Source: Lautropia sp. SCN 69-89 (lineage in GTDB: Bacteria; Pseudomonadota; Gammaproteobacteria; Burkholderiales; Burkholderiaceae_E). Taken from it: DNA of 64,000 nt. Within the stretch, counting starts at the first letter, position 1. Each line of letters starts with the position of its first letter. The notes beneath the pieces are model-generated. The model searched no databases. It saw only the letters and a program-made list of their open reading frames with translations, and had not been told where the DNA came from. The position numbers and the translations under genes were made by a program. The DNA lies in the NCBI GenBank assembly GCA_001724855.1, contig MEED01000014.1, positions 62,001 to 126,000 on the forward strand. Direction: 5' to 3'. This document shows, in pieces, positions 1 to 64,000 of this stretch.

Positions 1-769
1 CGTTGAACTCGAGGTAGCCGCGGTCGAGGTAGAACGAGCGCAGCGTTTCGAGGTCGCCGGCGAGCTTCTCGCGCGCGTACTGGTCGGCCTTCGAATACCA
101 GGTGAACCATGTGGGCGTGGACAGGGCCATCTCGTCGAGCAGGCGCTTGGTACTGAACGCCTTGTTGCCGACGAAGCGGATCGCCGTGATCTTCGCGGTC
201 TCGCCCTCCTCGATCGCAATCGAGATGCCGACGCGATTGCGCTCGAGCGGCGTGACCGTGGAAGTGATGCGCGCGGCATAGCGACCGCGCGACAGGTATT
301 GCCGCTTGATCTCCTGTTCGGCGCGCTCGAGCGTGGCACGATCGAAGATGCGCGACTCGGCGAGCCCCTGCTCGCGCAGCACGCGCTTGAGCGTGTCGGT
401 GTCGAATTCCTTCGCGCCGGTGATCTCGACCGACGCGATCGCGGGCCGCTCCTCGACGTAGACCACGAGGACGTCGCCCTCGGCTTCGATGCGCACGTCG
501 CGGTAGAAGCCGGTGGCGAACAGCGCCTTGACCGCCTCGCTGGCCTTCTCGTCGGTGATGCGGTCGCCCACGCGCACCGGCAGGTAGCTGAACACGGTGC
601 CCGGTTCGGTACGCTGCACTCCCTCGACGCGGATGTCGCGAACCACGAAGGGCTCGAAGGCGAGAGCGGGTCCGCTGGCGGCCGCGCAGGCCAGGGCGGT
701 GGCGAATACGACCAGCGCAACGCGCGCCGATCCCGGTTTGCGCCCCGGTCGGCGTCGGTCGAATGCCAT
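1..769 (-). CDS. bamA: Outer membrane protein assembly factor BamA, N-terminal part (runs off the left edge)
   Basis: BamA is the beta-barrel core of the BAM complex, which folds and inserts outer-membrane proteins. The visible part is an Arg-rich start, a hydrophobic signal peptide ending ASGPALA (about residue 36), and then POTRA repeats. FEPFVVRDIRVEGVQRTEPG opens POTRA1 and a second repeat starts near ASVEITGAKEF. The C-terminal barrel lies beyond base 1. The ATG at 769 is three bases from the rseP stop, so the two are probably co-transcribed with the genes upstream. In Betaproteobacteria the order rseP-bamA-skp-lpxD is usual. Family assignment is secure; only about 256 codons are present. 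Confidence 0.93.
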   Translation of the reverse strand, partial: MAFDRRRPGRKPGSARVALVVFATALACAAASGPALAFEPFVVRDIRVEGVQRTEPGTVFSYLPVRVGDRITDEKASEAVKALFATGFYRDVRIEAEGDVLVVYVEERPAIASVEITGAKEFDTDTLKRVLREQGLAESRIFDRATLERAEQEIKRQYLSRGRYAARITSTVTPLERNRVGISIAIEEGETAKITAIRFVGNKAFSTKRLLDEMALSTPTWFTWYSKADQYAREKLAGDLETLRSFYLDRGYLEFN

Positions 770-772
770 GCG

Positions 773-2134
773 TCAGGAACCGATCAGGCGGGTGATGTCG
801 TTGAACAGGGCCAACGCCATCATCATCATGATGATCGCCAGGCCGGCTTTTTGTGTGATCACCACGAAGCGCTCCGACAGTGGCCTGCCGCGCGCCGCTT
901 CGAGCGCGTAATATACCAAATGCCCCCCGTCGAGCACGGGGATCGGCAGCAGGTTCAGCACGCCGAGGCTGATGCTGATCAGCGCCAGGAAGCTCATGTA
1001 TGCGAGCCATCCCACGCGCACCGATTGCCCCGCCAAGTCGGCGATCGTCACGGGCCCGCTCAGGTTGCGCAGCGACAGTTCGCCCATCAGCATCTTGCCG
1101 AGCATGCGCAGCGAGAACACCGACATGTCCCAGGTCTGGCGCACACCCTGCCCCAGCGATTCGAGCGCGCCGTAGCGCACCGTCTGCATCAGCAGGCGAT
1201 CCTGCAGCCCCGCGCCGATGCGGCCGATCGGCGCGGCGCCTTCGCCGCCGGGTGCGGCCACGACGTCGGGCGTCACCGCGAGCGTGAGCTGGTCGCGCCC
1301 GCGCTGCACCGTGAACGACAGCGGCTTGCCGGCACTCGCCTTCACCCGCTCGATCACGTCGGACGCGCGGCGCACCGGCCTGTCGCCCACCGACAGCAGT
1401 TCGTCGCCCGCGAGCAGCCCGTCGCGCTCCGCAGCCGCGCCGCTCACGAGGTTGCCGATCACCACCTTGCCCGGCGCCAGCCGCAGGCCGAGCGTGCCGA
1501 GGAAGTCGCGCTCGGCTTCGTCGGGCGGCAGACCTCGCGTGTCGATGCGCACCTGGATCGTGCCGCCCTGCCGCTGCACTGCCAGCACGCCGTCGCGCCG
1601 CTCGATCACCGGCTCGAGCATCTGGAGCCGCACGTCGTTCCAGGAGCGCACCGCATCGCCGTCGACTGCGAGAATGCGGTCGCCCTCGTGCAGTTGCGCG
1701 GCTGCGGCCGGCGTGCCGGCAACCGGCTGGTCGATCACCGGCGCGGGCTCCTCGGTGCCGATCCAGCCCATTGCCGCATACAGCACGATCGCCAGCAGGA
1801 AATTGGCCAGTGGCCCGGCCACCACGATCGCCGAGCGCTGTGCGAGCGTCTTGCGCGTGAACGCGCGCGGCAACTCGTGCGGGGCGATCGGCCCGCTGGC
1901 CGCGTCGCGCTCGTCGAGCATGCGCACGTATCCGCCCAGCGGGACCGCCGCGATCGTCCACTCCGTGCGATCGCGACCCACGCGCCAGGACAGCAGCGGC
2001 TTGCCGAAGCCGATCGAAAAGCGCAGCACCTTGACGTCGCACCAGCGCGCGACCAGGTAATGGCCGAGCTCGTGCACGAAGATGAGCAGCGTGAGCGCCG
2101 CGAGGAACGCGACCAGTGTCTGCAGCCCGTTCAT
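773..2134 (-). CDS. rseP: Site-2 zinc metalloprotease RseP
   Basis: This inner-membrane protease (453 aa) cleaves anti-sigma factor RseA inside the membrane and also clears signal-peptide remnants. The zinc motif HELGH sits at residues 21-25 in the first membrane helix. Two PDZ domains follow (about residues 120-200 and 215-300), then C-terminal membrane helices containing [12 protein letters not shown], the second metal-binding region. The start ATG overlaps the dxr stop as ATGA, which implies translational coupling with dxr. Length and domain order are normal for the family. Confidence 0.95.
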
Positions 2135-3327
2135 GCCGCGCGCCTCGCCAGCTGGCCGCGGGCGTACGAGCGCGCCTCGCGGTCGATGTCGAGCACCTCG
2201 TCCACGTCGGCGCCCGCCGCGCGCGAGCCCGACGCCGCCAGAGCCGCCTCGGCGAGCGCCGCGATGCCCGGGAAGCGCAACTCGCCGGCAAGGAAGGCGG
2301 CGACCGCCACCTCGTTGGCCGCATTGAGCACGCACGGTGCGGCCCCGCCCGCACGCAGCGCCTCGCGCGCGAGCCGCAGGCACGGGAAGCGTTGCAGGTC
2401 GGGCACCTCGAACTCGAGGCTGCCCACCGCCGACAGGCTGAGCGGCGCGACGCCGCTGTCGATGCGCTCGGGATGCGCGAGCGCGTGCGCGATCGGCGTG
2501 CGCATGTCGGGATTGCCGAGCTGGGCGAGCATCGAGCCGTCTTCGTATTCGACCATCGAGTGGACGATGCTCTGCGGGTGCACCAGCACGTCGAGCCGGG
2601 CCTCCGGCAGGCCGAACAGGTACGACGCCTCGATCAGTTCGAGCCCCTTGTTCATCATCGTCGCCGAGTCGACCGAGATCTTGCGGCCCATCGACCATTT
2701 CGGGTGGGCGCAGGCCTGATCGGGAGTGGCCTGCATCATTTCGGCGGGGCTCGCGCGCCGGAACGGCCCGCCCGAAGCGGTGAGCACGATGCGCCGCACG
2801 CCGGGGGCCGCGGCGCCGGTACGCTGGCCCGCCGGCAGGCACTGGAAGATCGCGTTGTGCTCGCTGTCGATCGGCAGCACGGTGGCGCCGCCCTCGCGGC
2901 ATGCGCGCAGGAACACCTCGCCCGCCATCACCAGCGATTCCTTGTTGGCCAGCAGGATCCGCTTGCCGGCGCGCGCCGCCGCAATCGCCGGCGTGAGACC
3001 GGCGGCGCCGACGATCGCAGCCATGACCGTGTCGACCTGCGGATGCGCCGCGACTTCGGCCAGCGCCGCCTCGCCCCAGAGCACTTCGGTGGCGCAGCCG
3101 GCGGCCGCGAGCTGCGCGCGTGCGGCTGCGGCGGCTGCGGCGTCGCCGAGCACCGCACAGGCTGGCCGGTGGCGCTGGCACAGCGCGACCAGCGCGTCGA
3201 CCTGCCGGTGCGCCGACAGCGCGAACACGCGATAGCGCCCAGGATGCCGGGCGACGACGTCGAGCGTGCTCAGGCCGATCGAACCGGTGGCCCCGAGGAT
3301 CGTGAGCGTGCGTACGGCGGGCTGCAT
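2131..3327 (-). CDS. dxr: 1-deoxy-D-xylulose 5-phosphate reductoisomerase
   Basis: This cytoplasmic enzyme (398 aa) converts DXP to 2-C-methyl-D-erythritol 4-phosphate with NADPH and is the committed step of the MEP isoprenoid pathway. The NADPH-binding loop GATGSIG is at residues 12-18. [10 protein letters not shown] and the metal/substrate segment [10 protein letters not shown] are both intact. It overlaps rseP by four bases and lies seven bases from cdsA. Together with uppS three genes away, it shows that this cluster supplies the isoprenoid for undecaprenyl phosphate. Confidence 0.96.
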
Positions 3328-3334
3328 CCGGGGA

Positions 3335-4156
3335 TTATCCCAGCAGGCGATGCAGCAGCATCGCCGCCGGCATGGTCGGGATCATCGCATCGATGCGATC
3401 GAGCACGCCGCCGTGGCCCGGCAGCAGCGTGCCGCTGTCCTTCATGCCGGCCTGGCGCTTGAGCAGCGACTCGTGCAGGTCGCCGACGATCGACAGCGCG
3501 GCCAGGCCCACCAGCGCCAGCACCGCCGCCGGCGCCGGCCAGTGCGCCAGCAGTTGCGCCGGTAATCCCTGCGACAACGCCGGCACCGAAGCCGCCGCCA
3601 GCCCGAGCAGGGCCACCGCCACGAAGCCGCCGACCGCCCCTTCCCAGCTCTTTCCCGGACTGATCGACGGCGCGAGCTTGCGCCGGCCGAACGCGCGGCC
3701 TGCGAAATAGGCCGCGATGTCGGCCACCCAGACGATCGCCATCGCCACCAGCAGCGCCACCGGCCCGATGTCGCGCAAGGCCAGCAGCGCGACCCAGCAG
3801 GCGAGCAGCAGCGCAGCCGCCAGCGGCCAACCGCCGCCGCGCGCGTCGTGGCGCCGCAGCCGCAGCGGGCCGAGGACGACCCACAGCACGGTGGCTGCGG
3901 CGCAGGTCGCCGGCACGAGCCAGGTCGGCCAGCCGCCGCGCTCGTGCCAGGCAAGCAGCACGGCGCCGATGGCCGCAAGCGTGGCTGCCGCCAGGGCCGC
4001 CGCGCGGCGATGCCCGAGCAGCCGGCTCCATTCGTAGGCGGCCGCCGCGAGGAAGACGAGAGTGATCGCGCCCCAGATCCAGGCCGCGGACGCGAAGATC
4101 GCCGGCAGCAGCAGCGCCAGCAGGACCAGGGCGGTGACGACGCGCTTGCCGAGCAT
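3335..4156 (-). CDS. cdsA: Phosphatidate cytidylyltransferase
   Basis: CdsA (273 aa) makes CDP-diacylglycerol from phosphatidic acid and CTP, the precursor of the major phospholipids. It is an integral inner-membrane enzyme. The sequence is a series of hydrophobic helices, starting with a segment at residues 6-26. The family signature near the C terminus is complete: [13 protein letters not shown] followed by [16 protein letters not shown]. It lies seven bases downstream-facing from dxr and about 20 bases from uppS on the same strand. Confidence 0.95.
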
Positions 4157-4177
4157 CGGCGGTGCTTCGGAACGTGC

Positions 4178-4951
4178 TCAGCCCGAGGCCGCGGCGGCCG
4201 CGACCTGCGCGCTGGTTCGTCCGAAGCGCCGCTCGCGCGTCGCGTAGGACTCGATGGCCCGGTCGAGGGCGGCGGCGTCGAAGTCGGGCCACCAGGCGTC
4301 GGTAAAGTACAGCTCGGTGTAGGCGAGCTGCCAGAGCAGGAAATTGCTGATCCGCTGCTCGCCGCCGGTGCGGATGAACAGGTCGGGCTCGGGCGCGTAA
4401 GCCATCGCCAGGTGCTTCGCGAGCGCCTGTTCGGCGAACAGTTCGGGGTGGCGCGCCAGCTCGGGCTGCTCGCGCAGCGCCGCCTGCACCGCCTGCAGGA
4501 TGTCCCAGCGTCCGCCATAGTTGGCCGCGATCGTCAGGGTCATGCGCTCGTTGCCGGCGGTGCGCGCTTCGGCCTGGGTGATCAGGTCGCGCAGGCGCTG
4601 CTCGAACGCCGAGAGTTCGCCCACCACCCGCAGCCGGATGCCGTTCTTCTGCAGCTGCGTCACCTCGCGCTCGAGCGCCGAGATGAACAGGCGCATCAGC
4701 ACCGAGACTTCCTCTGCCGGCCGGCGCCAGTTCTCGGAGCTGAAGGCGAACAGCGTCAGGTACTCGACGCCGCGGCGCGCGCAGGCCTCGACGGTGGCGC
4801 GCACGGCCTCCACGCCCTTCGCATGCCCGGCCACGCGCGGCAGGCGCCGCTGCGTGGCCCAGCGGCCGTTGCCGTCCATGATGATCGCGACATGGCGCGG
4901 GACTGCCCGATACCCGGGAACCGCCACGGTGGTGCTGGTGAAGGTGGACAT
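4178..4951 (-). CDS. uppS: Undecaprenyl diphosphate synthase (cis-prenyltransferase)
   Basis: UppS (257 aa) adds eight isopentenyl units in cis to farnesyl diphosphate, giving the C55 carrier for peptidoglycan and O-antigen synthesis. The catalytic motif [13 protein letters not shown] is near residues 20-32. The C-terminal signature [15 protein letters not shown] and the motif [16 protein letters not shown] are intact. Downstream cdsA and dxr make this a lipid-precursor operon. The N terminus has a few extra residues before the conserved core, and the assigned ATG is the plausible start. Confidence 0.95.
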
Positions 4952-4990
4952 CGGCGTGTGGATATCGATCGCAGCGCGCGATGCGCGGCG

Positions 4991-5543
4991 CTAGACGGTC
5001 ATGATCTCCTGTTCCTTGACCGCGAGCATCTTGTCGATCTCCACCACGAAGCGGTCGGTGAGCTTCTGCACCTCTTCCTGGGCGCGCCGCTCGTCGTCCT
5101 CGGAGATCTCCTTGTCCTTGAGCAGCTTCTTCAGGTGCTCGTTGGCGTCGCGGCGCAGGTTGCGCACCGCCACCTTGGCCTGCTCGCCTTCGTGCTTGAC
5201 CACCTTGGCGCCGGCGCTCCTCGGACAGCGGCGGCATCGGCACGCGGATCAGGTCGCCGCTGGTGGCCGGATTCAGGCCGAGATCGGATTCGCGGATCGC
5301 CTTGTCGACGACCTGCACCATCTTCTTCTCCCAGGGTTGCACCGCGATCGTCCGCGCGTCCTGGACGGTGACGTTGGCCACCTGGCCGATCGGCACCATG
5401 CTGCCGTAGTAGTCGACGTGGATGTGGTCGAGCAGCCCGGCGTGCGCCCGCCCGGTGCGGATCTTGGCCAGCCCCGCCCGGAGCGATTCGATCGATTTCT
5501 GCATCTTCTGCTCGGCCGACTTGCGGACCTCGGCGATGCTCAT
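4991..5543 (-). pseudogene. frr: Ribosome recycling factor, frameshifted by an apparent 8-base deletion
   Basis: Frr splits post-termination ribosomes together with EF-G and is essential in bacteria. The first part reads [15 protein letters not shown]... through [10 protein letters not shown] (about 110 residues, 5543 to about 5212). The rest reads [20 protein letters not shown]... to KEQEIMTV in a different frame, ending with TAG at 4991-4993. Relatives have three further residues, such as ELT, between ERRR and KVVK. Only one base remains where ten are expected, so eight bases are missing near 5208-5214. Restoring them gives 186 aa, the normal length. Neighbours pyrH and uppS are intact. The likeliest reasons are a consensus error at this GC-rich site or a true lesion. 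Confidence 0.85.
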
Positions 5544-5552
5544 GCTATCTCC

Positions 5553-6314
5553 CTAAACGTGGACGAGCGTGCCCTCGTCGTCGCTGCTCAGCGCGCGGCG
5601 CAGCGCGCCTTCTTCCAGGATCGAGAACACCTTGATCGGCAGCTTCTGGTCGCGGCACAGCGCGAACGCGGTCGCGTCCATCACCTTCAGGTGGCGCGCG
5701 ATCGCCTCGTCGAAGCTGATGCGGCGGAAGCGCTTCGCGTCGGGGTCGGTCATCGGGTCGGCGCTGTAGACGCCGTCGACCTTGGTGGCCTTGAGCACCA
5801 GCTCGACGCCCATTTCCGCCCCGCGCAGCGCCGCCGCGGTGTCGGTGGTGAAGAACGGATTGCCGGTGCCGGCCGCGAAGATGACGACCTTGCCCTCTTC
5901 GAGATAGCGCAGCGCCTTGGGCCGGATGTAGGGCTCGACCACCTGCTCGATCTTCAGCGCCGACTGTACCCGGGCGACCACGTCGCGCTGGCGCAGCGCG
6001 TCCTGCAGCGCAAGCGAGTTCATCACGGTGGCCAGCATGCCCATGTAGTCGGCCGTGGCGCGATCCATGCCGGCCGCGCCGCCGGCGACCCCGCGAAAGA
6101 TGTTGCCGCCGCCGATCACGATCGCCAGTTCGAGCCCCGAGGCGACGACGTCGGCGATCTCGCCGACCATGCGCTCGATGGTGAGGCGGTCGATCCCGTA
6201 GGCCTCCTCGCCCATCAATGCTTCGCCGGAGAGCTTCAGCAGCACGCGGCGATAGGCCAGCGCGGGGGCAGGTGGCGCCACGCTCGCGCGGGCCAGGCTA
6301 TCGTTCGAACTCAC
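5553..6314 (-). CDS. pyrH: UMP kinase
   Basis: PyrH (253 aa) phosphorylates UMP to UDP in pyrimidine nucleotide synthesis. It belongs to the amino-acid kinase fold and is a hexamer regulated by GTP and UTP in this family. [14 protein letters not shown] carries the phosphate-binding Lys and Gly residues, [11 protein letters not shown] is the second glycine-rich loop, and [17 protein letters not shown] forms the UMP site. The start is GTG at 6314, preceded by GGAGG at 6319-6323. The N terminus is about 15 residues longer than usual. It lies between tsf and frr in the standard rpsB-tsf-pyrH-frr order. Confidence 0.95.
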
Positions 6315-6399
6315 GCACCCTCCTGATCGGCGCGGCCGCGCAAGACTGGACCGGAGCCGCGCCGCCCGGGATTATGGGGCTTTTCCGGAACGAATGCTG

Positions 6400-7287
6400 T
6401 CACCGGGCCGCGGCGGCGGCCTGCGCCGCGACCTCGGCGGCGAAGTCGGTCTGCTTCTTCTCGATGCCCTCGCCGACCACGTACAGCTCGAACCGGGCGA
6501 CCCGGGCGCCGCGCTGCGCGAGCAGCTGCTCGACGGTGAGCTTGTCGTCCTTGACGAAGGGCTGGCCGAGCAGCGTGACCTCCTTCAGGTACTTCTGGAC
6601 CGTGCCCTCGACCATCTTCGCGACGATCTCGGCCGGCTTGCCCGATTCGGCGGCCTTCTGCTGCGCGATCGAGCGCTCGCGCTCGACGTCCTCGGCCGGC
6701 ACGCCGGTCTTCGACAGCGCCTTGGGCTTGCTGGCCGCGACGTGCATCGCGAGGTCTTTCGCCAGCGCCTCGTCGCCGCCGTCGACGTCGATCAGCACGC
6801 CGATCTTCGAGCCGCCGTGCACGTAGCTGGCCAGCCGGCCCTCGGCGGCAACCCGCGCGAAGCGGCGGATGCTCATGTTCTCGCCGATGCGCCCGACCAG
6901 CGCGGTGCGCGTGGACTCGACGGTGCCCTCGCCCATCGGCAGCGACGAGAGCGCGGCCACGTCGGCCGGCGCGGCGCGGGCGACCATCGCGGCCAGGTCG
7001 CGAACGAACGCGAGGAAGTCGTCGTTCTTGGCGACGAAGTCGGTCTCGCAGTTCACCTCGACGATCGCCCCCAGCTTGCGGTCGTCGGCCAGCCAGATGC
7101 CGACCACGCCTTCGGCCGTGACGCGCGCGGCCGCCTTGCTCGCCTTGTTGCCGAGCTTCACGCGCAGGATTTCCTCGGCGCGAGCCATGTCGCCGCCGGC
7201 CTCGGTGAGCGCCTTCTTGCACTCCATCATCGGCGCGTCGGTCTTCTCGCGCAGTTCCTTCACCATGCTCGCGGTGATTTCCGCCAT
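6400..7287 (-). CDS. tsf: Elongation factor Ts
   Basis: EF-Ts (295 aa) is the guanine-nucleotide exchange factor that regenerates EF-Tu-GTP. The N-terminal UBA-like domain contains [19 protein letters not shown]. The core motif [10 protein letters not shown], whose TDFVAKN segment inserts into EF-Tu, is near residues 80-90. The C-terminal module ends in an Ala-rich tail. A Shine-Dalgarno AGGAG stands about seven bases before the ATG. It is co-oriented with rpsB upstream and pyrH downstream. Confidence 0.96.
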
Positions 7288-7339
7288 CGCATTGCTCCTG
7301 TGTCGGCCCGTGGCGGGCCGGTCGTTCCCGTGCCGCCGC

Positions 7340-8089
7340 TCAGGCGTCCTCGCCGTCGACCTCGACGAACTCCTCGTCGGCGGTGGCGGCCTTGATCGCT
7401 TCCTGCAGCGAAGCAGCGCGCCCCTCGAGGATCGCGTCGGCCGCGCCGCGCGCGTACAGCCGGATCGCCTTGCCGGAGTCGTCGTTGCCGGGAATGACGT
7501 GGTCGATGCCCTCGGGCGAGTGGTTGCTGTCGACGACGGCCACCACCGGGATGCCCAGCTTGTTGGCCTCGGTAACCGCGATCTTGTGGAAGCCGACGTC
7601 GATCACGAACAGCGCGTCGGGCAGCCCGCCCATTTCCTTGATGCCGCCGAGGCTGGTGTGCAGCTTGTCGAGTTCACGCTGGAACATCAGCGATTCCTTC
7701 TTCGACATGCGCTCGAGACCCCCCTCGGACTGCGTGGCCTCCATGTCCTTCAGTCGCTTGATCGACGACTTGACGGTCTTGAAGTTGGTGAGCATGCCGC
7801 CGAGCCAGCGCTGGTCGACGAAGGGCATGCCGGCGCGTGCCGCTTCCTCGGCGACGATCTCGCGAGCCTGGCGCTTGGTGCCGACGAACAGCACCGTGCC
7901 GCGATTGGCCGCGAGCTGGCGCAGGTACTTCATCGCGTCCTGGTACATGACCAGGGACTTTTCGAGGTTGAAGATGTGGATACGGTTGCGGTGGCCGTAG
8001 ATGTACGGGGCCATCCGCGGGTTCCAGAAGCGCGTCTGGTGGCCGAAATGGACGCCGGCCTCGAGCATTTGCCGCATGGTGACGGACAT
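7340..8089 (-). CDS. rpsB: 30S ribosomal protein S2
   Basis: S2 (249 aa) is a late-assembling 30S protein that holds S1 on the ribosome. The start [18 protein letters not shown] is the universal S2 N terminus, and [14 protein letters not shown] and [11 protein letters not shown] are conserved core segments. The ATG at 8089 is chosen over an upstream in-frame ATG near 8263 because it begins exactly at the family N terminus and has GGAG at about 8096-8099. Transcription runs away from map. About 270 bases separate the two genes, enough for the regulated rpsB leader known in other Proteobacteria, although I could not identify its structure. Confidence 0.95.
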
Positions 8090-8358
8090 GACAAACTCCG
8101 ATCGGGTTGAGCCTGACGCACCGCCTGCGACGCCGCGCCGCGATGCCCGGCACGAACCGGCCGGTTGCGGCGCGCTCTTCGCCACCCCCGATCGCGGTTT
8201 CCACCGGGCGATGCCCGGAACCCGGACGCTGCCCGAAAGACTTGCGCGATCGGCGGCACCCAATTGGGACGGTGCGCGCTATTTTGGCCGGGTGCCACCG
8301 GGCGCGACTGCCGCGCGAAGCTCGCGAAGCGCCGCCCTCATGGGCATTCAGCCAAGCT

Positions 8359-8364
8359 TATAAT
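8359..8364 (+). promoter_or_regulatory. Candidate -10 box of map (leaderless)
   Basis: A perfect TATAAT ends six bases before the map ATG (spacer CATAGC). No Shine-Dalgarno sequence lies between. With normal promoter geometry the first transcribed base would be at or within one base of the A of ATG. No convincing -35 element is seen 16-18 bases upstream, where the sequence is CCCTCA. It is one of six such arrangements in the window. Confidence 0.6.
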
Positions 8365-8370
8365 CATAGC

Positions 8371-9180
8371 ATGTCCATCGTCCTCAAGTCCGCCCCGGAG
8401 ATCGAGGCCATGCGCGTGGCGGGTCGCCTCGCCAGCGAGGTGCTCGACTACATCACCCCGTTCGTGCGCGCCGGTGTCAGCACCGGCGAGATCGATCGGC
8501 TGTGCCACGAATACATGGTCGAGGTGCAGAAGACCGTCCCCGCGCCGCTGAACTACGCCCCCCCGGGCTACCGGCCGTATCCGCGCTCGATCTGCACCTC
8601 GGTGAACCACCAGGTCTGCCACGGCATCCCGGGCGATCGCGTGCTGAAGAACGGCGACATCATGAACATCGACATCACCGTCATCAAGGACGGGTTTCAC
8701 GGCGACACCAGCCGCATGTTCATGATCGGCGAGCCCGCGGTCGGCGCGCGCCGGCTGTGCCAGGTCACCTTCGAGTGCATGTGGATCGGCATCGACCAGG
8801 TGCGCCCGGGCGCGACGATCGGCGACATCGGCTACGCGATCCAGCGGCACGCCGAGAGCCACGGCTACTCGGTGGTGCGCGAGTTCTGCGGGCACGGCAT
8901 CGGCAGGCGCTTCCACGAGGAGCCGCAGGTGCTGCACTACGGCCGCCCGGGCATCGGCGAGCGCCTGGAGCCGGGAATGATCTTCACCATCGAGCCGATG
9001 ATCAACGCCGGCAAGCGCGAGGTGCGCGAGATGGCCGATGGCTGGACGATCGTCACGAAGGACCACAGCCTGTCGGCCCAGTGGGAGCATACGGTGCTGG
9101 TGACCGACTCCGGCCACGAAGTGCTGACCGTCTCGGCCGGCACCCCGGCCCGACCGGAGCCGTTGCGCGCGGTCGCGTGA
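8371..9180 (+). CDS. map: Methionine aminopeptidase type I
   Basis: Map (269 aa) removes the initiator methionine from nascent proteins. The pita-bread fold ligands are visible in order: SICTSVNHQVCHG, DITVIKDGFHGDTS (two metal Asp), FCGHGIGRRFHEEP (His), TIEPMI (Glu) and QWEHTVLVT (Glu). The start MSIVLKSAPEIEAM fits the family. The gene begins directly after a TATAAT box. Its TGA overlaps the GTG start of glnD, so the two are translationally coupled. Divergent rpsB lies on the other side. Confidence 0.96.
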   Translation: MSIVLKSAPEIEAMRVAGRLASEVLDYITPFVRAGVSTGEIDRLCHEYMVEVQKTVPAPLNYAPPGYRPYPRSICTSVNHQVCHGIPGDRVLKNGDIMNIDITVIKDGFHGDTSRMFMIGEPAVGARRLCQVTFECMWIGIDQVRPGATIGDIGYAIQRHAESHGYSVVREFCGHGIGRRFHEEPQVLHYGRPGIGERLEPGMIFTIEPMINAGKREVREMADGWTIVTKDHSLSAQWEHTVLVTDSGHEVLTVSAGTPARPEPLRAVA

Positions 9181-11738
9181 AGCCGCTCGCCGATCCTGCC
9201 GGCCTGCGCGAGCAATACCGCCGGGCGCGCGCGGCGGCGATCGAGCGGTTTCGCAGTACGCAGGATCCCGATGCACTGTCGCGCGCGCTGGCGCGTGCGA
9301 CCGACCGCGCGCTGCGCGGCCTGTGGCGCGCGGCGCGCCCCGGAGGCCAGGCCGCGCTGCTGGCGGTCGGCGGCTACGGGCGTGGCGACCAGTTTCCGCA
9401 CTCCGACGTCGACCTGCTGATCGTGCGCGCCGAGCAGGCCGACGCGGCCCTGCTGCAGCGCCTGGAAGCGTTCGTCGGCGCATGCTGGGACTGCGGGCTG
9501 CCGATCGGCCACAGCGTACGCACCGGCGCGCAGTGCCTGGAGGAGGCACGCGCCGACATCACGGTGCAGACCGCGATGCTGGAGATGCGCTGGCTGGCCG
9601 GCAACCGCGAACTGGCCCGCGAACTGGCCGGCGCGCTCGCCGCCGAGCTGGACGTGCGCGCGTTCTTCTCGGCCAAGCTGCTCGAGATGCGGCAGCGCCA
9701 CTCGAAGTACGACGACACGCCGTACAGCCTGGAGCCGAACACCAAGGAAAGCCCGGGCGGGCTGCGCGACCTGCACGTGATCCTGTGGATTGCGCGCGCG
9801 GCCGGCTTCGGCCACAGCTGGCCCGAGCTGCAGCGCCGTGACCTGATCACCGCCAGCGAGGCTGCGCAGCTGCGGCGCAACGACCGCCGCATCCGCCGCA
9901 TCCGCGCCTGGCTGCACGTTCTCGCCGAACGGCGCGAGGACCGGCTCGTCTTCGACCTGCAGGCATCGGTGGCGCATGCCCTCGGGGTGGCCCACGCCGA
10001 CGCGCGGCGCTCCTCCGAAGAGCTGATGCAGCGCTACTACTGGGCGGCCAAGGCGGTGACGCAGCTGAACACGATCGTGCTGCAGAACCTGCGCGCCGCG
10101 CTGTTTCCGGCGCCCGATGCGCAACCCGAGCCGATCGACGCGGAGTTCCGCAACCTGCAGGGCATGCTCGACGCGGTCGACCCCGGATGCTTCGAGCGCG
10201 ACCCCGCCGCGATGCTGCGCGCCTTCCTGACGATGGAGCGCCATCCCGAACTCTCCGGCATGACCACGCGCACGCTGCGGGCGCTCTGGCACGCGCGCAG
10301 CCGCATCGACGGCGCATTCCGGCGCGATCCGGTCGCGCGCGAGCTGTTCATGCAGATCCTGCAGGCGCCGCGCGGGGTCACGCACGAATTGCGGCGAATG
10401 AACCAGTGGTCGATCCTCGGGCGCTACCTGCCGGTGTTCCGGCGCATCGTCGGCCGCATGCAGCACGACCTGTTCCACGTCTACACGGTCGACCAGCACA
10501 TCCTGATGGTGGTGCGCAACCTGCGCCGGTTCACGATCGCCGCGCACGCGCACGAGTATCCGTTCTGTTCGGAACTGATGAGCGGCTTCGATCGGCCGTG
10601 GCGCCTGATCGTCGCAGCGCTGTTCCACGATATCGCCAAGGGGCGCGGCGGCGACCACTCGAAGCTCGGGCGGCTCGACGCGCGACGCTTCTGCCGGCAA
10701 CACGGCGTCTCCCCGGCCGACACCGGGCTGATCGAGTTCCTGGTCGAGCACCACCTGACGATGTCCTCGGTCGCGCAGAAGCAGGACCTGAGCGACGCGG
10801 ACGTCGTCGCCCGCTTCGCCGCGCTGGTGAAGACCGGGGAGCGCCTCACCGCGCTGTACCTGTTGACGGTGGCCGACATCCGCGGCACCAGCCCGAGGGT
10901 CTGGAACGCGTGGAAAGGCAAGCTGCTCGAGGACCTCTACTGGCTCACCCGGAGGGTGCTGGCGGGCGAGGCGCCATCGGCGCAGGTGCGCGTCGACGCG
11001 CGGCGCGCCGAGGCGGTGCGCGTGCTGGGCCTGTACGCGATCGAACCCGGGCGCTACGCGCACTTCTGGCGCCAGCTCGACGCGCCGTACTTCCTGCGCA
11101 ACGACCCGCAGGACGTCGCCTGGCACACGCGCGTGCTGTACACGCACGCCGACACCACGACGCCGGTGGTGCGCGCGCGGCTCGCGCCGATCGGGGAAGG
11201 CTTCCAGGTGGTCGTCTACCAGCCCGACCAGCCCGACCTGTTCGCGCGCATCTGCGGCTACTTCGACGGCAAGAACCTGTCGGTGCTCGACGCAAAGATC
11301 CACACCACCGAGCACGGCTACGCGCTCGACAGCTTCGTGCTGGTCGACCCGGCCGGCCCGGCCCACTACCGCGACATCCTGGTGCAGGTGGAAACCGAAC
11401 TGGCGCAGCGCCTGGCGCGGCCCGGCGAGCTGCCGCCGCCGGTGCGCGGTCGCATCTCGCGGCGCTCGCGCTACTTCCCGATCGAACCCTCGGTGGACCT
11501 GCGCCCCGACGAGCGCGGGCGCCAGTTCCTGCTGTCGGTGGTGGCCAACGACCGTACCGGGCTGCTCTACGGCATCGCGCGCGTGCTCGGCCGCTACCGG
11601 ATCAGCCTGCACACGGCGCGGATCACGACGCTGGGCGAGCGCGTCGAGGACGTGTTCCTGATCGACGGCGAGGCGCTGCGCAATCCGCGCGAGCAACTGC
11701 AGTTCGAGACCGAGCTGCTGGCGGAATTGCGCGCCTGA
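9177..11738 (+). CDS. glnD: Bifunctional PII uridylyltransferase / uridylyl-removing enzyme GlnD
   Basis: GlnD (853 aa) senses glutamine and adds or removes UMP on PII proteins, setting nitrogen assimilation. The nucleotidyltransferase domain has VGGYGRGDQFPHSDVDLL with catalytic Asp77 and Asp79. The HD phosphohydrolase (UMP-removing) domain has FHDIAKGRGGDHS at about residues 483-495. Two ACT domains that bind glutamine occupy the last roughly 170 residues. The start is GTG at 9177, overlapping the map stop (GTGA); this gives the normal family length. It ends about 50 bases before the convergent phosphorylase gene. Confidence 0.95.
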   Translation: MKPLADPAGLREQYRRARAAAIERFRSTQDPDALSRALARATDRALRGLWRAARPGGQAALLAVGGYGRGDQFPHSDVDLLIVRAEQADAALLQRLEAFVGACWDCGLPIGHSVRTGAQCLEEARADITVQTAMLEMRWLAGNRELARELAGALAAELDVRAFFSAKLLEMRQRHSKYDDTPYSLEPNTKESPGGLRDLHVILWIARAAGFGHSWPELQRRDLITASEAAQLRRNDRRIRRIRAWLHVLAERREDRLVFDLQASVAHALGVAHADARRSSEELMQRYYWAAKAVTQLNTIVLQNLRAALFPAPDAQPEPIDAEFRNLQGMLDAVDPGCFERDPAAMLRAFLTMERHPELSGMTTRTLRALWHARSRIDGAFRRDPVARELFMQILQAPRGVTHELRRMNQWSILGRYLPVFRRIVGRMQHDLFHVYTVDQHILMVVRNLRRFTIAAHAHEYPFCSELMSGFDRPWRLIVAALFHDIAKGRGGDHSKLGRLDARRFCRQHGVSPADTGLIEFLVEHHLTMSSVAQKQDLSDADVVARFAALVKTGERLTALYLLTVADIRGTSPRVWNAWKGKLLEDLYWLTRRVLAGEAPSAQVRVDARRAEAVRVLGLYAIEPGRYAHFWRQLDAPYFLRNDPQDVAWHTRVLYTHADTTTPVVRARLAPIGEGFQVVVYQPDQPDLFARICGYFDGKNLSVLDAKIHTTEHGYALDSFVLVDPAGPAHYRDILVQVETELAQRLARPGELPPPVRGRISRRSRYFPIEPSVDLRPDERGRQFLLSVVANDRTGLLYGIARVLGRYRISLHTARITTLGERVEDVFLIDGEALRNPREQLQFETELLAELRA

Positions 11739-11787
11739 AACGGGGCCGCGCCCGTGTCCGGGCTCGTGCCGCCCGCGCGCCGGAGCG

Positions 11788-12525
11788 TCAGGCGCGTGCC
11801 ACTTCGGCGAGCACGGTCCTCACGCGCCCCATCGTCGCTTCGAGCACCGCGTGGATGTCGGGCATCGAGATGGCGGCGCTGCTGGCACCCAGACCAGCCG
11901 CCTGGTTGGCAATCACGCACAGCGACGCGTAGGCGAGGTGCGCCTCGCGCGCCAGCGCGGCCTCGGGCATTCCGGTCATCCCGACCAGGTCGCAGCCATC
12001 GCGTGCCAGTCGCGCGATCTCGGCGGCCGTCTCCAGGCGCGGTCCCTGGGTGCAGCCATAGACCGCCCCGTCGATGACCGCCTCGCCACAGCGCTGCGCC
12101 GCCTCGATCAGCTGCCGCCGCAGCGCGGCGTCGTAGGGCCAGGTGAAGTCGACGTGGGTGACCGGCTGCTCGACGCCTTCGAAGAAGGTGTGTCCCCGCC
12201 CCCAGGTGTAGTCGACGATCTGGTCCGGCACCACCAGGCTGCCGGCGACGCAGTCGGCGCGGATGCCGCCAGCGGTGGCCACCGCCACGACCTGCGTCAC
12301 GCCGACCTGTCGCAGCGCCCAGACGTTGGCACGATAGTTGATCTCGTGCGGGGCGATCGTGTGCCCGTAGCCGTGGCGCGCGAGAAACACGATGGGCCGC
12401 CCGTCGAAGTCGCCGTGGGTGAGCGCGCAGGACGGGTCGCCGTAAGGGGTGCGCACCACCTCGCGCCGCGTATTGGCCAGTCCCGCGAGCCGGGCGAAGC
12501 CGCTGCCGCCGATGATTGCCAGCAT
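11788..12525 (-). CDS. S-methyl-5'-thioinosine / thioadenosine phosphorylase (PNP/MTAP family)
   Basis: This protein (245 aa) belongs to the MTAP/PNP-II family, which phosphorolyses thiopurine nucleosides in methionine salvage. Family motifs are IGGSGF at residues 5-10, the phosphate-binding ARHGYGH, HEINYRAN, TWGRGHTFFEG and GMTGMPEAALA. The base-binding loop reads VIANQAAGLG. It has Asn and no Asp pair like that of adenine-specific MTAP, which resembles 6-oxopurine enzymes. I therefore favour methylthioinosine as substrate; this is an inference. It lies 17 bases downstream of galU on the same strand. Confidence 0.8.
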   Translation of the reverse strand: MLAIIGGSGFARLAGLANTRREVVRTPYGDPSCALTHGDFDGRPIVFLARHGYGHTIAPHEINYRANVWALRQVGVTQVVAVATAGGIRADCVAGSLVVPDQIVDYTWGRGHTFFEGVEQPVTHVDFTWPYDAALRRQLIEAAQRCGEAVIDGAVYGCTQGPRLETAAEIARLARDGCDLVGMTGMPEAALAREAHLAYASLCVIANQAAGLGASSAAISMPDIHAVLEATMGRVRTVLAEVARA

Positions 12526-12542
12526 CTGCAGGTTCCTCGTGT

Positions 12543-20498
<7,956 letters not shown>

Positions 20499-20560
20499 CG
20501 AGGATTCCTGCCGCAATCACGGGCGTCGGCGCGGAGCGCGCCTGGTCGCCCGGCAAAACG

Positions 20561-20585
20561 CAAAAGCCGCGCTGGGCGGCTTTTG
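20561..20585. terminator. Perfect 10-bp hairpin between divergent smc and queF
   Basis: CAAAAGCCGC (20561-20570) and GCGGCTTTTG (20576-20585) pair perfectly around a five-base loop. On the minus strand the structure is followed by a T-rich stretch (TTTTGCGTTTT), so it resembles an intrinsic terminator or attenuator in the smc leader. On the plus strand it covers the -35 position of the TATAAT at 20594. No gene ends here, so an ordinary terminator role is not obvious. Confidence 0.5.
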
Positions 20586-20593
20586 ACGCTCCG

Positions 20594-20599
20594 TATAAT
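20594..20599 (+). promoter_or_regulatory. Candidate -10 box for queF
   Basis: A perfect TATAAT lies 73 bases before the queF ATG in otherwise GC-rich DNA. The sequence 17 bases upstream (GCTGGG) is not a good -35 and lies inside the loop of the 20561-20585 hairpin. A transcript starting near 20606 would have a leader of about 67 bases. Confidence 0.45.
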
Positions 20600-20672
20600 A
20601 GCACCCGCCCTTCCCGCCTCCCGGGAACGCAAGCGGGTCGGTTCCCGGGGCCGTTCGCCTTCGAATCCGCTC

Positions 20673-21092
20673 ATGCCTTCAAGACCCTCCCGAACGCTCG
20701 AGACCTTCGCCAACCCGGCAACCGGGCGCGATTACCTGGTGCACATCGAGGTGCCCGAGTTCACCTGCCTGTGCCCGCTCACCGGCCAGCCCGACTTCGC
20801 CAAACTGGCGATCGACTACGTACCCGATCGGCGCAATCTCGAGCTCAAGGCGCTCAAGCTCTACATGTGGAGCTTTCGCGACGAAGGCGCCTTCCACGAA
20901 GCCGTCACCAACCGTATTCTCGACGACCTGGTGGCCGCGGTCGCGCCGCGCTACCTGCGCCTCACCGCCCGCTGGTTCGTGCGCGGGGGCATTTTCACGA
21001 CAGTCGTGGCCGAGCACCGCAAGAGACGCTGGAAACCCGCACCACGGGTGGAACTGGGCGATTTTCCGAGCGAAACAAGCACTCGCGGATAG
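20673..21092 (+). CDS. queF: NADPH-dependent 7-cyano-7-deazaguanine (preQ0) reductase, short form
   Basis: QueF (139 aa) reduces preQ0 to preQ1 in the synthesis of the tRNA base queuosine. It is the short, unimodular type. The catalytic Cys lies in [15 protein letters not shown], and the NADPH/substrate motif is [16 protein letters not shown]. The ATG at 20673 precedes the conserved fold by about 28 residues. No other queuosine gene is visible nearby. It diverges from smc, and dapC follows 39 bases downstream. Confidence 0.93.
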
Positions 21093-21113
21093 CAATAACT
21101 TGCTTGAATACCA

Positions 21114-21119
21114 TATACT
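21114..21119 (+). promoter_or_regulatory. Candidate -10 box for dapC
   Basis: TATACT lies in a short AT-rich stretch between queF and dapC, 12 bases before the TTG start. A transcript would begin about 5-7 bases before the start codon, leaving no room for a Shine-Dalgarno sequence. No clear -35 element is present. Confidence 0.4.
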
Positions 21120-21131
21120 TACGAGCGTTTA

Positions 21132-22322
21132 TTGAACCCGTTCCTCAACAATCTGCAGCCCTATCCGTTCGAGCGGCTGCGCGCGCTGCTGGCCGGCGTC
21201 GCCGCGCCCGAAGCCTTCACGCCGCTGAACCTGTGGATCGGCGAGCCCCGGCATCCGACGCCGGCGCTGATCCGCGAGGCGCTCACCGCCCATCTGGACG
21301 GGCTGTCGAGCTACCCGGCCACCGCGGGCACGCCCGCGCTGCGCGAGGCGATCGCCGCGTGGCTCCGGCGACGCTACGCGCTGCAGGCGATCGATGCCGC
21401 CACCGAGGTGCTACCGGTCAACGGCTCGCGCGAAGCGCTGTTCGCCTTCGCGCAGGCGGTCGTCGATCCGGCGGCCGGCGCGCGGGTGGTCTGCCCCAAC
21501 CCCTTCTACCAGATCTACGAGGGCGCAGCGCTGCTCGCCGGCGCCCATCCGTATTACGTCGAGCAGTCGCCGCAGACGCGTTTTCGCTGCGACTGGACAT
21601 CGGTGCCCGAGGCGGTCTGGGCCGACACCCGGCTGGTCTATGCCTGTTCGCCCGGCAACCCCACCGGCGCGGTGCTCGCCCTCGACGACTGGCAACTGCT
21701 GTTCGAGTTGTCCGACCGGTACGGCTTCACGATCGCGGCCGACGAGTGCTATTCGGAAATCCACTTCGACGACTCTGCGCCGCCGCTCGGGGCGCTGCAG
21801 GCCGCGCAGGCGCTGGGCCGCACCGACTGGCGGCGCCTCGTGGTCTTCTCCAGCCTCTCGAAACGCTCCAACGCGCCGGGGCTGCGCTCGGGCTTCGTTG
21901 CCGGCGACGCGTCGATCCTGCAGCGCTTCCTGCTCTACCGCACCTACCACGGCAGCGCGATGAGCCTGCCGGTGCAGGCCGCCTCGATCGCCGCATGGGG
22001 CGACGAAGCGCACGTGGCCGAGAACCGGCAGATGTACCGGAGCAAGTTCGACGCGGTCACGCCGGTGCTGGCGCGGGTGCTCGAAACCGCGCGGCCCGAG
22101 GCCGGCTTCTACCTCTGGGCGCGCGTGCCGGGCGGCGACGACCAGGCGTTCTGCCGCGATCTGTACGCCCAATATAATGTGCTGCTGCTTCCGGGCAGCT
22201 TCCTCGCCCGCGAGCAGGACGGGCGCAACCCCGGCAGCGGCTTCGTTCGCATCGCGCTGGTCGACACGCTGGCCGGATGCGTCGAAGCGGCATCCCGTAT
22301 CGAACGCTTCCTCTCCTGCTGA
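21132..22322 (+). CDS. dapC: Succinyldiaminopimelate transaminase DapC
   Basis: This class I/II PLP aminotransferase (396 aa) transfers an amino group to N-succinyl-2-amino-6-ketopimelate in lysine and diaminopimelate synthesis. N-terminal LNLWIGEPRHPTP and YPATAGTPALREAI are typical. The PLP lysine is in SSLSKRSNAPGLRSGF, and the NPTGAV segment binds the cofactor. The start appears to be TTG at 21132, since NPFLNNLQPYPFERL is the conserved N terminus and no ATG or GTG is nearby. Adjacent dapD and nearby dapE confirm the pathway. Confidence 0.9.
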   Translation: MNPFLNNLQPYPFERLRALLAGVAAPEAFTPLNLWIGEPRHPTPALIREALTAHLDGLSSYPATAGTPALREAIAAWLRRRYALQAIDAATEVLPVNGSREALFAFAQAVVDPAAGARVVCPNPFYQIYEGAALLAGAHPYYVEQSPQTRFRCDWTSVPEAVWADTRLVYACSPGNPTGAVLALDDWQLLFELSDRYGFTIAADECYSEIHFDDSAPPLGALQAAQALGRTDWRRLVVFSSLSKRSNAPGLRSGFVAGDASILQRFLLYRTYHGSAMSLPVQAASIAAWGDEAHVAENRQMYRSKFDAVTPVLARVLETARPEAGFYLWARVPGGDDQAFCRDLYAQYNVLLLPGSFLAREQDGRNPGSGFVRIALVDTLAGCVEAASRIERFLSC

Positions 22323-22337
22323 GACGAACCATCCGCC

Positions 22338-23159
22338 ATGACGCCGCTGCAGCAGACCATCGACCAGGCCTGGGAACAGCGTGACGAGCTGGCTCCCGCG
22401 AGCGCACCGACCGAGGTCCGTGACGCGGTCTACGCCGTGCTCGCGAGACTCGACGAGGGCAGCCTGCGCGTGGCCGAGAAGCGCGATGGCGCCTGGCAGG
22501 TGAACCAGTGGGTGAAGAAGGCGGTGCTGCTGTCGTTCCGGCTCGACGAGAACGTGCCTACGCAGTCTGGCCCTCTGCGCTTCTACGACCGCATACCCAC
22601 CAAGTTCGAAGACTGGCGCCCGGCCGACTTCCAGGCGGCCGGCATCCGGGTAGTCCCGCCAGCCGTCGCGCGTCGCGGCTCCTTCGTCGGAAAGAACGTC
22701 ATCCTGATGCCCTCGTACGTGAACATCGGCGCGTACGTCGGCGAGGGCACGATGGTCGACACCTGGGCCACCGTGGGGTCGTGCGCGCAGATCGGCCGCA
22801 ACGTCCACCTGTCGGGGGGCGTGGGCATCGGCGGCGTGCTCGAGCCGCTGCAGGCCGGCCCGACGATCATCGAGGACAACTGCTTCATCGGCGCGCGATC
22901 GGAGGTCGTAGAGGGCGTCGTCGTCGAGGAGAACTCGGTGCTGTCGATGGGCGTCTACATCGGCCAGAGCACGAAGATCTACGATCGCCAGTCGGGGAAA
23001 GTCCTCTACGGGCGAGTGCCTGCGGGATCGGTGGTGGTGCCGGGCTCGCTGCCTTCGGCCGATGGCAAGGTGAGCCTGTATTGCGCGGTGATCGTCAAGC
23101 GCGTCGATGCACAGACGCGGGCGAAAACCGGCATCAACGAGTTGCTGCGCGGCGATTGA
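22338..23159 (+). CDS. dapD: 2,3,4,5-tetrahydropyridine-2,6-dicarboxylate N-succinyltransferase
   Basis: DapD (273 aa) succinylates tetrahydrodipicolinate with succinyl-CoA, directly before the DapC step. The N-terminal helical domain is followed by a left-handed beta helix built of hexapeptide repeats, visible in [20 protein letters not shown] and [18 protein letters not shown]. The short gap of 15 bases after dapC indicates one operon. Length is normal for the family. Confidence 0.96.
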
Positions 23160-23220
23160 GCCCGCCCCTGCCCTGCGCGGACGGGCAGGGTGCGCGGTGC
23201 GAAGACATCGGGAGATCCGG

Positions 23221-24426
23221 ATGATGATGGAGCGCTTGCTGCAGCTGATGTCGGAGAAGAAGGCCTCCGACCTGTTCCTTGCCCCCGGTTCGCCGGTGCA
23301 GCTCAAGCTCAACGGCGCGATGGTGCCGGTGAACCAGCAGCGGCTCGCCGCCGAGAACGTGGTCGCGCTGGTGCGCGAGATCGTCGACGAGCGCCACTGG
23401 GAGACCTTCGAGAAGCAGAACGAGCTGAATCTCGGCTACGGCGTGCGCAACATCGGCAGCTTCCGCGTGAACGTGTTCCGCCAGCGCGGCTCCGTGGCCT
23501 GCGTGATCCGTTTCATCCCGCACGACATCCCGAAGCTCGACACGCTGCACCTGCCGCCGATCCTCGGCGACCTGGTGATGGACAAGCGCGGGCTGCTGCT
23601 GGTGGTCGGTGCCACCGGATCCGGCAAGTCGACCACGCTCGCATCGATGATCGACCATCGCAACGAGCAGAAGGCCGGGCACATCCTCACGCTGGAAGAT
23701 CCGATCGAGTTCACCTTCCAGAACAAGCGCTCGATCGTCAACCAGCGGCAGATCGGCACCGACACCCATTCGCTCGATGTCGCGCTGAAGAACGCGATGC
23801 GACAGGCGCCCGACTGCATCCTGATCGGCGAGATCCGCGACACCTCCACGATGTCCAACGCGATCGCCTACGCGCAGTCGGGGCACCTGGTGCTCGCCAC
23901 GCTGCATGCGAACAACGCCAACCATGCGCTGAACCGCATCGTCAGCTTCTATCCGCCGGACAACCGACCCGTGCTGCTCGCCGACCTTGCGGCCACGCTG
24001 AAGGCAGTGGTCTCGCAACGACTGGTGCGCTCCTTCGACGGTAGCCGCCTGCCGGCGGTCGAGATCCTGCTCAACACGCGCCACATCGCCGAACTGATCG
24101 AGCAGGGTCGCCTCACCGAGATCAAGGACGCGATGAACCAGAGCCTGGCCGCGGGCTCGCGCACCTTCGACCATGCGCTGGCCGAGCTGGTGCGGGCGCG
24201 CCGCATCGCCAAGGAAGACGCGATGGCACACGCCGACTCCCCGACCAACCTGCTCTGGATGCTGGAGAACGAAGCCAAGGACGGCGCCGCGCCGCCCCCC
24301 GCCGGCACCGCACAGCCGGGCAACCTGGTCAGCCCGGCGATGGCCTCGGCGGCGCTCGGCCAGCCGGGCAAGCCGGACAGCGACGCCCAGGGGCCGTCGT
24401 TCTCCGAATTCATGCTCAACATCTGA
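23221..24426 (+). CDS. pilU: Type IV pilus retraction ATPase PilU-like
   Basis: This PilT/PilU-family hexameric ATPase (401 aa) powers or assists pilus retraction and twitching. Seen: the N-terminal PAS-like region KKASDLFLAPGSPVQLKLNG, Walker A GATGSGKSTT, the Asp box ILTLEDPIEF, Walker B CILIGEIRD and the His box SGHLVLATLHANNA. The C-terminal segment (LIEQGRLTEIKDAMNQS..) looks like PilU, since the PilT motif AIRNLIRE is absent. A ribosome site GGAG stands six bases before the ATG at 23221. It lies between dapD and an ArsC-like gene, away from any other pilus gene in the window. Confidence 0.88.
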   Translation: MMMERLLQLMSEKKASDLFLAPGSPVQLKLNGAMVPVNQQRLAAENVVALVREIVDERHWETFEKQNELNLGYGVRNIGSFRVNVFRQRGSVACVIRFIPHDIPKLDTLHLPPILGDLVMDKRGLLLVVGATGSGKSTTLASMIDHRNEQKAGHILTLEDPIEFTFQNKRSIVNQRQIGTDTHSLDVALKNAMRQAPDCILIGEIRDTSTMSNAIAYAQSGHLVLATLHANNANHALNRIVSFYPPDNRPVLLADLAATLKAVVSQRLVRSFDGSRLPAVEILLNTRHIAELIEQGRLTEIKDAMNQSLAAGSRTFDHALAELVRARRIAKEDAMAHADSPTNLLWMLENEAKDGAAPPPAGTAQPGNLVSPAMASAALGQPGKPDSDAQGPSFSEFMLNI

Positions 24427-24427
24427 G

Positions 24428-24811
24428 ATGAACGAGGTCGTCGTCTACGGCATCGAGACCTGCGACCAGGTTCGCAAGGCGCGCGCCTGGCTGCGCGCGC
24501 ACCGCATCGCCTTCCGCTTCCACGACTTCCGCAAGGACGGGCTCGACGCGCAGTGCCTGTCGACCTGGCTGAGCCGCGTGCCCTGGGATTCGCTGCTGAA
24601 CCGCCGCGGCCTGGCCTGGCGCAAGCTCGACCCGCAACGCCGCGCGACGATTACCGACCAGACGAGCGCGGCCGAGCTGATGCTGGCCGACCCGACCCTG
24701 ATCAAGCGTCCGGTGCTGCAGGCGGGTGATCGCCTGCTCGTCGGCTTCTCCGAGCCCCTGTACGCCGGAGTGTTCGGCACCACGGCCGACGCCGGCCCCG
24801 CGGTGCGATGA
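24428..24811 (+). CDS. ArsC/Spx-family (YffB-like) thioredoxin-fold protein
   Basis: This 127-aa protein has the ArsC-like fold. [19 protein letters not shown] carries a single active-site Cys (Cys12) and lacks the CxxC of true Spx. Conserved core residues include FHDFRKDGL and the IKRPVL segment that marks the family. True arsenate reductase function is not implied; homologues in dap clusters have no proven role that I can cite. It starts one base after pilU, and its stop overlaps the dapE start (ATGA), so it is co-translated with dapE. Confidence 0.8.
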
Positions 24812-25944
24812 GCCGCGTACGCGAGCTGGCCGAGGCGCTGATCCGGCAGCGATCGGTCACCCCCGACGACCAGGGCTGCCAGGCGCTCGTCGCAGACCGG
24901 CTCGGCGCGCTCGGCTTCGCCTGCGAGACGATCGAGAGCAACGGTGTGACCAACCTGTGGGCCGTGCGCGCAGGCGCCGCGGCCGGCCCCACGCTGGCAT
25001 TCGCCGGGCACACCGACGTGGTGCCCCCCGGTCCGCTCGACCAGTGGGCCAGCGATCCGTTCGTGCCCACGGTGCGCGACGGCCGCCTGTACGGGCGCGG
25101 CGCGGCCGACATGAAGACCTCGGTCGCCGCCTTCGTGGTCGCCATCGAGGAATTCCTCGAGGCCGGCGCGGGCCATGCCGGGCGCATCGCGCTGCTGCTC
25201 ACCTCCGACGAGGAAGGCCCGGCCACCGACGGCACGGTGCGCGTGGTCGAGACGCTCGCCGCGCGCGGGGAGCGCATCGATTTCTGCATCGTCGGCGAGC
25301 CCACCTCGGTCACGCGCCTCGGCGACACGGTGAAGAACGGCCGCCGTGGCTCCCTGTCGGGCCGGCTCACGGTCATCGGCGTGCAGGGTCACGTCGCGTA
25401 CCCGCATCTCGCGCGCAACCCGATCCACCAGCTCGCACCGGCGCTCGCCGAACTCGCCGCGGCCGAATGGGATCGCGGCAACGCGCATTTCCCGCCCACG
25501 ACCTGGCAGGTGTCGAACATCCAGGCCGGCACGGGGGCGACCAACGTGATCCCTGGCCGCGTCACGCTCGATTTCAACTTCCGCTTCTCCACCGCCAGCA
25601 CGGTCGAGAGCCTGAAGCAGCGGGTCGCCGCGGTGCTCGATGCGCATGGGCTCGACTACACGCTCGACTGGTCGCTGTCGGCGCTGCCGTTCCTCACTGC
25701 GCGCGGCGCGCTATGCGATGCACTGTCGGCGGCGATCCTCGCGGAAACCGGCGTCGCCGCGGAGATGTCGACCACCGGCGGCACCTCGGACGGCCGCTTC
25801 GTCGCCCGCATCTGCCCGCAGGTCGTCGAGTTCGGCCCGATCAACGCGAGCATCCACCAGGTCGATGAGCACGTGGGACTCGACGAACTCGAACCGCTGA
25901 AGAACGTCTACCGGCGCACGATCGCCGCACTTCTGCGCGCATGA
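24808..25944 (+). CDS. dapE: Succinyl-diaminopimelate desuccinylase DapE
   Basis: DapE (378 aa) is a di-zinc M20 peptidase-family enzyme that releases succinate to give LL-diaminopimelate. Metal and catalytic residues are in [22 protein letters not shown] and [11 protein letters not shown]. The C-terminal GGTSDGRF and [14 protein letters not shown] complete the active site. It overlaps the ArsC-like gene upstream and prmB downstream by four bases each (ATGA), a tight co-translation series. Confidence 0.96.
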
Positions 25945-26999
25945 GCCCCGCCTTCGAACGCCGCCTGGCCGATGCCGACGCCGCGGCGCGCGAGCTGCGC
26001 ACGCTGCGTGACCTGCTGCGCTGGGCGGTCTCGCGCTTCGAGTGCGCCGGCATCGCCTACGGCCACGGCACCGACAATCCCCGCGACGAGGCGGTGGCGC
26101 TGCTGCTGTGGGCGCTGCACCTGCCTCCCGATCCGCTCGATCCCTGGCTCGACGCCCGCCTGCCGCGCGCCGAACGGCGCGCCGTGGCCGAGCTCGTCGA
26201 GCGCCGCATCGCATCGCGCGTGCCGGCAGCCTACCTCACCGGCGAGGCCTGGCTGCGCGGGATGCGCTTCGCCTGCGACGCGCGCGCGCTGGTGCCGCGC
26301 TCGCTGATCGCCGAAGCGCTCGACGAGGTGCTGCCGCAATGGCTCGAACTGCACCCGCGAGCACCTTCCTGGCCGGCCGCGATCCTCGACCTGTGCACCG
26401 GCGGCGGCAGCCTCGCGATCCTCGCCGCCGACCGCTTTCCCGACGCGCAGGTGGTCGGCGCCGACCTCTCGGCCGATGCGCTGGCGCTGGCCGCGACCAA
26501 CCGCGAAAGTCATGGACTGCAGCAACGCGTCGAACTGGTCCAGGGAGACCTGTTCGCGCCGCTGCGCGCGCACCGCTTCGACCTGATCCTGTGCAACCCG
26601 CCCTATGTCAACGAAGCGTCGATGCAGGCGCTGCCGCCGGAATTCCGCGCCGAGCCGCGGGCCGCGCTGGCCGGCGGGCGCGACGGCATGGATCTGGTTC
26701 GGCGGATCATCGCCGATGCACCCGCCCACCTGGCCGACGAAGGCGTGCTGCTGCTCGAGATCGGCCACGAGGCGGCGCATTTCGAAGCGGCTTTTCCCGA
26801 ACTCGAGTTCCATTACCTGCCGGTGACTGCCGGCGAGCGGATGCTGGTGCTCGTGGAGGCCGCACAGCTGGCCGCCGCGGCAGCGCGACTGGGCACCACG
26901 GCAGCGCGGCGGGCTCGCCGGCCGGCCGGCGCCGCGCGCAAGCCCCGTCCGCCGTCGGCGCGCCGCACAGCCGCGCGCCCGCCCGGCCGACGCCCGTGA
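25941..26999 (+). CDS. prmB: 50S ribosomal protein L3 N5-glutamine methyltransferase PrmB
   Basis: PrmB (352 aa) methylates a glutamine of ribosomal protein L3 with SAM. The N-terminal helical domain is followed by motif [14 protein letters not shown] and the catalytic [11 protein letters not shown], which is diagnostic for N5-glutamine methyltransferases. The family core ends near residue 300. The last roughly 45 residues are an Arg/Pro/Ala-rich basic tail. The gene overlaps dapE (ATGA) and the ABC-F gene (GTGA). Confidence 0.92.
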
Positions 27000-28978
27000 T
27001 CCGCCTGCAGCAACTGACGCTGTCGCGCGGCGGCAGGGTCCTGCTCGATCGCGCCGACGCGAACATCGGCCCGGGCGAGCGCATCGCGCTGGTCGGCCAG
27101 AACGGCACCGGCAAGACCACGCTGCTCGCGGCGCTGGCCGGCGAGCTGCCGCCCGACGGCGGCGAGATCGTGCAGCCCTGGCGCGACGTGATCCGCCTCG
27201 AGCAGGGCCTGCCTCACAGCCCCCTGCCTGCCTGGCGCTTCATCGTCGCCGGCGATGCGCGGCTGTCGGCCGCGCGGCTCGCGCTCGAGAAGGCCGAGCG
27301 CGACGGCGACGGCATGGCGCTCGCGCATGCACACGATCACTGGCAGGAAGCGGGCGGGCTCACCGCCGAGGCGCGCAGCCGCAGCCTGCTCGCGGGGCTC
27401 GGTTTCGACGCCGCGCAGGCCGATCAGCCGGTCGATGCGCTGTCGGGCGGCTGGCGGATGCGGCTGAACCTTGCGCGCGCGTTGTTCGCTCCGGGTGAAC
27501 TGCTGCTGCTCGACGAACCGACCAACCACCTGGACCTCGACGCGATCCTGTGGCTCGAGCGCTGGTTGCTGCGCTTCGCGGGCACCGCGCTGATCGTTTC
27601 GCACGATCGCGATTTCCTCGACCGCGTCGCCACCGCGACGCTGCACATCGACGGCGCGAAGCTGGTCCGCTACGCGGGCGGCTACAGCGAGTTCGAACGG
27701 CTGCGCGCCCAGCGACAGCTGCAGGCCGAGCGCGAACGTGCCGCCTGGGAAGCGCGCGTGACGCAGCTGAACGCCTTCATCACGCGCTTTCGCGCGCAGG
27801 CGAGCAAGGCACGACAGGCGCAGAGCCGGGTGAAGGCGCTCGAGCGGATGACCGAGGTCGCGCCGATCCGCGCGCTGCGCGGCGTCGAGTTCGCGCTGCA
27901 CGAAGTCGGCGACTGCCCCGACCCGCTGCTGCAGGCGCAGGGGCTCGACTGCGCCCACCCCGGCCACCCGCCGGTGCTGCGCGGCGTCGAACTGTCGGTG
28001 CGACGCGGCTCGCGCATCGGCATTCTCGGTCGCAACGGCGCCGGCAAGAGCACGCTGGTGCGCACGCTCGTGGGCGAACTCGCGCCGCAGGCGGGCGAAG
28101 TGCGCGTCTCGCGCTCGGTGCGCATCGGCTACTTCGCGCAGCAGGGCATCGACCGGTTGCGCGGCGACGAGTCGGCGCTCGCGCAGCTGCAGCGCCTCGC
28201 GCCGGGCGCGCGCGAACAGGTGCTGCGCGACTACCTCGGCCGCTTCGGGTTCTCGGGCGACGCCGCGACGCGACCGGTCGGACCGATGTCCGGGGGGGAG
28301 AAGGCACGTCTGTCGCTTGCGCTGATGCTGCACGACCGGCCGCAGCTGCTGGTGCTCGACGAGCCGACCAACCACCTCGACGCGCAGGCGCGCGATGCGC
28401 TGGCCGATGCGCTCGCCGGCTTCGACGGCGCGGTCCTGCTCGTCTCGCACGATCGCTACCTGCTGCGCGCCACCGCCGACACGCTGATGCTGGTGGCCGA
28501 CGGCGGCCTGCGCGAATTCGAAGGCGATCTCGACGACTATGCCGAATGGCTGATGCAGCGAGCACCGGCCGCGAGCACGACCGCAGCCGGCGCGCCGATG
28601 GGCGACGCTTTGCGCCCTGACCTCCGGCTCGTCGCACGCGCCGCGCCGGGCGCACGCGAGGACGCGGCCGGCGCGAGCCGTCGCGACGATCGCCGACTGG
28701 CAGCGCAGCGGCGCACGCGGCTCGCCGAACGGCTGCAGCCGCTCGATCGCGAGATCGGCGCGCTCGAGCAGCGGCTTGCGGCGATCGGCGCGCGCCTGGC
28801 GCAGGTCGAGGACTGCCTGGCCGATCCGGCCGCCTACCGCGACGCGGCCAACGCAGCGGCGCTGGGCCGCGAGCGCGCCGCACTGGGCCGCGAAAAGGAC
28901 GAGCTGGAGGAGCGCTGGCTCGAGCGCAGCACCGCGCGCGACGCCGAGCGCGAGGCCTTCGCCCGCGATGCCGGGTGA
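26996..28978 (+). CDS. ABC-F family ATPase, YheS-like
   Basis: This soluble ABC-F protein (660 aa) has two ATP-binding domains and no membrane segment; the class acts on ribosomes. Domain 1 has Walker A GQNGTGKTT, signature LSGGWRMRLNLARAL and DEPTNHLDLDAI. Domain 2 has GRNGAGKST, MSGGEKARLSLALML and DEPTNHLDAQ. The linker and the Arg-rich C-terminal coiled coil match YheS more closely than Uup or EttA. The GTG at 26996 overlaps the prmB stop. Its specific role is not known. Confidence 0.88.
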   Translation: MIRLQQLTLSRGGRVLLDRADANIGPGERIALVGQNGTGKTTLLAALAGELPPDGGEIVQPWRDVIRLEQGLPHSPLPAWRFIVAGDARLSAARLALEKAERDGDGMALAHAHDHWQEAGGLTAEARSRSLLAGLGFDAAQADQPVDALSGGWRMRLNLARALFAPGELLLLDEPTNHLDLDAILWLERWLLRFAGTALIVSHDRDFLDRVATATLHIDGAKLVRYAGGYSEFERLRAQRQLQAERERAAWEARVTQLNAFITRFRAQASKARQAQSRVKALERMTEVAPIRALRGVEFALHEVGDCPDPLLQAQGLDCAHPGHPPVLRGVELSVRRGSRIGILGRNGAGKSTLVRTLVGELAPQAGEVRVSRSVRIGYFAQQGIDRLRGDESALAQLQRLAPGAREQVLRDYLGRFGFSGDAATRPVGPMSGGEKARLSLALMLHDRPQLLVLDEPTNHLDAQARDALADALAGFDGAVLLVSHDRYLLRATADTLMLVADGGLREFEGDLDDYAEWLMQRAPAASTTAAGAPMGDALRPDLRLVARAAPGAREDAAGASRRDDRRLAAQRRTRLAERLQPLDREIGALEQRLAAIGARLAQVEDCLADPAAYRDAANAAALGRERAALGREKDELEERWLERSTARDAEREAFARDAG

Positions 28979-29030
28979 CGACGCCCCACTTCGCGCGCGA
29001 CGCGGGGTGACGGCGCGCTACTTCGCGCGC
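28970..29030. repeat. Imperfect 29-base direct repeat across two convergent gene ends
   Basis: Bases 28970-28998 and 29002-29030 agree at about 25 of 29 positions. Both run from a GGGTGAC segment to ACTTCGCGCGC. The first copy covers the ABC-F stop codon; the second covers the stop and last codons of the GST on the other strand. It looks like a local tandem duplication at the junction. Confidence 0.6.
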
Positions 29031-29668
29031 ATCTTCGCCAGCAGCTCCGTGTGGGCCTTGCGATCGGCGTTCACCTTCTGCACCGTCGGGCGCTCGCCCA
29101 GCCGCTTCACGTAGTCGCGCACCGGCAGCGCGGCCAGCGGATCCTCGCCCCAGATCGCCTTGCCGGCCATCGAGATCACCGGCAGGTGCACGACCGCCGC
29201 GCAATCGGCCATCGTGAACCGGTCGCCGGCCAGAAACGGTGCGAACTTCACGAGCCGCGCGATGGCGGCCACGCCGCGCTCGAGGTCGCGACGCGTCGCG
29301 TCGATGGTGCCCTGCGAGACCGTGCCGCCGAAGAACGCCTGCACGTAGACGCGGCGCGCGACCAGCTCGAGATGCAGCTCGGTGAACGCGACCAGTTCGC
29401 GCACCTTGGCCCGCTCGAACGGGTCGGCAGGCAGCAGGGGCACCTGGGGATACGCGTCCTCCAGGTATTCGAGGATCACCTGCGACTCGCACAGCGTGCC
29501 CTGCGGCGTGCGCAGGAACGGCACCTTGCCGAGCGGGCTGGCCCCGAGCGTAGGCTCGTCCTTGCTCGCCCAGTTCAGCTCCTCGGTGAACGCGACGCCC
29601 TTCTCCAGCATCGCGAGCTTGACCTTGTTGTAGTAGTTGCTGACAGCGAAGCCGGCCAGTACCAGCAT
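29018..29668 (-). CDS. Glutathione S-transferase family protein
   Basis: A 216-aa cytosolic GST with a thioredoxin-like N-terminal domain (LVLAGFAVSNYYNKVKLAML) and an all-helical C-terminal domain. LGKVPFLRTPQGTLCESQVI includes the cis-Pro and the Glu-Ser pair that bind glutathione. The ATG at 29668 is preferred over upstream codons because GGGAGG lies eight bases before it and the fold starts there. Substrate is unknown. It is convergent with the ABC-F gene and divergent from the 3-hydroxyacyl-CoA dehydrogenase gene. Confidence 0.85.
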   Translation of the reverse strand: MLVLAGFAVSNYYNKVKLAMLEKGVAFTEELNWASKDEPTLGASPLGKVPFLRTPQGTLCESQVILEYLEDAYPQVPLLPADPFERAKVRELVAFTELHLELVARRVYVQAFFGGTVSQGTIDATRRDLERGVAAIARLVKFAPFLAGDRFTMADCAAVVHLPVISMAGKAIWGEDPLAALPVRDYVKRLGERPTVQKVNADRKAHTELLAKMRAK

Positions 29669-29717
29669 GACGATGTCCTCCCGCGGATCGATGCGCCAGT
29701 GTATCGCGGCGCTCCAG

Positions 29718-29723
29718 TAGAAT
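29718..29723 (+). promoter_or_regulatory. Candidate -10 box of the 3-hydroxyacyl-CoA dehydrogenase gene (leaderless)
   Basis: TAGAAT ends seven bases before the ATG at 29731 (spacer CCCCCGC). No Shine-Dalgarno sequence is present. Transcription would start at about the A of the start codon. A good -35 is not seen. Confidence 0.55.
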
Positions 29724-29730
29724 CCCCCGC

Positions 29731-31269
29731 ATGAGCACACCACCCTTCCAGCGGATCGGCGTCGTCGGCAGTGGCGCCATGGGACGGGGCATCGCCCAGC
29801 TGTTCGTCCAGAGCGGCATCGCGGTGCGCCTGCATGACAACAACGCGGCGGCCGTCACCTCGGCGATCGCCGGCATCGCCGACGTGTTCGCCCGGCAGGT
29901 CGAGAAGGGGCGCATGTCCGCCGAAGCCGCAGCGGCCGCGCGCGCGCGGCTCGAGCCGGCCGACGCGCTGTCCGCGCTCGCCGACTGCGACCTGGTCGTC
30001 GAGGCGATCGTCGAGCGACTCGACGTCAAGCGCGAACTGTTCGGGCAGCTCGAGGCAATCATCGCCGACGACGCGGTGCTCGCCACCAACACGTCGTCGC
30101 TGTCGGTCACTGCCATTGCCGCCGCCTGCCGTCGGCCGCAGCGCGTCGCCGGCCTGCACTTCTTCAACCCCGTGCCGCTGATGAAGGTGGTCGAGGTGAT
30201 CGACGGCATGCGCACCGATTCGTCCGTGGTCGAGCGCCTGGTCGCGCTCACACGGCTCACCGGGCACCTCGCGGTGGTGGCGCAGGACACGCCCGGGTTC
30301 ATCGTCAACCATGCGGGGCGCGGCTTCGGCACCGAGGCGCTGAAGGCGCTCGGCGAGGGCGTCGCCGACGTCGCGACCGTCGACCGGATCCTGCGCGAAC
30401 AGGTCGGCTTCGACGGACAGGGCTTCAAGCTCGGGCCCTTCGAGTTGCTCGACCTCACCGGCCTCGACGTCTCGCAACCGGTGATGGAGTCGATCTACCG
30501 CCAGTTCTACGACGAGCCGCGCTTCCGCCCGTCGGTGATCGCCGCGCAGCGCCTTGCCGCCGGTCTCACCGGCCGCAAGGCGGGCGAAGGCTTCTATCGG
30601 TACGCCGACGGGCGCCAGCAGGCCTCGCCCGAAGCGGCGCCGCCGACGGTCGCGGTCAGGCCGCCGGTCTGGGTCGCGCCCGGGCCGCGCGCCGCGATGC
30701 TGCGCGAAGCGGTCGCCGCGCTGCAGGGCGTCGTGCACGACACCGAACAGCCGGGCGAGCACGCACTGGTGCTCGTGGCGCCGCTCGGGCTCGACGCCAC
30801 CGCGGCCGCCGCTGCGGCCGGGCTGCCGGCCTCGCGTACCGTCGCGGTCGACACGCTGTTCCCGATCGCACCGGGCGGCTGCAGGCGTCGCGTGCTGATG
30901 CCCACGCCCGCAACGCGCGCCGACTATCGCGACGCCGCGCACGCGCTGTTCGCCACCGACAGCACGCCGGTCTCGATGCTGCGCGACAGCCCCGGCTTCG
31001 TCGCGCAACGCGTGCTCGCGATGATCGTCTCGATCGGCACCGAGATCGCGCAGCAGCGCATCGCCTCGCCGGCCGACATCGACACCGCGGTGCGCACCGG
31101 GCTGGGCTATCCGCTCGGGCCGCTCGCGATGGGCGACGCGCTGGGCGCAGCGACGGTGCTCGAGATCCTCGAGAACCTGCACCGGCTCACCGGCGATCCG
31201 CGTTACCGCCCCGGCGGCTGGCTGCGCCGACGCGCGCAGCTGGGCCTGTCGCTGCTGCACGAGGATTGA
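29731..31269 (+). CDS. 3-hydroxyacyl-CoA dehydrogenase, PaaC/PaaH type
   Basis: This 512-aa enzyme oxidises 3-hydroxyacyl-CoA to 3-ketoacyl-CoA with NAD. GVVGSGAMGRGIAQLF carries the Rossmann GxGxxG at residues 13-18. LATNTSSLSVTAIA and GLHFFNPVPLMKVVEVI are the catalytic His region and substrate site. A first C-terminal dimerisation domain starts near DTPGFIVNHAGRG. A second, diverged copy (DSPGFVAQRVLAMI.. YPLGPLAMGD) ends the protein, as in the phenylacetate-pathway type. The crotonase-fold gene follows after four bases. It is the first gene of the acyl-CoA module. Confidence 0.9.
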   Translation: MSTPPFQRIGVVGSGAMGRGIAQLFVQSGIAVRLHDNNAAAVTSAIAGIADVFARQVEKGRMSAEAAAAARARLEPADALSALADCDLVVEAIVERLDVKRELFGQLEAIIADDAVLATNTSSLSVTAIAAACRRPQRVAGLHFFNPVPLMKVVEVIDGMRTDSSVVERLVALTRLTGHLAVVAQDTPGFIVNHAGRGFGTEALKALGEGVADVATVDRILREQVGFDGQGFKLGPFELLDLTGLDVSQPVMESIYRQFYDEPRFRPSVIAAQRLAAGLTGRKAGEGFYRYADGRQQASPEAAPPTVAVRPPVWVAPGPRAAMLREAVAALQGVVHDTEQPGEHALVLVAPLGLDATAAAAAAGLPASRTVAVDTLFPIAPGGCRRRVLMPTPATRADYRDAAHALFATDSTPVSMLRDSPGFVAQRVLAMIVSIGTEIAQQRIASPADIDTAVRTGLGYPLGPLAMGDALGAATVLEILENLHRLTGDPRYRPGGWLRRRAQLGLSLLHED

Positions 31270-31273
31270 CCCC

Positions 31274-32071
31274 ATGGCGGCGCGCCTGCTGTCCGAGCGC
31301 CGCGGCGCAGTGCTGCTGCTGCGCATCTCGAATCCGCAGGCACGCAACGCGCTGCACCCCGACGTCTACCGCGACGGCGCGGCCGCGCTGCGCGCCGCCG
31401 GCGAAGACCATGGCGTGCGCGCGGTCGTCCTCGCCGGCGAAGGCGAGCACTTCTGTGCCGGCGGCAACCTGCATCGGCTGCGCGAGAACCGCTCGGCCGA
31501 CCCGACGGTGCAGGCCGCCTCGATCGACCTGCTCGCCGAATGGATCGCGGCGATCCGCGATTGCCCGAAGCCCGTCATCGCGGCCGTCGAGGGTGCTGCC
31601 GCCGGCGCGGGCTTCTCGCTCGTGCTCGCCTGCGACCTGGTGTTCGCCGCCGAGGACGCGCGCTTCGTCATGTCGTACGTGAAGGTCGGGCTCACCTGCG
31701 ACGGCGGAGCCAGCCATTTCCTCGCGACCCGCCTGCCCTACCCGCTCGCCTACGAGCTGCTGTCCGGCGGCCAGCCGATCGACGCACCGCGGTTGCACGC
31801 GCTGGGGCTCGTGAACGCACTCGCACCGCGCGGCGAAGCGCTGGCGGTGGCGCTGGCGCGCGCCTCCGAACTGGCCGACGGCCCGGCGTTCGCGCTGGGC
31901 CGCATCAAGTCGCTGCTGGCGGCGCACGAACGCGAAACCCTGGCGCACCAGCTCGTGCGCGAACGCGACAACTTCGTCGCGGCGCTGTTTCACGACGACG
32001 GCGGCGAAGGCATCGACGCCTTCCTCGCCAGGCGCCCGCCGCGCTTCAACCGCGACGCGGGCACCGGCTGA
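31274..32071 (+). CDS. Enoyl-CoA hydratase/isomerase (crotonase) family protein
   Basis: A 265-aa crotonase-fold protein. The oxyanion-hole segment HFCAGGNL and the helix EGAAAGAGFSLVLACDL are clear. The two glutamates of classical hydratase are missing: Ser115 and Tyr135 stand in their places. Asp143 in GLTCDGG aligns with the catalytic Asp of dienoyl-CoA isomerase and PaaG-like isomerases. Isomerase or hydrolase activity is therefore more likely than simple hydration; this is inferred from alignment by eye. It sits between the dehydrogenase and the kinase in one operon. Confidence 0.85.
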   Translation: MAARLLSERRGAVLLLRISNPQARNALHPDVYRDGAAALRAAGEDHGVRAVVLAGEGEHFCAGGNLHRLRENRSADPTVQAASIDLLAEWIAAIRDCPKPVIAAVEGAAAGAGFSLVLACDLVFAAEDARFVMSYVKVGLTCDGGASHFLATRLPYPLAYELLSGGQPIDAPRLHALGLVNALAPRGEALAVALARASELADGPAFALGRIKSLLAAHERETLAHQLVRERDNFVAALFHDDGGEGIDAFLARRPPRFNRDAGTG

Positions 32072-32099
32072 ATGCACTGCACGATTGCACGGAGGACCC

Positions 32100-33200
32100 G
32101 TGGCTGATCCGTCCACCGCCGGCGCTGCCGACAACGACGCCGCCTACAGCGGGACCGTCGCGGTTCCCGAACGCCATCGCGTCGACGCCGATGCGTTGTC
32201 GGGCTGGCTGCGCGAGCACGTGCCCGACTTCGCCGGCCCCCTGACGATCGAACTCTTCAAGGGCGGGCAGTCGAACCCCACCTACCGGCTGTCCACGCCC
32301 GGCGCGGCCTACGTGATGCGCTCCAAGCCCGGACCGGTCGCGAGACTGCTGCCCTCGGCGCACGCGATCGAGCGCGAATACCGCGTGCTCGCGGCGCTCG
32401 CCGGAACCGGCATCCCGGTGGCACGCGTGCACGCGCTGTGCGAAGACGAAGCGGTGATCGGGCGCGCCTTCTACATCATGGAGTACATCGACGGCCGCGT
32501 ACTCTGGGAGCAGTCGCTGCCGGGCCTGTCGAACTCCGAGCGCAGCGCGATCTACGAAGAGATGAACCGGGTGATCGCCGCGCTGCACACAGTCGACTAC
32601 GAGGCGATCGGGCTGGGCGACTTCGGCAAGCCGGGCAACTACTTCGCGCGCCAGATCGGCCGCTGGAGCCGGCAGTACCAGGCCTCGGAGACCGAGCCGA
32701 TCGACGCGATGAACCGGCTGATCGATTGGCTGCCGCAGCACGTGCCGCCGGGCGACGAGACCTCGATCGTGCATGGCGACTACCGGCTCGACAACCTCGT
32801 CTTCGACCGCCGCGAGCCGCGCATCCGCGCGATCCTCGACTGGGAGCTGTCCACGCTGGGCCACCCGCTCGCCGATTTCTCGTACCACTGCATGGCCTGG
32901 CACATCGCGCCGGGACAGTTCCGCGGCATCGCCGGGCTCGATCACGCGGCGCTCGGCATTCCGGCCGAGCGCGACTACGTGCAGGCGTATTGCCGGCGCA
33001 CCGGACGCGACCCGGCGGCCACGCTCGCCCACTGGGATTTCTATCTCGCGTACAACATGTTCCGGCTCGCCGCCATCCTGCAGGGAATCATGAAGCGCGC
33101 GGTCGACGGCACGGCCTCGAGCGCGCAGGCAATCGAGGCGGGGCGGCGCGCGCGCCCGCTCGCCGAGATGGGTTGGGAGATCGCGCAGCGCGTGCGCTGA
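32100..33200 (+). CDS. APH-type kinase, homologue of the ACAD10/ACAD11 kinase domain (LvaA-like)
   Basis: A 366-aa aminoglycoside-phosphotransferase-fold kinase. [14 protein letters not shown] is the nucleotide loop. The catalytic loop is [12 protein letters not shown] (residues 225-236), and the metal motif [18 protein letters not shown] begins at Asp247. These match the kinase domain of ACAD10/ACAD11 closely. In the Pseudomonas levulinate pathway, LvaA of this family phosphorylates 4-hydroxyacyl-CoA. The start is GTG at 32100, with GGAGG five bases upstream; a TTG at 32085 is in frame but has no such site. The adjoining ACAD gene supports a 4-hydroxyacyl-CoA role over antibiotic resistance. 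Confidence 0.85.
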
Positions 33201-33234
33201 GCGCGCAGCGTGTGCGTTGACACAGGAGAACACC

Positions 33235-34494
33235 ATGGAATTCGAATACTCGGCACGATGCGTCGAGCTGCGGCAGCGGCTGCTCGCCTTCATGGACGAG
33301 CACATCTATCCGAACGAGCGCCGCTTCTACCAGGAGGTGTCGGCGAACCGGCGCGCCGGCAACGCGTGGATCCCGACGAAGATCGTCGAGGAGCTCAAGC
33401 CGAAGGCGCGCGCGGCCGGCCTGTGGAACCTGTTCCTGCCGAAGTCCGCGCGGGTCCCCGAAGGGCTGTCGAACCTCGACTACGCACCGCTGTGCGAGAT
33501 CATGGGCCGCGTCACCTGGGCGCCGGAGGTCTTCAACTGCAACGCGCCCGACACCGGCAACATGGAGACGCTCGAGCGCTACGCGAGCGAACCGATCAAG
33601 CGTGCCTGGCTCGACCCGCTGCTCGCCGGCGAGATCCGCTCGGCCTTCGCGATGACCGAGCCCGCGGTCGCGTCCTCCGACGCCACCAACATCCAGGCGC
33701 GCATCGAGCGCCAGGGCGACCACTACCTGATCAACGGGCGCAAGTGGTGGACTTCGGGTGCGGGCGACCCGCGCTGCAAGGTCTACATCTTCATGGGCAA
33801 GACCGACCCGGACGCCGGCCGCCACGAGCAGCAATCGATGATCGTCGTGCCCGCCGACACCCCCGGGATCACCGTGGTGCGGCCGCTCAACGTGTTCGGC
33901 TATGACGACGCCCCGCACGGCCATTGCGAAGTCGCCTTCGAGAACGTGCGCGTTCCGGTGGAGAACATCCTGCTCGGCGAGGGGCGCGGCTTCGAGATCG
34001 CGCAGGGCCGGCTCGGCCCGGGACGCATCCACCACTGCATGCGCTCGATCGGCGTGGCCGAGCGCGCCCTCGAATACATGTGCAAGCGGCTGTCTTCGCG
34101 CACCGCCTTCGGCAAGCCGATCTCCGCGCACAACGTCTGGCACGAGCGGATCGCCGACGCGCGCTGCATGATCGACCAGGCGCGGCTTCTCACGCTGAAG
34201 GCCGCCTACATGATGGACACGGTCGGCAACAAGGTGGCCAGGGCCGAGATCGCGATGATCAAGGTCGTCGCGCCGAACATCGCCTGCCAGATCCTCGACT
34301 GGGCGATCCAGGCGCACGGTGGCGCCGGCGTCAGCGACGACTTCCCGCTCGCATCGCTGTATGCCCACCAGCGCACGCTGCGGCTGGCCGACGGCCCCGA
34401 CGAGGTTCACCGCAACGCGATCGCCAAGCTCGAGCTCGCGAAGCACCTGCCGGTGCCCGGCGCCGCCAAGGCGCAGCCCGCGCGCGGCGCCTGA
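33235..34494 (+). CDS. Acyl-CoA dehydrogenase, ACAD10/ACAD11 (LvaC-like) type
   Basis: A 419-aa FAD flavoprotein of the acyl-CoA dehydrogenase fold. [15 protein letters not shown] and [20 protein letters not shown] form the FAD/substrate region. [13 protein letters not shown] and [17 protein letters not shown] are strongly ACAD11-like. In LvaC and ACAD11 the partner of the APH kinase removes phosphate from a 4-phosphoacyl-CoA to allow normal beta-oxidation. AGGAGA stands five bases before the ATG at 33235. It lies 34 bases after the kinase gene and 11 bases before a GST. Confidence 0.9.
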
Positions 34495-34505
34495 GGACGC
34501 ACGTC

Positions 34506-35198
34506 ATGATCGACCTCTACACCTGGCCGACGCCCAACGGTCACAAGATCCACATCATGCTCGAGGAGTGCGGCCTGCCGTACGCCGTGCATCCGGTGGA
34601 CATCCGCGCCGGCGAGCAGTTCTCGACCCGGTTCCTCGAGATCAGCCCGAACAACAAGATCCCGGCGATCGTCGACAGCGACGGACCCGACGGCCGACCG
34701 ATCTCGCTGTTCGAGTCCGGCGCGATCCTCGTCTACCTCGCCGGCAAGACCGGCCGGTTCCTGCCCCGCAGCACGCGCGGCAGGTACGAGGTCCTGCAGT
34801 GGCTGATGTTCCAGATGGGCGGCGTCGGCCCCATGCTCGGGCAGGCGCACCATTTCCGCATCTACGCGCCCGAGCCGATCCCCTACGCGATCGATCGCTA
34901 CACGAAAGAGGCCGCGCGGCTGTATCGCGTCCTCGACCGGCGGCTCGAAGCCACCGGCGCCTTTCTCGGCGGGCGCCAGTATTCGATCGCCGACATCGCG
35001 ACCTGGCCGTGGATACGCTCGCACGCCAGCCAGGGCATCGGCCTGGCCGACTATCCCGGCGTGAAGCGCTGGTACGAGACGATCGGCAAGCGTGCCGCCG
35101 TGGTGCGCGCGCTCACGGTGCTGGCCGACCGGCGCAAGCCGATGGACGACAAGGCGCGCGAGAACCTGTTCGGCGCCACCCAGTACGCGCGGCGCTGA
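34506..35198 (+). CDS. Glutathione S-transferase, Nu-class (YfcG/YghU-like)
   Basis: A 230-aa GST. The start MIDLYTWPTPNGHKIHIML has the TPNGxKI signature of the YfcG/YghU class, whose members act as glutathione-dependent disulfide reductases without an active-site Cys. EISPNNKIPAIVD and SLFESGAILVYLAGKTG complete the glutathione site. The C-terminal domain contains YSIADIATWPW. It is the last gene of the plus-strand acyl-CoA operon, so it may protect against reactive lipid aldehydes; that role is inferred from context. Confidence 0.88.
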   Translation: MIDLYTWPTPNGHKIHIMLEECGLPYAVHPVDIRAGEQFSTRFLEISPNNKIPAIVDSDGPDGRPISLFESGAILVYLAGKTGRFLPRSTRGRYEVLQWLMFQMGGVGPMLGQAHHFRIYAPEPIPYAIDRYTKEAARLYRVLDRRLEATGAFLGGRQYSIADIATWPWIRSHASQGIGLADYPGVKRWYETIGKRAAVVRALTVLADRRKPMDDKARENLFGATQYARR

Positions 35199-35202
35199 AG
35201 CC

Positions 35203-35688
35203 CTACTGCAGCGTTTCCTTGGCGGCGGCGGGCAGCGGGAACGAGAAGACGTCGATGCCCTCCTCCTCGAGCTCGGCGCGCTGCTCGCGGGTGGCCACGC
35301 CGCGGATGCCGCGCTCGGGCGCCTCGTTGTAGTGGATGCGCCTGGCCTCGTCGGCGAAACGCTCGCCGACGTCTTCGGTGTTCTCGGCAAGGTGCCTGGC
35401 CATCTTCATCCACAGCGCCTGCAGCTGCTGCGGCGTGGGCATCGCCGCAGCGACCGCCTCGCCCTTCTCGCCCTTCTTCCGTTCCATGTCGCGCCCGGAC
35501 TGCCCCTGCGGCTCGGGCGCCGAGGACAGGTTCAGGCGCGGCGCGCTCGGCATCCGGCGCACCGCCCGGCTGGCACAGACCGGGCATTCGACGAACCCGC
35601 GCTCGAGCTGTTCGTCGAACGCTTGCGTCGACCCGAACCAGCCCTCGAAACGGTGGTCGTGCTCGCAGGCGAGATCGAAGACTTTCAT
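35203..35688 (-). CDS. DUF1178 family protein with N-terminal zinc-ribbon-like Cys pairs
   Basis: A 161-aa cytosolic protein. MKVFDLACEHDHRFEGWF and VECPVCASRAVRRMPSAPRL are the DUF1178 hallmark: a Cys/His segment and a CxxC, suggesting one metal site. The rest is charged and helical and ends with a conserved block (REQRAELEEEGIDVFSFPLP). No function is established. It converges with the GST gene, with only four bases between the stops. A ribosome site GGGGA and a TACAAT box at 35709-35714 lie upstream. Confidence 0.85.
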   Translation of the reverse strand: MKVFDLACEHDHRFEGWFGSTQAFDEQLERGFVECPVCASRAVRRMPSAPRLNLSSAPEPQGQSGRDMERKKGEKGEAVAAAMPTPQQLQALWMKMARHLAENTEDVGERFADEARRIHYNEAPERGIRGVATREQRAELEEEGIDVFSFPLPAAAKETLQ

Positions 35689-35708
35689 CGTGGCGTTCCC
35701 CTGCAGGT

Positions 35709-35714
35709 ATTGTA
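35709..35714 (-). promoter_or_regulatory. Candidate -10 box of the DUF1178 gene
   Basis: On the minus strand TACAAT lies 20 bases before the ATG at 35688, leaving room for the GGGGA ribosome site. It faces the TAGAAT at 35752 on the other strand. No clear -35 is seen. Confidence 0.4.
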
Positions 35715-35751
35715 CGTGGCGGATGGGCCGATTGCGCGTCGCAGGCGCTGC

Positions 35752-35757
35752 TAGAAT
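35752..35757 (+). promoter_or_regulatory. Candidate -10 box of selU
   Basis: TAGAAT stands 55 bases before the selU ATG in the divergent gap with the DUF1178 gene. A transcript starting near 35764 would have a leader of about 50 bases. No -35 of good quality is present. Confidence 0.4.
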
Positions 35758-35812
35758 CGGTCGCACCTGCCGCCATCGAGCGGCGCCCGGCGCGGGCGCC
35801 CGCGTTGCTCCG

Positions 35813-36877
35813 ATGAAAGACCCGCTGCTGCTCCCGATCGACGAAGCCGTCGCTCGGCTCGACGGCTTCGACGCCATCGTCGACGCGCGCAGCCCTTCCG
35901 AATTCGCCGAAGACCATCTGCCCGGCGCGCTCAACGCACCGGTGCTCGATGACGCGCAACGCGCGCAGGTCGGCACGATCCACAAGCAGCACTCGGCGTT
36001 CGAGGCGCGGCGCACGGGCGCAGCGATCGTCGCGCGCAACATCGGTTCGCTGATCGACACGCTGTTCGCGGATCGCCCGCACGACTGGCGCCCGCTGGTG
36101 TACTGCTGGCGCGGCGGCAACCGATCCGGCGCACTGGCCACCGTGTTCGCGCGCATCGGCTGGCGCACCTCGGTGATCGACGGCGGCTATCGCGCGTTCC
36201 GGCGCCGCGTGCTCGACGACCTCGACCGCTGGCCGGCCGAACTTCGCCTGCGCGTGCTGGCCGGGCGTACCGGCACCGGCAAGAGCCTGGTGCTGCAGCG
36301 GCTGGCCGCCGCCGGCGCGCAGGTGCTCGACCTCGAGGCGATCGCCTGCCATCGCGGCTCGGTGCTCGGCCCGATGCCCGACGCGCCGCAGCCGTCGCAG
36401 AAGGGCTTCGAGACCAGCCTGTGGGACGCCATCCGCCGCCTCGACCGCACGCGCCCGGTGTTCGTCGAATCCGAAAGCCGCCGCGTCGGCCGTTGCCACG
36501 TGCCCGACGCGTTGATCGCGACGATGCGCTCGGCGCCCTGCATCCGCCTGGACGCCGGCGTGCCGGTGCGCGCGGCGCTCCTGCTGCGCGAATACCGCCA
36601 CTTCGTCGACGACCCGGCGCTGCTGTTCGAGCGCCTCGAGCGGCTCGTGCCGCTGCACGGGCATCGCCAGATCGAGGCCTGGAAGGCGATGGCCGACTCG
36701 GGCAACTGGGAAGCCTTCGTCGAGTCGATGCTCGCGCAACACTACGACCCGGCCTACGACCGTTCGATGAAGCGCAACTACCTGCTGATCGACGAAGCGC
36801 AATCGGTGGAACTGGCCGCCGCCGACGAGCCTGCGCTGGACGAGGCAGCGCGGCGCGTCCTGGCGATCGGCCAGTAG
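35813..36877 (+). CDS. selU: tRNA 2-selenouridine synthase (MnmH)
   Basis: SelU (354 aa) replaces sulfur by selenium in 2-thiouridine at the wobble base of Lys, Glu and Gln tRNAs, via a geranylated intermediate. The N-terminal rhodanese domain has the active-site Cys98 in YCWRGGNRSG. The C-terminal domain has a P-loop AGRTGTGKS and the block GSVLGPMPDAPQPSQKGFET. The ATG at 35813 opens the domain directly. No selD is seen in the window, although selenophosphate is needed. It converges on ppiD. Confidence 0.93.
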   Translation: MKDPLLLPIDEAVARLDGFDAIVDARSPSEFAEDHLPGALNAPVLDDAQRAQVGTIHKQHSAFEARRTGAAIVARNIGSLIDTLFADRPHDWRPLVYCWRGGNRSGALATVFARIGWRTSVIDGGYRAFRRRVLDDLDRWPAELRLRVLAGRTGTGKSLVLQRLAAAGAQVLDLEAIACHRGSVLGPMPDAPQPSQKGFETSLWDAIRRLDRTRPVFVESESRRVGRCHVPDALIATMRSAPCIRLDAGVPVRAALLLREYRHFVDDPALLFERLERLVPLHGHRQIEAWKAMADSGNWEAFVESMLAQHYDPAYDRSMKRNYLLIDEAQSVELAAADEPALDEAARRVLAIGQ

Positions 36878-36929
36878 GGCCTGTCGACACCACGAACGGC
36901 GCCGTGCCGTCCGCAGTGTGGGCAGGCCT
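36877..36929. repeat. Imperfect palindromic element in the selU/ppiD convergent gap
   Basis: Arms of about 25 bases (36877-36901 and 36905-36929) are imperfect inverted copies, starting GGGCCTGTCGACACC and ending GTGTGGGCAGGCCT. The element begins at the selU stop codon. The right arm, read on the minus strand, matches 21 of 23 bases of the segment after the lplT stop at 52962-52984. It may form a hairpin that ends transcription in both directions, though no T-run is present. Confidence 0.65.
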
Positions 36930-36944
36930 CGAGCCGGGAAACGC

Positions 36945-38861
36945 TCAGCGGCTTTCGGCGCCTGCCAGGCGCTCGGGATGGCGAACGATCTTCGCGCGCG
37001 CCTTCACCGATTCGACATAGTCGCCCAGCGCCTGCTGAGCGTAGACCTGCTGCAGTTGCTGCCGATAGGTGTCTCGCCGCTGGGCCACCTGAGCCGCATC
37101 GGGCAGGTTCACCTTCGTGAGCTGGTAGATCGCATAGCCGCGCTCGCCGAGATCTGCGCCGACGAACACGGGCAAGGACTCGGAGGCCGCCCCGAACACC
37201 GCGTCGATCGCGGCCCGCGGCATCGCGTCGCTCGGCGCGCGCGTGACCGTGCGCGGCGCCGACAGGCCGGTGGGCGCCTCGCCGGCGCGCAGCGCCTTCA
37301 ACCGCGCTTCGCCAGCCTGCACCGCGAGCTTGTGCGCCTCCTCGTGAGCCACCAGCTGGCGCACCTGCGCCTTGACCGTCTCGAAGGGCTTGCGCCGCGC
37401 CGGGTGGTGCTCGACGATGCGCGCCGAGATCAGCGTATTGCCGCCCACGTCGACCGCTTCCGTGTTGCGCTTGCTCGCGATCGAGTCGGCGCTGAACAGC
37501 GTGGCGAGCAGGCGTGGATTGTTCAGCGGGTGCTCGCGAGGCAGCTTCGAGGTGCCCGAGCGGCCCACTTCGTCGGCGCTCTGCACCTGCAGGCCGAAGC
37601 GCTGCGCGGCTGGCGCCAGCGAGTCGGCCTGCTCGTAGACCAGGTTGCTGAAGGTCTCGGCCGCTTCGGCGAAGCGCGACGCTGCCTTCTGCGCGCGGAT
37701 CTCGGCCTCGATCGATGCCCGCACCGATTCGAAGTCGCGCTGCGCGGCAGGCTTGATCGCGGTGAGCCTGATGATGTGGAAGCCGAACTCCGACTCCACC
37801 ACGCCGCTCGTCTCACCCTCTTTCAGCGCGAACGCGGCGTCGGCGAACGGCTTGACCATCGTGTCGCGGGTGAAGAAGCCGAGATCGCCGCCCGAAGCGG
37901 CCGAGCCCGGATCCTGCGATTCGGCCCTGGCCAGCGCCGCGAAATCCGCACCCGCCTTCAGTTTCGCGAGCAGCTCGTCGGCCCGGGCGCGCGCCGCGTT
38001 CTTCTGCGCCTCGCTCGCGCCCGGCTCGACCTTGACCAGGATGTGGCTCGCACGGCGCTCTTCCGGCGTGCCGTAGCGCGCCTTGTTCTGCTCGTAATAG
38101 GAGCGCGCATCCTGCTCGGACACCTCGATCTGCCTGGCCACCGTGTCGCCCGAGAGCACCAGGTACTCGACGCGCGCGTTCTCGGGCACCTCGAAGGCCT
38201 GGGCGTTGCGCTCGTAGTAGGCGAGCAGCTGTTCGTCGCCCGGGTTCACCTTCGCGGCGTAGTCGTCGGTGCGAAACAGCAGTTCGCGCACCTCGCGCGT
38301 CTGCTCGCCCAGGGCGATCATCCGATCGACCAGCGAGGCGGGCACGAAGGTCGTCTGCGAGATGGCCTCGGGCAACGCCTGAAGCGCCAGGTCGCCGCGC
38401 ATCTCGCTCTCGAACATCTGTTCGCTCTTGCCCTGGGAGCGCAGCAGCTGCCGGTAGCGGTCGATGTCGAACTTGCCGTCGCTGCCGACCAGGCCGGGAA
38501 TCGCGGCGATCGCGCGGCGCAGCTGGTCGTCGGGCACCGCGATTCGCTTGTCGATCGCCTCGGCGAGCAGCACGCGCTGCGCGATCAGCCCGTCGAGGAT
38601 CTGCGCGCGCGCAGCGTCGTTGTCGAGCATCGACGAATCGAAGCGCTCGCCCAGCATCTGGCGCAACTGCTCGATCTGGCGGCGGTGGGCGAGCTCGTAT
38701 TCCTGCCGGCTGATCTTGCTCGCGCCCACGGTGGCCACCGTGCCGTCGTCGGAGAAGAACTGGTCGTAACCCTGGATGCCGAAGAACGCGAATGCCGGAA
38801 AGATCAGCACGAGCAGCAGGAACTGCATCAGCCGTTGGTGTTTCCTGACCGTATCGAACAT
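36945..38861 (-). CDS. ppiD: Peptidyl-prolyl isomerase-type periplasmic chaperone PpiD
   Basis: PpiD (638 aa) is anchored in the inner membrane and assists proteins leaving the Sec translocon. One membrane helix follows the basic start [20 protein letters not shown] SurA-like N domain comes next ([20 protein letters not shown]). A parvulin domain runs from about residue 255 ([10 protein letters not shown]) to 345 ([12 protein letters not shown]). The C-terminal region is the second SurA-like half. The ATG at 38861 is preferred; an in-frame GTG two codons upstream overlaps its AGGTG ribosome site. It follows the tRNA terminator. Confidence 0.92.
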
Positions 38862-38878
38862 GCGCACCTGCCAAATGG

Positions 38879-38908
38879 AAAAAAAAGGGCGAACTCTCGT
38901 TCGCCCTT
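38879..38908 (-). terminator. Intrinsic terminator after tRNA-Asp
   Basis: Read on the minus strand, AAGGGCGAAC and GTTCGCCCTT (38908-38885) form a perfect 10-bp stem with a four-base loop. A run of about eight T follows. It lies directly after the tRNA-Asp 3' end and before ppiD, so it ends the hupB/tRNA transcript. Confidence 0.88.
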
Positions 38909-38915
38909 CGGGTGT

Positions 38916-38986
38916 TGGCGGAGTGGACGGGACTCGAACCCGCGACCCCCGGCGTGACAGGCCGGTATTCTAAGAACTACCACTCC
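38916..38986 (-). tRNA. tRNA-Asp(GTC) with a six-base deletion in the D-loop
   Basis: The acceptor stem GGAGTGG/CCACTCC, anticodon arm CCGGCCTGTCACGCCGG, T-arm GCGGGTTCGAGTCCCGT and encoded CCA end are canonical for tRNA-Asp. The D-arm reads GTTCTTAGAAT. The usual AGTTGG between GTTC and TTAGAAT is absent. That removes A14, G15 and the G18-G19 pair that dock with the T-loop and leaves a three-base D-loop. Total length is 71 bases including CCA against the usual 77. This is either a defective copy, an unusual tRNA or a consensus error. Confidence 0.85.
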
Positions 38987-39078
38987 TGATTCTTCGATCG
39001 TGCTTCTTCGCTGGCCTTCGCCGCGTTGCCCGGCCGACCTCACCTGGCTGGCGCTACCCGTCCGATGTTACCCGGCTA

Positions 39079-39154
39079 TGGTGGGTGCTGAGAGGTTCGA
39101 ACTCCCGACCTACGCCTTGTAAGGGCGCCGCTCTACCAGCTGAGCTAAGCACCC
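39079..39154 (-). tRNA. tRNA-Val(TAC)
   Basis: A complete cloverleaf of 76 bases with encoded CCA. The acceptor stem is GGGTGCT/AGCACCC and the D-arm GCTCAGCTGGTAGAGC. The anticodon loop CTTACAA has anticodon TAC, and the T-arm contains TTCGAAC. It precedes tRNA-Asp by 92 bases on the same strand and follows hupB. Confidence 0.95.
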
Positions 39155-39214
39155 CCGACCAGGGCAACCATTCGCGGGCCGGTTTCGTCCCGGTGTTTCC
39201 CGGGCTTGCCTTCC

Positions 39215-39230
39215 CGCATCGATCGATGCG
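39215..39230. repeat. Perfect 16-bp palindrome in the tRNA-Val leader
   Basis: CGCATCGATCGATGCG is its own reverse complement and lies between the tRNA-Val promoter (-10 at 39245-39250) and the tRNA. A weaker CCCGG..CCGGG hairpin follows toward the tRNA. It could fold in the leader RNA or bind a protein. Confidence 0.6.
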
Positions 39231-39244
39231 CAGCGAAGTCGGCG

Positions 39245-39274
39245 ATTATATACGAGCCGTGGCCCATCGATCAA
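39245..39274 (-). promoter_or_regulatory. Promoter of tRNA-Val and tRNA-Asp
   Basis: Minus-strand TTGATC (39269-39274) and TATAAT (39245-39250) are separated by 18 bases, a good sigma-70 promoter. It lies just after the hupB stop codon and drives the two tRNAs. The leader before tRNA-Val is about 85 bases. Confidence 0.75.
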
Positions 39275-39294
39275 CCGGCCGCGTTCGCGGCGCT

Positions 39295-39567
39295 TCAGTT
39301 GATCGCGTCCTTCAGGGCCTTGCCCGGACGGAACTTCGGCACCTTCGCCGCCTTGATCCGGATCGTCGCGCCGGTACGCGGATTGCGCCCGCTGCGCGCC
39401 GCGCGCTTGCCCACCGCGAAAGTGCCGAACCCGACCAGCGTCACCGTACCGCCCTTGCGCAGCGTCGTGCGCACTGCGCCGACCAGCGCCTCGAGCGCGC
39501 GACCCGCGGCGGCCTTCGAGATGTCGGCCTGCTTCGCGATGTGGTCGATCAATTCGGTCTTGTTCAC
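39295..39567 (-). CDS. hupB: DNA-binding protein HU-beta
   Basis: HU (90 aa) is the small nucleoid protein that bends DNA as a dimer. [20 protein letters not shown] is the N-terminal helical pair, [21 protein letters not shown] leads into the DNA-binding arm, and [16 protein letters not shown] is the conserved end. The start is GTG at 39567 with a GGGGG ribosome site; length is exactly that of the family. It follows lon, as in other Proteobacteria, but has its own strong promoter at 39673-39701. Confidence 0.95.
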
Positions 39568-39672
39568 GGAAAGCCCCCTCACTGCGGAATCGTGTTGGAT
39601 GAGCGCGCACTGCACCGCGCGCTGCGGATGTTGCTGGTTCTGACGGCCGCTGACGCGGCAAGGCGGAGCCGT

Positions 39673-39701
39673 ATTAAATCGCCGGGCCCGGCCAGTGTCA
39701 A
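39673..39701 (-). promoter_or_regulatory. Sigma-70 promoter of hupB
   Basis: On the minus strand a perfect TTGACA (39696-39701) is followed by exactly 17 bases and TTTAAT (39673-39678). This is the best consensus promoter I see in the window. Transcription would start near 39666, giving a leader of about 100 bases before the hupB GTG. Confidence 0.85.
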
Positions 39702-39758
39702 GCCGAGCCGCGGCGATGAAAACGGTCGATTTCCCTCTGTACGAGCGCCGTTTTTTTC

Positions 39759-42182
<2,424 letters not shown>

Positions 42183-42198
42183 GTGGACCTCCCGGCCG

Positions 42199-42226
42199 AT
42201 GTGGCGCCTCCAGCGGGGATTTCAAG
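42199..42226 (-). promoter_or_regulatory. Candidate heat-shock (sigma-32) promoter of lon
   Basis: Minus-strand CTTGAAA (42220-42226) matches the sigma-32 -35 consensus. Fifteen bases later CCACAT (42199-42204) differs by one base from CCCCAT. The start would be near 42192, so the leader would be only about ten bases and consist of the ribosome site GGGAGG and a short spacer. Confidence 0.5.
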
Positions 42227-42406
42227 TTCTGCCGGCCGAGGATACGATGATTCGGGCTGCCGGCCTGCGCGACGACCCCGCGACGTGGGGCCAATCTGCA
42301 ACGGTCGCGGCTGCCGGCACTGGCTTACGCCGCTGCCAGCAGCGCATGCAGCGGCGGCGATCGTCGCCGAACGCGGGCCGATCGGGTTGCGATCGGCCGC
42401 GATACC

Positions 42407-43672
42407 TCAGTTGGAGCCTGAAACGCGCGGCGTCTCGGCGTAGATGACCAGCGGCTTGCCGTCACCTTCGATCGCGTTCTCGTCGACGACCACCTTCTGC
42501 ACGTTCTGCAGGCTGGGCAGGTCGAACATGATGTCGAGCAGGGTCTGCTCGAGGATCGAGCGCAGTCCGCGCGCGCCGGTCTTGCGCTTGAGCGCCTTGC
42601 GGGCGATCGCCTGCAGTGCGGCCGGGCGCAACTCGAGGTCGACACCTTCCATCGAGAACAGCCGCTGGTACTGCTTGACCAGCGCGTTCTTCGGCTCGAC
42701 CAGGATCTGCACCAGCGCATCGGCGTTGAGCTCGTCGAGCGTGGCCACCACCGGCAGCCGGCCGACCAGCTCCGGGATGAGGCCGAACTTGACCAGGTCT
42801 TCGGGCTCGACTTCGCGCAGCACCTCGCCGACCGCGCGCTCGCTGGCGCTGCGCACCTCGGCGCCGAAACCGATGCCCGAGCGCTCGGATCGGTTGCGAA
42901 TGACCTTCTCGAGACCGTCGAACGCGCCGCCGCAGATGAACAGGATGTTGGTCGTGTCGATCTGGACGAAGTCCTGGTTCGGATGCTTGCGCCCGCCCTG
43001 CGGCGGCACCGACGCGACCGTGCCCTCGATCAGCTTGAGCAGCGCCTGCTGCACGCCCTCGCCCGAGACGTCGCGGGTGATCGACGGGTTGTCGGACTTG
43101 CGCGAGATCTTGTCGATCTCGTCGATGTAGACGATGCCGCTCTGCGCCTTCTCGACCTCGTAGTTGCAGTTCTGCAGCAGTTTCTGGATGATGTTCTCGA
43201 CATCCTCGCCGACGTAGCCGGCCTCGGTGAGCGTGGTCGCGTCGGCGATCACGAACGGCACGTTGAGCAGGCGCGCCAGTGTCTGCGCGAGCAGCGTCTT
43301 GCCCGAGCCGGTGGGGCCCACCAGCAGGATGTTGCTCTTGGCGAGCTCGACCTCGTCTTTCTTGCCCTTGTGGCGAAGCCGCTTGTAGTGGTTGTAGACC
43401 GCGACCGACAGGATCTTCTTGGCGCTCTCCTGGCCGATCACGTACTGGTCGAGGATGCCGCAGATCTCGGCCGGCGTCGGCAGGCCGCCCTTCTGGCTGC
43501 CGGCCGCGTTGTCGGCCTGCGTTTCGTCACGGATGATGTCGTTGCACAGCTCGATGCATTCGTCGCAGATGAACACCGACGGACCGGCGATCAGCTTGCG
43601 CACCTCGTGCTGGCTCTTGCCGCAGAAGGAGCAGTACAGCAGTTTCTCGGTGGAACCCTTCTTGTCCGTCAT
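42407..43672 (-). CDS. clpX: ATP-dependent Clp protease ATP-binding subunit ClpX
   Basis: ClpX (421 aa) unfolds proteins and feeds them to ClpP. The N-terminal zinc domain has [10 protein letters not shown] and [10 protein letters not shown] (four Cys). The AAA+ module has [15 protein letters not shown], pore loop GYVGEDVE and Walker B YIDEIDKI. The ClpP-docking IGF loop is [10 protein letters not shown]. The ATG at 43672 with GGAG upstream is preferred to an earlier in-frame codon. It lies 90 bases after clpP and 224 bases before lon on the same strand. Confidence 0.96.
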
Positions 43673-43762
43673 GTTCGCTCCGGCCTGCCGGACGGCCGGG
43701 CGCACCGCGGCCGGCAACGCCCGCCAGGGTGCCTGCCGAAGTGCCCGTCGGCATCCCGCCGA

Positions 43763-44425
43763 TCAGGCACCTTCGCCCCGACTAGACAAAACCTTGTCGA
43801 TCAGTCCGTAGCTTACCGCATCTTCGGAGGACATGAAGTTGTCGCGATCGGTGTCGGCCGCGATGCGTTCGATCGGCTGCCCGGTCTTCTCGGCGAGGAT
43901 GCGATTGAGCCGCTCGCGCGTGTAGAGAATCTCGCGAGCGTGGATCTCGATGTCCGAGGCCTGGCCCTGCGCGCCGCCCGATGGCTGGTGGATCATGATG
44001 CGCGCGTTGGGCAGTGCGAAGCGCTTGCCCTTCGTGCCTGCGGCGAGCAGGAACGCACCCATGCTCGCGGCGATGCCCAGGCACAGCGTGCTGACCGCCG
44101 GCTTGATGAACTGCATCGTGTCGTAGATCGCGAGCCCCGCCGACACCGACCCGCCGGGCGAGTTGATGTAGAAGGAGATGTCCTTGTCCGGGTTCTCGGA
44201 CTCGAGGAACAGCAACTGCGCCACGATCAGGTTCGCCGACTGGTCCATGACCGGGCCGACGAGGAAGATCACGTGCTCGCGCAGCAGCCGCGAATAGATG
44301 TCGTAGGCGCGCTCGCCGCGTCCGCTCTGCTCGATGACGATCGGGACCATGCCCAGCCCCTGTGTTTCCTGGCGCTGCGCCAGGTGGGCGTTGACCAGGT
44401 CTTCCACCAAGCTGTTGAAGGTCAT
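43763..44425 (-). CDS. clpP: ATP-dependent Clp protease proteolytic subunit ClpP
   Basis: ClpP (220 aa) forms the 14-subunit serine protease chamber. The catalytic Ser is in [15 protein letters not shown] and the His in [18 protein letters not shown]. The Asp follows in the ADTDRDN region. The N terminus has extra residues that are probably processed; an internal ATG (MVPIVIEQ) marks the mature core. GGAG lies six bases before the ATG at 44425. It is 28 bases from tig in the standard tig-clpP-clpX order. Confidence 0.96.
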
Positions 44426-44453
44426 GTCTGGCTCCGTCGATTCGGGTCGGGCG

Positions 44454-45761
44454 TCATTGGCCGGACGACATCAGTTCGTCGAAGGCGAGCTCGCGGTCGG
44501 TGATGCGCGCCTTCGACAGCGCCCAGTCGACCACGTTCTGCTCGACGACGATCGCCTCGACCTCGGCCAGCCGGTCGCGGTCGCTGAAGTAGTAGCGCAC
44601 GACTTCGGCCGGGTTCTCGTAGGCCTGCGCGAACTCCTCGATCTGCTTGCGGATCTGGTCGGGCTTGGCCTGCAGGCCGTGCGCGCGCACGATCTCGGCC
44701 ACGATCAGGCCCAGGCGCACGCGCCGCTCGGCCTGGTCGCGGAAGGTGTCGGGCGGAATCTGCGGCAGGTTCTTCGGGTCCATGCCGCGCTGCCTGAGGT
44801 CTTCGATCGCGCGCTCGCCCAGCGCGTTGCTCTCGGCCTCGACCAGCGCCCTGGGCAGCTCGAAGCTGGCGAGCCCGGCGATCGCCTCCATCGCGGCGGC
44901 CTTGTTGCGCGCGCGCACCCGCTGCGCGACCTCGCGCTCGAGGTTGGCGCGGATGTCGGCGCGCATCCGCGCGAGATCGCCGTCGGGCACGCCGAGCTGG
45001 CGGGCGAACGCCTCGTCGACCTCCGGCAACTGCGGCGCCTCGACCTTCTTCACCGTGACCTCGAACTGCGCGGTCTTGCCGGCGAGGTCGGCCGAACCGT
45101 ATTCGGCCGGAAAAGCGACCGGGAAGGTCTTCGTCTCGCCGCTGCCCGCGCCGCGCACGCCCGTCTCGAAGTCGGGGAGCATCCGCCCTTCTCCGAGCAC
45201 GAACGCGAAGTCGGTGGCCGATCCGCCCGGGAACGCCACGCCGTCGATCGTGCCGGTGAAGTCGATCGTGACGCGGTCGCCGTCCTGCGCCGCGCGGTCG
45301 GCCGCCGCCCAGTTCACGCGCTGCTTGCGCAGGATCGCGATCGTCTTGTCGACGTCGGGCTCGCCCACCGGGCACGACACCCGTTCGAGCTCGAGCGCGG
45401 AAGGCTCGCCCAACGCGATCTCGGGGTAGACCTCGAAGGTCGCGGTGAAACCGAGCTCGTGTTCGGCAGCGCCTTCGCGCGACTCGATCCGCGGCTGGCC
45501 GGCCACGCGCAGCTTGTGCTCGTCGACCGCCTCGCTGAATGCCCTGGAGACCGCGTCGCCCAGCACCTCGGCGTGCACCTGCGGGCCGTAGGAGCGCTCG
45601 ATCATCTTCATCGGCACCTTGCCGGGCCGGAAGCCGGGCATCTTGACGTTGCGCGACAGCTTGCGCAGGCGCTCGACGACCTGCCGGTTGATTTCGGCCA
45701 CCGGCACGGCCATGGCCAGCTTGCGCTCGAGCGCGCCGGTCGTTTCAAGTTGGGTTGCCAT
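44454..45761 (-). CDS. tig: Trigger factor
   Basis: Trigger factor (435 aa) is the ribosome-bound chaperone and prolyl isomerase met first by nascent chains. The ribosome-docking signature is in [19 protein letters not shown] (about residues 40-60). The FKBP-like domain contains [20 protein letters not shown], and the C-terminal chaperone arms follow. It is 57 bases downstream of tRNA-Leu and may share its transcript. Confidence 0.95.
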
Positions 45762-45818
45762 CTCGGGTCATCCAGGATCTCGAATTTGGGGGCGATCCGC
45801 CAGGATCGCAGTGTGCCG

Positions 45819-45903
45819 TGGTGCGGCCGAAAGGACTCGAACCTTCACGCCTCGCGGCGCCAGGACCTAAACCTGGTGCGTCTACCCATTCCGCCACGGC
45901 CGC
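45819..45903 (-). tRNA. tRNA-Leu(TAG)
   Basis: A class II tRNA of 85 bases with encoded CCA. The acceptor stem is GCGGCCG/CGGCCGC and the anticodon stem CCAGG/CCTGG with loop TTTAGGT (anticodon TAG). The long variable arm is CGCCGCGAGGCG. It stands directly upstream of tig, an arrangement common in Betaproteobacteria. Confidence 0.95.
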
Positions 45904-45913
45904 GAAACCTGTC

Positions 45914-45919
45914 ATTCTA
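45914..45919 (-). promoter_or_regulatory. Candidate -10 box of tRNA-Leu (and tig)
   Basis: Minus-strand TAGAAT ends ten bases before the tRNA 5' end. A weak -35 (CGTGAC) lies 16 bases upstream. It is back to back with the hpnC -10 box at 45964. Confidence 0.55.
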
Positions 45920-45963
45920 AACGATGCAGCAAGGGGTCACGGCGCTGCGCATCCGGCCGGGCC

Positions 45964-45969
45964 TACAAT
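45964..45969 (+). promoter_or_regulatory. Candidate -10 box of hpnC (leaderless)
   Basis: TACAAT ends seven bases before the hpnC ATG (spacer CGCGGCG). No ribosome site lies between, so the hpnCDE message would begin at or next to the A of the start codon. The expected -35 position (GGCGCT) is not consensus. Confidence 0.55.
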
Positions 45970-45976
45970 CGCGGCG

Positions 45977-46810
45977 ATGCCACCCACCCCGCTCAGCTCG
46001 GTCGACCACTACGAGAACTTCCCCGTCGGGTCGCTGCTCGTGCCGGCGCGGCTGCGTCCGGCAGTCGCCGCAATCTACCGGTTTGCACGCCACGCCGACG
46101 ACCTCGCCGACGAGGGCGATGCCTCGCCGGCCGAACGGCTTGCGGCACTCGACGCGCTCGATCGCGCACTGCGCGGCGAAGCCGACGATCCGCCGGTGCT
46201 CGCCGAGCTGCGCCCGCACCTGCAGGCCCACGCGCTGCCGGTGGAGCCGCTGCGCGCACTGCTGTCGGCATTCGCGCAGGACGTCGGCACGGTGCGCCAT
46301 CCGGGCTGGGGCAGCGTCACCGACTATTGCAGCCGCTCGGCCAACCCGGTCGGCGAGCTGATGCTGCGGCTGTTCGGCGCCTGGAACGCGTTCACGCGGA
46401 TCCCGTCCGACGAGATCTGCACCGCGCTGCAGGTGCTCAACTTCCTGCAGGATCTCGCCCCTGACTGGCGCCGCGACCGCCTCTACCTGCCGCTGGACGA
46501 GTTGCACGACGCCGGCCTGTCCGAGGACGACGTCGCGCGCTCGGTGGATGCCGGGCGCGCCAGCCACGCGCTCGCGCACTTCCTTGCGGGGCAGCTGCGC
46601 CGCGCGCGCGCCCTGCTCGAGTCGGGCGCGGTGCTGTCGCAGCGCGTGCCGTGGCGCCTGTCGCTCGAGTTGCGCGGAATCGTCGCCGGCGGCCTGCGCG
46701 TGGCCGATCGCCTGCGGGCCGCGGGGCACGATCCGATCGCGCATCGTCCGTCGCTCGGATGGCGCGACGCGCCGGCACTGGCACGGCTCTGGTGGCAAGC
46801 ACCGAAATGA
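45977..46810 (+). CDS. hpnC: Hydroxysqualene synthase HpnC
   Basis: HpnC (277 aa) is a squalene/phytoene synthase-family enzyme. It converts presqualene diphosphate to hydroxysqualene in the three-enzyme bacterial route to squalene. The first Asp-rich motif is in YRFARHADDLADEG and the second in LNFLQDLAPDWRRDRLYLP. DYCSRSANPVGEL is the conserved central helix. The stop overlaps the hpnD start (ATGA). No hopene cyclase gene is in the window. Confidence 0.9.
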   Translation: MPPTPLSSVDHYENFPVGSLLVPARLRPAVAAIYRFARHADDLADEGDASPAERLAALDALDRALRGEADDPPVLAELRPHLQAHALPVEPLRALLSAFAQDVGTVRHPGWGSVTDYCSRSANPVGELMLRLFGAWNAFTRIPSDEICTALQVLNFLQDLAPDWRRDRLYLPLDELHDAGLSEDDVARSVDAGRASHALAHFLAGQLRRARALLESGAVLSQRVPWRLSLELRGIVAGGLRVADRLRAAGHDPIAHRPSLGWRDAPALARLWWQAPK

Positions 46811-47655
46811 CCCCCGACGAATACTGCGCCGAAAAGGCCGCGAGCAGCGGCTCCAGCTTCTACTACAGCTTCCTGTTCCTGCCGCCCGAGCGCAGGCGGG
46901 CAATCACCGCGCTGTACGCGTTCTGCCGCGAGGTCGACGACACCGTCGACGAGGCCGGCGATCCGCAGGTGGCGCGCATGCGCCTCGACTGGTGGCGCGG
47001 CGAGGTCGACCGGATGTTCGCCGGCGCACCCCAGCATCCGGTCGCGCTGGCGCTGGCGCCGCACCTGGAGTCGTGCGCGATCACGCAGCACGCTCTGGCG
47101 ACGATCATCGACGGTATGCAGATGGATCTCGATCAGGACCGTTATCTCGACTTCGAGGGGCTGCAACTGTACTGCCACCGCGTCGCCGGCGTGGTGGGCG
47201 TGCTCGCTGCCGGGATCTTCGGCGCGCGCAGCCCCGCCACACAGGAATACGCGGAGCGGCTCGGGCTGGCATTCCAGCTCACCAACATCATCCGCGACGT
47301 CGGCGAGGACGCCCGCAAGGGCCGGGTCTACCTGCCGATCGAGGACCTGCAGCGTTTCGGCGTCGCGGTGCACGAGATCCTCGCGTCGCGGCCGAGCGAG
47401 CGGTTCGTCGAGCTGATGCGCTTCCAGGCGGCGCGCGCGCGCGATCACTACCGGCAGGCGTTCGCGCTGCTCGAGCCGTCGGAGCGGCGCGCGCAGCGCC
47501 CCGGCCTGATGATGGCGGCGATCTACGCGCGGCTGCTCGACGAGATCGAACGCGACGGGTTCAGGGTGCTCACGCACCGCACCTCGCTCACCCCCTTGCG
47601 CAAGTTCTGGCTGGCGTGGAAGACCTGGGTGACGGGCCGCCTGCCGCGCGTATGA
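46807..47655 (+). CDS. hpnD: Presqualene diphosphate synthase HpnD
   Basis: HpnD (282 aa) joins two farnesyl diphosphates to presqualene diphosphate. It has the canonical trans-prenyl motifs: FCREVDDTVDE (first Asp-rich), YCHRVAGVVG, and QLTNIIRDVGEDARKGRVYL (second Asp-rich). It overlaps hpnC and hpnE by four bases each, so the three enzymes are made in coupled fashion. The start at 46807 gives the normal family length. Confidence 0.93.
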   Translation: MTPDEYCAEKAASSGSSFYYSFLFLPPERRRAITALYAFCREVDDTVDEAGDPQVARMRLDWWRGEVDRMFAGAPQHPVALALAPHLESCAITQHALATIIDGMQMDLDQDRYLDFEGLQLYCHRVAGVVGVLAAGIFGARSPATQEYAERLGLAFQLTNIIRDVGEDARKGRVYLPIEDLQRFGVAVHEILASRPSERFVELMRFQAARARDHYRQAFALLEPSERRAQRPGLMMAAIYARLLDEIERDGFRVLTHRTSLTPLRKFWLAWKTWVTGRLPRV

Positions 47656-49010
47656 GGCCGCCGCCCGCGGTGGCGGTGGTGGGTGCCGGCTGGGCCGGCC
47701 TGTCGGCGGCGCTGGCGTTGGCCGAGGCGGGGCTGCGGGTGACGGTGTTCGAGTCGGCACCCCAGGCCGGCGGACGCGCGCGCAGCATCACGCTGGCGAC
47801 GCCGCTCGGCCCGATCGCGATCGACAACGGCCAGCACCTGATCGTCGGCGCGTACCGCGAAACGCTCGACCTGCTCGCCCGGCTCGGCGCCGGGCCGCTG
47901 CTGCAGCGACACCGGCTGCACCTGGTCTCGACGCGCGGGCTGTCGCTGCGCGCAGCGCCGCTGCCGGCGCCGCTGCACCTGGCCTGGGGCCTGCTGCGCG
48001 CCGACGGGCTCGCCTGGGGCGAACGCGCGGCGATGCTGCGGATGATGCGCGCGCTGCGGCGCGCGCGATGGGAGGTCCTCGCCGACGAGACCGTCGCGGC
48101 ACTGCTCGCACGCCTGCGCCAGCCGGCGTCGCTGGTGGAGACACTCTGGGCGCCGCTGTGCGTCGGCGCGCTGAACACGCTGCCGGCCCAGGCCTGCGCG
48201 CGCAGCTTCGCCGCGGTGCTGCGCGACACGCTGGGCGCGGCGCGCGGCGCCAGCGACTTCGTCGCGCCCGATGTGCCGCTGGGCGCGCTGCTGCCCGATC
48301 GGGGGCTCGCGCGGCTGAGGGCGCTCGGTGCGACGATCCGGCTGCGCAGCACGGTGCGCGAACTGCGGCCATCGTCGTCGGGGTGGCGGGTCGACGCGGA
48401 CGAGAGCCCCTTCGCCGCGCTGCTGCTGGCGCTGCCGCCATGGTCGGCCGCAGCGCCCCTGGAGCGTCTCGGGGTGGACCTCGCCGCGCTGCGCGCCTTC
48501 GTTCCCGAACCGATCGCCACGGCCTGGGCGCTGTGGCCGGCCGGCGAGGCGCCGCCGCTCGCGCGCTGGCTGATGCTCGACGAGGATCCCGCACGCCGGC
48601 GCTTCGGACAGTGGGTCTTCGACCGCGGCGTCATCGGCGCGGCGCGCGTGGCCGGCGTCGTGGTGAGCGCGGCGAGCCGGATCGAAGACAACCCCGTGGA
48701 GGTGCTCGCCGAAGGCGTCGCGGCGCAGTTGCGCGACGCGTTCGGTGCTCCGGCGCCGTCGGCGATCCGCGTCGTCACCGAGCGTCGCGCAACCTTCCGC
48801 TGCACGCCCGGGCTGCCCCGCCCGGCCTGCGATCACTACGCCCGCGAGGCGCCCGGCCTGTGGCTGGCCGGCGACTGGGCCTGGCCGGACTATCCGGCCA
48901 CGATCGAAGCAGCGGTGCGCAGTGGCCAGCGCGCTGCGGCCGGCATCATTGCCAGCCTCGGCGTGGCGCCTGCCGACCAGGGCCTGCACGCCGCCGCCGA
49001 CCCCACGTGA
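47652..49010 (+). CDS. hpnE: Hydroxysqualene dehydroxylase HpnE
   Basis: HpnE (452 aa) is an FAD amine-oxidase-fold enzyme that reduces hydroxysqualene to squalene. The dinucleotide-binding motif VVGAGWAGLSAALALAEAG is near residues 9-27, followed by GGRARSI. The C-terminal FAD motif is WLAGDWAWPDYPATIEAAV. It completes hpnCDE. Squalene may feed hopanoid synthesis, but the cyclase gene is not visible here. Confidence 0.92.
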   Translation: MRPPPAVAVVGAGWAGLSAALALAEAGLRVTVFESAPQAGGRARSITLATPLGPIAIDNGQHLIVGAYRETLDLLARLGAGPLLQRHRLHLVSTRGLSLRAAPLPAPLHLAWGLLRADGLAWGERAAMLRMMRALRRARWEVLADETVAALLARLRQPASLVETLWAPLCVGALNTLPAQACARSFAAVLRDTLGAARGASDFVAPDVPLGALLPDRGLARLRALGATIRLRSTVRELRPSSSGWRVDADESPFAALLLALPPWSAAAPLERLGVDLAALRAFVPEPIATAWALWPAGEAPPLARWLMLDEDPARRRFGQWVFDRGVIGAARVAGVVVSAASRIEDNPVEVLAEGVAAQLRDAFGAPAPSAIRVVTERRATFRCTPGLPRPACDHYAREAPGLWLAGDWAWPDYPATIEAAVRSGQRAAAGIIASLGVAPADQGLHAAADPT

Positions 49011-49058
49011 GCCCGCCCGGCGCCCGGGCGCTCGCGGCCCGTCGAGCCGCGCCGGTGC

Positions 49059-50417
49059 TCAGCCCCAGGCTGCGTCCAGCGCCTGGTCGATGCGATCGAG
49101 TCCGACCGCCTCGAGCCCTTCGAAGGGGCGCTTCGGCGCGTTGGCACGCGGGATCAGCACCCGCGAGAAGCCGAGCTTGGCCGCCTCGCGCAGCCTCTCC
49201 TGGCCCCGCGGTGCAGGCCGGATCTCGCCGGCCAGCCCGACCTCGCCGAACACCGCGAAGCCGCGCGGCAATGCGCGGTTCTTCAGCGAAGACACAATCG
49301 CGAGCAGCACCGCCAGGTCGGCGGCCGGCTCGCCGATGCGCACCCCGCCCACCGCGTTGACGAAGACGTCCTGGTCGTAGCAGGCAATGCCGGCGTGCCG
49401 GTGCAACACCGCCAGCAGCATCGCCAGCCGGTTCTGTTCGAGGCCGACCGACAGGCGCCGCGGGTTGGGCACGTGCGCGGTATCGACCAGCGCCTGGATC
49501 TCCACCAGCAACGGGCGGGTGCCCTCCTGCGTGACCAGCACGCAGGAGCCCGGCACCCGCTCCGCGTGCTGCGACAGGAACAGCGCAGACGGATTGGCCA
49601 CCCCGCGCAGGCCGCGGTCGGTCATCGCGAACACGCCGAGTTCGTTGACCGCGCCGAAGCGGTTCTTGAACGCGCGCACCAGCCGGTACGACGAGTGCGT
49701 GTCACCCTCGAAATAGAGCACCGTGTCGACCATGTGCTCGAGTACCCGCGGGCCGGCGAGCGTGCCCTCCTTCGTCACGTGACCGATCATCACCATCGCC
49801 ACGCCGAGCTGCTTGGACAGGCGCGTGAGCTGCGCGGCGCATTCGCGCACCTGCGCGACCGAGCCCGGCGCCGACTGCAGCTGCGACGAATACAGCGTCT
49901 GGATCGAGTCGATCACCACGACCGCCGGCCGGCGCTGCTGCACGGCGGTGCAGATGCGCTCGAGCTCGATCTCGGGCAGCAGCGGCAGGCGCGCCTCGCC
50001 TGCGCCCAGCCGTCGCGCGCGCAGCGCGACCTGCGAGGCCGACTCCTCGCCGGTGACGTAGAGCACCTCGAGCGAAGCCGACAGGTGGGCGAGCGCCTGC
50101 AGCAGCAGCGTCGACTTGCCGATGCCCGGATCGCCGCCGATCAGCACCACCGAGCCCTCGACCAGGCCGCCGCCGAGCACGCGGTCGAATTCGTCGATGC
50201 CGGTGCCGACCCGCCCGGCCTCCTGCGCCGGCACCGCGTCGAGCAGCACCACCTCGTGGGTGGGCGCGAGCGACTGGTAGCGATGGGCCTCGGTGCGACC
50301 GGATACCGCAGCCTCGCCGAGCGTGTTCCAGGCCCCGCAGTGCGGGCACTGGCCTGCCCATTTCGGGGTGGCACCGCCGCATTCGCCGCAGACGTACTGC
50401 GTCTTGGCCCTGGCCAT
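49059..50417 (-). CDS. radA: DNA repair protein RadA
   Basis: RadA (452 aa) is a RecA-related branch-migration helicase in recombination. The N-terminal zinc finger is CGECGGATPKWAGQCPHCG. The RecA core has Walker A GGDPGIGKSTL and the RadA signature KNRFGAVNELG. The C-terminal Lon-protease-like domain includes VFVNAVGGVRIGEPAADLAV. The ATG at 50417 opens the zinc finger directly. It lies 14 bases downstream of alr on the same strand and converges on hpnE. Confidence 0.95.
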   Translation of the reverse strand: MARAKTQYVCGECGGATPKWAGQCPHCGAWNTLGEAAVSGRTEAHRYQSLAPTHEVVLLDAVPAQEAGRVGTGIDEFDRVLGGGLVEGSVVLIGGDPGIGKSTLLLQALAHLSASLEVLYVTGEESASQVALRARRLGAGEARLPLLPEIELERICTAVQQRRPAVVVIDSIQTLYSSQLQSAPGSVAQVRECAAQLTRLSKQLGVAMVMIGHVTKEGTLAGPRVLEHMVDTVLYFEGDTHSSYRLVRAFKNRFGAVNELGVFAMTDRGLRGVANPSALFLSQHAERVPGSCVLVTQEGTRPLLVEIQALVDTAHVPNPRRLSVGLEQNRLAMLLAVLHRHAGIACYDQDVFVNAVGGVRIGEPAADLAVLLAIVSSLKNRALPRGFAVFGEVGLAGEIRPAPRGQERLREAAKLGFSRVLIPRANAPKRPFEGLEAVGLDRIDQALDAAWG

Positions 50418-50431
50418 CGTCGGCGCCGCGA

Positions 50432-51514
50432 TCAGGGCGTCGCGTCGTCTTCGACGCGCAAGGGCACCCGCTGCGCGAGCGCGCACATCAACTCGTAGCC
50501 GATGGTGCCGCTGGCCCGTGCGACGGCGTCGATCGGGACGACTTCGCCCCACAGCTCGACCGCCGAGCCCGGGCGCGCGCCAGGCGCCGGACCGAGATCG
50601 ACCATCAGCATGTCCATCGCGACGCGTCCGACGGTGGCGGTGCGCACGCCGTCGACGGCCACCGGCGTGCCACTGGGCGCGTGCCGCGGATAGCCGTCGG
50701 CGTAGCCGCAGGCGACCACGCCGATGCGCATCGGCTGCGACGCGCGAAAGGTGGAGCCATAGCCGACCGCATCGCCTGTGGTCAGTTCCTGCACCGCGAT
50801 CAGCCGCGATTCGAGCCGCATCGTCGGACGCAGGCCGAGCGCGCGCGCATCGCCGTCGCCGAAAGGCGTGGCACCGTATAGCATCACGCCGGGTCGGATC
50901 GCGTCGCCGTGCGCGCCGGGCACCTGCAGCGTCGCTGCCGAATTCGCCAACGAGCGCGGTGCGGGCAGGCCCTCGGCGGCCGCCTCGAAGCGGCGCATCG
51001 CTTCGTCGGCGCCGCCGTCGAGGTCGGCGTTGGCGAAATGCGTCATCAGCGTCAGCCGGCTCACCGAGGGCAGCCGCGCCAGGCGGCCGAACGCCTCGCG
51101 AAACGCATCGTGGCCGAAGCCGAGGCGGTTCATGCCGCTGTTGAACTTGAGGAACACTTCGATCGACGCAGGTGCGGCCAGCGCCTCCAGCCATTCGACC
51201 TGGCGAGCCTCGTGCACCACCAGCGACAGCCGCTCGCTTGCCGCCTGCGAGACGTCGACGGGATCGAAGGCGCCTTCGAGCATCAGCACCGGACCGCTCC
51301 AGCCCTCGCGGCGCAATTGCGCGGCGCCGTCGAATTCGACCAGCGCCAGCCCGTCGGCCGCGGCGAAGCCGCGCGCCGCATTGGCCAGCCCGTGGCCGTA
51401 GCCGTTGGCCTTGACCACCGCCCAGAGGAAGCGGCCCGGCGCCCGCTCGCGCGCGAGTGCCAGGTTGTGGCGCATCGCAGGAATCGAGACGGTGGCGCGG
51501 ATCGGGCGGGGCAT
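50432..51514 (-). CDS. alr: Alanine racemase
   Basis: Alr (360 aa) makes D-alanine for peptidoglycan using PLP. The PLP lysine is Lys35 in VVKANGYGHG. The second catalytic base is the Tyr in AVGYGSTFRASQ, and VACGYADGYPRHAPSGTPV is the conserved C-terminal domain motif. The ATG at 51514 (MPRPIRATVS) is the family start; a TTG at 51541 is in frame, inside a likely promoter. It appears co-transcribed with radA. Confidence 0.94.
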   Translation of the reverse strand: MPRPIRATVSIPAMRHNLALARERAPGRFLWAVVKANGYGHGLANAARGFAAADGLALVEFDGAAQLRREGWSGPVLMLEGAFDPVDVSQAASERLSLVVHEARQVEWLEALAAPASIEVFLKFNSGMNRLGFGHDAFREAFGRLARLPSVSRLTLMTHFANADLDGGADEAMRRFEAAAEGLPAPRSLANSAATLQVPGAHGDAIRPGVMLYGATPFGDGDARALGLRPTMRLESRLIAVQELTTGDAVGYGSTFRASQPMRIGVVACGYADGYPRHAPSGTPVAVDGVRTATVGRVAMDMLMVDLGPAPGARPGSAVELWGEVVPIDAVARASGTIGYELMCALAQRVPLRVEDDATP

Positions 51515-51540
51515 CGGGGGCAGGCAGTCGGGCTGCGTCA

Positions 51541-51546
51541 ACTATA
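51541..51546 (-). promoter_or_regulatory. Candidate -10 box of alr-radA
   Basis: Minus-strand TATAGT lies 26 bases before the alr ATG. It faces the lplT region on the other strand, where TATAAA is at 51573-51578. The -35 positions of both are unclear. Confidence 0.45.
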
Positions 51547-51572
51547 CACACGGTCGCGCCGGACGATCGTGG

Positions 51573-51578
51573 TATAAA
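51573..51578 (+). promoter_or_regulatory. Candidate -10 box of lplT
   Basis: TATAAA stands about 120 bases before the lplT ATG. A short CCCGC..GCGGG hairpin follows within the predicted leader. It is one half of a divergent promoter pair with alr. Confidence 0.4.
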
Positions 51579-51698
51579 CCGACCCGCGCTCAGCAGCGGG
51601 ACCATCGGTCGCACGGCATGGCGCGCCGGCAGACCGGCCAGGCCGCCCATGAGAGCGGAAAGCCGGCGCTCGAACGGAGACACGAGAGCCCTTTCCGG

Positions 51699-52961
51699 AT
51701 GAAACGCGGCTTCTACACGATCATGGCGGCGCAGTTTTTCTCGTCGCTCGCCGACAACGCGCTGCTGATCGCCGCGATCGCGCTGCTCATCGAGATGCAC
51801 GCGCCGGAATGGATGAAGCCGCTGCTCAAGCTGTTCTTCACCGTCTCCTACGTGATGCTGGCCCCGTTCGTCGGCGCACTGGCCGACTCGATGCCCAAGG
51901 GCCGGGTGATGTTCGTGACCAACCTGGTGAAGATCGTCGGCTGCATGCTGATGTTCTTCACGATCCACCCGCTGCTCGCCTATGGAGTGGTCGGGTTCGG
52001 CGCGGCGGCGTACTCGCCCGCCAAGTACGGGATCCTCACGGAGCTGCTGCCGCCCGAAAAGCTGGTCGCCGCGAACGGCTGGATCGAGGGCACCACGGTC
52101 GGTTCGATCATCCTGGGCACGGTGCTGGGCGGGGCGCTGATCAGCCCGACGGTCGCCGGGACGCTGCTGGCCTTCGACCTGCCGCTGGTCGACACCGGCA
52201 TCGACACGCCGGCCGAATCGGCGATCGTGGTGATCGCGGTGTTCTACGCGATCGCCGCGGCGTTCAACCTCGGCATTCCCGACACCGGCGCGCGCTATCC
52301 GCAGCAGGCACGCAACCCGTTCAGGCTGGTTCGCGAGTTCCTCGGCTGCTGCCGCGTGCTGTGGAGAGACAAGCTCGGCCAGATCTCACTGGCGGTGACC
52401 ACGCTGTTCTGGGGCGCCGGAGCGACGCTGCAGTTCATCGTCCTCGACTGGGCGCGCCACGCGCTCGGCCTGCCGCTCAGTCGTGCCGCGATCCTCCAGG
52501 GCGTGGTTGCGCTGGGCATCGCGGTCGGCGCGGTGCTCGCGGCGCGCGTGGTGCGGTTGCGCGATTCGCTGCGCGTGCTGCCCGTGGGCGTGGCGATGGG
52601 CCTGGTCGTGCCGACGATGACGCTGGTGTCCTCCGAATGGGTGGCGTTCCCGCTGCTGGTGCTGGTCGGCGCGATGGCCGGGTTCTTCGTCGTGCCGATG
52701 AACGCGCTGCTGCAGCACCGCGGACACGTGCTGATGAGTGCCGGGCATTCGATCGCGGTGCAGAACTTCAACGAGAACCTGAACATCCTGCTGATGCTCG
52801 GCCTGTACTCGCTGCTGCTGCGCCTGGAGCTCGGCGTGAACCTGGTGATCGTGATCTTCGGCGGGTTCGTCGCGCTGACGATGATCGCGGTGATGCGGCT
52901 GCACGCCGCCAACCAGCGCGTGTTCGATTCGGTCGCGCTGATCGGCCAGAGCAAGCATTAG
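51699..52961 (+). CDS. lplT: Lysophospholipid transporter LplT (MFS)
   Basis: LplT (420 aa) is a major-facilitator flippase that imports lysophospholipids across the inner membrane for re-acylation. The first helix is in YTIMAAQFFSSLADNALLIA, and about 12 hydrophobic segments follow. AYSPAKYGILTELLPPEKLV and ANGWIEGTTVGSIILG are LplT signature loops. The ATG at 51699 is the family start; an in-frame ATG at 51618 would add 27 basic residues. In many bacteria LplT is fused or adjacent to an acyltransferase, which I do not see here. Confidence 0.92.
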   Translation: MKRGFYTIMAAQFFSSLADNALLIAAIALLIEMHAPEWMKPLLKLFFTVSYVMLAPFVGALADSMPKGRVMFVTNLVKIVGCMLMFFTIHPLLAYGVVGFGAAAYSPAKYGILTELLPPEKLVAANGWIEGTTVGSIILGTVLGGALISPTVAGTLLAFDLPLVDTGIDTPAESAIVVIAVFYAIAAAFNLGIPDTGARYPQQARNPFRLVREFLGCCRVLWRDKLGQISLAVTTLFWGAGATLQFIVLDWARHALGLPLSRAAILQGVVALGIAVGAVLAARVVRLRDSLRVLPVGVAMGLVVPTMTLVSSEWVAFPLLVLVGAMAGFFVVPMNALLQHRGHVLMSAGHSIAVQNFNENLNILLMLGLYSLLLRLELGVNLVIVIFGGFVALTMIAVMRLHAANQRVFDSVALIGQSKH

Positions 52962-52984
52962 GGCCTGCCCACAGTACGGACGGC
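52962..52984. repeat. Second copy of the selU/ppiD intergenic element (one arm)
   Basis: The 23 bases just after the lplT TAG match 21 of 23 bases of the right arm at 36905-36929 read on the minus strand. Here I find no inverted partner. It sits in the same kind of place, at a stop codon in a convergent gap. Confidence 0.6.
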
Positions 52985-53000
52985 CCCGCGCCAGGCGGGC

Positions 53001-53681
53001 TCAACCCTCCCCTTCATCGTGGGCGCGGCGCGCCAGGCACAGGTCGGCCCAGGCGCGCGCCTTGTCGGGCGGGCTGCGCAGCAGGTAGGCCGGATGGTAG
53101 GTGACCACCACCGGAACCGCCCTGTCGCCGATCCGGTGGCGGTGCACGCGCCCGCGCAGGCTGGCGAGCGAGGCTTCGGTGCGCAGCAGCGCCTGCGCCG
53201 CGATGCGCCCGACGACCACGATCACCCGTGGCGACACCAGCTCGACCTGGCGCTGGAGGTACGGCTCGCAATGCCGGATCTCGTCGGGCGACGGATCGCG
53301 GTTGTTCGGCGGACGGCACTTGAGCACATTGGCGATGAACACGTCGCGTTCGCGGGACAGGCCGAGCGCGGCCAGCATCTCGTCGAGCAGGCGCCCGGCG
53401 TTGCCCACGAAGGGCTCGCCGCGGCGATCTTCCTCGGCGCCAGGCGCCTCGCCGATCACCATCCAGCCTGCGCGCTCGTCGCCGACTCCGAACACGGCCT
53501 GGGTGCGCGTCTCGCTCAGCGCGCAGGCGCGGCACGAAGCCACCGTGGCGCGCAGCTGCGGCCAGTCCATCGTCGCTACCGCGGGCGCCTGCACCGCAAT
53601 CGGGTCAGCCGCCGGCCGGCGCAGTCGCCAGACGGGCCCGAGCCCGAGCGCCTCCCAGGCGCGGCGCTGCGACTCATTCAT
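53001..53681 (-). CDS. Uracil-DNA glycosylase, family 4 (iron-sulfur)
   Basis: A 226-aa DNA repair enzyme that removes uracil from DNA. Family-4 motifs are GEAPGAEEDRRGEPFVG (active site) and TYHPAYLLRSP. Four Cys for a [4Fe-4S] cluster are in CRACALSETR and LKCRPPNNRDPSPDEIRHC. The first roughly 40 residues form a Pro-rich extension. Its start overlaps the rimI end by eight bases, so it belongs to tsaB-rimI-udg. It converges on lplT. Confidence 0.9.
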   Translation of the reverse strand: MNESQRRAWEALGLGPVWRLRRPAADPIAVQAPAVATMDWPQLRATVASCRACALSETRTQAVFGVGDERAGWMVIGEAPGAEEDRRGEPFVGNAGRLLDEMLAALGLSRERDVFIANVLKCRPPNNRDPSPDEIRHCEPYLQRQVELVSPRVIVVVGRIAAQALLRTEASLASLRGRVHRHRIGDRAVPVVVTYHPAYLLRSPPDKARAWADLCLARRAHDEGEG

Positions 53682-54198
53682 CGTCGAACTCCCTGAACAT
53701 CACCCACGCGTCCTCGCGGGCGCCGTGGGGCGCCGGGTAGTAGCGCCTGCGCACGCCGATCTGCGCGAAGCCGGCGTTGCGGTACAGCGCGATCGCCGCG
53801 TGGTTCGACGGCCTGACCTCGAGCATCATGCCGCGCGCACCGCGGCGCCGGCCGTCGCGCATCAGCCAGTCGAGCATCGCGCGGCCGATGCCGCGGCCGT
53901 GCATCGCGCCGTCCACGCTGAGATTGAGCAGATGCACCTCGTCGGGGATCCACATCACGACGGCGTAGCCCAGCAGTTCGCCACTTGCGCCTTCGGCCGC
54001 TTTGAACACCCATGCGTCGTAGCCGGCCTTCAGCGAATCGGCGAAGTTCCCGCGCGTCCAGGGAAACGGATAGACCGCGGACTCGATCGCCATGACCGCA
54101 TCGAGGTCGTCGGCGCGCATGCTGCGGACCCGCAGTGCCGGGCGCGGCGCCACCGGCGCATCGGGCGCCGCACCCGGAGGTTTCGGCAGCGCGCTCAT
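53674..54198 (-). CDS. rimI: Ribosomal protein S18 alanine N-acetyltransferase RimI
   Basis: RimI (174 aa) is a GNAT acetyltransferase that acetylates the N-terminal alanine of S18. VRSMRADDLDAVMAIESAVY is the N-terminal part. The acetyl-CoA site is in HGRGIGRAMLDWLMRDGRRR and EVRPSNHAAIALYRNAGF. The first roughly 20 residues are Pro/Ala-rich and may be unstructured. It lies nine bases after tsaB, as usual. Confidence 0.9.
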   Translation of the reverse strand: MSALPKPPGAAPDAPVAPRPALRVRSMRADDLDAVMAIESAVYPFPWTRGNFADSLKAGYDAWVFKAAEGASGELLGYAVVMWIPDEVHLLNLSVDGAMHGRGIGRAMLDWLMRDGRRRGARGMMLEVRPSNHAAIALYRNAGFAQIGVRRRYYPAPHGAREDAWVMFREFDDE

Positions 54199-54207
54199 CG
54201 ACGGTAC

Positions 54208-55092
54208 TCAGGCGTCCGCGCGCTGCGCGCGCCGCAGCCGCAGCGCGCGCTGTTCGTCGCGATCGAGAGCGACCTTGTCACGCACGTAGCGCGGCGCCGC
54301 CGCCGACGCGTCGATCGCCAGCCCCGCGCGCCAGTCGCGCAGCGCAATTTCGGCCAGCGCGTCCGCGCGAACGTACGCCTGCTCGCTCGCAGGCGCGAGC
54401 GGCGCGGGCACGAGCCCGTGATGCGCACTCCATTCGTCGAGCAGGCCGAGCAAGCGCCAGGCGTTGCCGCCGGGAAGAACCTGCTCCGGCAGCGGCGCGG
54501 TCTCTTCCGGGCGGGTGCCGGCCCCCGGCCAGCATTCGGCCAGCGCGGGCAGGAAATCGGCGCGCGCGACCACGCGAGGCTCGATCAGCGCCTCGCCCCA
54601 CTGCGCGTGCGCGTCGAGCCGCAGCCGATACATTGCGACGTAGAGCTCGTCCATGCGCGCGTCGTTCGCCACCAGCACGTCAGCCGCGACGCGTCCGCTG
54701 GCGCGCAGCCGCTGCCAGCCGAGCGTGGCCAGTGCATCGATCGGGAGCACCGGCCGGCGCAGCGCGAAGCCCAGCCCCTGCGCGACCGAGCAGCCGATGC
54801 GCAGCCCCGTGAACGAACCCGGCCCCGCGTCGAAGGCGATCGCGTCGATCTCCTCGAGCGCGATGCCGGCGCCGCCGCAGACTTCGCGAACCATCGCCAG
54901 GATGCGTTCGGATTGCTCGGCGCCCAGCCGCTCCGACAGGCACTCGCTCTCGTCGATGCCGGCGTCATGACAGTGCAGCGCCACCGAACACCAGTCGCTC
55001 GAAGTCGCCAGCGCGAGCAGGCGTACGCGCGCCTCGGGTGTGCCCGCGTCGACGGGACGGGTCGGGGGCGAAGCGGAATGCGATGGACTCAC
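54208..55092 (-). CDS. tsaB: tRNA threonylcarbamoyladenosine synthesis protein TsaB
   Basis: TsaB (294 aa) partners TsaD and TsaE in making t6A37 of ANN-decoding tRNAs. LLALATSSDWCSVAL is the ASKHA-fold start, and DAIAFDAGPGSFTGLRIG is the family signature. The protein is longer than most TsaB, with about 20 extra N-terminal residues and a longer C-terminal part. The start is a GTG at 55092. A TAGAAT box ends seven bases before it, which supports this codon and a leaderless message. First gene of tsaB-rimI-udg. Confidence 0.88.
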   Translation of the reverse strand: MSPSHSASPPTRPVDAGTPEARVRLLALATSSDWCSVALHCHDAGIDESECLSERLGAEQSERILAMVREVCGGAGIALEEIDAIAFDAGPGSFTGLRIGCSVAQGLGFALRRPVLPIDALATLGWQRLRASGRVAADVLVANDARMDELYVAMYRLRLDAHAQWGEALIEPRVVARADFLPALAECWPGAGTRPEETAPLPEQVLPGGNAWRLLGLLDEWSAHHGLVPAPLAPASEQAYVRADALAEIALRDWRAGLAIDASAAAPRYVRDKVALDRDEQRALRLRRAQRADA

Positions 55093-55099
55093 GCGACGA

Positions 55100-55105
55100 A
55101 TTCTA
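55100..55105 (-). promoter_or_regulatory. Candidate -10 box of tsaB (leaderless, GTG start)
   Basis: Minus-strand TAGAAT is followed by TCGTCGC and then the GTG start codon at 55092. No ribosome site can fit. This is the only one of the six such boxes paired with a GTG. Confidence 0.55.
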
Positions 55106-55194
55106 CGGGTCTGCCGGCGCGCTCGCCGCTGCGCCGCCCGGACACCCAGGCCCGGACACGCGGGGCCTGCACCGGCCCCAGGAGCGTCTTCACG

Positions 55195-55557
55195 CTAGTC
55201 GCGCCGGCGCCCCCGCCCGCGACGATCGTCGGGCCTGGCCTCGCGCAGCTGCTGGCGCAACTGCTCGCGCTCGCTCGGCGACATCCGCTCGCGGCGAAAG
55301 CCCTGGTCGGCTTCGTATCGGCCCCGCTCCGGCTGCTGCTGGCGCAATTCGCGCCGGAACCGCTCGCGCTCGTCCGGGCTCATTCGCCCCGCGAAGAACG
55401 GTTGCGCGACGGCCGCACCGGCGCCCAGCGCGAGCGCGGCCGCCAGCAGCGCCTTGCCCAGGCGCCGGCGCGCTGCCGAGCCTGCGCGCGCAGGCAGCGT
55501 GCCTCGCGCGGCGCCCGAGGCGTGCGGATCGTGGAGCCATGGAGCTTGCGCAGGCAT
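55195..55557 (-). CDS. Small basic secreted or membrane-anchored protein of unknown function
   Basis: A 120-aa protein I do not recognise by name. A basic, Pro-rich start is followed by a hydrophobic segment KALLAAALALGAGAAVA ending near residue 51, likely a signal peptide cleaved after AVA. The exported part carries a duplicated motif, RMSPDERERFRRELRQQ and RMSPSEREQLRQQLREA, and ends in a basic tail. Similar short MSP(E/D)ER-repeat proteins occur in Burkholderiales. A TAGAAT box six bases before the ATG supports a real gene. It diverges from ompR. Confidence 0.65.
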   Translation of the reverse strand: MPAQAPWLHDPHASGAARGTLPARAGSAARRRLGKALLAAALALGAGAAVAQPFFAGRMSPDERERFRRELRQQQPERGRYEADQGFRRERMSPSEREQLRQQLREARPDDRRGRGRRRD

Positions 55558-55563
55558 GCGGGC

Positions 55564-55569
55564 ATTCTA
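55564..55569 (-). promoter_or_regulatory. Candidate -10 box of the 55195-55557 gene (leaderless)
   Basis: Minus-strand TAGAAT is followed by GCCCGC and then the ATG at 55557. The inverted repeat at 55570-55599 lies immediately upstream, over the spacer and -35 position. Confidence 0.55.
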
Positions 55570-55599
55570 GACAGGGCGAGCATCGCGCGCAGCCCTGTC
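55570..55599. repeat. Inverted repeat over the promoter of the small secreted protein gene
   Basis: GACAGGGC (55570-55577) and GCCCTGTC (55592-55599) are perfect inverted copies separated by 14 bases. The position next to the TAGAAT box would suit an operator, and the divergent gene is a response regulator. Binding by that regulator is only a guess. Confidence 0.5.
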
Positions 55600-55686
55600 G
55601 GCGGTAAACGGTGTAACAGCGGGTAACGGGCTGCAGCGGATGTTGCGGCCGTGGCGTGCCGGGCGCGCCGCGCGCGGCCCCGCGGC

Positions 55687-55692
55687 TATCAT
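55687..55692 (+). promoter_or_regulatory. Candidate -10 box of ompR (leaderless)
   Basis: TATCAT ends seven bases before the ompR ATG (spacer TGCCGCC). No ribosome site is present. The -35 position (CGCGCC) is not consensus. Confidence 0.5.
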
Positions 55693-55699
55693 TGCCGCC

Positions 55700-56419
55700 A
55701 TGAGCCAAGCCGCCCGCAAGCTGCTGGTCGTCGACGACGACCCGAAACTGCGCGAACTGCTGCGCCGCTACCTGAGCGAGAACCAGTTCGAGGTCAGCCT
55801 CGCGCAGGACGCGCCATCGATGAACCGGCTGCTGCTGCGCGAACACTTCGACCTGATCGTGCTCGACCTGATGCTGCCCGGCGAAGACGGCCTGTCGATC
55901 GTGCGCCGGCTGCGCGGCGCGAACGACCGCACGCCGATCGTCATGCTCACCGCGCGCGGCGACGACGTCGACCGCATCATCGGCCTGGAAGTCGGCGCCG
56001 ACGACTACCTGCCCAAGCCGTTCAATCCGCGCGAGCTGCTCGCGCGCATCCACGCGGTGTTGCGGCGCCAGCCGCCCGCCGAGCTTCCGGGTGCGCCGTC
56101 GGCCGAACCGATCGAGGTGAGCTTCGGCCCGTTCCGGCTCGACCTGGCCACCCGCGCGTTCTCGCGCGATGGCCAGCCGGTGCCGCTCACCACCGGCGAA
56201 TTCTCGGTGCTCAAGGTGCTCGTGCAGCATCCGCGCACCCCGCTGTCGCGCGAGAAGCTGATGACGCTGGCGCGGGGCCGTGAATACGGTGCCTACGACC
56301 GCAGCCTCGACGTGCAGGTTTCGCGCCTGCGCAAGCTGATCGAGGCCGATCCCCAGCAACCCCGCTACATCCAGACCGTCTGGGGCGTCGGCTACGTGTT
56401 CGTCCCGGACGGCGCATGA
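55700..56419 (+). CDS. ompR: OmpR-type DNA-binding response regulator
   Basis: A 239-aa two-component regulator. The receiver domain has the acidic pocket VVDDDPKLREL, phospho-acceptor Asp56 in LIVLDLMLPGEDG, and the Lys in YLPKPFNPRELLARI. The C-terminal winged helix includes LTTGEFSVLKVLVQHPRTPL and DVQVSRLRKLIE. The level of match to OmpR itself (GREYGAYDRS, YIQTVWGVGYVFVPDG) is high. Its stop overlaps the sensor kinase start (ATGA). Target genes are not visible here. Confidence 0.9.
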   Translation: MSQAARKLLVVDDDPKLRELLRRYLSENQFEVSLAQDAPSMNRLLLREHFDLIVLDLMLPGEDGLSIVRRLRGANDRTPIVMLTARGDDVDRIIGLEVGADDYLPKPFNPRELLARIHAVLRRQPPAELPGAPSAEPIEVSFGPFRLDLATRAFSRDGQPVPLTTGEFSVLKVLVQHPRTPLSREKLMTLARGREYGAYDRSLDVQVSRLRKLIEADPQQPRYIQTVWGVGYVFVPDGA

Positions 56420-57816
56420 GGCCGCAGGCGGCCGACACGGCGGGCGCGCGCGCGGCGACGCCGCGCATCAGCCTGTTCTGGCGCACCTTCCTGCTGCTCG
56501 CGCTGCTGATCGGCGTGAGCCTGGGAGCGACGCTGGGCATCGCCGGCCTGCTCGACCGCGCACCCCCCGAGCAGCGCCTGGCCTGGGAGGTCGCATCGGT
56601 GGTGAACCTGACGCGCTCGGCGCTGGTAAGCGCCGAGCCCGATCGCCGGCTCGATCTGCTCGACCAGCTCGCCCACGAAGAGGAAGTGCGGGTGCTGCCG
56701 AAGGAGCCCGAAGATCGCATCGACGACGCCGCCACCGGGCCGAGGCTGCGCGCGCTGCAGCCGCGGCTGCGGCAGCTGCTGGGCGCGGGCACGCGCGTGG
56801 CCTGCCGCGTGAACGGCACCGACGGGGTGTGGATCAGCTTCGAGATCGACGGCGACGACTACTGGTTGATCCTGCCGCGCGCCCGGGTCGAGCGCCAGTT
56901 CGGACCGGGGATCGGCCTGCTCGGGTTGATCGCCGCAGGCCTGTCGCTGCTCGGCGCGCTGCTCATCTCGCGGCTGGTCAACCGGCCGCTCGCCGACCTG
57001 AGCCGCGCGATCGCCCGGCTGAGCCGCGGGCAGGCGCCGCCGCCGCTGGCCGAGCAGGGTCCGACCGAGATCGCCGCGCTGAACCGCCGCTTCAACCGGC
57101 TGGCGCGCGACCTGGCCCGGCTCGATGCCGATCGTTCGCTCGCGCTGGCCGGCATCTCGCACGACATCCGCAGCCCGCTCGCACGGCTGCGCATGGAGAT
57201 CGAGCTGGCGCCGCTCGAGGCCGGGGAGCGCGCCTCGATGGCCGAGGACATCGAGCGCATCGATCGCATCGTCGGGCAGTTCGTGCAGTACGCACGGATC
57301 GCCGAGCCGCCGCGCACCGAGCGGGTCGACGTCGCCGCACTGCTCGCGGGCCTCGAGCACGGCTATCGGGGTGCGATCGAGGCGGGCGAGCTGGTGCTGG
57401 AGATCGACGCAGCCCAGGCCCTGCATTGGATCGGCGACCCGACCGACCTGCACCGGGCGCTCGCCAACCTGATCGACAACTCGATGCGCTATGGTCGCGC
57501 TGCCGCCGGCGAGCCGGCGCGCGTGCAGTTGCGCGCGCAGCGCTCGTCCGACGGCCTGTCGATCGAGGTGCGCGACCACGGTCCCGGCGTGCCCCCGGCC
57601 GACCTCGACCGGCTGCTCGAACCGTTCGCGCGGATGGACAGCGCGCGCGGCGAAAGCGGCGGCTCCGGGCTCGGGCTGGCGATCGTCGAGCGCCTGGCAC
57701 GCCGCTACGGCGGCGGTTTGCGCCTGGTCAACCTGCCCGCCGGGGGACTGTCCGCAAGCTTGACCCTGCCCGACTACCGGGGCATGGTTGAGGTCGGGCG
57801 CCCACCCGCCCGATAG
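56416..57816 (+). CDS. envZ: EnvZ-like sensor histidine kinase
   Basis: A 466-aa membrane kinase partnered with OmpR. Membrane helix 1 is about residues 23-45, a periplasmic domain follows, and helix 2 is about 163-185 (GLLGLIAAGLSLLGALL). A HAMP linker leads to the dimerisation domain with phospho-acceptor His249 in LAGISHDIRSPLARLRME. The ATPase has NLIDNSMRYG, DHGPGVPPADLDRL and GSGLGLAIVERLA. Domain order and co-translation with ompR support EnvZ; the stimulus is unknown. Confidence 0.88.
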   Translation: MRPQAADTAGARAATPRISLFWRTFLLLALLIGVSLGATLGIAGLLDRAPPEQRLAWEVASVVNLTRSALVSAEPDRRLDLLDQLAHEEEVRVLPKEPEDRIDDAATGPRLRALQPRLRQLLGAGTRVACRVNGTDGVWISFEIDGDDYWLILPRARVERQFGPGIGLLGLIAAGLSLLGALLISRLVNRPLADLSRAIARLSRGQAPPPLAEQGPTEIAALNRRFNRLARDLARLDADRSLALAGISHDIRSPLARLRMEIELAPLEAGERASMAEDIERIDRIVGQFVQYARIAEPPRTERVDVAALLAGLEHGYRGAIEAGELVLEIDAAQALHWIGDPTDLHRALANLIDNSMRYGRAAAGEPARVQLRAQRSSDGLSIEVRDHGPGVPPADLDRLLEPFARMDSARGESGGSGLGLAIVERLARRYGGGLRLVNLPAGGLSASLTLPDYRGMVEVGRPPAR

Positions 57817-57842
57817 CCCAAGACAATCAATTGCATTTGAAT

Positions 57843-57854
57843 CTCCAATTGGAG
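57843..57854. promoter_or_regulatory. Palindrome in the AT-rich region upstream of rubrerythrin
   Basis: CTCCAATTGGAG is a perfect 12-base palindrome within the least GC-rich stretch of the neighbourhood (about 57820-57885). A possible promoter overlaps it: TTGGAG (57849-57854), then 18 bases, then TACATT (57873-57878). It could be an operator controlling the rubrerythrin operon. Confidence 0.4.
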
Positions 57855-57952
57855 TTTCCAATCGAACGTTGATACATTCGATCGGGCCGGCCGCCACTTC
57901 GCGTGTGGCCGAGAGCATCCTCCGACCCACCCTTTCGAACAAGGAGACTTCC

Positions 57953-58372
57953 ATGCCCAGCCTGAAAGGCACGAAGACCCACCAGAACCTGAAGGACGCG
58001 TTCGCCGGCGAGAGCCAGGCGAACCGCCGCTACCTGTATTTCGCGAACAAGGCCGACGTCGAAGGCCAGCCGGAAGTCGCCGCGCTGTTCCGCTCGACCG
58101 CCGAGGGCGAGACCGGCCACGCGCACGGCCACCTCGACTACCTGGCCGAAGTGGGCGACCCGGCCACCGACCTGCCGATCGGCAGCTCGCAGGCCAACCT
58201 GAAGTCGGCCGTCGCCGGCGAGACGCACGAGTACACCGACATGTACCCGGGCATGGCCAAGGCGGCCCGCGAGGAAGGCTTCGACGAAATCGCCGACTGG
58301 TTCGAGACGCTGGCCAAGGCCGAGCGCTCCCACGCGAACAAGTTCGCGAAGGCCCTCGAGACGCTGGCCTGA
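57953..58372 (+). CDS. Rubrerythrin (di-iron domain only)
   Basis: A 139-aa ferritin-like di-iron protein that in this family reduces hydrogen peroxide. Iron ligands are visible: Glu20, Glu53 and His56 ([10 protein letters not shown]), Glu90 and Glu93 (AGETHEY), Glu124 and His127 (AERSHANKF). The C-terminal rubredoxin domain of classical rubrerythrin is absent, so electrons must come from another protein. AAGGAG lies before the ATG at 57953. A terminator follows at 58427, and the iron-sulfur protein gene comes next. Confidence 0.92.
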
Positions 58373-58426
58373 CACCCGCAGGCCGGCCGCCCGCCAACCC
58401 GGGCGCTTGCGGCCCGCCAGGCGCGA

Positions 58427-58457
58427 GGGGAGCTCCGGGGTCTGGAGCTCCCCTTTT
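58427..58457 (+). terminator. Intrinsic terminator after rubrerythrin
   Basis: GGGGAGCTCC (58427-58436) and GGAGCTCCCC (58444-58453) form a perfect 10-bp stem with a seven-base loop, followed by TTTT. It separates rubrerythrin from the Fe-S protein gene, perhaps with partial read-through. Confidence 0.82.
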
Positions 58458-58508
58458 CATTCACGCCCGCGCCGCGCGCCGCGCGCCGGGCACACGCCGG
58501 GAACGACG

Positions 58509-59867
58509 ATGACAGTACGCGAAGGTTCGCTCGAAGCCCCTACCCGCCACCCGCTCGACTGGAAGAACCCCACCTTCCACGACGAGGCGAAGGCGCTCGA
58601 CGAGATGCAGCGCGTCTTCGACATCTGCCACGGGTGCAGGCGCTGCCTGAGCCTGTGCAACGCCTTCCCGACCCTGTTCGACCTGGTCGACGAGTCCTCC
58701 AGCGGCGAGGTCGACGGCGTCGATCGCAAGGATTACTGGAAGGTGGTCGACCAGTGCTACCTGTGCGACGTCTGCTACATGACCAAGTGCCCGTACGTGC
58801 CGCCGCACCCCTGGAACGTCGACTTCCCGCACCTGATGCTGCGCGGCAAGGCGATCCAGTTCCGCCAGGGCACGCCGACGCAGTTCCGCGACAAGCAACT
58901 GTCGTCGACCGATCGCAACGGCACGCTGGCCGGCATCCCGGTCGTGGTGCAGGCGGTCAACGCGCTCAGCCGCAACAAGGCGGCGCGCAAGCTCGGCGAG
59001 AAGGCGATCGGCGTGCATCGCGACGCCTGGCTGCCGCCGTTCACCAGCGACAAGTTCCGCTCGTACGTCGCGCCGTCGAAGCCGCATCCGGTGCGCGACG
59101 GCGAGCGCACACCCGGCAAGGTCGCGATCTATGCGACCTGCTACGTCAACTACAACGAACCCGGCATCGGCCACGACCTGGCTGCCGTGCTCGACCACAA
59201 CGCGATTCCCTACGTGCTGGCGGAGAAGGAAGCCTGCTGCGGGATGCCCAAGCTCGAGCTCGGCGACCTGGAGTCGGTGGCCGCACTGAAGGACAAGAAC
59301 ATCCCGGCGCTGGCGAAGCTCGCGCGCGCCGGCTACGCGATCCTGGCGCCGATCCCGTCGTGCGCGCTGATGTTCAAGCAGGAACTGCCGATGATGTTCC
59401 CGGACGACGCCGACGTGAAGGCGGTGCAGGAGGCGATGTTCGACCCGTTCGAGTACTTCGTGCTGCGCGCGAAGGACGGGTTGCTCGAGACCGACTTTCC
59501 CAGGCCGCTGGGCAGGGTCTCGTACCACGTCGCCTGCCACCTGCGGGTGCAGAACGTCGGCCAGAAGACGCGCGAGTTGCTGCAGATGGTCCCGGGCACG
59601 AACCTGAACACGATCGAGCGCTGCTCGGGGCACGCCGGCACCTGGGGCGTGAAGAAGGAGTTCCACGAGATCGCGATGAAGATCGGCAAGCCGGTGTTCC
59701 GCCAGATGGGCGAGCACCCCGGCGGCGAGCCCGACTGGATCGCCTCCGACTGCCAGCTCGCGGGGCATCACATCGAGCAGGGATTGAGCGAGGCCGGGCG
59801 GGCCGTCGAAGGCAAGCTCGCGCATCCGCTCACGCTGCTGCGGATCGCCTACGGATTGAATCGATGA
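58509..59867 (+). CDS. Heterodisulfide-reductase-related iron-sulfur protein (two [4Fe-4S] clusters, CCG domains)
   Basis: A 452-aa protein related to GlpC and HdrD. Two ferredoxin-type motifs are near the N terminus: Cys40, 43, 46, 50 and Cys83, 86, 89, 94. Two CCG-type regions follow. The first has [12 protein letters not shown] and [13 protein letters not shown]; the second has [11 protein letters not shown] and [10 protein letters not shown], where Ser replaces the second Cys. No membrane segment is visible. Position between rubrerythrin and a DUF3501 gene suggests an electron-transfer role; the true partner is unknown. The ATG at 58509 is the only good start near the conserved region. 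Confidence 0.82.
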
Positions 59868-59881
59868 AGGAAGCAACGACT

Positions 59882-60466
59882 ATGGCAAAGGTGAGCCGTG
59901 AATCGCTGATGACGCTGGAGGCCTACGCGAAGGCGCGGCCCGAGTTCCGGCGCAAGGTGATCGAGCACAAGAAGAACCGCAAGGTGGCGCTGGGCGAGCA
60001 CGTCACGCTGCTCTTCGAGGACGAGCTGACGGTGCGCTACCAGATCCAGGAGATGCTGCGCATCGAGAAGATCTTCGAGGAAGAAGGCATCGAGCACGAG
60101 CTGGAAGCCTACAACCCGCTGATTCCCGACGGCCGCAACCTCAAGGCGACGATGCTGATCGAGTACGAGGATGTCGACGTGCGGCGCCGCGAGCTGGCGC
60201 GGCTGCGCGGCGTGGAAGATCGCCTCTGGGTGCAGGTCGCGGGCGCGCCGCGCGTCTACGCGATCGCCGACGAGGATCTCGAACGCGAGAACGAGGAAAA
60301 GACTTCGGCGGTACACTTCGTCCGGTTCGAGCTCACCGACGCAATGGCCGCCGCGCTGCGTGGCGGCGCCGCGCTGTCGGTCGGCGTCGATCACGAGAAC
60401 TACCGCGCCGAGGCGAACCCGCTGCCGGCTGCGGTGCGCGACGCGCTGGTGGCCGACCTCGACTGA
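59882..60466 (+). CDS. DUF3501 family protein
   Basis: A 194-aa soluble protein. Core segments are RRKVIEHKKNRKVALGEHVT, YQIQEMLRIEKIFEEEGIEH and AYNPLIPDGRNLKATMLIEY, typical of DUF3501. No cofactor motif is seen and no function is established. The ATG at 59882 has AAGGAA nine bases upstream; an earlier in-frame ATG at 59864 overlaps the preceding stop and is also possible. It is probably co-transcribed with the Fe-S protein, with which it forms a recurring pair. Confidence 0.85.
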   Translation: MAKVSRESLMTLEAYAKARPEFRRKVIEHKKNRKVALGEHVTLLFEDELTVRYQIQEMLRIEKIFEEEGIEHELEAYNPLIPDGRNLKATMLIEYEDVDVRRRELARLRGVEDRLWVQVAGAPRVYAIADEDLERENEEKTSAVHFVRFELTDAMAAALRGGAALSVGVDHENYRAEANPLPAAVRDALVADLD

Positions 60467-60495
60467 GGCGCGGCCCGCGGCGCGATCACCTGCCC

Positions 60496-61641
60496 ATGCG
60501 ACGGAACCCCGACATGCCCGGCCTGCGCCCCGAAGTCGATCCCGACGGACTGCTCGAATACTCGGTGGTCTACACCGACCGCACGCTGAACCACATGTCG
60601 CGGCGCTTCCAGGGCGTGATGCGCGACATCTCCGCGGTGCTGAAGGAAGCCTATCGCGGAACATCCGCGATCGTCGTCCCGGGCAGCGGCACCTTCGGGA
60701 TGGAGGCGGTGGCGCGGCAGTTCGCGACCGGGCGCAAGGTGCTGGTGATCCGCAACGGCTGGTTCAGCTATCGCTGGACACAGATGTTCGAGATGGGCGC
60801 GATTCCCGCCAGCGCCACGGTGCTCGGCGCGCGGCCCTCGCAGCCGGGCAGGCAGGCGCCGTTCGCGCCCGCCCCGATCGACGAGGTGGTCGCGGCGATC
60901 GAGCGCGAGCGCCCGGACGTGGTCTTCGCGCCTCACGTCGAAACCGCCTCCGGGATGATCCTTCCCGGACCCTACCTGCGCGCGGTGGCGGCCGCCACGC
61001 GCGCGGCCGGCGGACTGTTCGTGCTCGACTGCATCGCCTCGGGCGCGATCTGGGTCGACATGATCGAGTCGGGCGTCGACGTGCTGATCAGCGCGCCGCA
61101 GAAAGGCTGGAGCGGACCGGCCTGCTGCGCGCTGGTCATGCTGGGCGAACGCGCCCGCGAGCGCATCGACCAGACCCGCTCGACCAGCTTTGCCTGCGAC
61201 CTGCGCAAGTGGCTGCAGATCATGCAGACCTACGAAAGCGGCGGCCACGCCTACCACGCGACGTTGCCTACCGAGGCGCTGGTACGGGTGCGCGACGCGA
61301 TGCTCGAGACGCAACGCTTCGGTTTCGGCCGGGCGCTGGACGCACAGCAGGAACTCGGCGATCGGGTGCGCGCGCTGCTCGCCGCGCGCGGCTTCCCCAG
61401 CGTGGCGGCGGCCGGCTTCGAGGCGCCCGGCGTGGTGGTCGCCTACACCGACGATCCCGACATTCATTCGGGCCGCAAACTGGCCGAGCAGGGCCTGCAG
61501 ATCGCCGCGGGCGTGCCGCTGCAGTGTGGCGAGCCGGACGATTTCCGCACCTTCCGCATCGGCCTGTTCGGACTGGACAAGCTGCACGACGTCGGACGCA
61601 CCGTGCGGCTGCTCGACGAAGCGCTGACACGCGCGCTCTGA
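60496..61641 (+). CDS. Class V PLP-dependent aminotransferase
   Basis: A 381-aa fold-type I enzyme like alanine-glyoxylate or serine-pyruvate aminotransferases. The PLP-phosphate loop is IVVPGSGTFGMEAVARQF, the cofactor Asp is in LFVLDCIASG, and the Schiff-base Lys is in ISAPQKGWSGPACC. The substrate cannot be read from the sequence. The ATG at 60496 or at 60514 may be the start. It follows DUF3501 by 30 bases and may be in the same transcript. Confidence 0.85.
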   Translation: MRRNPDMPGLRPEVDPDGLLEYSVVYTDRTLNHMSRRFQGVMRDISAVLKEAYRGTSAIVVPGSGTFGMEAVARQFATGRKVLVIRNGWFSYRWTQMFEMGAIPASATVLGARPSQPGRQAPFAPAPIDEVVAAIERERPDVVFAPHVETASGMILPGPYLRAVAAATRAAGGLFVLDCIASGAIWVDMIESGVDVLISAPQKGWSGPACCALVMLGERARERIDQTRSTSFACDLRKWLQIMQTYESGGHAYHATLPTEALVRVRDAMLETQRFGFGRALDAQQELGDRVRALLAARGFPSVAAAGFEAPGVVVAYTDDPDIHSGRKLAEQGLQIAAGVPLQCGEPDDFRTFRIGLFGLDKLHDVGRTVRLLDEALTRAL

Positions 61642-61724
61642 CGCGGCCCGGCGCGCGGCCGCGAAGCGCCCGAAGCGGGCCCGAGTCGAATCGAACGCAC
61701 GCCCCCGTTCGGCGTGGCCCCTTT

Positions 61725-62483
61725 TCAGTCGAGCGCGATTGCGAGCGCGCGGTCGAGCCGTTCGGCCCACTCGAGGGCATCGATCGCCTCGGCGCCCGGC
61801 GCCTCGTCGCAGGCCCCGGTCAGGCGCTCGAGCCGCGGCGCGTCACCCGGCGCCCCCAGCGCTTCGCACAGCAGTCGCCAGTCGGGTCGCGAAACCAGCG
61901 TACCGGCCGAGAACGCGACGCCGCCGCGCCGACGCTGCTGCGCCAGGCCGGTGAGCTTGCGGCCCGCCGCATCCGTCACTTCCCACGGCGACAGCGAGCC
62001 GAAGCAGGCCCAGCGGACCGTGTCGGCCGCCGCTTCGTCGCGCTGCGATGACTCCGGCTGCCCCGGTTGCTGCGCCTGCATTGGCTGCGAAGGCCGCTGC
62101 GGCGCCACGGCGCGCGCATCGACGCCCGCCTCGCGCATCACCTGTGCATGCAGCTCGCCCAGCCAGCGATAGCTCGCGACCAGCCCCTCGGAGAGCAGCC
62201 GATGGCCCAGGGGCACCACGACGCTGGCGCCGACCATCCAGGGCCCCGCGAGCACCGCGCCGCCGCCGGAAGGCCGCACCGTGACCCGCACGCCCGCTGG
62301 CGCACGCTGCGCGACGTCGGCGTGCAGCGCGCGCTGCGAGCATCCGAGCACGATCTCGGCCGCGGGATAGAGCCAGACGCGCCACTGCGCCCGGCCGACG
62401 GTTGCATCGAGCAATCCGGCCACCCAGGCATGCTCTTCGGCGATCGTCGCTGCGACCTGCATTCTCTCCGTTTCGCGTGGCAT
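61725..62483 (-). CDS. Lipoate-protein ligase A-like (BPL/LPL fold) protein
   Basis: A 252-aa protein of the biotin/lipoate ligase fold. VRPSGGGAVLAGPWMVGAS is the lipoyl-AMP loop, and the catalytic Lys is in DAAGRKLTGLAQQRR. A Gln/Pro-rich insertion (residues about 126-148) separates the halves. It may attach or transfer lipoate or octanoate. The start is uncertain: ATG at 62483 or at 62462, the latter with GGAG only three bases away. It lies 52 bases downstream of the TrpB2 gene. Confidence 0.75.
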   Translation of the reverse strand: MPRETERMQVAATIAEEHAWVAGLLDATVGRAQWRVWLYPAAEIVLGCSQRALHADVAQRAPAGVRVTVRPSGGGAVLAGPWMVGASVVVPLGHRLLSEGLVASYRWLGELHAQVMREAGVDARAVAPQRPSQPMQAQQPGQPESSQRDEAAADTVRWACFGSLSPWEVTDAAGRKLTGLAQQRRRGGVAFSAGTLVSRPDWRLLCEALGAPGDAPRLERLTGACDEAPGAEAIDALEWAERLDRALAIALD

Positions 62484-62535
62484 GCCGGGCGGCGCGCCGC
62501 CGGAGCGCGCGAGGCGCCCCGGCGAACCGCCGCGC

Positions 62536-63906
62536 TCAGGCCGGCTCGGGAACGCTCGGCAGGCCGGCCAGCGCCATCGCGAGCTCCTGCTCGCTGTAAG
62601 ACTGGTCGGTGAGCGTGCCGGCGCTGTAGGCCATGTAGGCGGCCATGTCGAAGTGCCCGTGGCCGCAGAGGTTGAACAGGATCGTCTCGGAACGCCCTTC
62701 GCGCTTGCAGCGCAGCGCCTCCTCGATCGCCCCCTTGACCGCGTGGTTGGCCTCCGGCGCGGGCAGGATCCCTTCGGTGCGCGCGAACTGGATGCCGGCC
62801 GCGAAGCACTCGGTCTGATGGTAGGCGGTGGCCTCGATCAGGTTCAGGTCCTTCAGGTGCGAAACCAGCGGCGCCATCCCGTGGTAGCGCAGGCCGCCCG
62901 CGTGGAACCCGGGCGGCGTGAACGTGGAGCCGAGCGTGTGCATCTTCGCCAGCGGCGTCATGTGGCCGGTGTCGCCGAAGTCGTAGGCGAACTTGCCGCG
63001 CGTGAGCGACGGGCACGCCGCCGGCTCGACCGCGACGATGCGCGGCTTGCTGCCCCCGCGCAGTCCCAGGCCGATGAACGGGAAGGTGATGCCGGCGAAG
63101 TTCGAGCCGCCGCCGGTGCAGCCGACGATCACGTCGGGGTACGCATTGGCCATCTGCATCTGCTCGATCGCCTCGAGCCCGACGACGGTCTGGTGCAGCA
63201 ACACGTGGTTGAGCACCGAGCCGAGTGCGTACTTGGTGTCGTCGTTCTTCGCGGCGATCTCGACGGCCTCGGAGATCGCGATGCCGAGGCTGCCCGGGTG
63301 GTCGGGACGCTTGGCCAGCACGCTGCGGCCGTATTCGGTCTCGGTCGACGGCGACGGCAGGCAGCGCGCCCCGTACGACTCCATCAGTGCGCGCCGGTAC
63401 GGCTTCTGGTCGTACGACACACGCACCTGGAAGACGGTGACGTCGATGCCGAACAGCGCGCCGGCGAAGGCGAGCGACGAGCCCCACTGGCCGGCGCCGG
63501 TTTCGGTGCTCAGCCGCCTGATGCCGGCTTCGCGGTTGTAGAAGGCCTGCGCGACCGCGGTGTTCGGCTTGTGGCTGCCGGCGGGGCTCACGCCTTCGTA
63601 CTTGTAGAAGATCTTTGCCGGCGTGCCGAGCGCCTTTTCGAGGCGATGCGCGCGATACAGCGGACTCGGCCTCCAGAGCCGGTAGATTTCGCGCACCGGC
63701 TCGGGGATCTCGATTTCCCGCTCGGTGGTGACCTCCTGCATGATCAGCGCCATGGGGAACAGCGGCGCCAAGTCGTCGGGTCCCACCGGTTTCATCGTGC
63801 CCGGGTGCAGCACCGGCGCCAGCGGCTTCGGCAGGTCGGCCTGGATGTTGTACCAGTGCTTCGGAATGCGGCTCTCGTCGAGCAGGTACTTCGTCTGTTC
63901 GCCCAT
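62536..63906 (-). CDS. TrpB-like PLP enzyme (TrpB2)
   Basis: A 456-aa tryptophan synthase beta-chain homologue of the TrpB2 class. It is longer than TrpB1 and has an N-terminal extension ([19 protein letters not shown]). The PLP Lys is in [15 protein letters not shown], and the phosphate loop is [11 protein letters not shown]. No trpA or other trp gene is adjacent, so it may make tryptophan from indole and serine by itself or act on another substrate. The ATG at 63906 has GGGAG six bases upstream. Confidence 0.9.
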
Positions 63907-63988
63907 CGTCGTCTCCCCCGTTGTGGTTGGTGCGGGCCGCGACAAGACTCGCTCGCCTTCACGAGGCGCAGCGGCCCGCGAGGCGCTC

Positions 63989-63994
63989 AGTGTA
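63989..63994 (-). promoter_or_regulatory. Possible -10 box for the TrpB2 gene
   Basis: Minus-strand TACACT lies about 85 bases before the TrpB2 ATG, near the window edge. The -35 region would lie beyond base 64000, so this cannot be judged further. The rest of 63907-64000 shows only the ribosome site. Confidence 0.3.
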
Positions 63995-64000
63995 CCGAAA

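Follow-up and report, generated by a model that had tools for sequence, protein, structure and literature searches.

What does an APH-fold kinase do beside an acyl-CoA dehydrogenase (ACAD) in a Burkholderiaceae genome? The two genes lie in the 64,000-nucleotide stretch of DNA that was analyzed here (the window), which belongs to a host genome of 3.8 Mb in 70 contigs (95.6% complete). The kinase gene (32100-33200, + strand) starts with GTG behind a GGAGG at 32091-32095 and encodes 366 amino acids of the ACAD10/11 N-terminal type; the ACAD gene (33235-34494, + strand) starts with ATG preceded by AGGAG and encodes 419 amino acids of the ACAD10/11/LvaC type. An earlier note on this DNA had read the motifs of the two proteins as those of the two halves of ACAD10/ACAD11, and had proposed that the pair phosphorylates 4-hydroxyacyl-CoA and then eliminates phosphate.

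The pair forms part of a run of five genes on the + strand in the order HCDH-ECH-kinase-ACAD-GST, with intergenic gaps of 4, 28, 34, and 11 bp, which we treat as an operon. Upstream of the kinase are a 3-hydroxyacyl-CoA dehydrogenase (HCDH; 29731-31269, + strand) of the PRK08268 subfamily, PaaH-like, with 686.7 bits against a cut-off of 508, and a crotonase (ECH; 31274-32071, + strand) of the NF046063 family with a PaaG-like site made up of S115, Y135, and D143. The last gene of the operon (34506-35198, + strand) encodes a homologue of the YfcG-type glutathione transferases (GSTs) and disulfide-bond oxidoreductases, which scores 258.5 bits with PRK13972, under the cut-off of 332, and matches the YfcG structure 5hfk at 1.7e-73. 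A divergent GST-like gene (29018-29743, - strand) is a conserved neighbor, and a DUF1178 gene on the strand opposite to the operon closes the cluster; these are the seven open reading frames scanned at 29018-36168. The neighbors that the earlier note had listed are thus present, and, as it had also stated, no homologue of lvaB, lvaD, or lvaE is found among the seven. Scans for promoters and terminators over 29400-35400 returned no site of either kind and are uninformative at the local G+C content.

The identity of the ACAD is clear. Pfam recognizes all three parts of the ACAD fold, N-terminal, middle, and C-terminal, above their respective cut-offs, and the protein is 56.4% identical to mouse ACAD11 in a match over the full length. 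Among all sequences of solved structures, its top matches are ACAD11 (8v3u at 1.5e-148, 8v3v, and 2wbi) and 4hr3, all with at least 482 bits; the next, 4u83, has 157 bits and lies more than 300 bits below them. That 8v3u and 8v3v are mouse ACAD11 follows from the numbering in PMC12440821, offset by one. This paper assigns R626, H634, R637, and D753 to the dehydrogenase domain of mouse ACAD11, and the window protein has the identical residues R259, H267, R270, and D386 at the aligned positions. Residues 267-270 constitute an HCMR motif, and D386 replaces the usual Glu base.

This set of Arg, HCMR, and Asp is complete in all 136 ACAD rows that are at least 45% identical to the window protein (134 match rows representing 110 distinct sequences, plus the window protein and mouse ACAD11 themselves), in 3 of 19 rows below 45%, and in none of eight distinct other ACADs from the same genome whose alignment covered 70% of the query, these eight being drawn from a genome with 28 further Pfam ACAD matches. 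In a quick tree, the window protein falls in a 31-row clade with ACAD11 (SH-aLRT 100), and seven generic ACADs of the same genome fall outside it. A Pro that PMC11342911 calls highly conserved (P463 of human ACAD11) corresponds to P97 of the window protein; the position is occupied by Pro, Ser, or Ala across the HCMR-Asp group, so the Pro does not define the group.

The kinase leads to the same family of proteins. Pfam APH was recognized with an E-value of 8.8e-56 in the 360-residue stretch scanned, and five solved structures were matched: 3dxp (1.7e-175; 68.9% identity), ACAD11 in 8v3v and 8v3u (1e-80 and 1e-79), 9o56 (1e-51), and 3ats (1.2e-7). The identity to the kinase half of mouse ACAD11 is 39.7% over nearly the full length. 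PMC12440821 assigns D220 and N225 (catalytic) and R176 (CoA site) to the mouse kinase; in the 366-residue model, these align with the identical residues D227, N232, and R184 of the window kinase, and Q57, R74, R92, E93, and D247 are likewise common to both proteins. At the position of the Arg numbered R86 in that paper, the printed chain has no Arg after the offset by one; we took R92, the Arg adjoining the alpha-C Glu, as its equivalent in the window kinase. The motifs that the earlier note had quoted, every one of which occurs in the translations, the structure matches, and the diagnostic residues all bear out the assignment of the two proteins to the two halves of ACAD10/11.

Phylogeny, which the earlier note had named as a check, supports the ACAD assignment firmly and is compatible with the kinase assignment. 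In a quick tree, kinases of the window type group with ACAD11 with a support of 87, and two generic APH proteins of the genome are unplaced (support 0). A more careful tree gives no resolution to the position of ACAD11 inside the kinases, and its 100/100 branch separates all these kinases only from an outgroup that we chose ourselves among kinases linked to DUF6285. The kinase tree fits an ACAD11-type assignment, more weakly than the ACAD tree does.

Both trees recover a second kinase clade as one unit (100/100 in the careful tree, 97 in the quick one), which includes PDB 9o56 and the kinases at five further loci (L161 and L197-L200) but not the window kinase. Its members sit with short-chain dehydrogenases (SDRs) and often a histidine phosphatase, frequently in the order ACAD-SDR-kinase-histidine phosphatase-SDR. 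For five of its rows, identity to the ACAD11 kinase is 27-32%, versus 39.7% for the window kinase, so the window type is, by pairwise identity, the closer one. PMC11342911 gives an identity of 29% between LvaA of the lva system and the ACAD10/11 kinases, compared with 40% between the window kinase and that of ACAD11, and from its similarly low identity the second clade looks LvaA-like. It emerged from searches of plasmid records and of genomes across the class that yielded no certain LvaABCDE locus.

As a marker for LvaB we had considered DUF6285, its presumed family. A search of the window genome for PF19802/DUF6285 gave no matches. The marker was dropped because loci with DUF6285 carry other kinase types, and the search consequently says nothing on LvaB: the kinases adjacent to DUF6285 that we aligned, from five distinct loci, have neither R184 nor the alpha-C Arg. 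Among the ACADs at four such loci, two (L147 and L148) have Glu and no HCMR, and two (L149 and L151) have the motif at 35-36% identity to the window protein.

From these residues, the ACAD tree, and the published activity of related proteins, it is highly probable that the pair consists of a 4-hydroxyacyl-CoA kinase and a phosphate-eliminating ACAD that feed their products into β-oxidation. The kinase would use ATP to phosphorylate the 4-hydroxyl of a 4-hydroxyacyl-CoA, and the ACAD, with FAD, D386 as the Asp base, and a phosphate-binding cluster formed by R259 and HCMR, would eliminate phosphate to give a 2-enoyl-CoA. This product would enter β-oxidation, of which the HCDH of the operon would perform a later step. 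The crotonase would most likely move double bonds rather than add water, and CoA ligation, hydration, and thiolysis would be supplied by genes outside the operon. Its open reading frames include no CoA ligase, no thiolase, no 4-keto reductase, and no gene like LvaB, LvaD, or LvaE, and its crotonase is without the hydratase glutamates; the complete route for 4-hydroxy acids that the earlier note had envisaged is therefore not supported.

Both reactions of the pair have been demonstrated by others for orthologues, and by analogy the window proteins probably catalyze them as well. According to PMC11342911, the Burkholderia kinase Q63VL0 and ACAD Q63VL1, separate proteins of the same bacterial family as those of the window, replaced both domains of ACAD10 in vitro, carrying out the same two reactions, and were active on 4-hydroxyhexanoyl-CoA. 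This activity makes the core of the claim sound and the chemistry one that is already known. At a Burkholderia guangdongensis locus (L053), the genes have the same order as in the window, and kinase and ACAD are 70% and 76% identical to the window proteins; Q63VL0 and Q63VL1 presumably lie at the orthologue of this locus. The part we assign to the crotonase and the natural substrate of the window pair are what we infer beyond these data.

Mammalian ACAD10/11 share with the window pair the two domains and the mapped diagnostic residues, and the window ACAD belongs to the ACAD11 clade. In mammals, however, the two activities reside in one polypeptide, whereas the window has two genes and no HAD domain, which ACAD10 does have. 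The lva operon of Pseudomonas putida likewise combines a kinase and an ACAD, and its LvaC has been described as having the catalytic Asp and active-site sequences common to ACAD10/11 (PMC12440821). It differs in containing LvaB, LvaD, and LvaE, none of which stands beside the window pair.

The arrangement around the kinase is conserved. We took the best 80 of at least 575 confirmed relatives and kept the 69 loci where the sequence extends at least 4.5 kb ahead of the kinase and at least 3.5 kb beyond it, scoring a gene as present when it lay within 6.5 kb of the kinase on the expected strand. Among these 69, the ACAD was found at 66, the crotonase at 62, the GST that ends the operon at 57, the HCDH at 54, the divergent GST at 53, and a histidine phosphatase at 52. 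Because these 69 loci come from the nearest relatives, shared ancestry explains part of this conservation of gene order. The histidine phosphatase lies between crotonase and kinase at Burkholderia and Paraburkholderia loci such as L049, L053, L064, and L079 but not in the window, and none was found in the window genome at 1e-15. Within a set of 61 genomes (the window genome and 60 relatives), it occurs in nine, all kinase-bearing; it also adjoins the kinase on plasmids of Azospirillum, Pseudoalteromonas, and Ideonella. The lva cluster of P. citronellolis has such a phosphatase too, for which its authors suggest a possible action on the phosphorylated intermediate (PMC6692424).

At five loci from the same best 80 of at least 575 relatives, the GST gene comes right after the kinase gene, with no ACAD between them. 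Four of them (L010, L011, L014, and L015) belong to the genus of the window, where a further genome, G017, shows the same order; the fifth, L064, is from Burkholderia stagnalis and has no ACAD beside the kinase. A sixth ACAD-free locus, L083, ends at a contig edge. The five genus genomes with a displaced ACAD all encode one with HCMR and Asp elsewhere, 78% identical to the window protein in G011 and 53-54% in the other four, which indicates that the pair is linked functionally but not always physically. In the 61 genomes, with kinship ignored, all 43 with any kinase match also have an ACAD match at 1e-60 or better, compared with 2 of the 18 kinase-free genomes; for strong kinase matches the figures are 39 of 39 versus 6 of the 22 others. 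These counts go by match strength, down to ACADs that are about 36% identical.

The crotonase deserves separate attention, for its name points elsewhere. It matches NF046063, "oxepin-CoA hydrolase, alternative type", with 349.7 bits against a curated cut-off of 300. It is unusual, as the earlier note had remarked: Ser115 and Tyr135 stand where a hydratase has two Glu, and Asp143 aligns with the Asp of Escherichia coli PaaG (residue 144 by our count) in LxxDxGG. We take the Ser115 and Tyr135 positions to be those of the catalytic Glu pair of rat hydratase and Asp143 to be the functional Asp of PaaG. A PaaG-like Asp site without the hydratase glutamates suggests isomerase chemistry, and on its sequence the protein is most likely an enoyl-CoA isomerase rather than a hydratase.

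The name itself agrees with H281DRAFT_04594 of Paraburkholderia bryophila, a gene without which the bacterium does not grow on phenylacetate and whose product has been proposed to be an oxepin-CoA hydrolase (PMC9007349); the NF046063 model was presumably built on it. By the curated cut-off, the window crotonase belongs to the same family, and it shares the loss of both hydratase side chains named in that paper, with Ser replacing the first Glu and Met replacing the Gln. In the P. xenovorans copy, the Ser is residue 118, matching the number published for P. bryophila, and the Met is residue 136 versus 135 in the paper. In eight of eight genomes, the family has a single copy at 1e-40 or better, with coordinates inside the kinase cluster, so H281DRAFT_04594 very probably corresponds to the crotonase gene of the conserved cluster described here. 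The tie between the NF046063 crotonase and the kinase-ACAD cluster is new here; the literature searched, mostly outside subscription journals, yielded no work linking the two.

Does the cluster then serve phenylacetate breakdown, with the crotonase as oxepin-CoA hydrolase, the HCDH as PaaH, and the pair acting on a ring-cleavage or shunt product? The crotonase exceeds the NF046063 cut-off, and what is very probably the same gene is required on phenylacetate in P. bryophila, although another HCDH, H281DRAFT_00361, is the one reported as needed there (PMC9007349). Taking PaaA, of the phenylacetyl-CoA epoxidase, as the marker of the pathway, we did not find it in the 95.6%-complete window genome, though the same query matches in 20 of the 61 genomes at 64-77% identity. 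With kinship ignored throughout, the kinase and PaaA tend to occur together (PaaA is in 18 of 39 genomes with a strong kinase match versus 2 of 22 others, p 0.004). Beyond the genus, PaaA is present in 4 of 5 crotonase genomes versus 10 of 38 (p 0.03). The crotonase, however, accompanies the kinase in all 22 genomes that have it (in one of these, G045, the match is only 40% identical) and PaaA in just nine (p 0.40 over the 61 genomes). Within the genus (18 genomes, the window's own included), 17 have the crotonase and six PaaA, and PaaA is absent from 12 of the 17. The window crotonase occurs in a genome in which PaaA was not found, unlike what the family name would suggest, and is tied to a kinase-ACAD cluster; we regard a dedicated role of the cluster in phenylacetate breakdown as quite unlikely. 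A shared use has a somewhat better standing: tentatively, NF046063 may be the isomerase of the kinase-ACAD module, required on phenylacetate in Paraburkholderia only because the phenylacetate route, too, yields a 3-enoyl-CoA (dehydroadipyl-CoA) in need of isomerization.

A 4-hydroxyacyl-CoA pair could also have its main substrate elsewhere, in hydroxyacyl-CoAs that carry the hydroxyl at another position or are branched or cyclic, rather than in straight 4-hydroxy acids. The settings of ACADs with HCMR and Asp do differ greatly: in Sphingobium, the gene adjoins those for an HCDH, a kinase, an epoxide hydrolase, and a P450; in Azospirillum and Pseudoalteromonas, it adjoins SDRs and a histidine phosphatase; and in Acinetobacter soli, an ACAD 30% identical that has the motif adjoins a ligase, thiolases, and two crotonases. 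Yet the Burkholderia orthologues worked on 4-hydroxyhexanoyl-CoA, and the phosphorylated intermediate was traced with 4-hydroxyhexanoate, 5- and 6-hydroxyhexanoate serving as the contrast (PMC11342911), which makes another main substrate unlikely. Less probable again, indeed very unlikely, is that the operon detoxifies lipid-peroxidation products, that is, acids derived from 4-hydroxynonenal, with GSTs conjugating the aldehyde. The earlier note had suggested such a source of substrate, and its one link to the locus is the neighboring GSTs: the YfcG-type enzyme that ends the operon and the second, divergent one are near the kinase at the 57 and 53 of 69 loci counted above among the best 80 of at least 575 relatives. 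The families nearest to the YfcG-type protein are, however, annotated as disulfide-bond oxidoreductases, and the cluster is without an aldehyde dehydrogenase. Phosphorylation of a 4-hydroxyacyl-CoA followed by phosphate elimination thus stands as the reading we prefer.

The window pair joins a class of enzymes that is already known, and the core claim about it is sound. What the locus adds is a place for the recently characterized ACAD10/11 chemistry in a conserved cluster of the Burkholderiaceae. The name "oxepin-CoA hydrolase, alternative type" is doubtful for genomes without the phenylacetate epoxidase; if the NF046063 crotonase is indeed a shared isomerase, both pathways would draw on one cluster, and many genomes would carry an incorrect curated name. 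The genes of the cluster can be deleted singly in harmless strains, and growth tests could reveal the natural substrate of the bacterial pairs.

In one genome of the same genus (G005:C2), the crotonase and kinase genes of the cluster lie about 18 kb apart. The part of the intervening stretch covered by the compared locus L006 (1–9000) has a G+C content of about 62%, as against 68–70% downstream, and carries open reading frames that look, on visual inspection, like those of a permease, two ABC ATPases, and an SDR; immediately upstream of the kinase there is a second, partial match to the crotonase. This combination suggests that a catabolic island may have been inserted within the cluster.

The gene neighborhood also varies in other bacteria. 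On a Sphingobium plasmid (L196, 4920–12730), genes for epoxide hydrolase and P450 come after an HCDH–ACAD–kinase run, a setting that hints at the substrate of the pair. In a second lineage, the ACAD, one or two SDRs, the kinase, and a histidine phosphatase form a single run (L161, L198–L200, L215, L216, and L218–L221), the phosphatase being missing from L219 alone; these loci are found in Gammaproteobacteria and on plasmids of Azospirillum, Pseudoalteromonas, and Ideonella. The megaplasmid pHG1 of Cupriavidus necator H16 encodes an ACAD with 76% identity to that of the window (L195, 7001–8227), which adjoins cytochrome c maturation genes; the incomplete gene table of this plasmid lists no annotated kinase within 7 kb of it.

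Alignment revealed that the diagnostic residues of the window ACAD (R259, HCMR 267–270, and D386) are retained in the ACADs of the DUF6285-linked loci L149 and L151 and of locus L201, despite just 30–36% identity to the window protein. Given this retention, ACAD10/11-type chemistry may extend beyond the ACAD11 clade.
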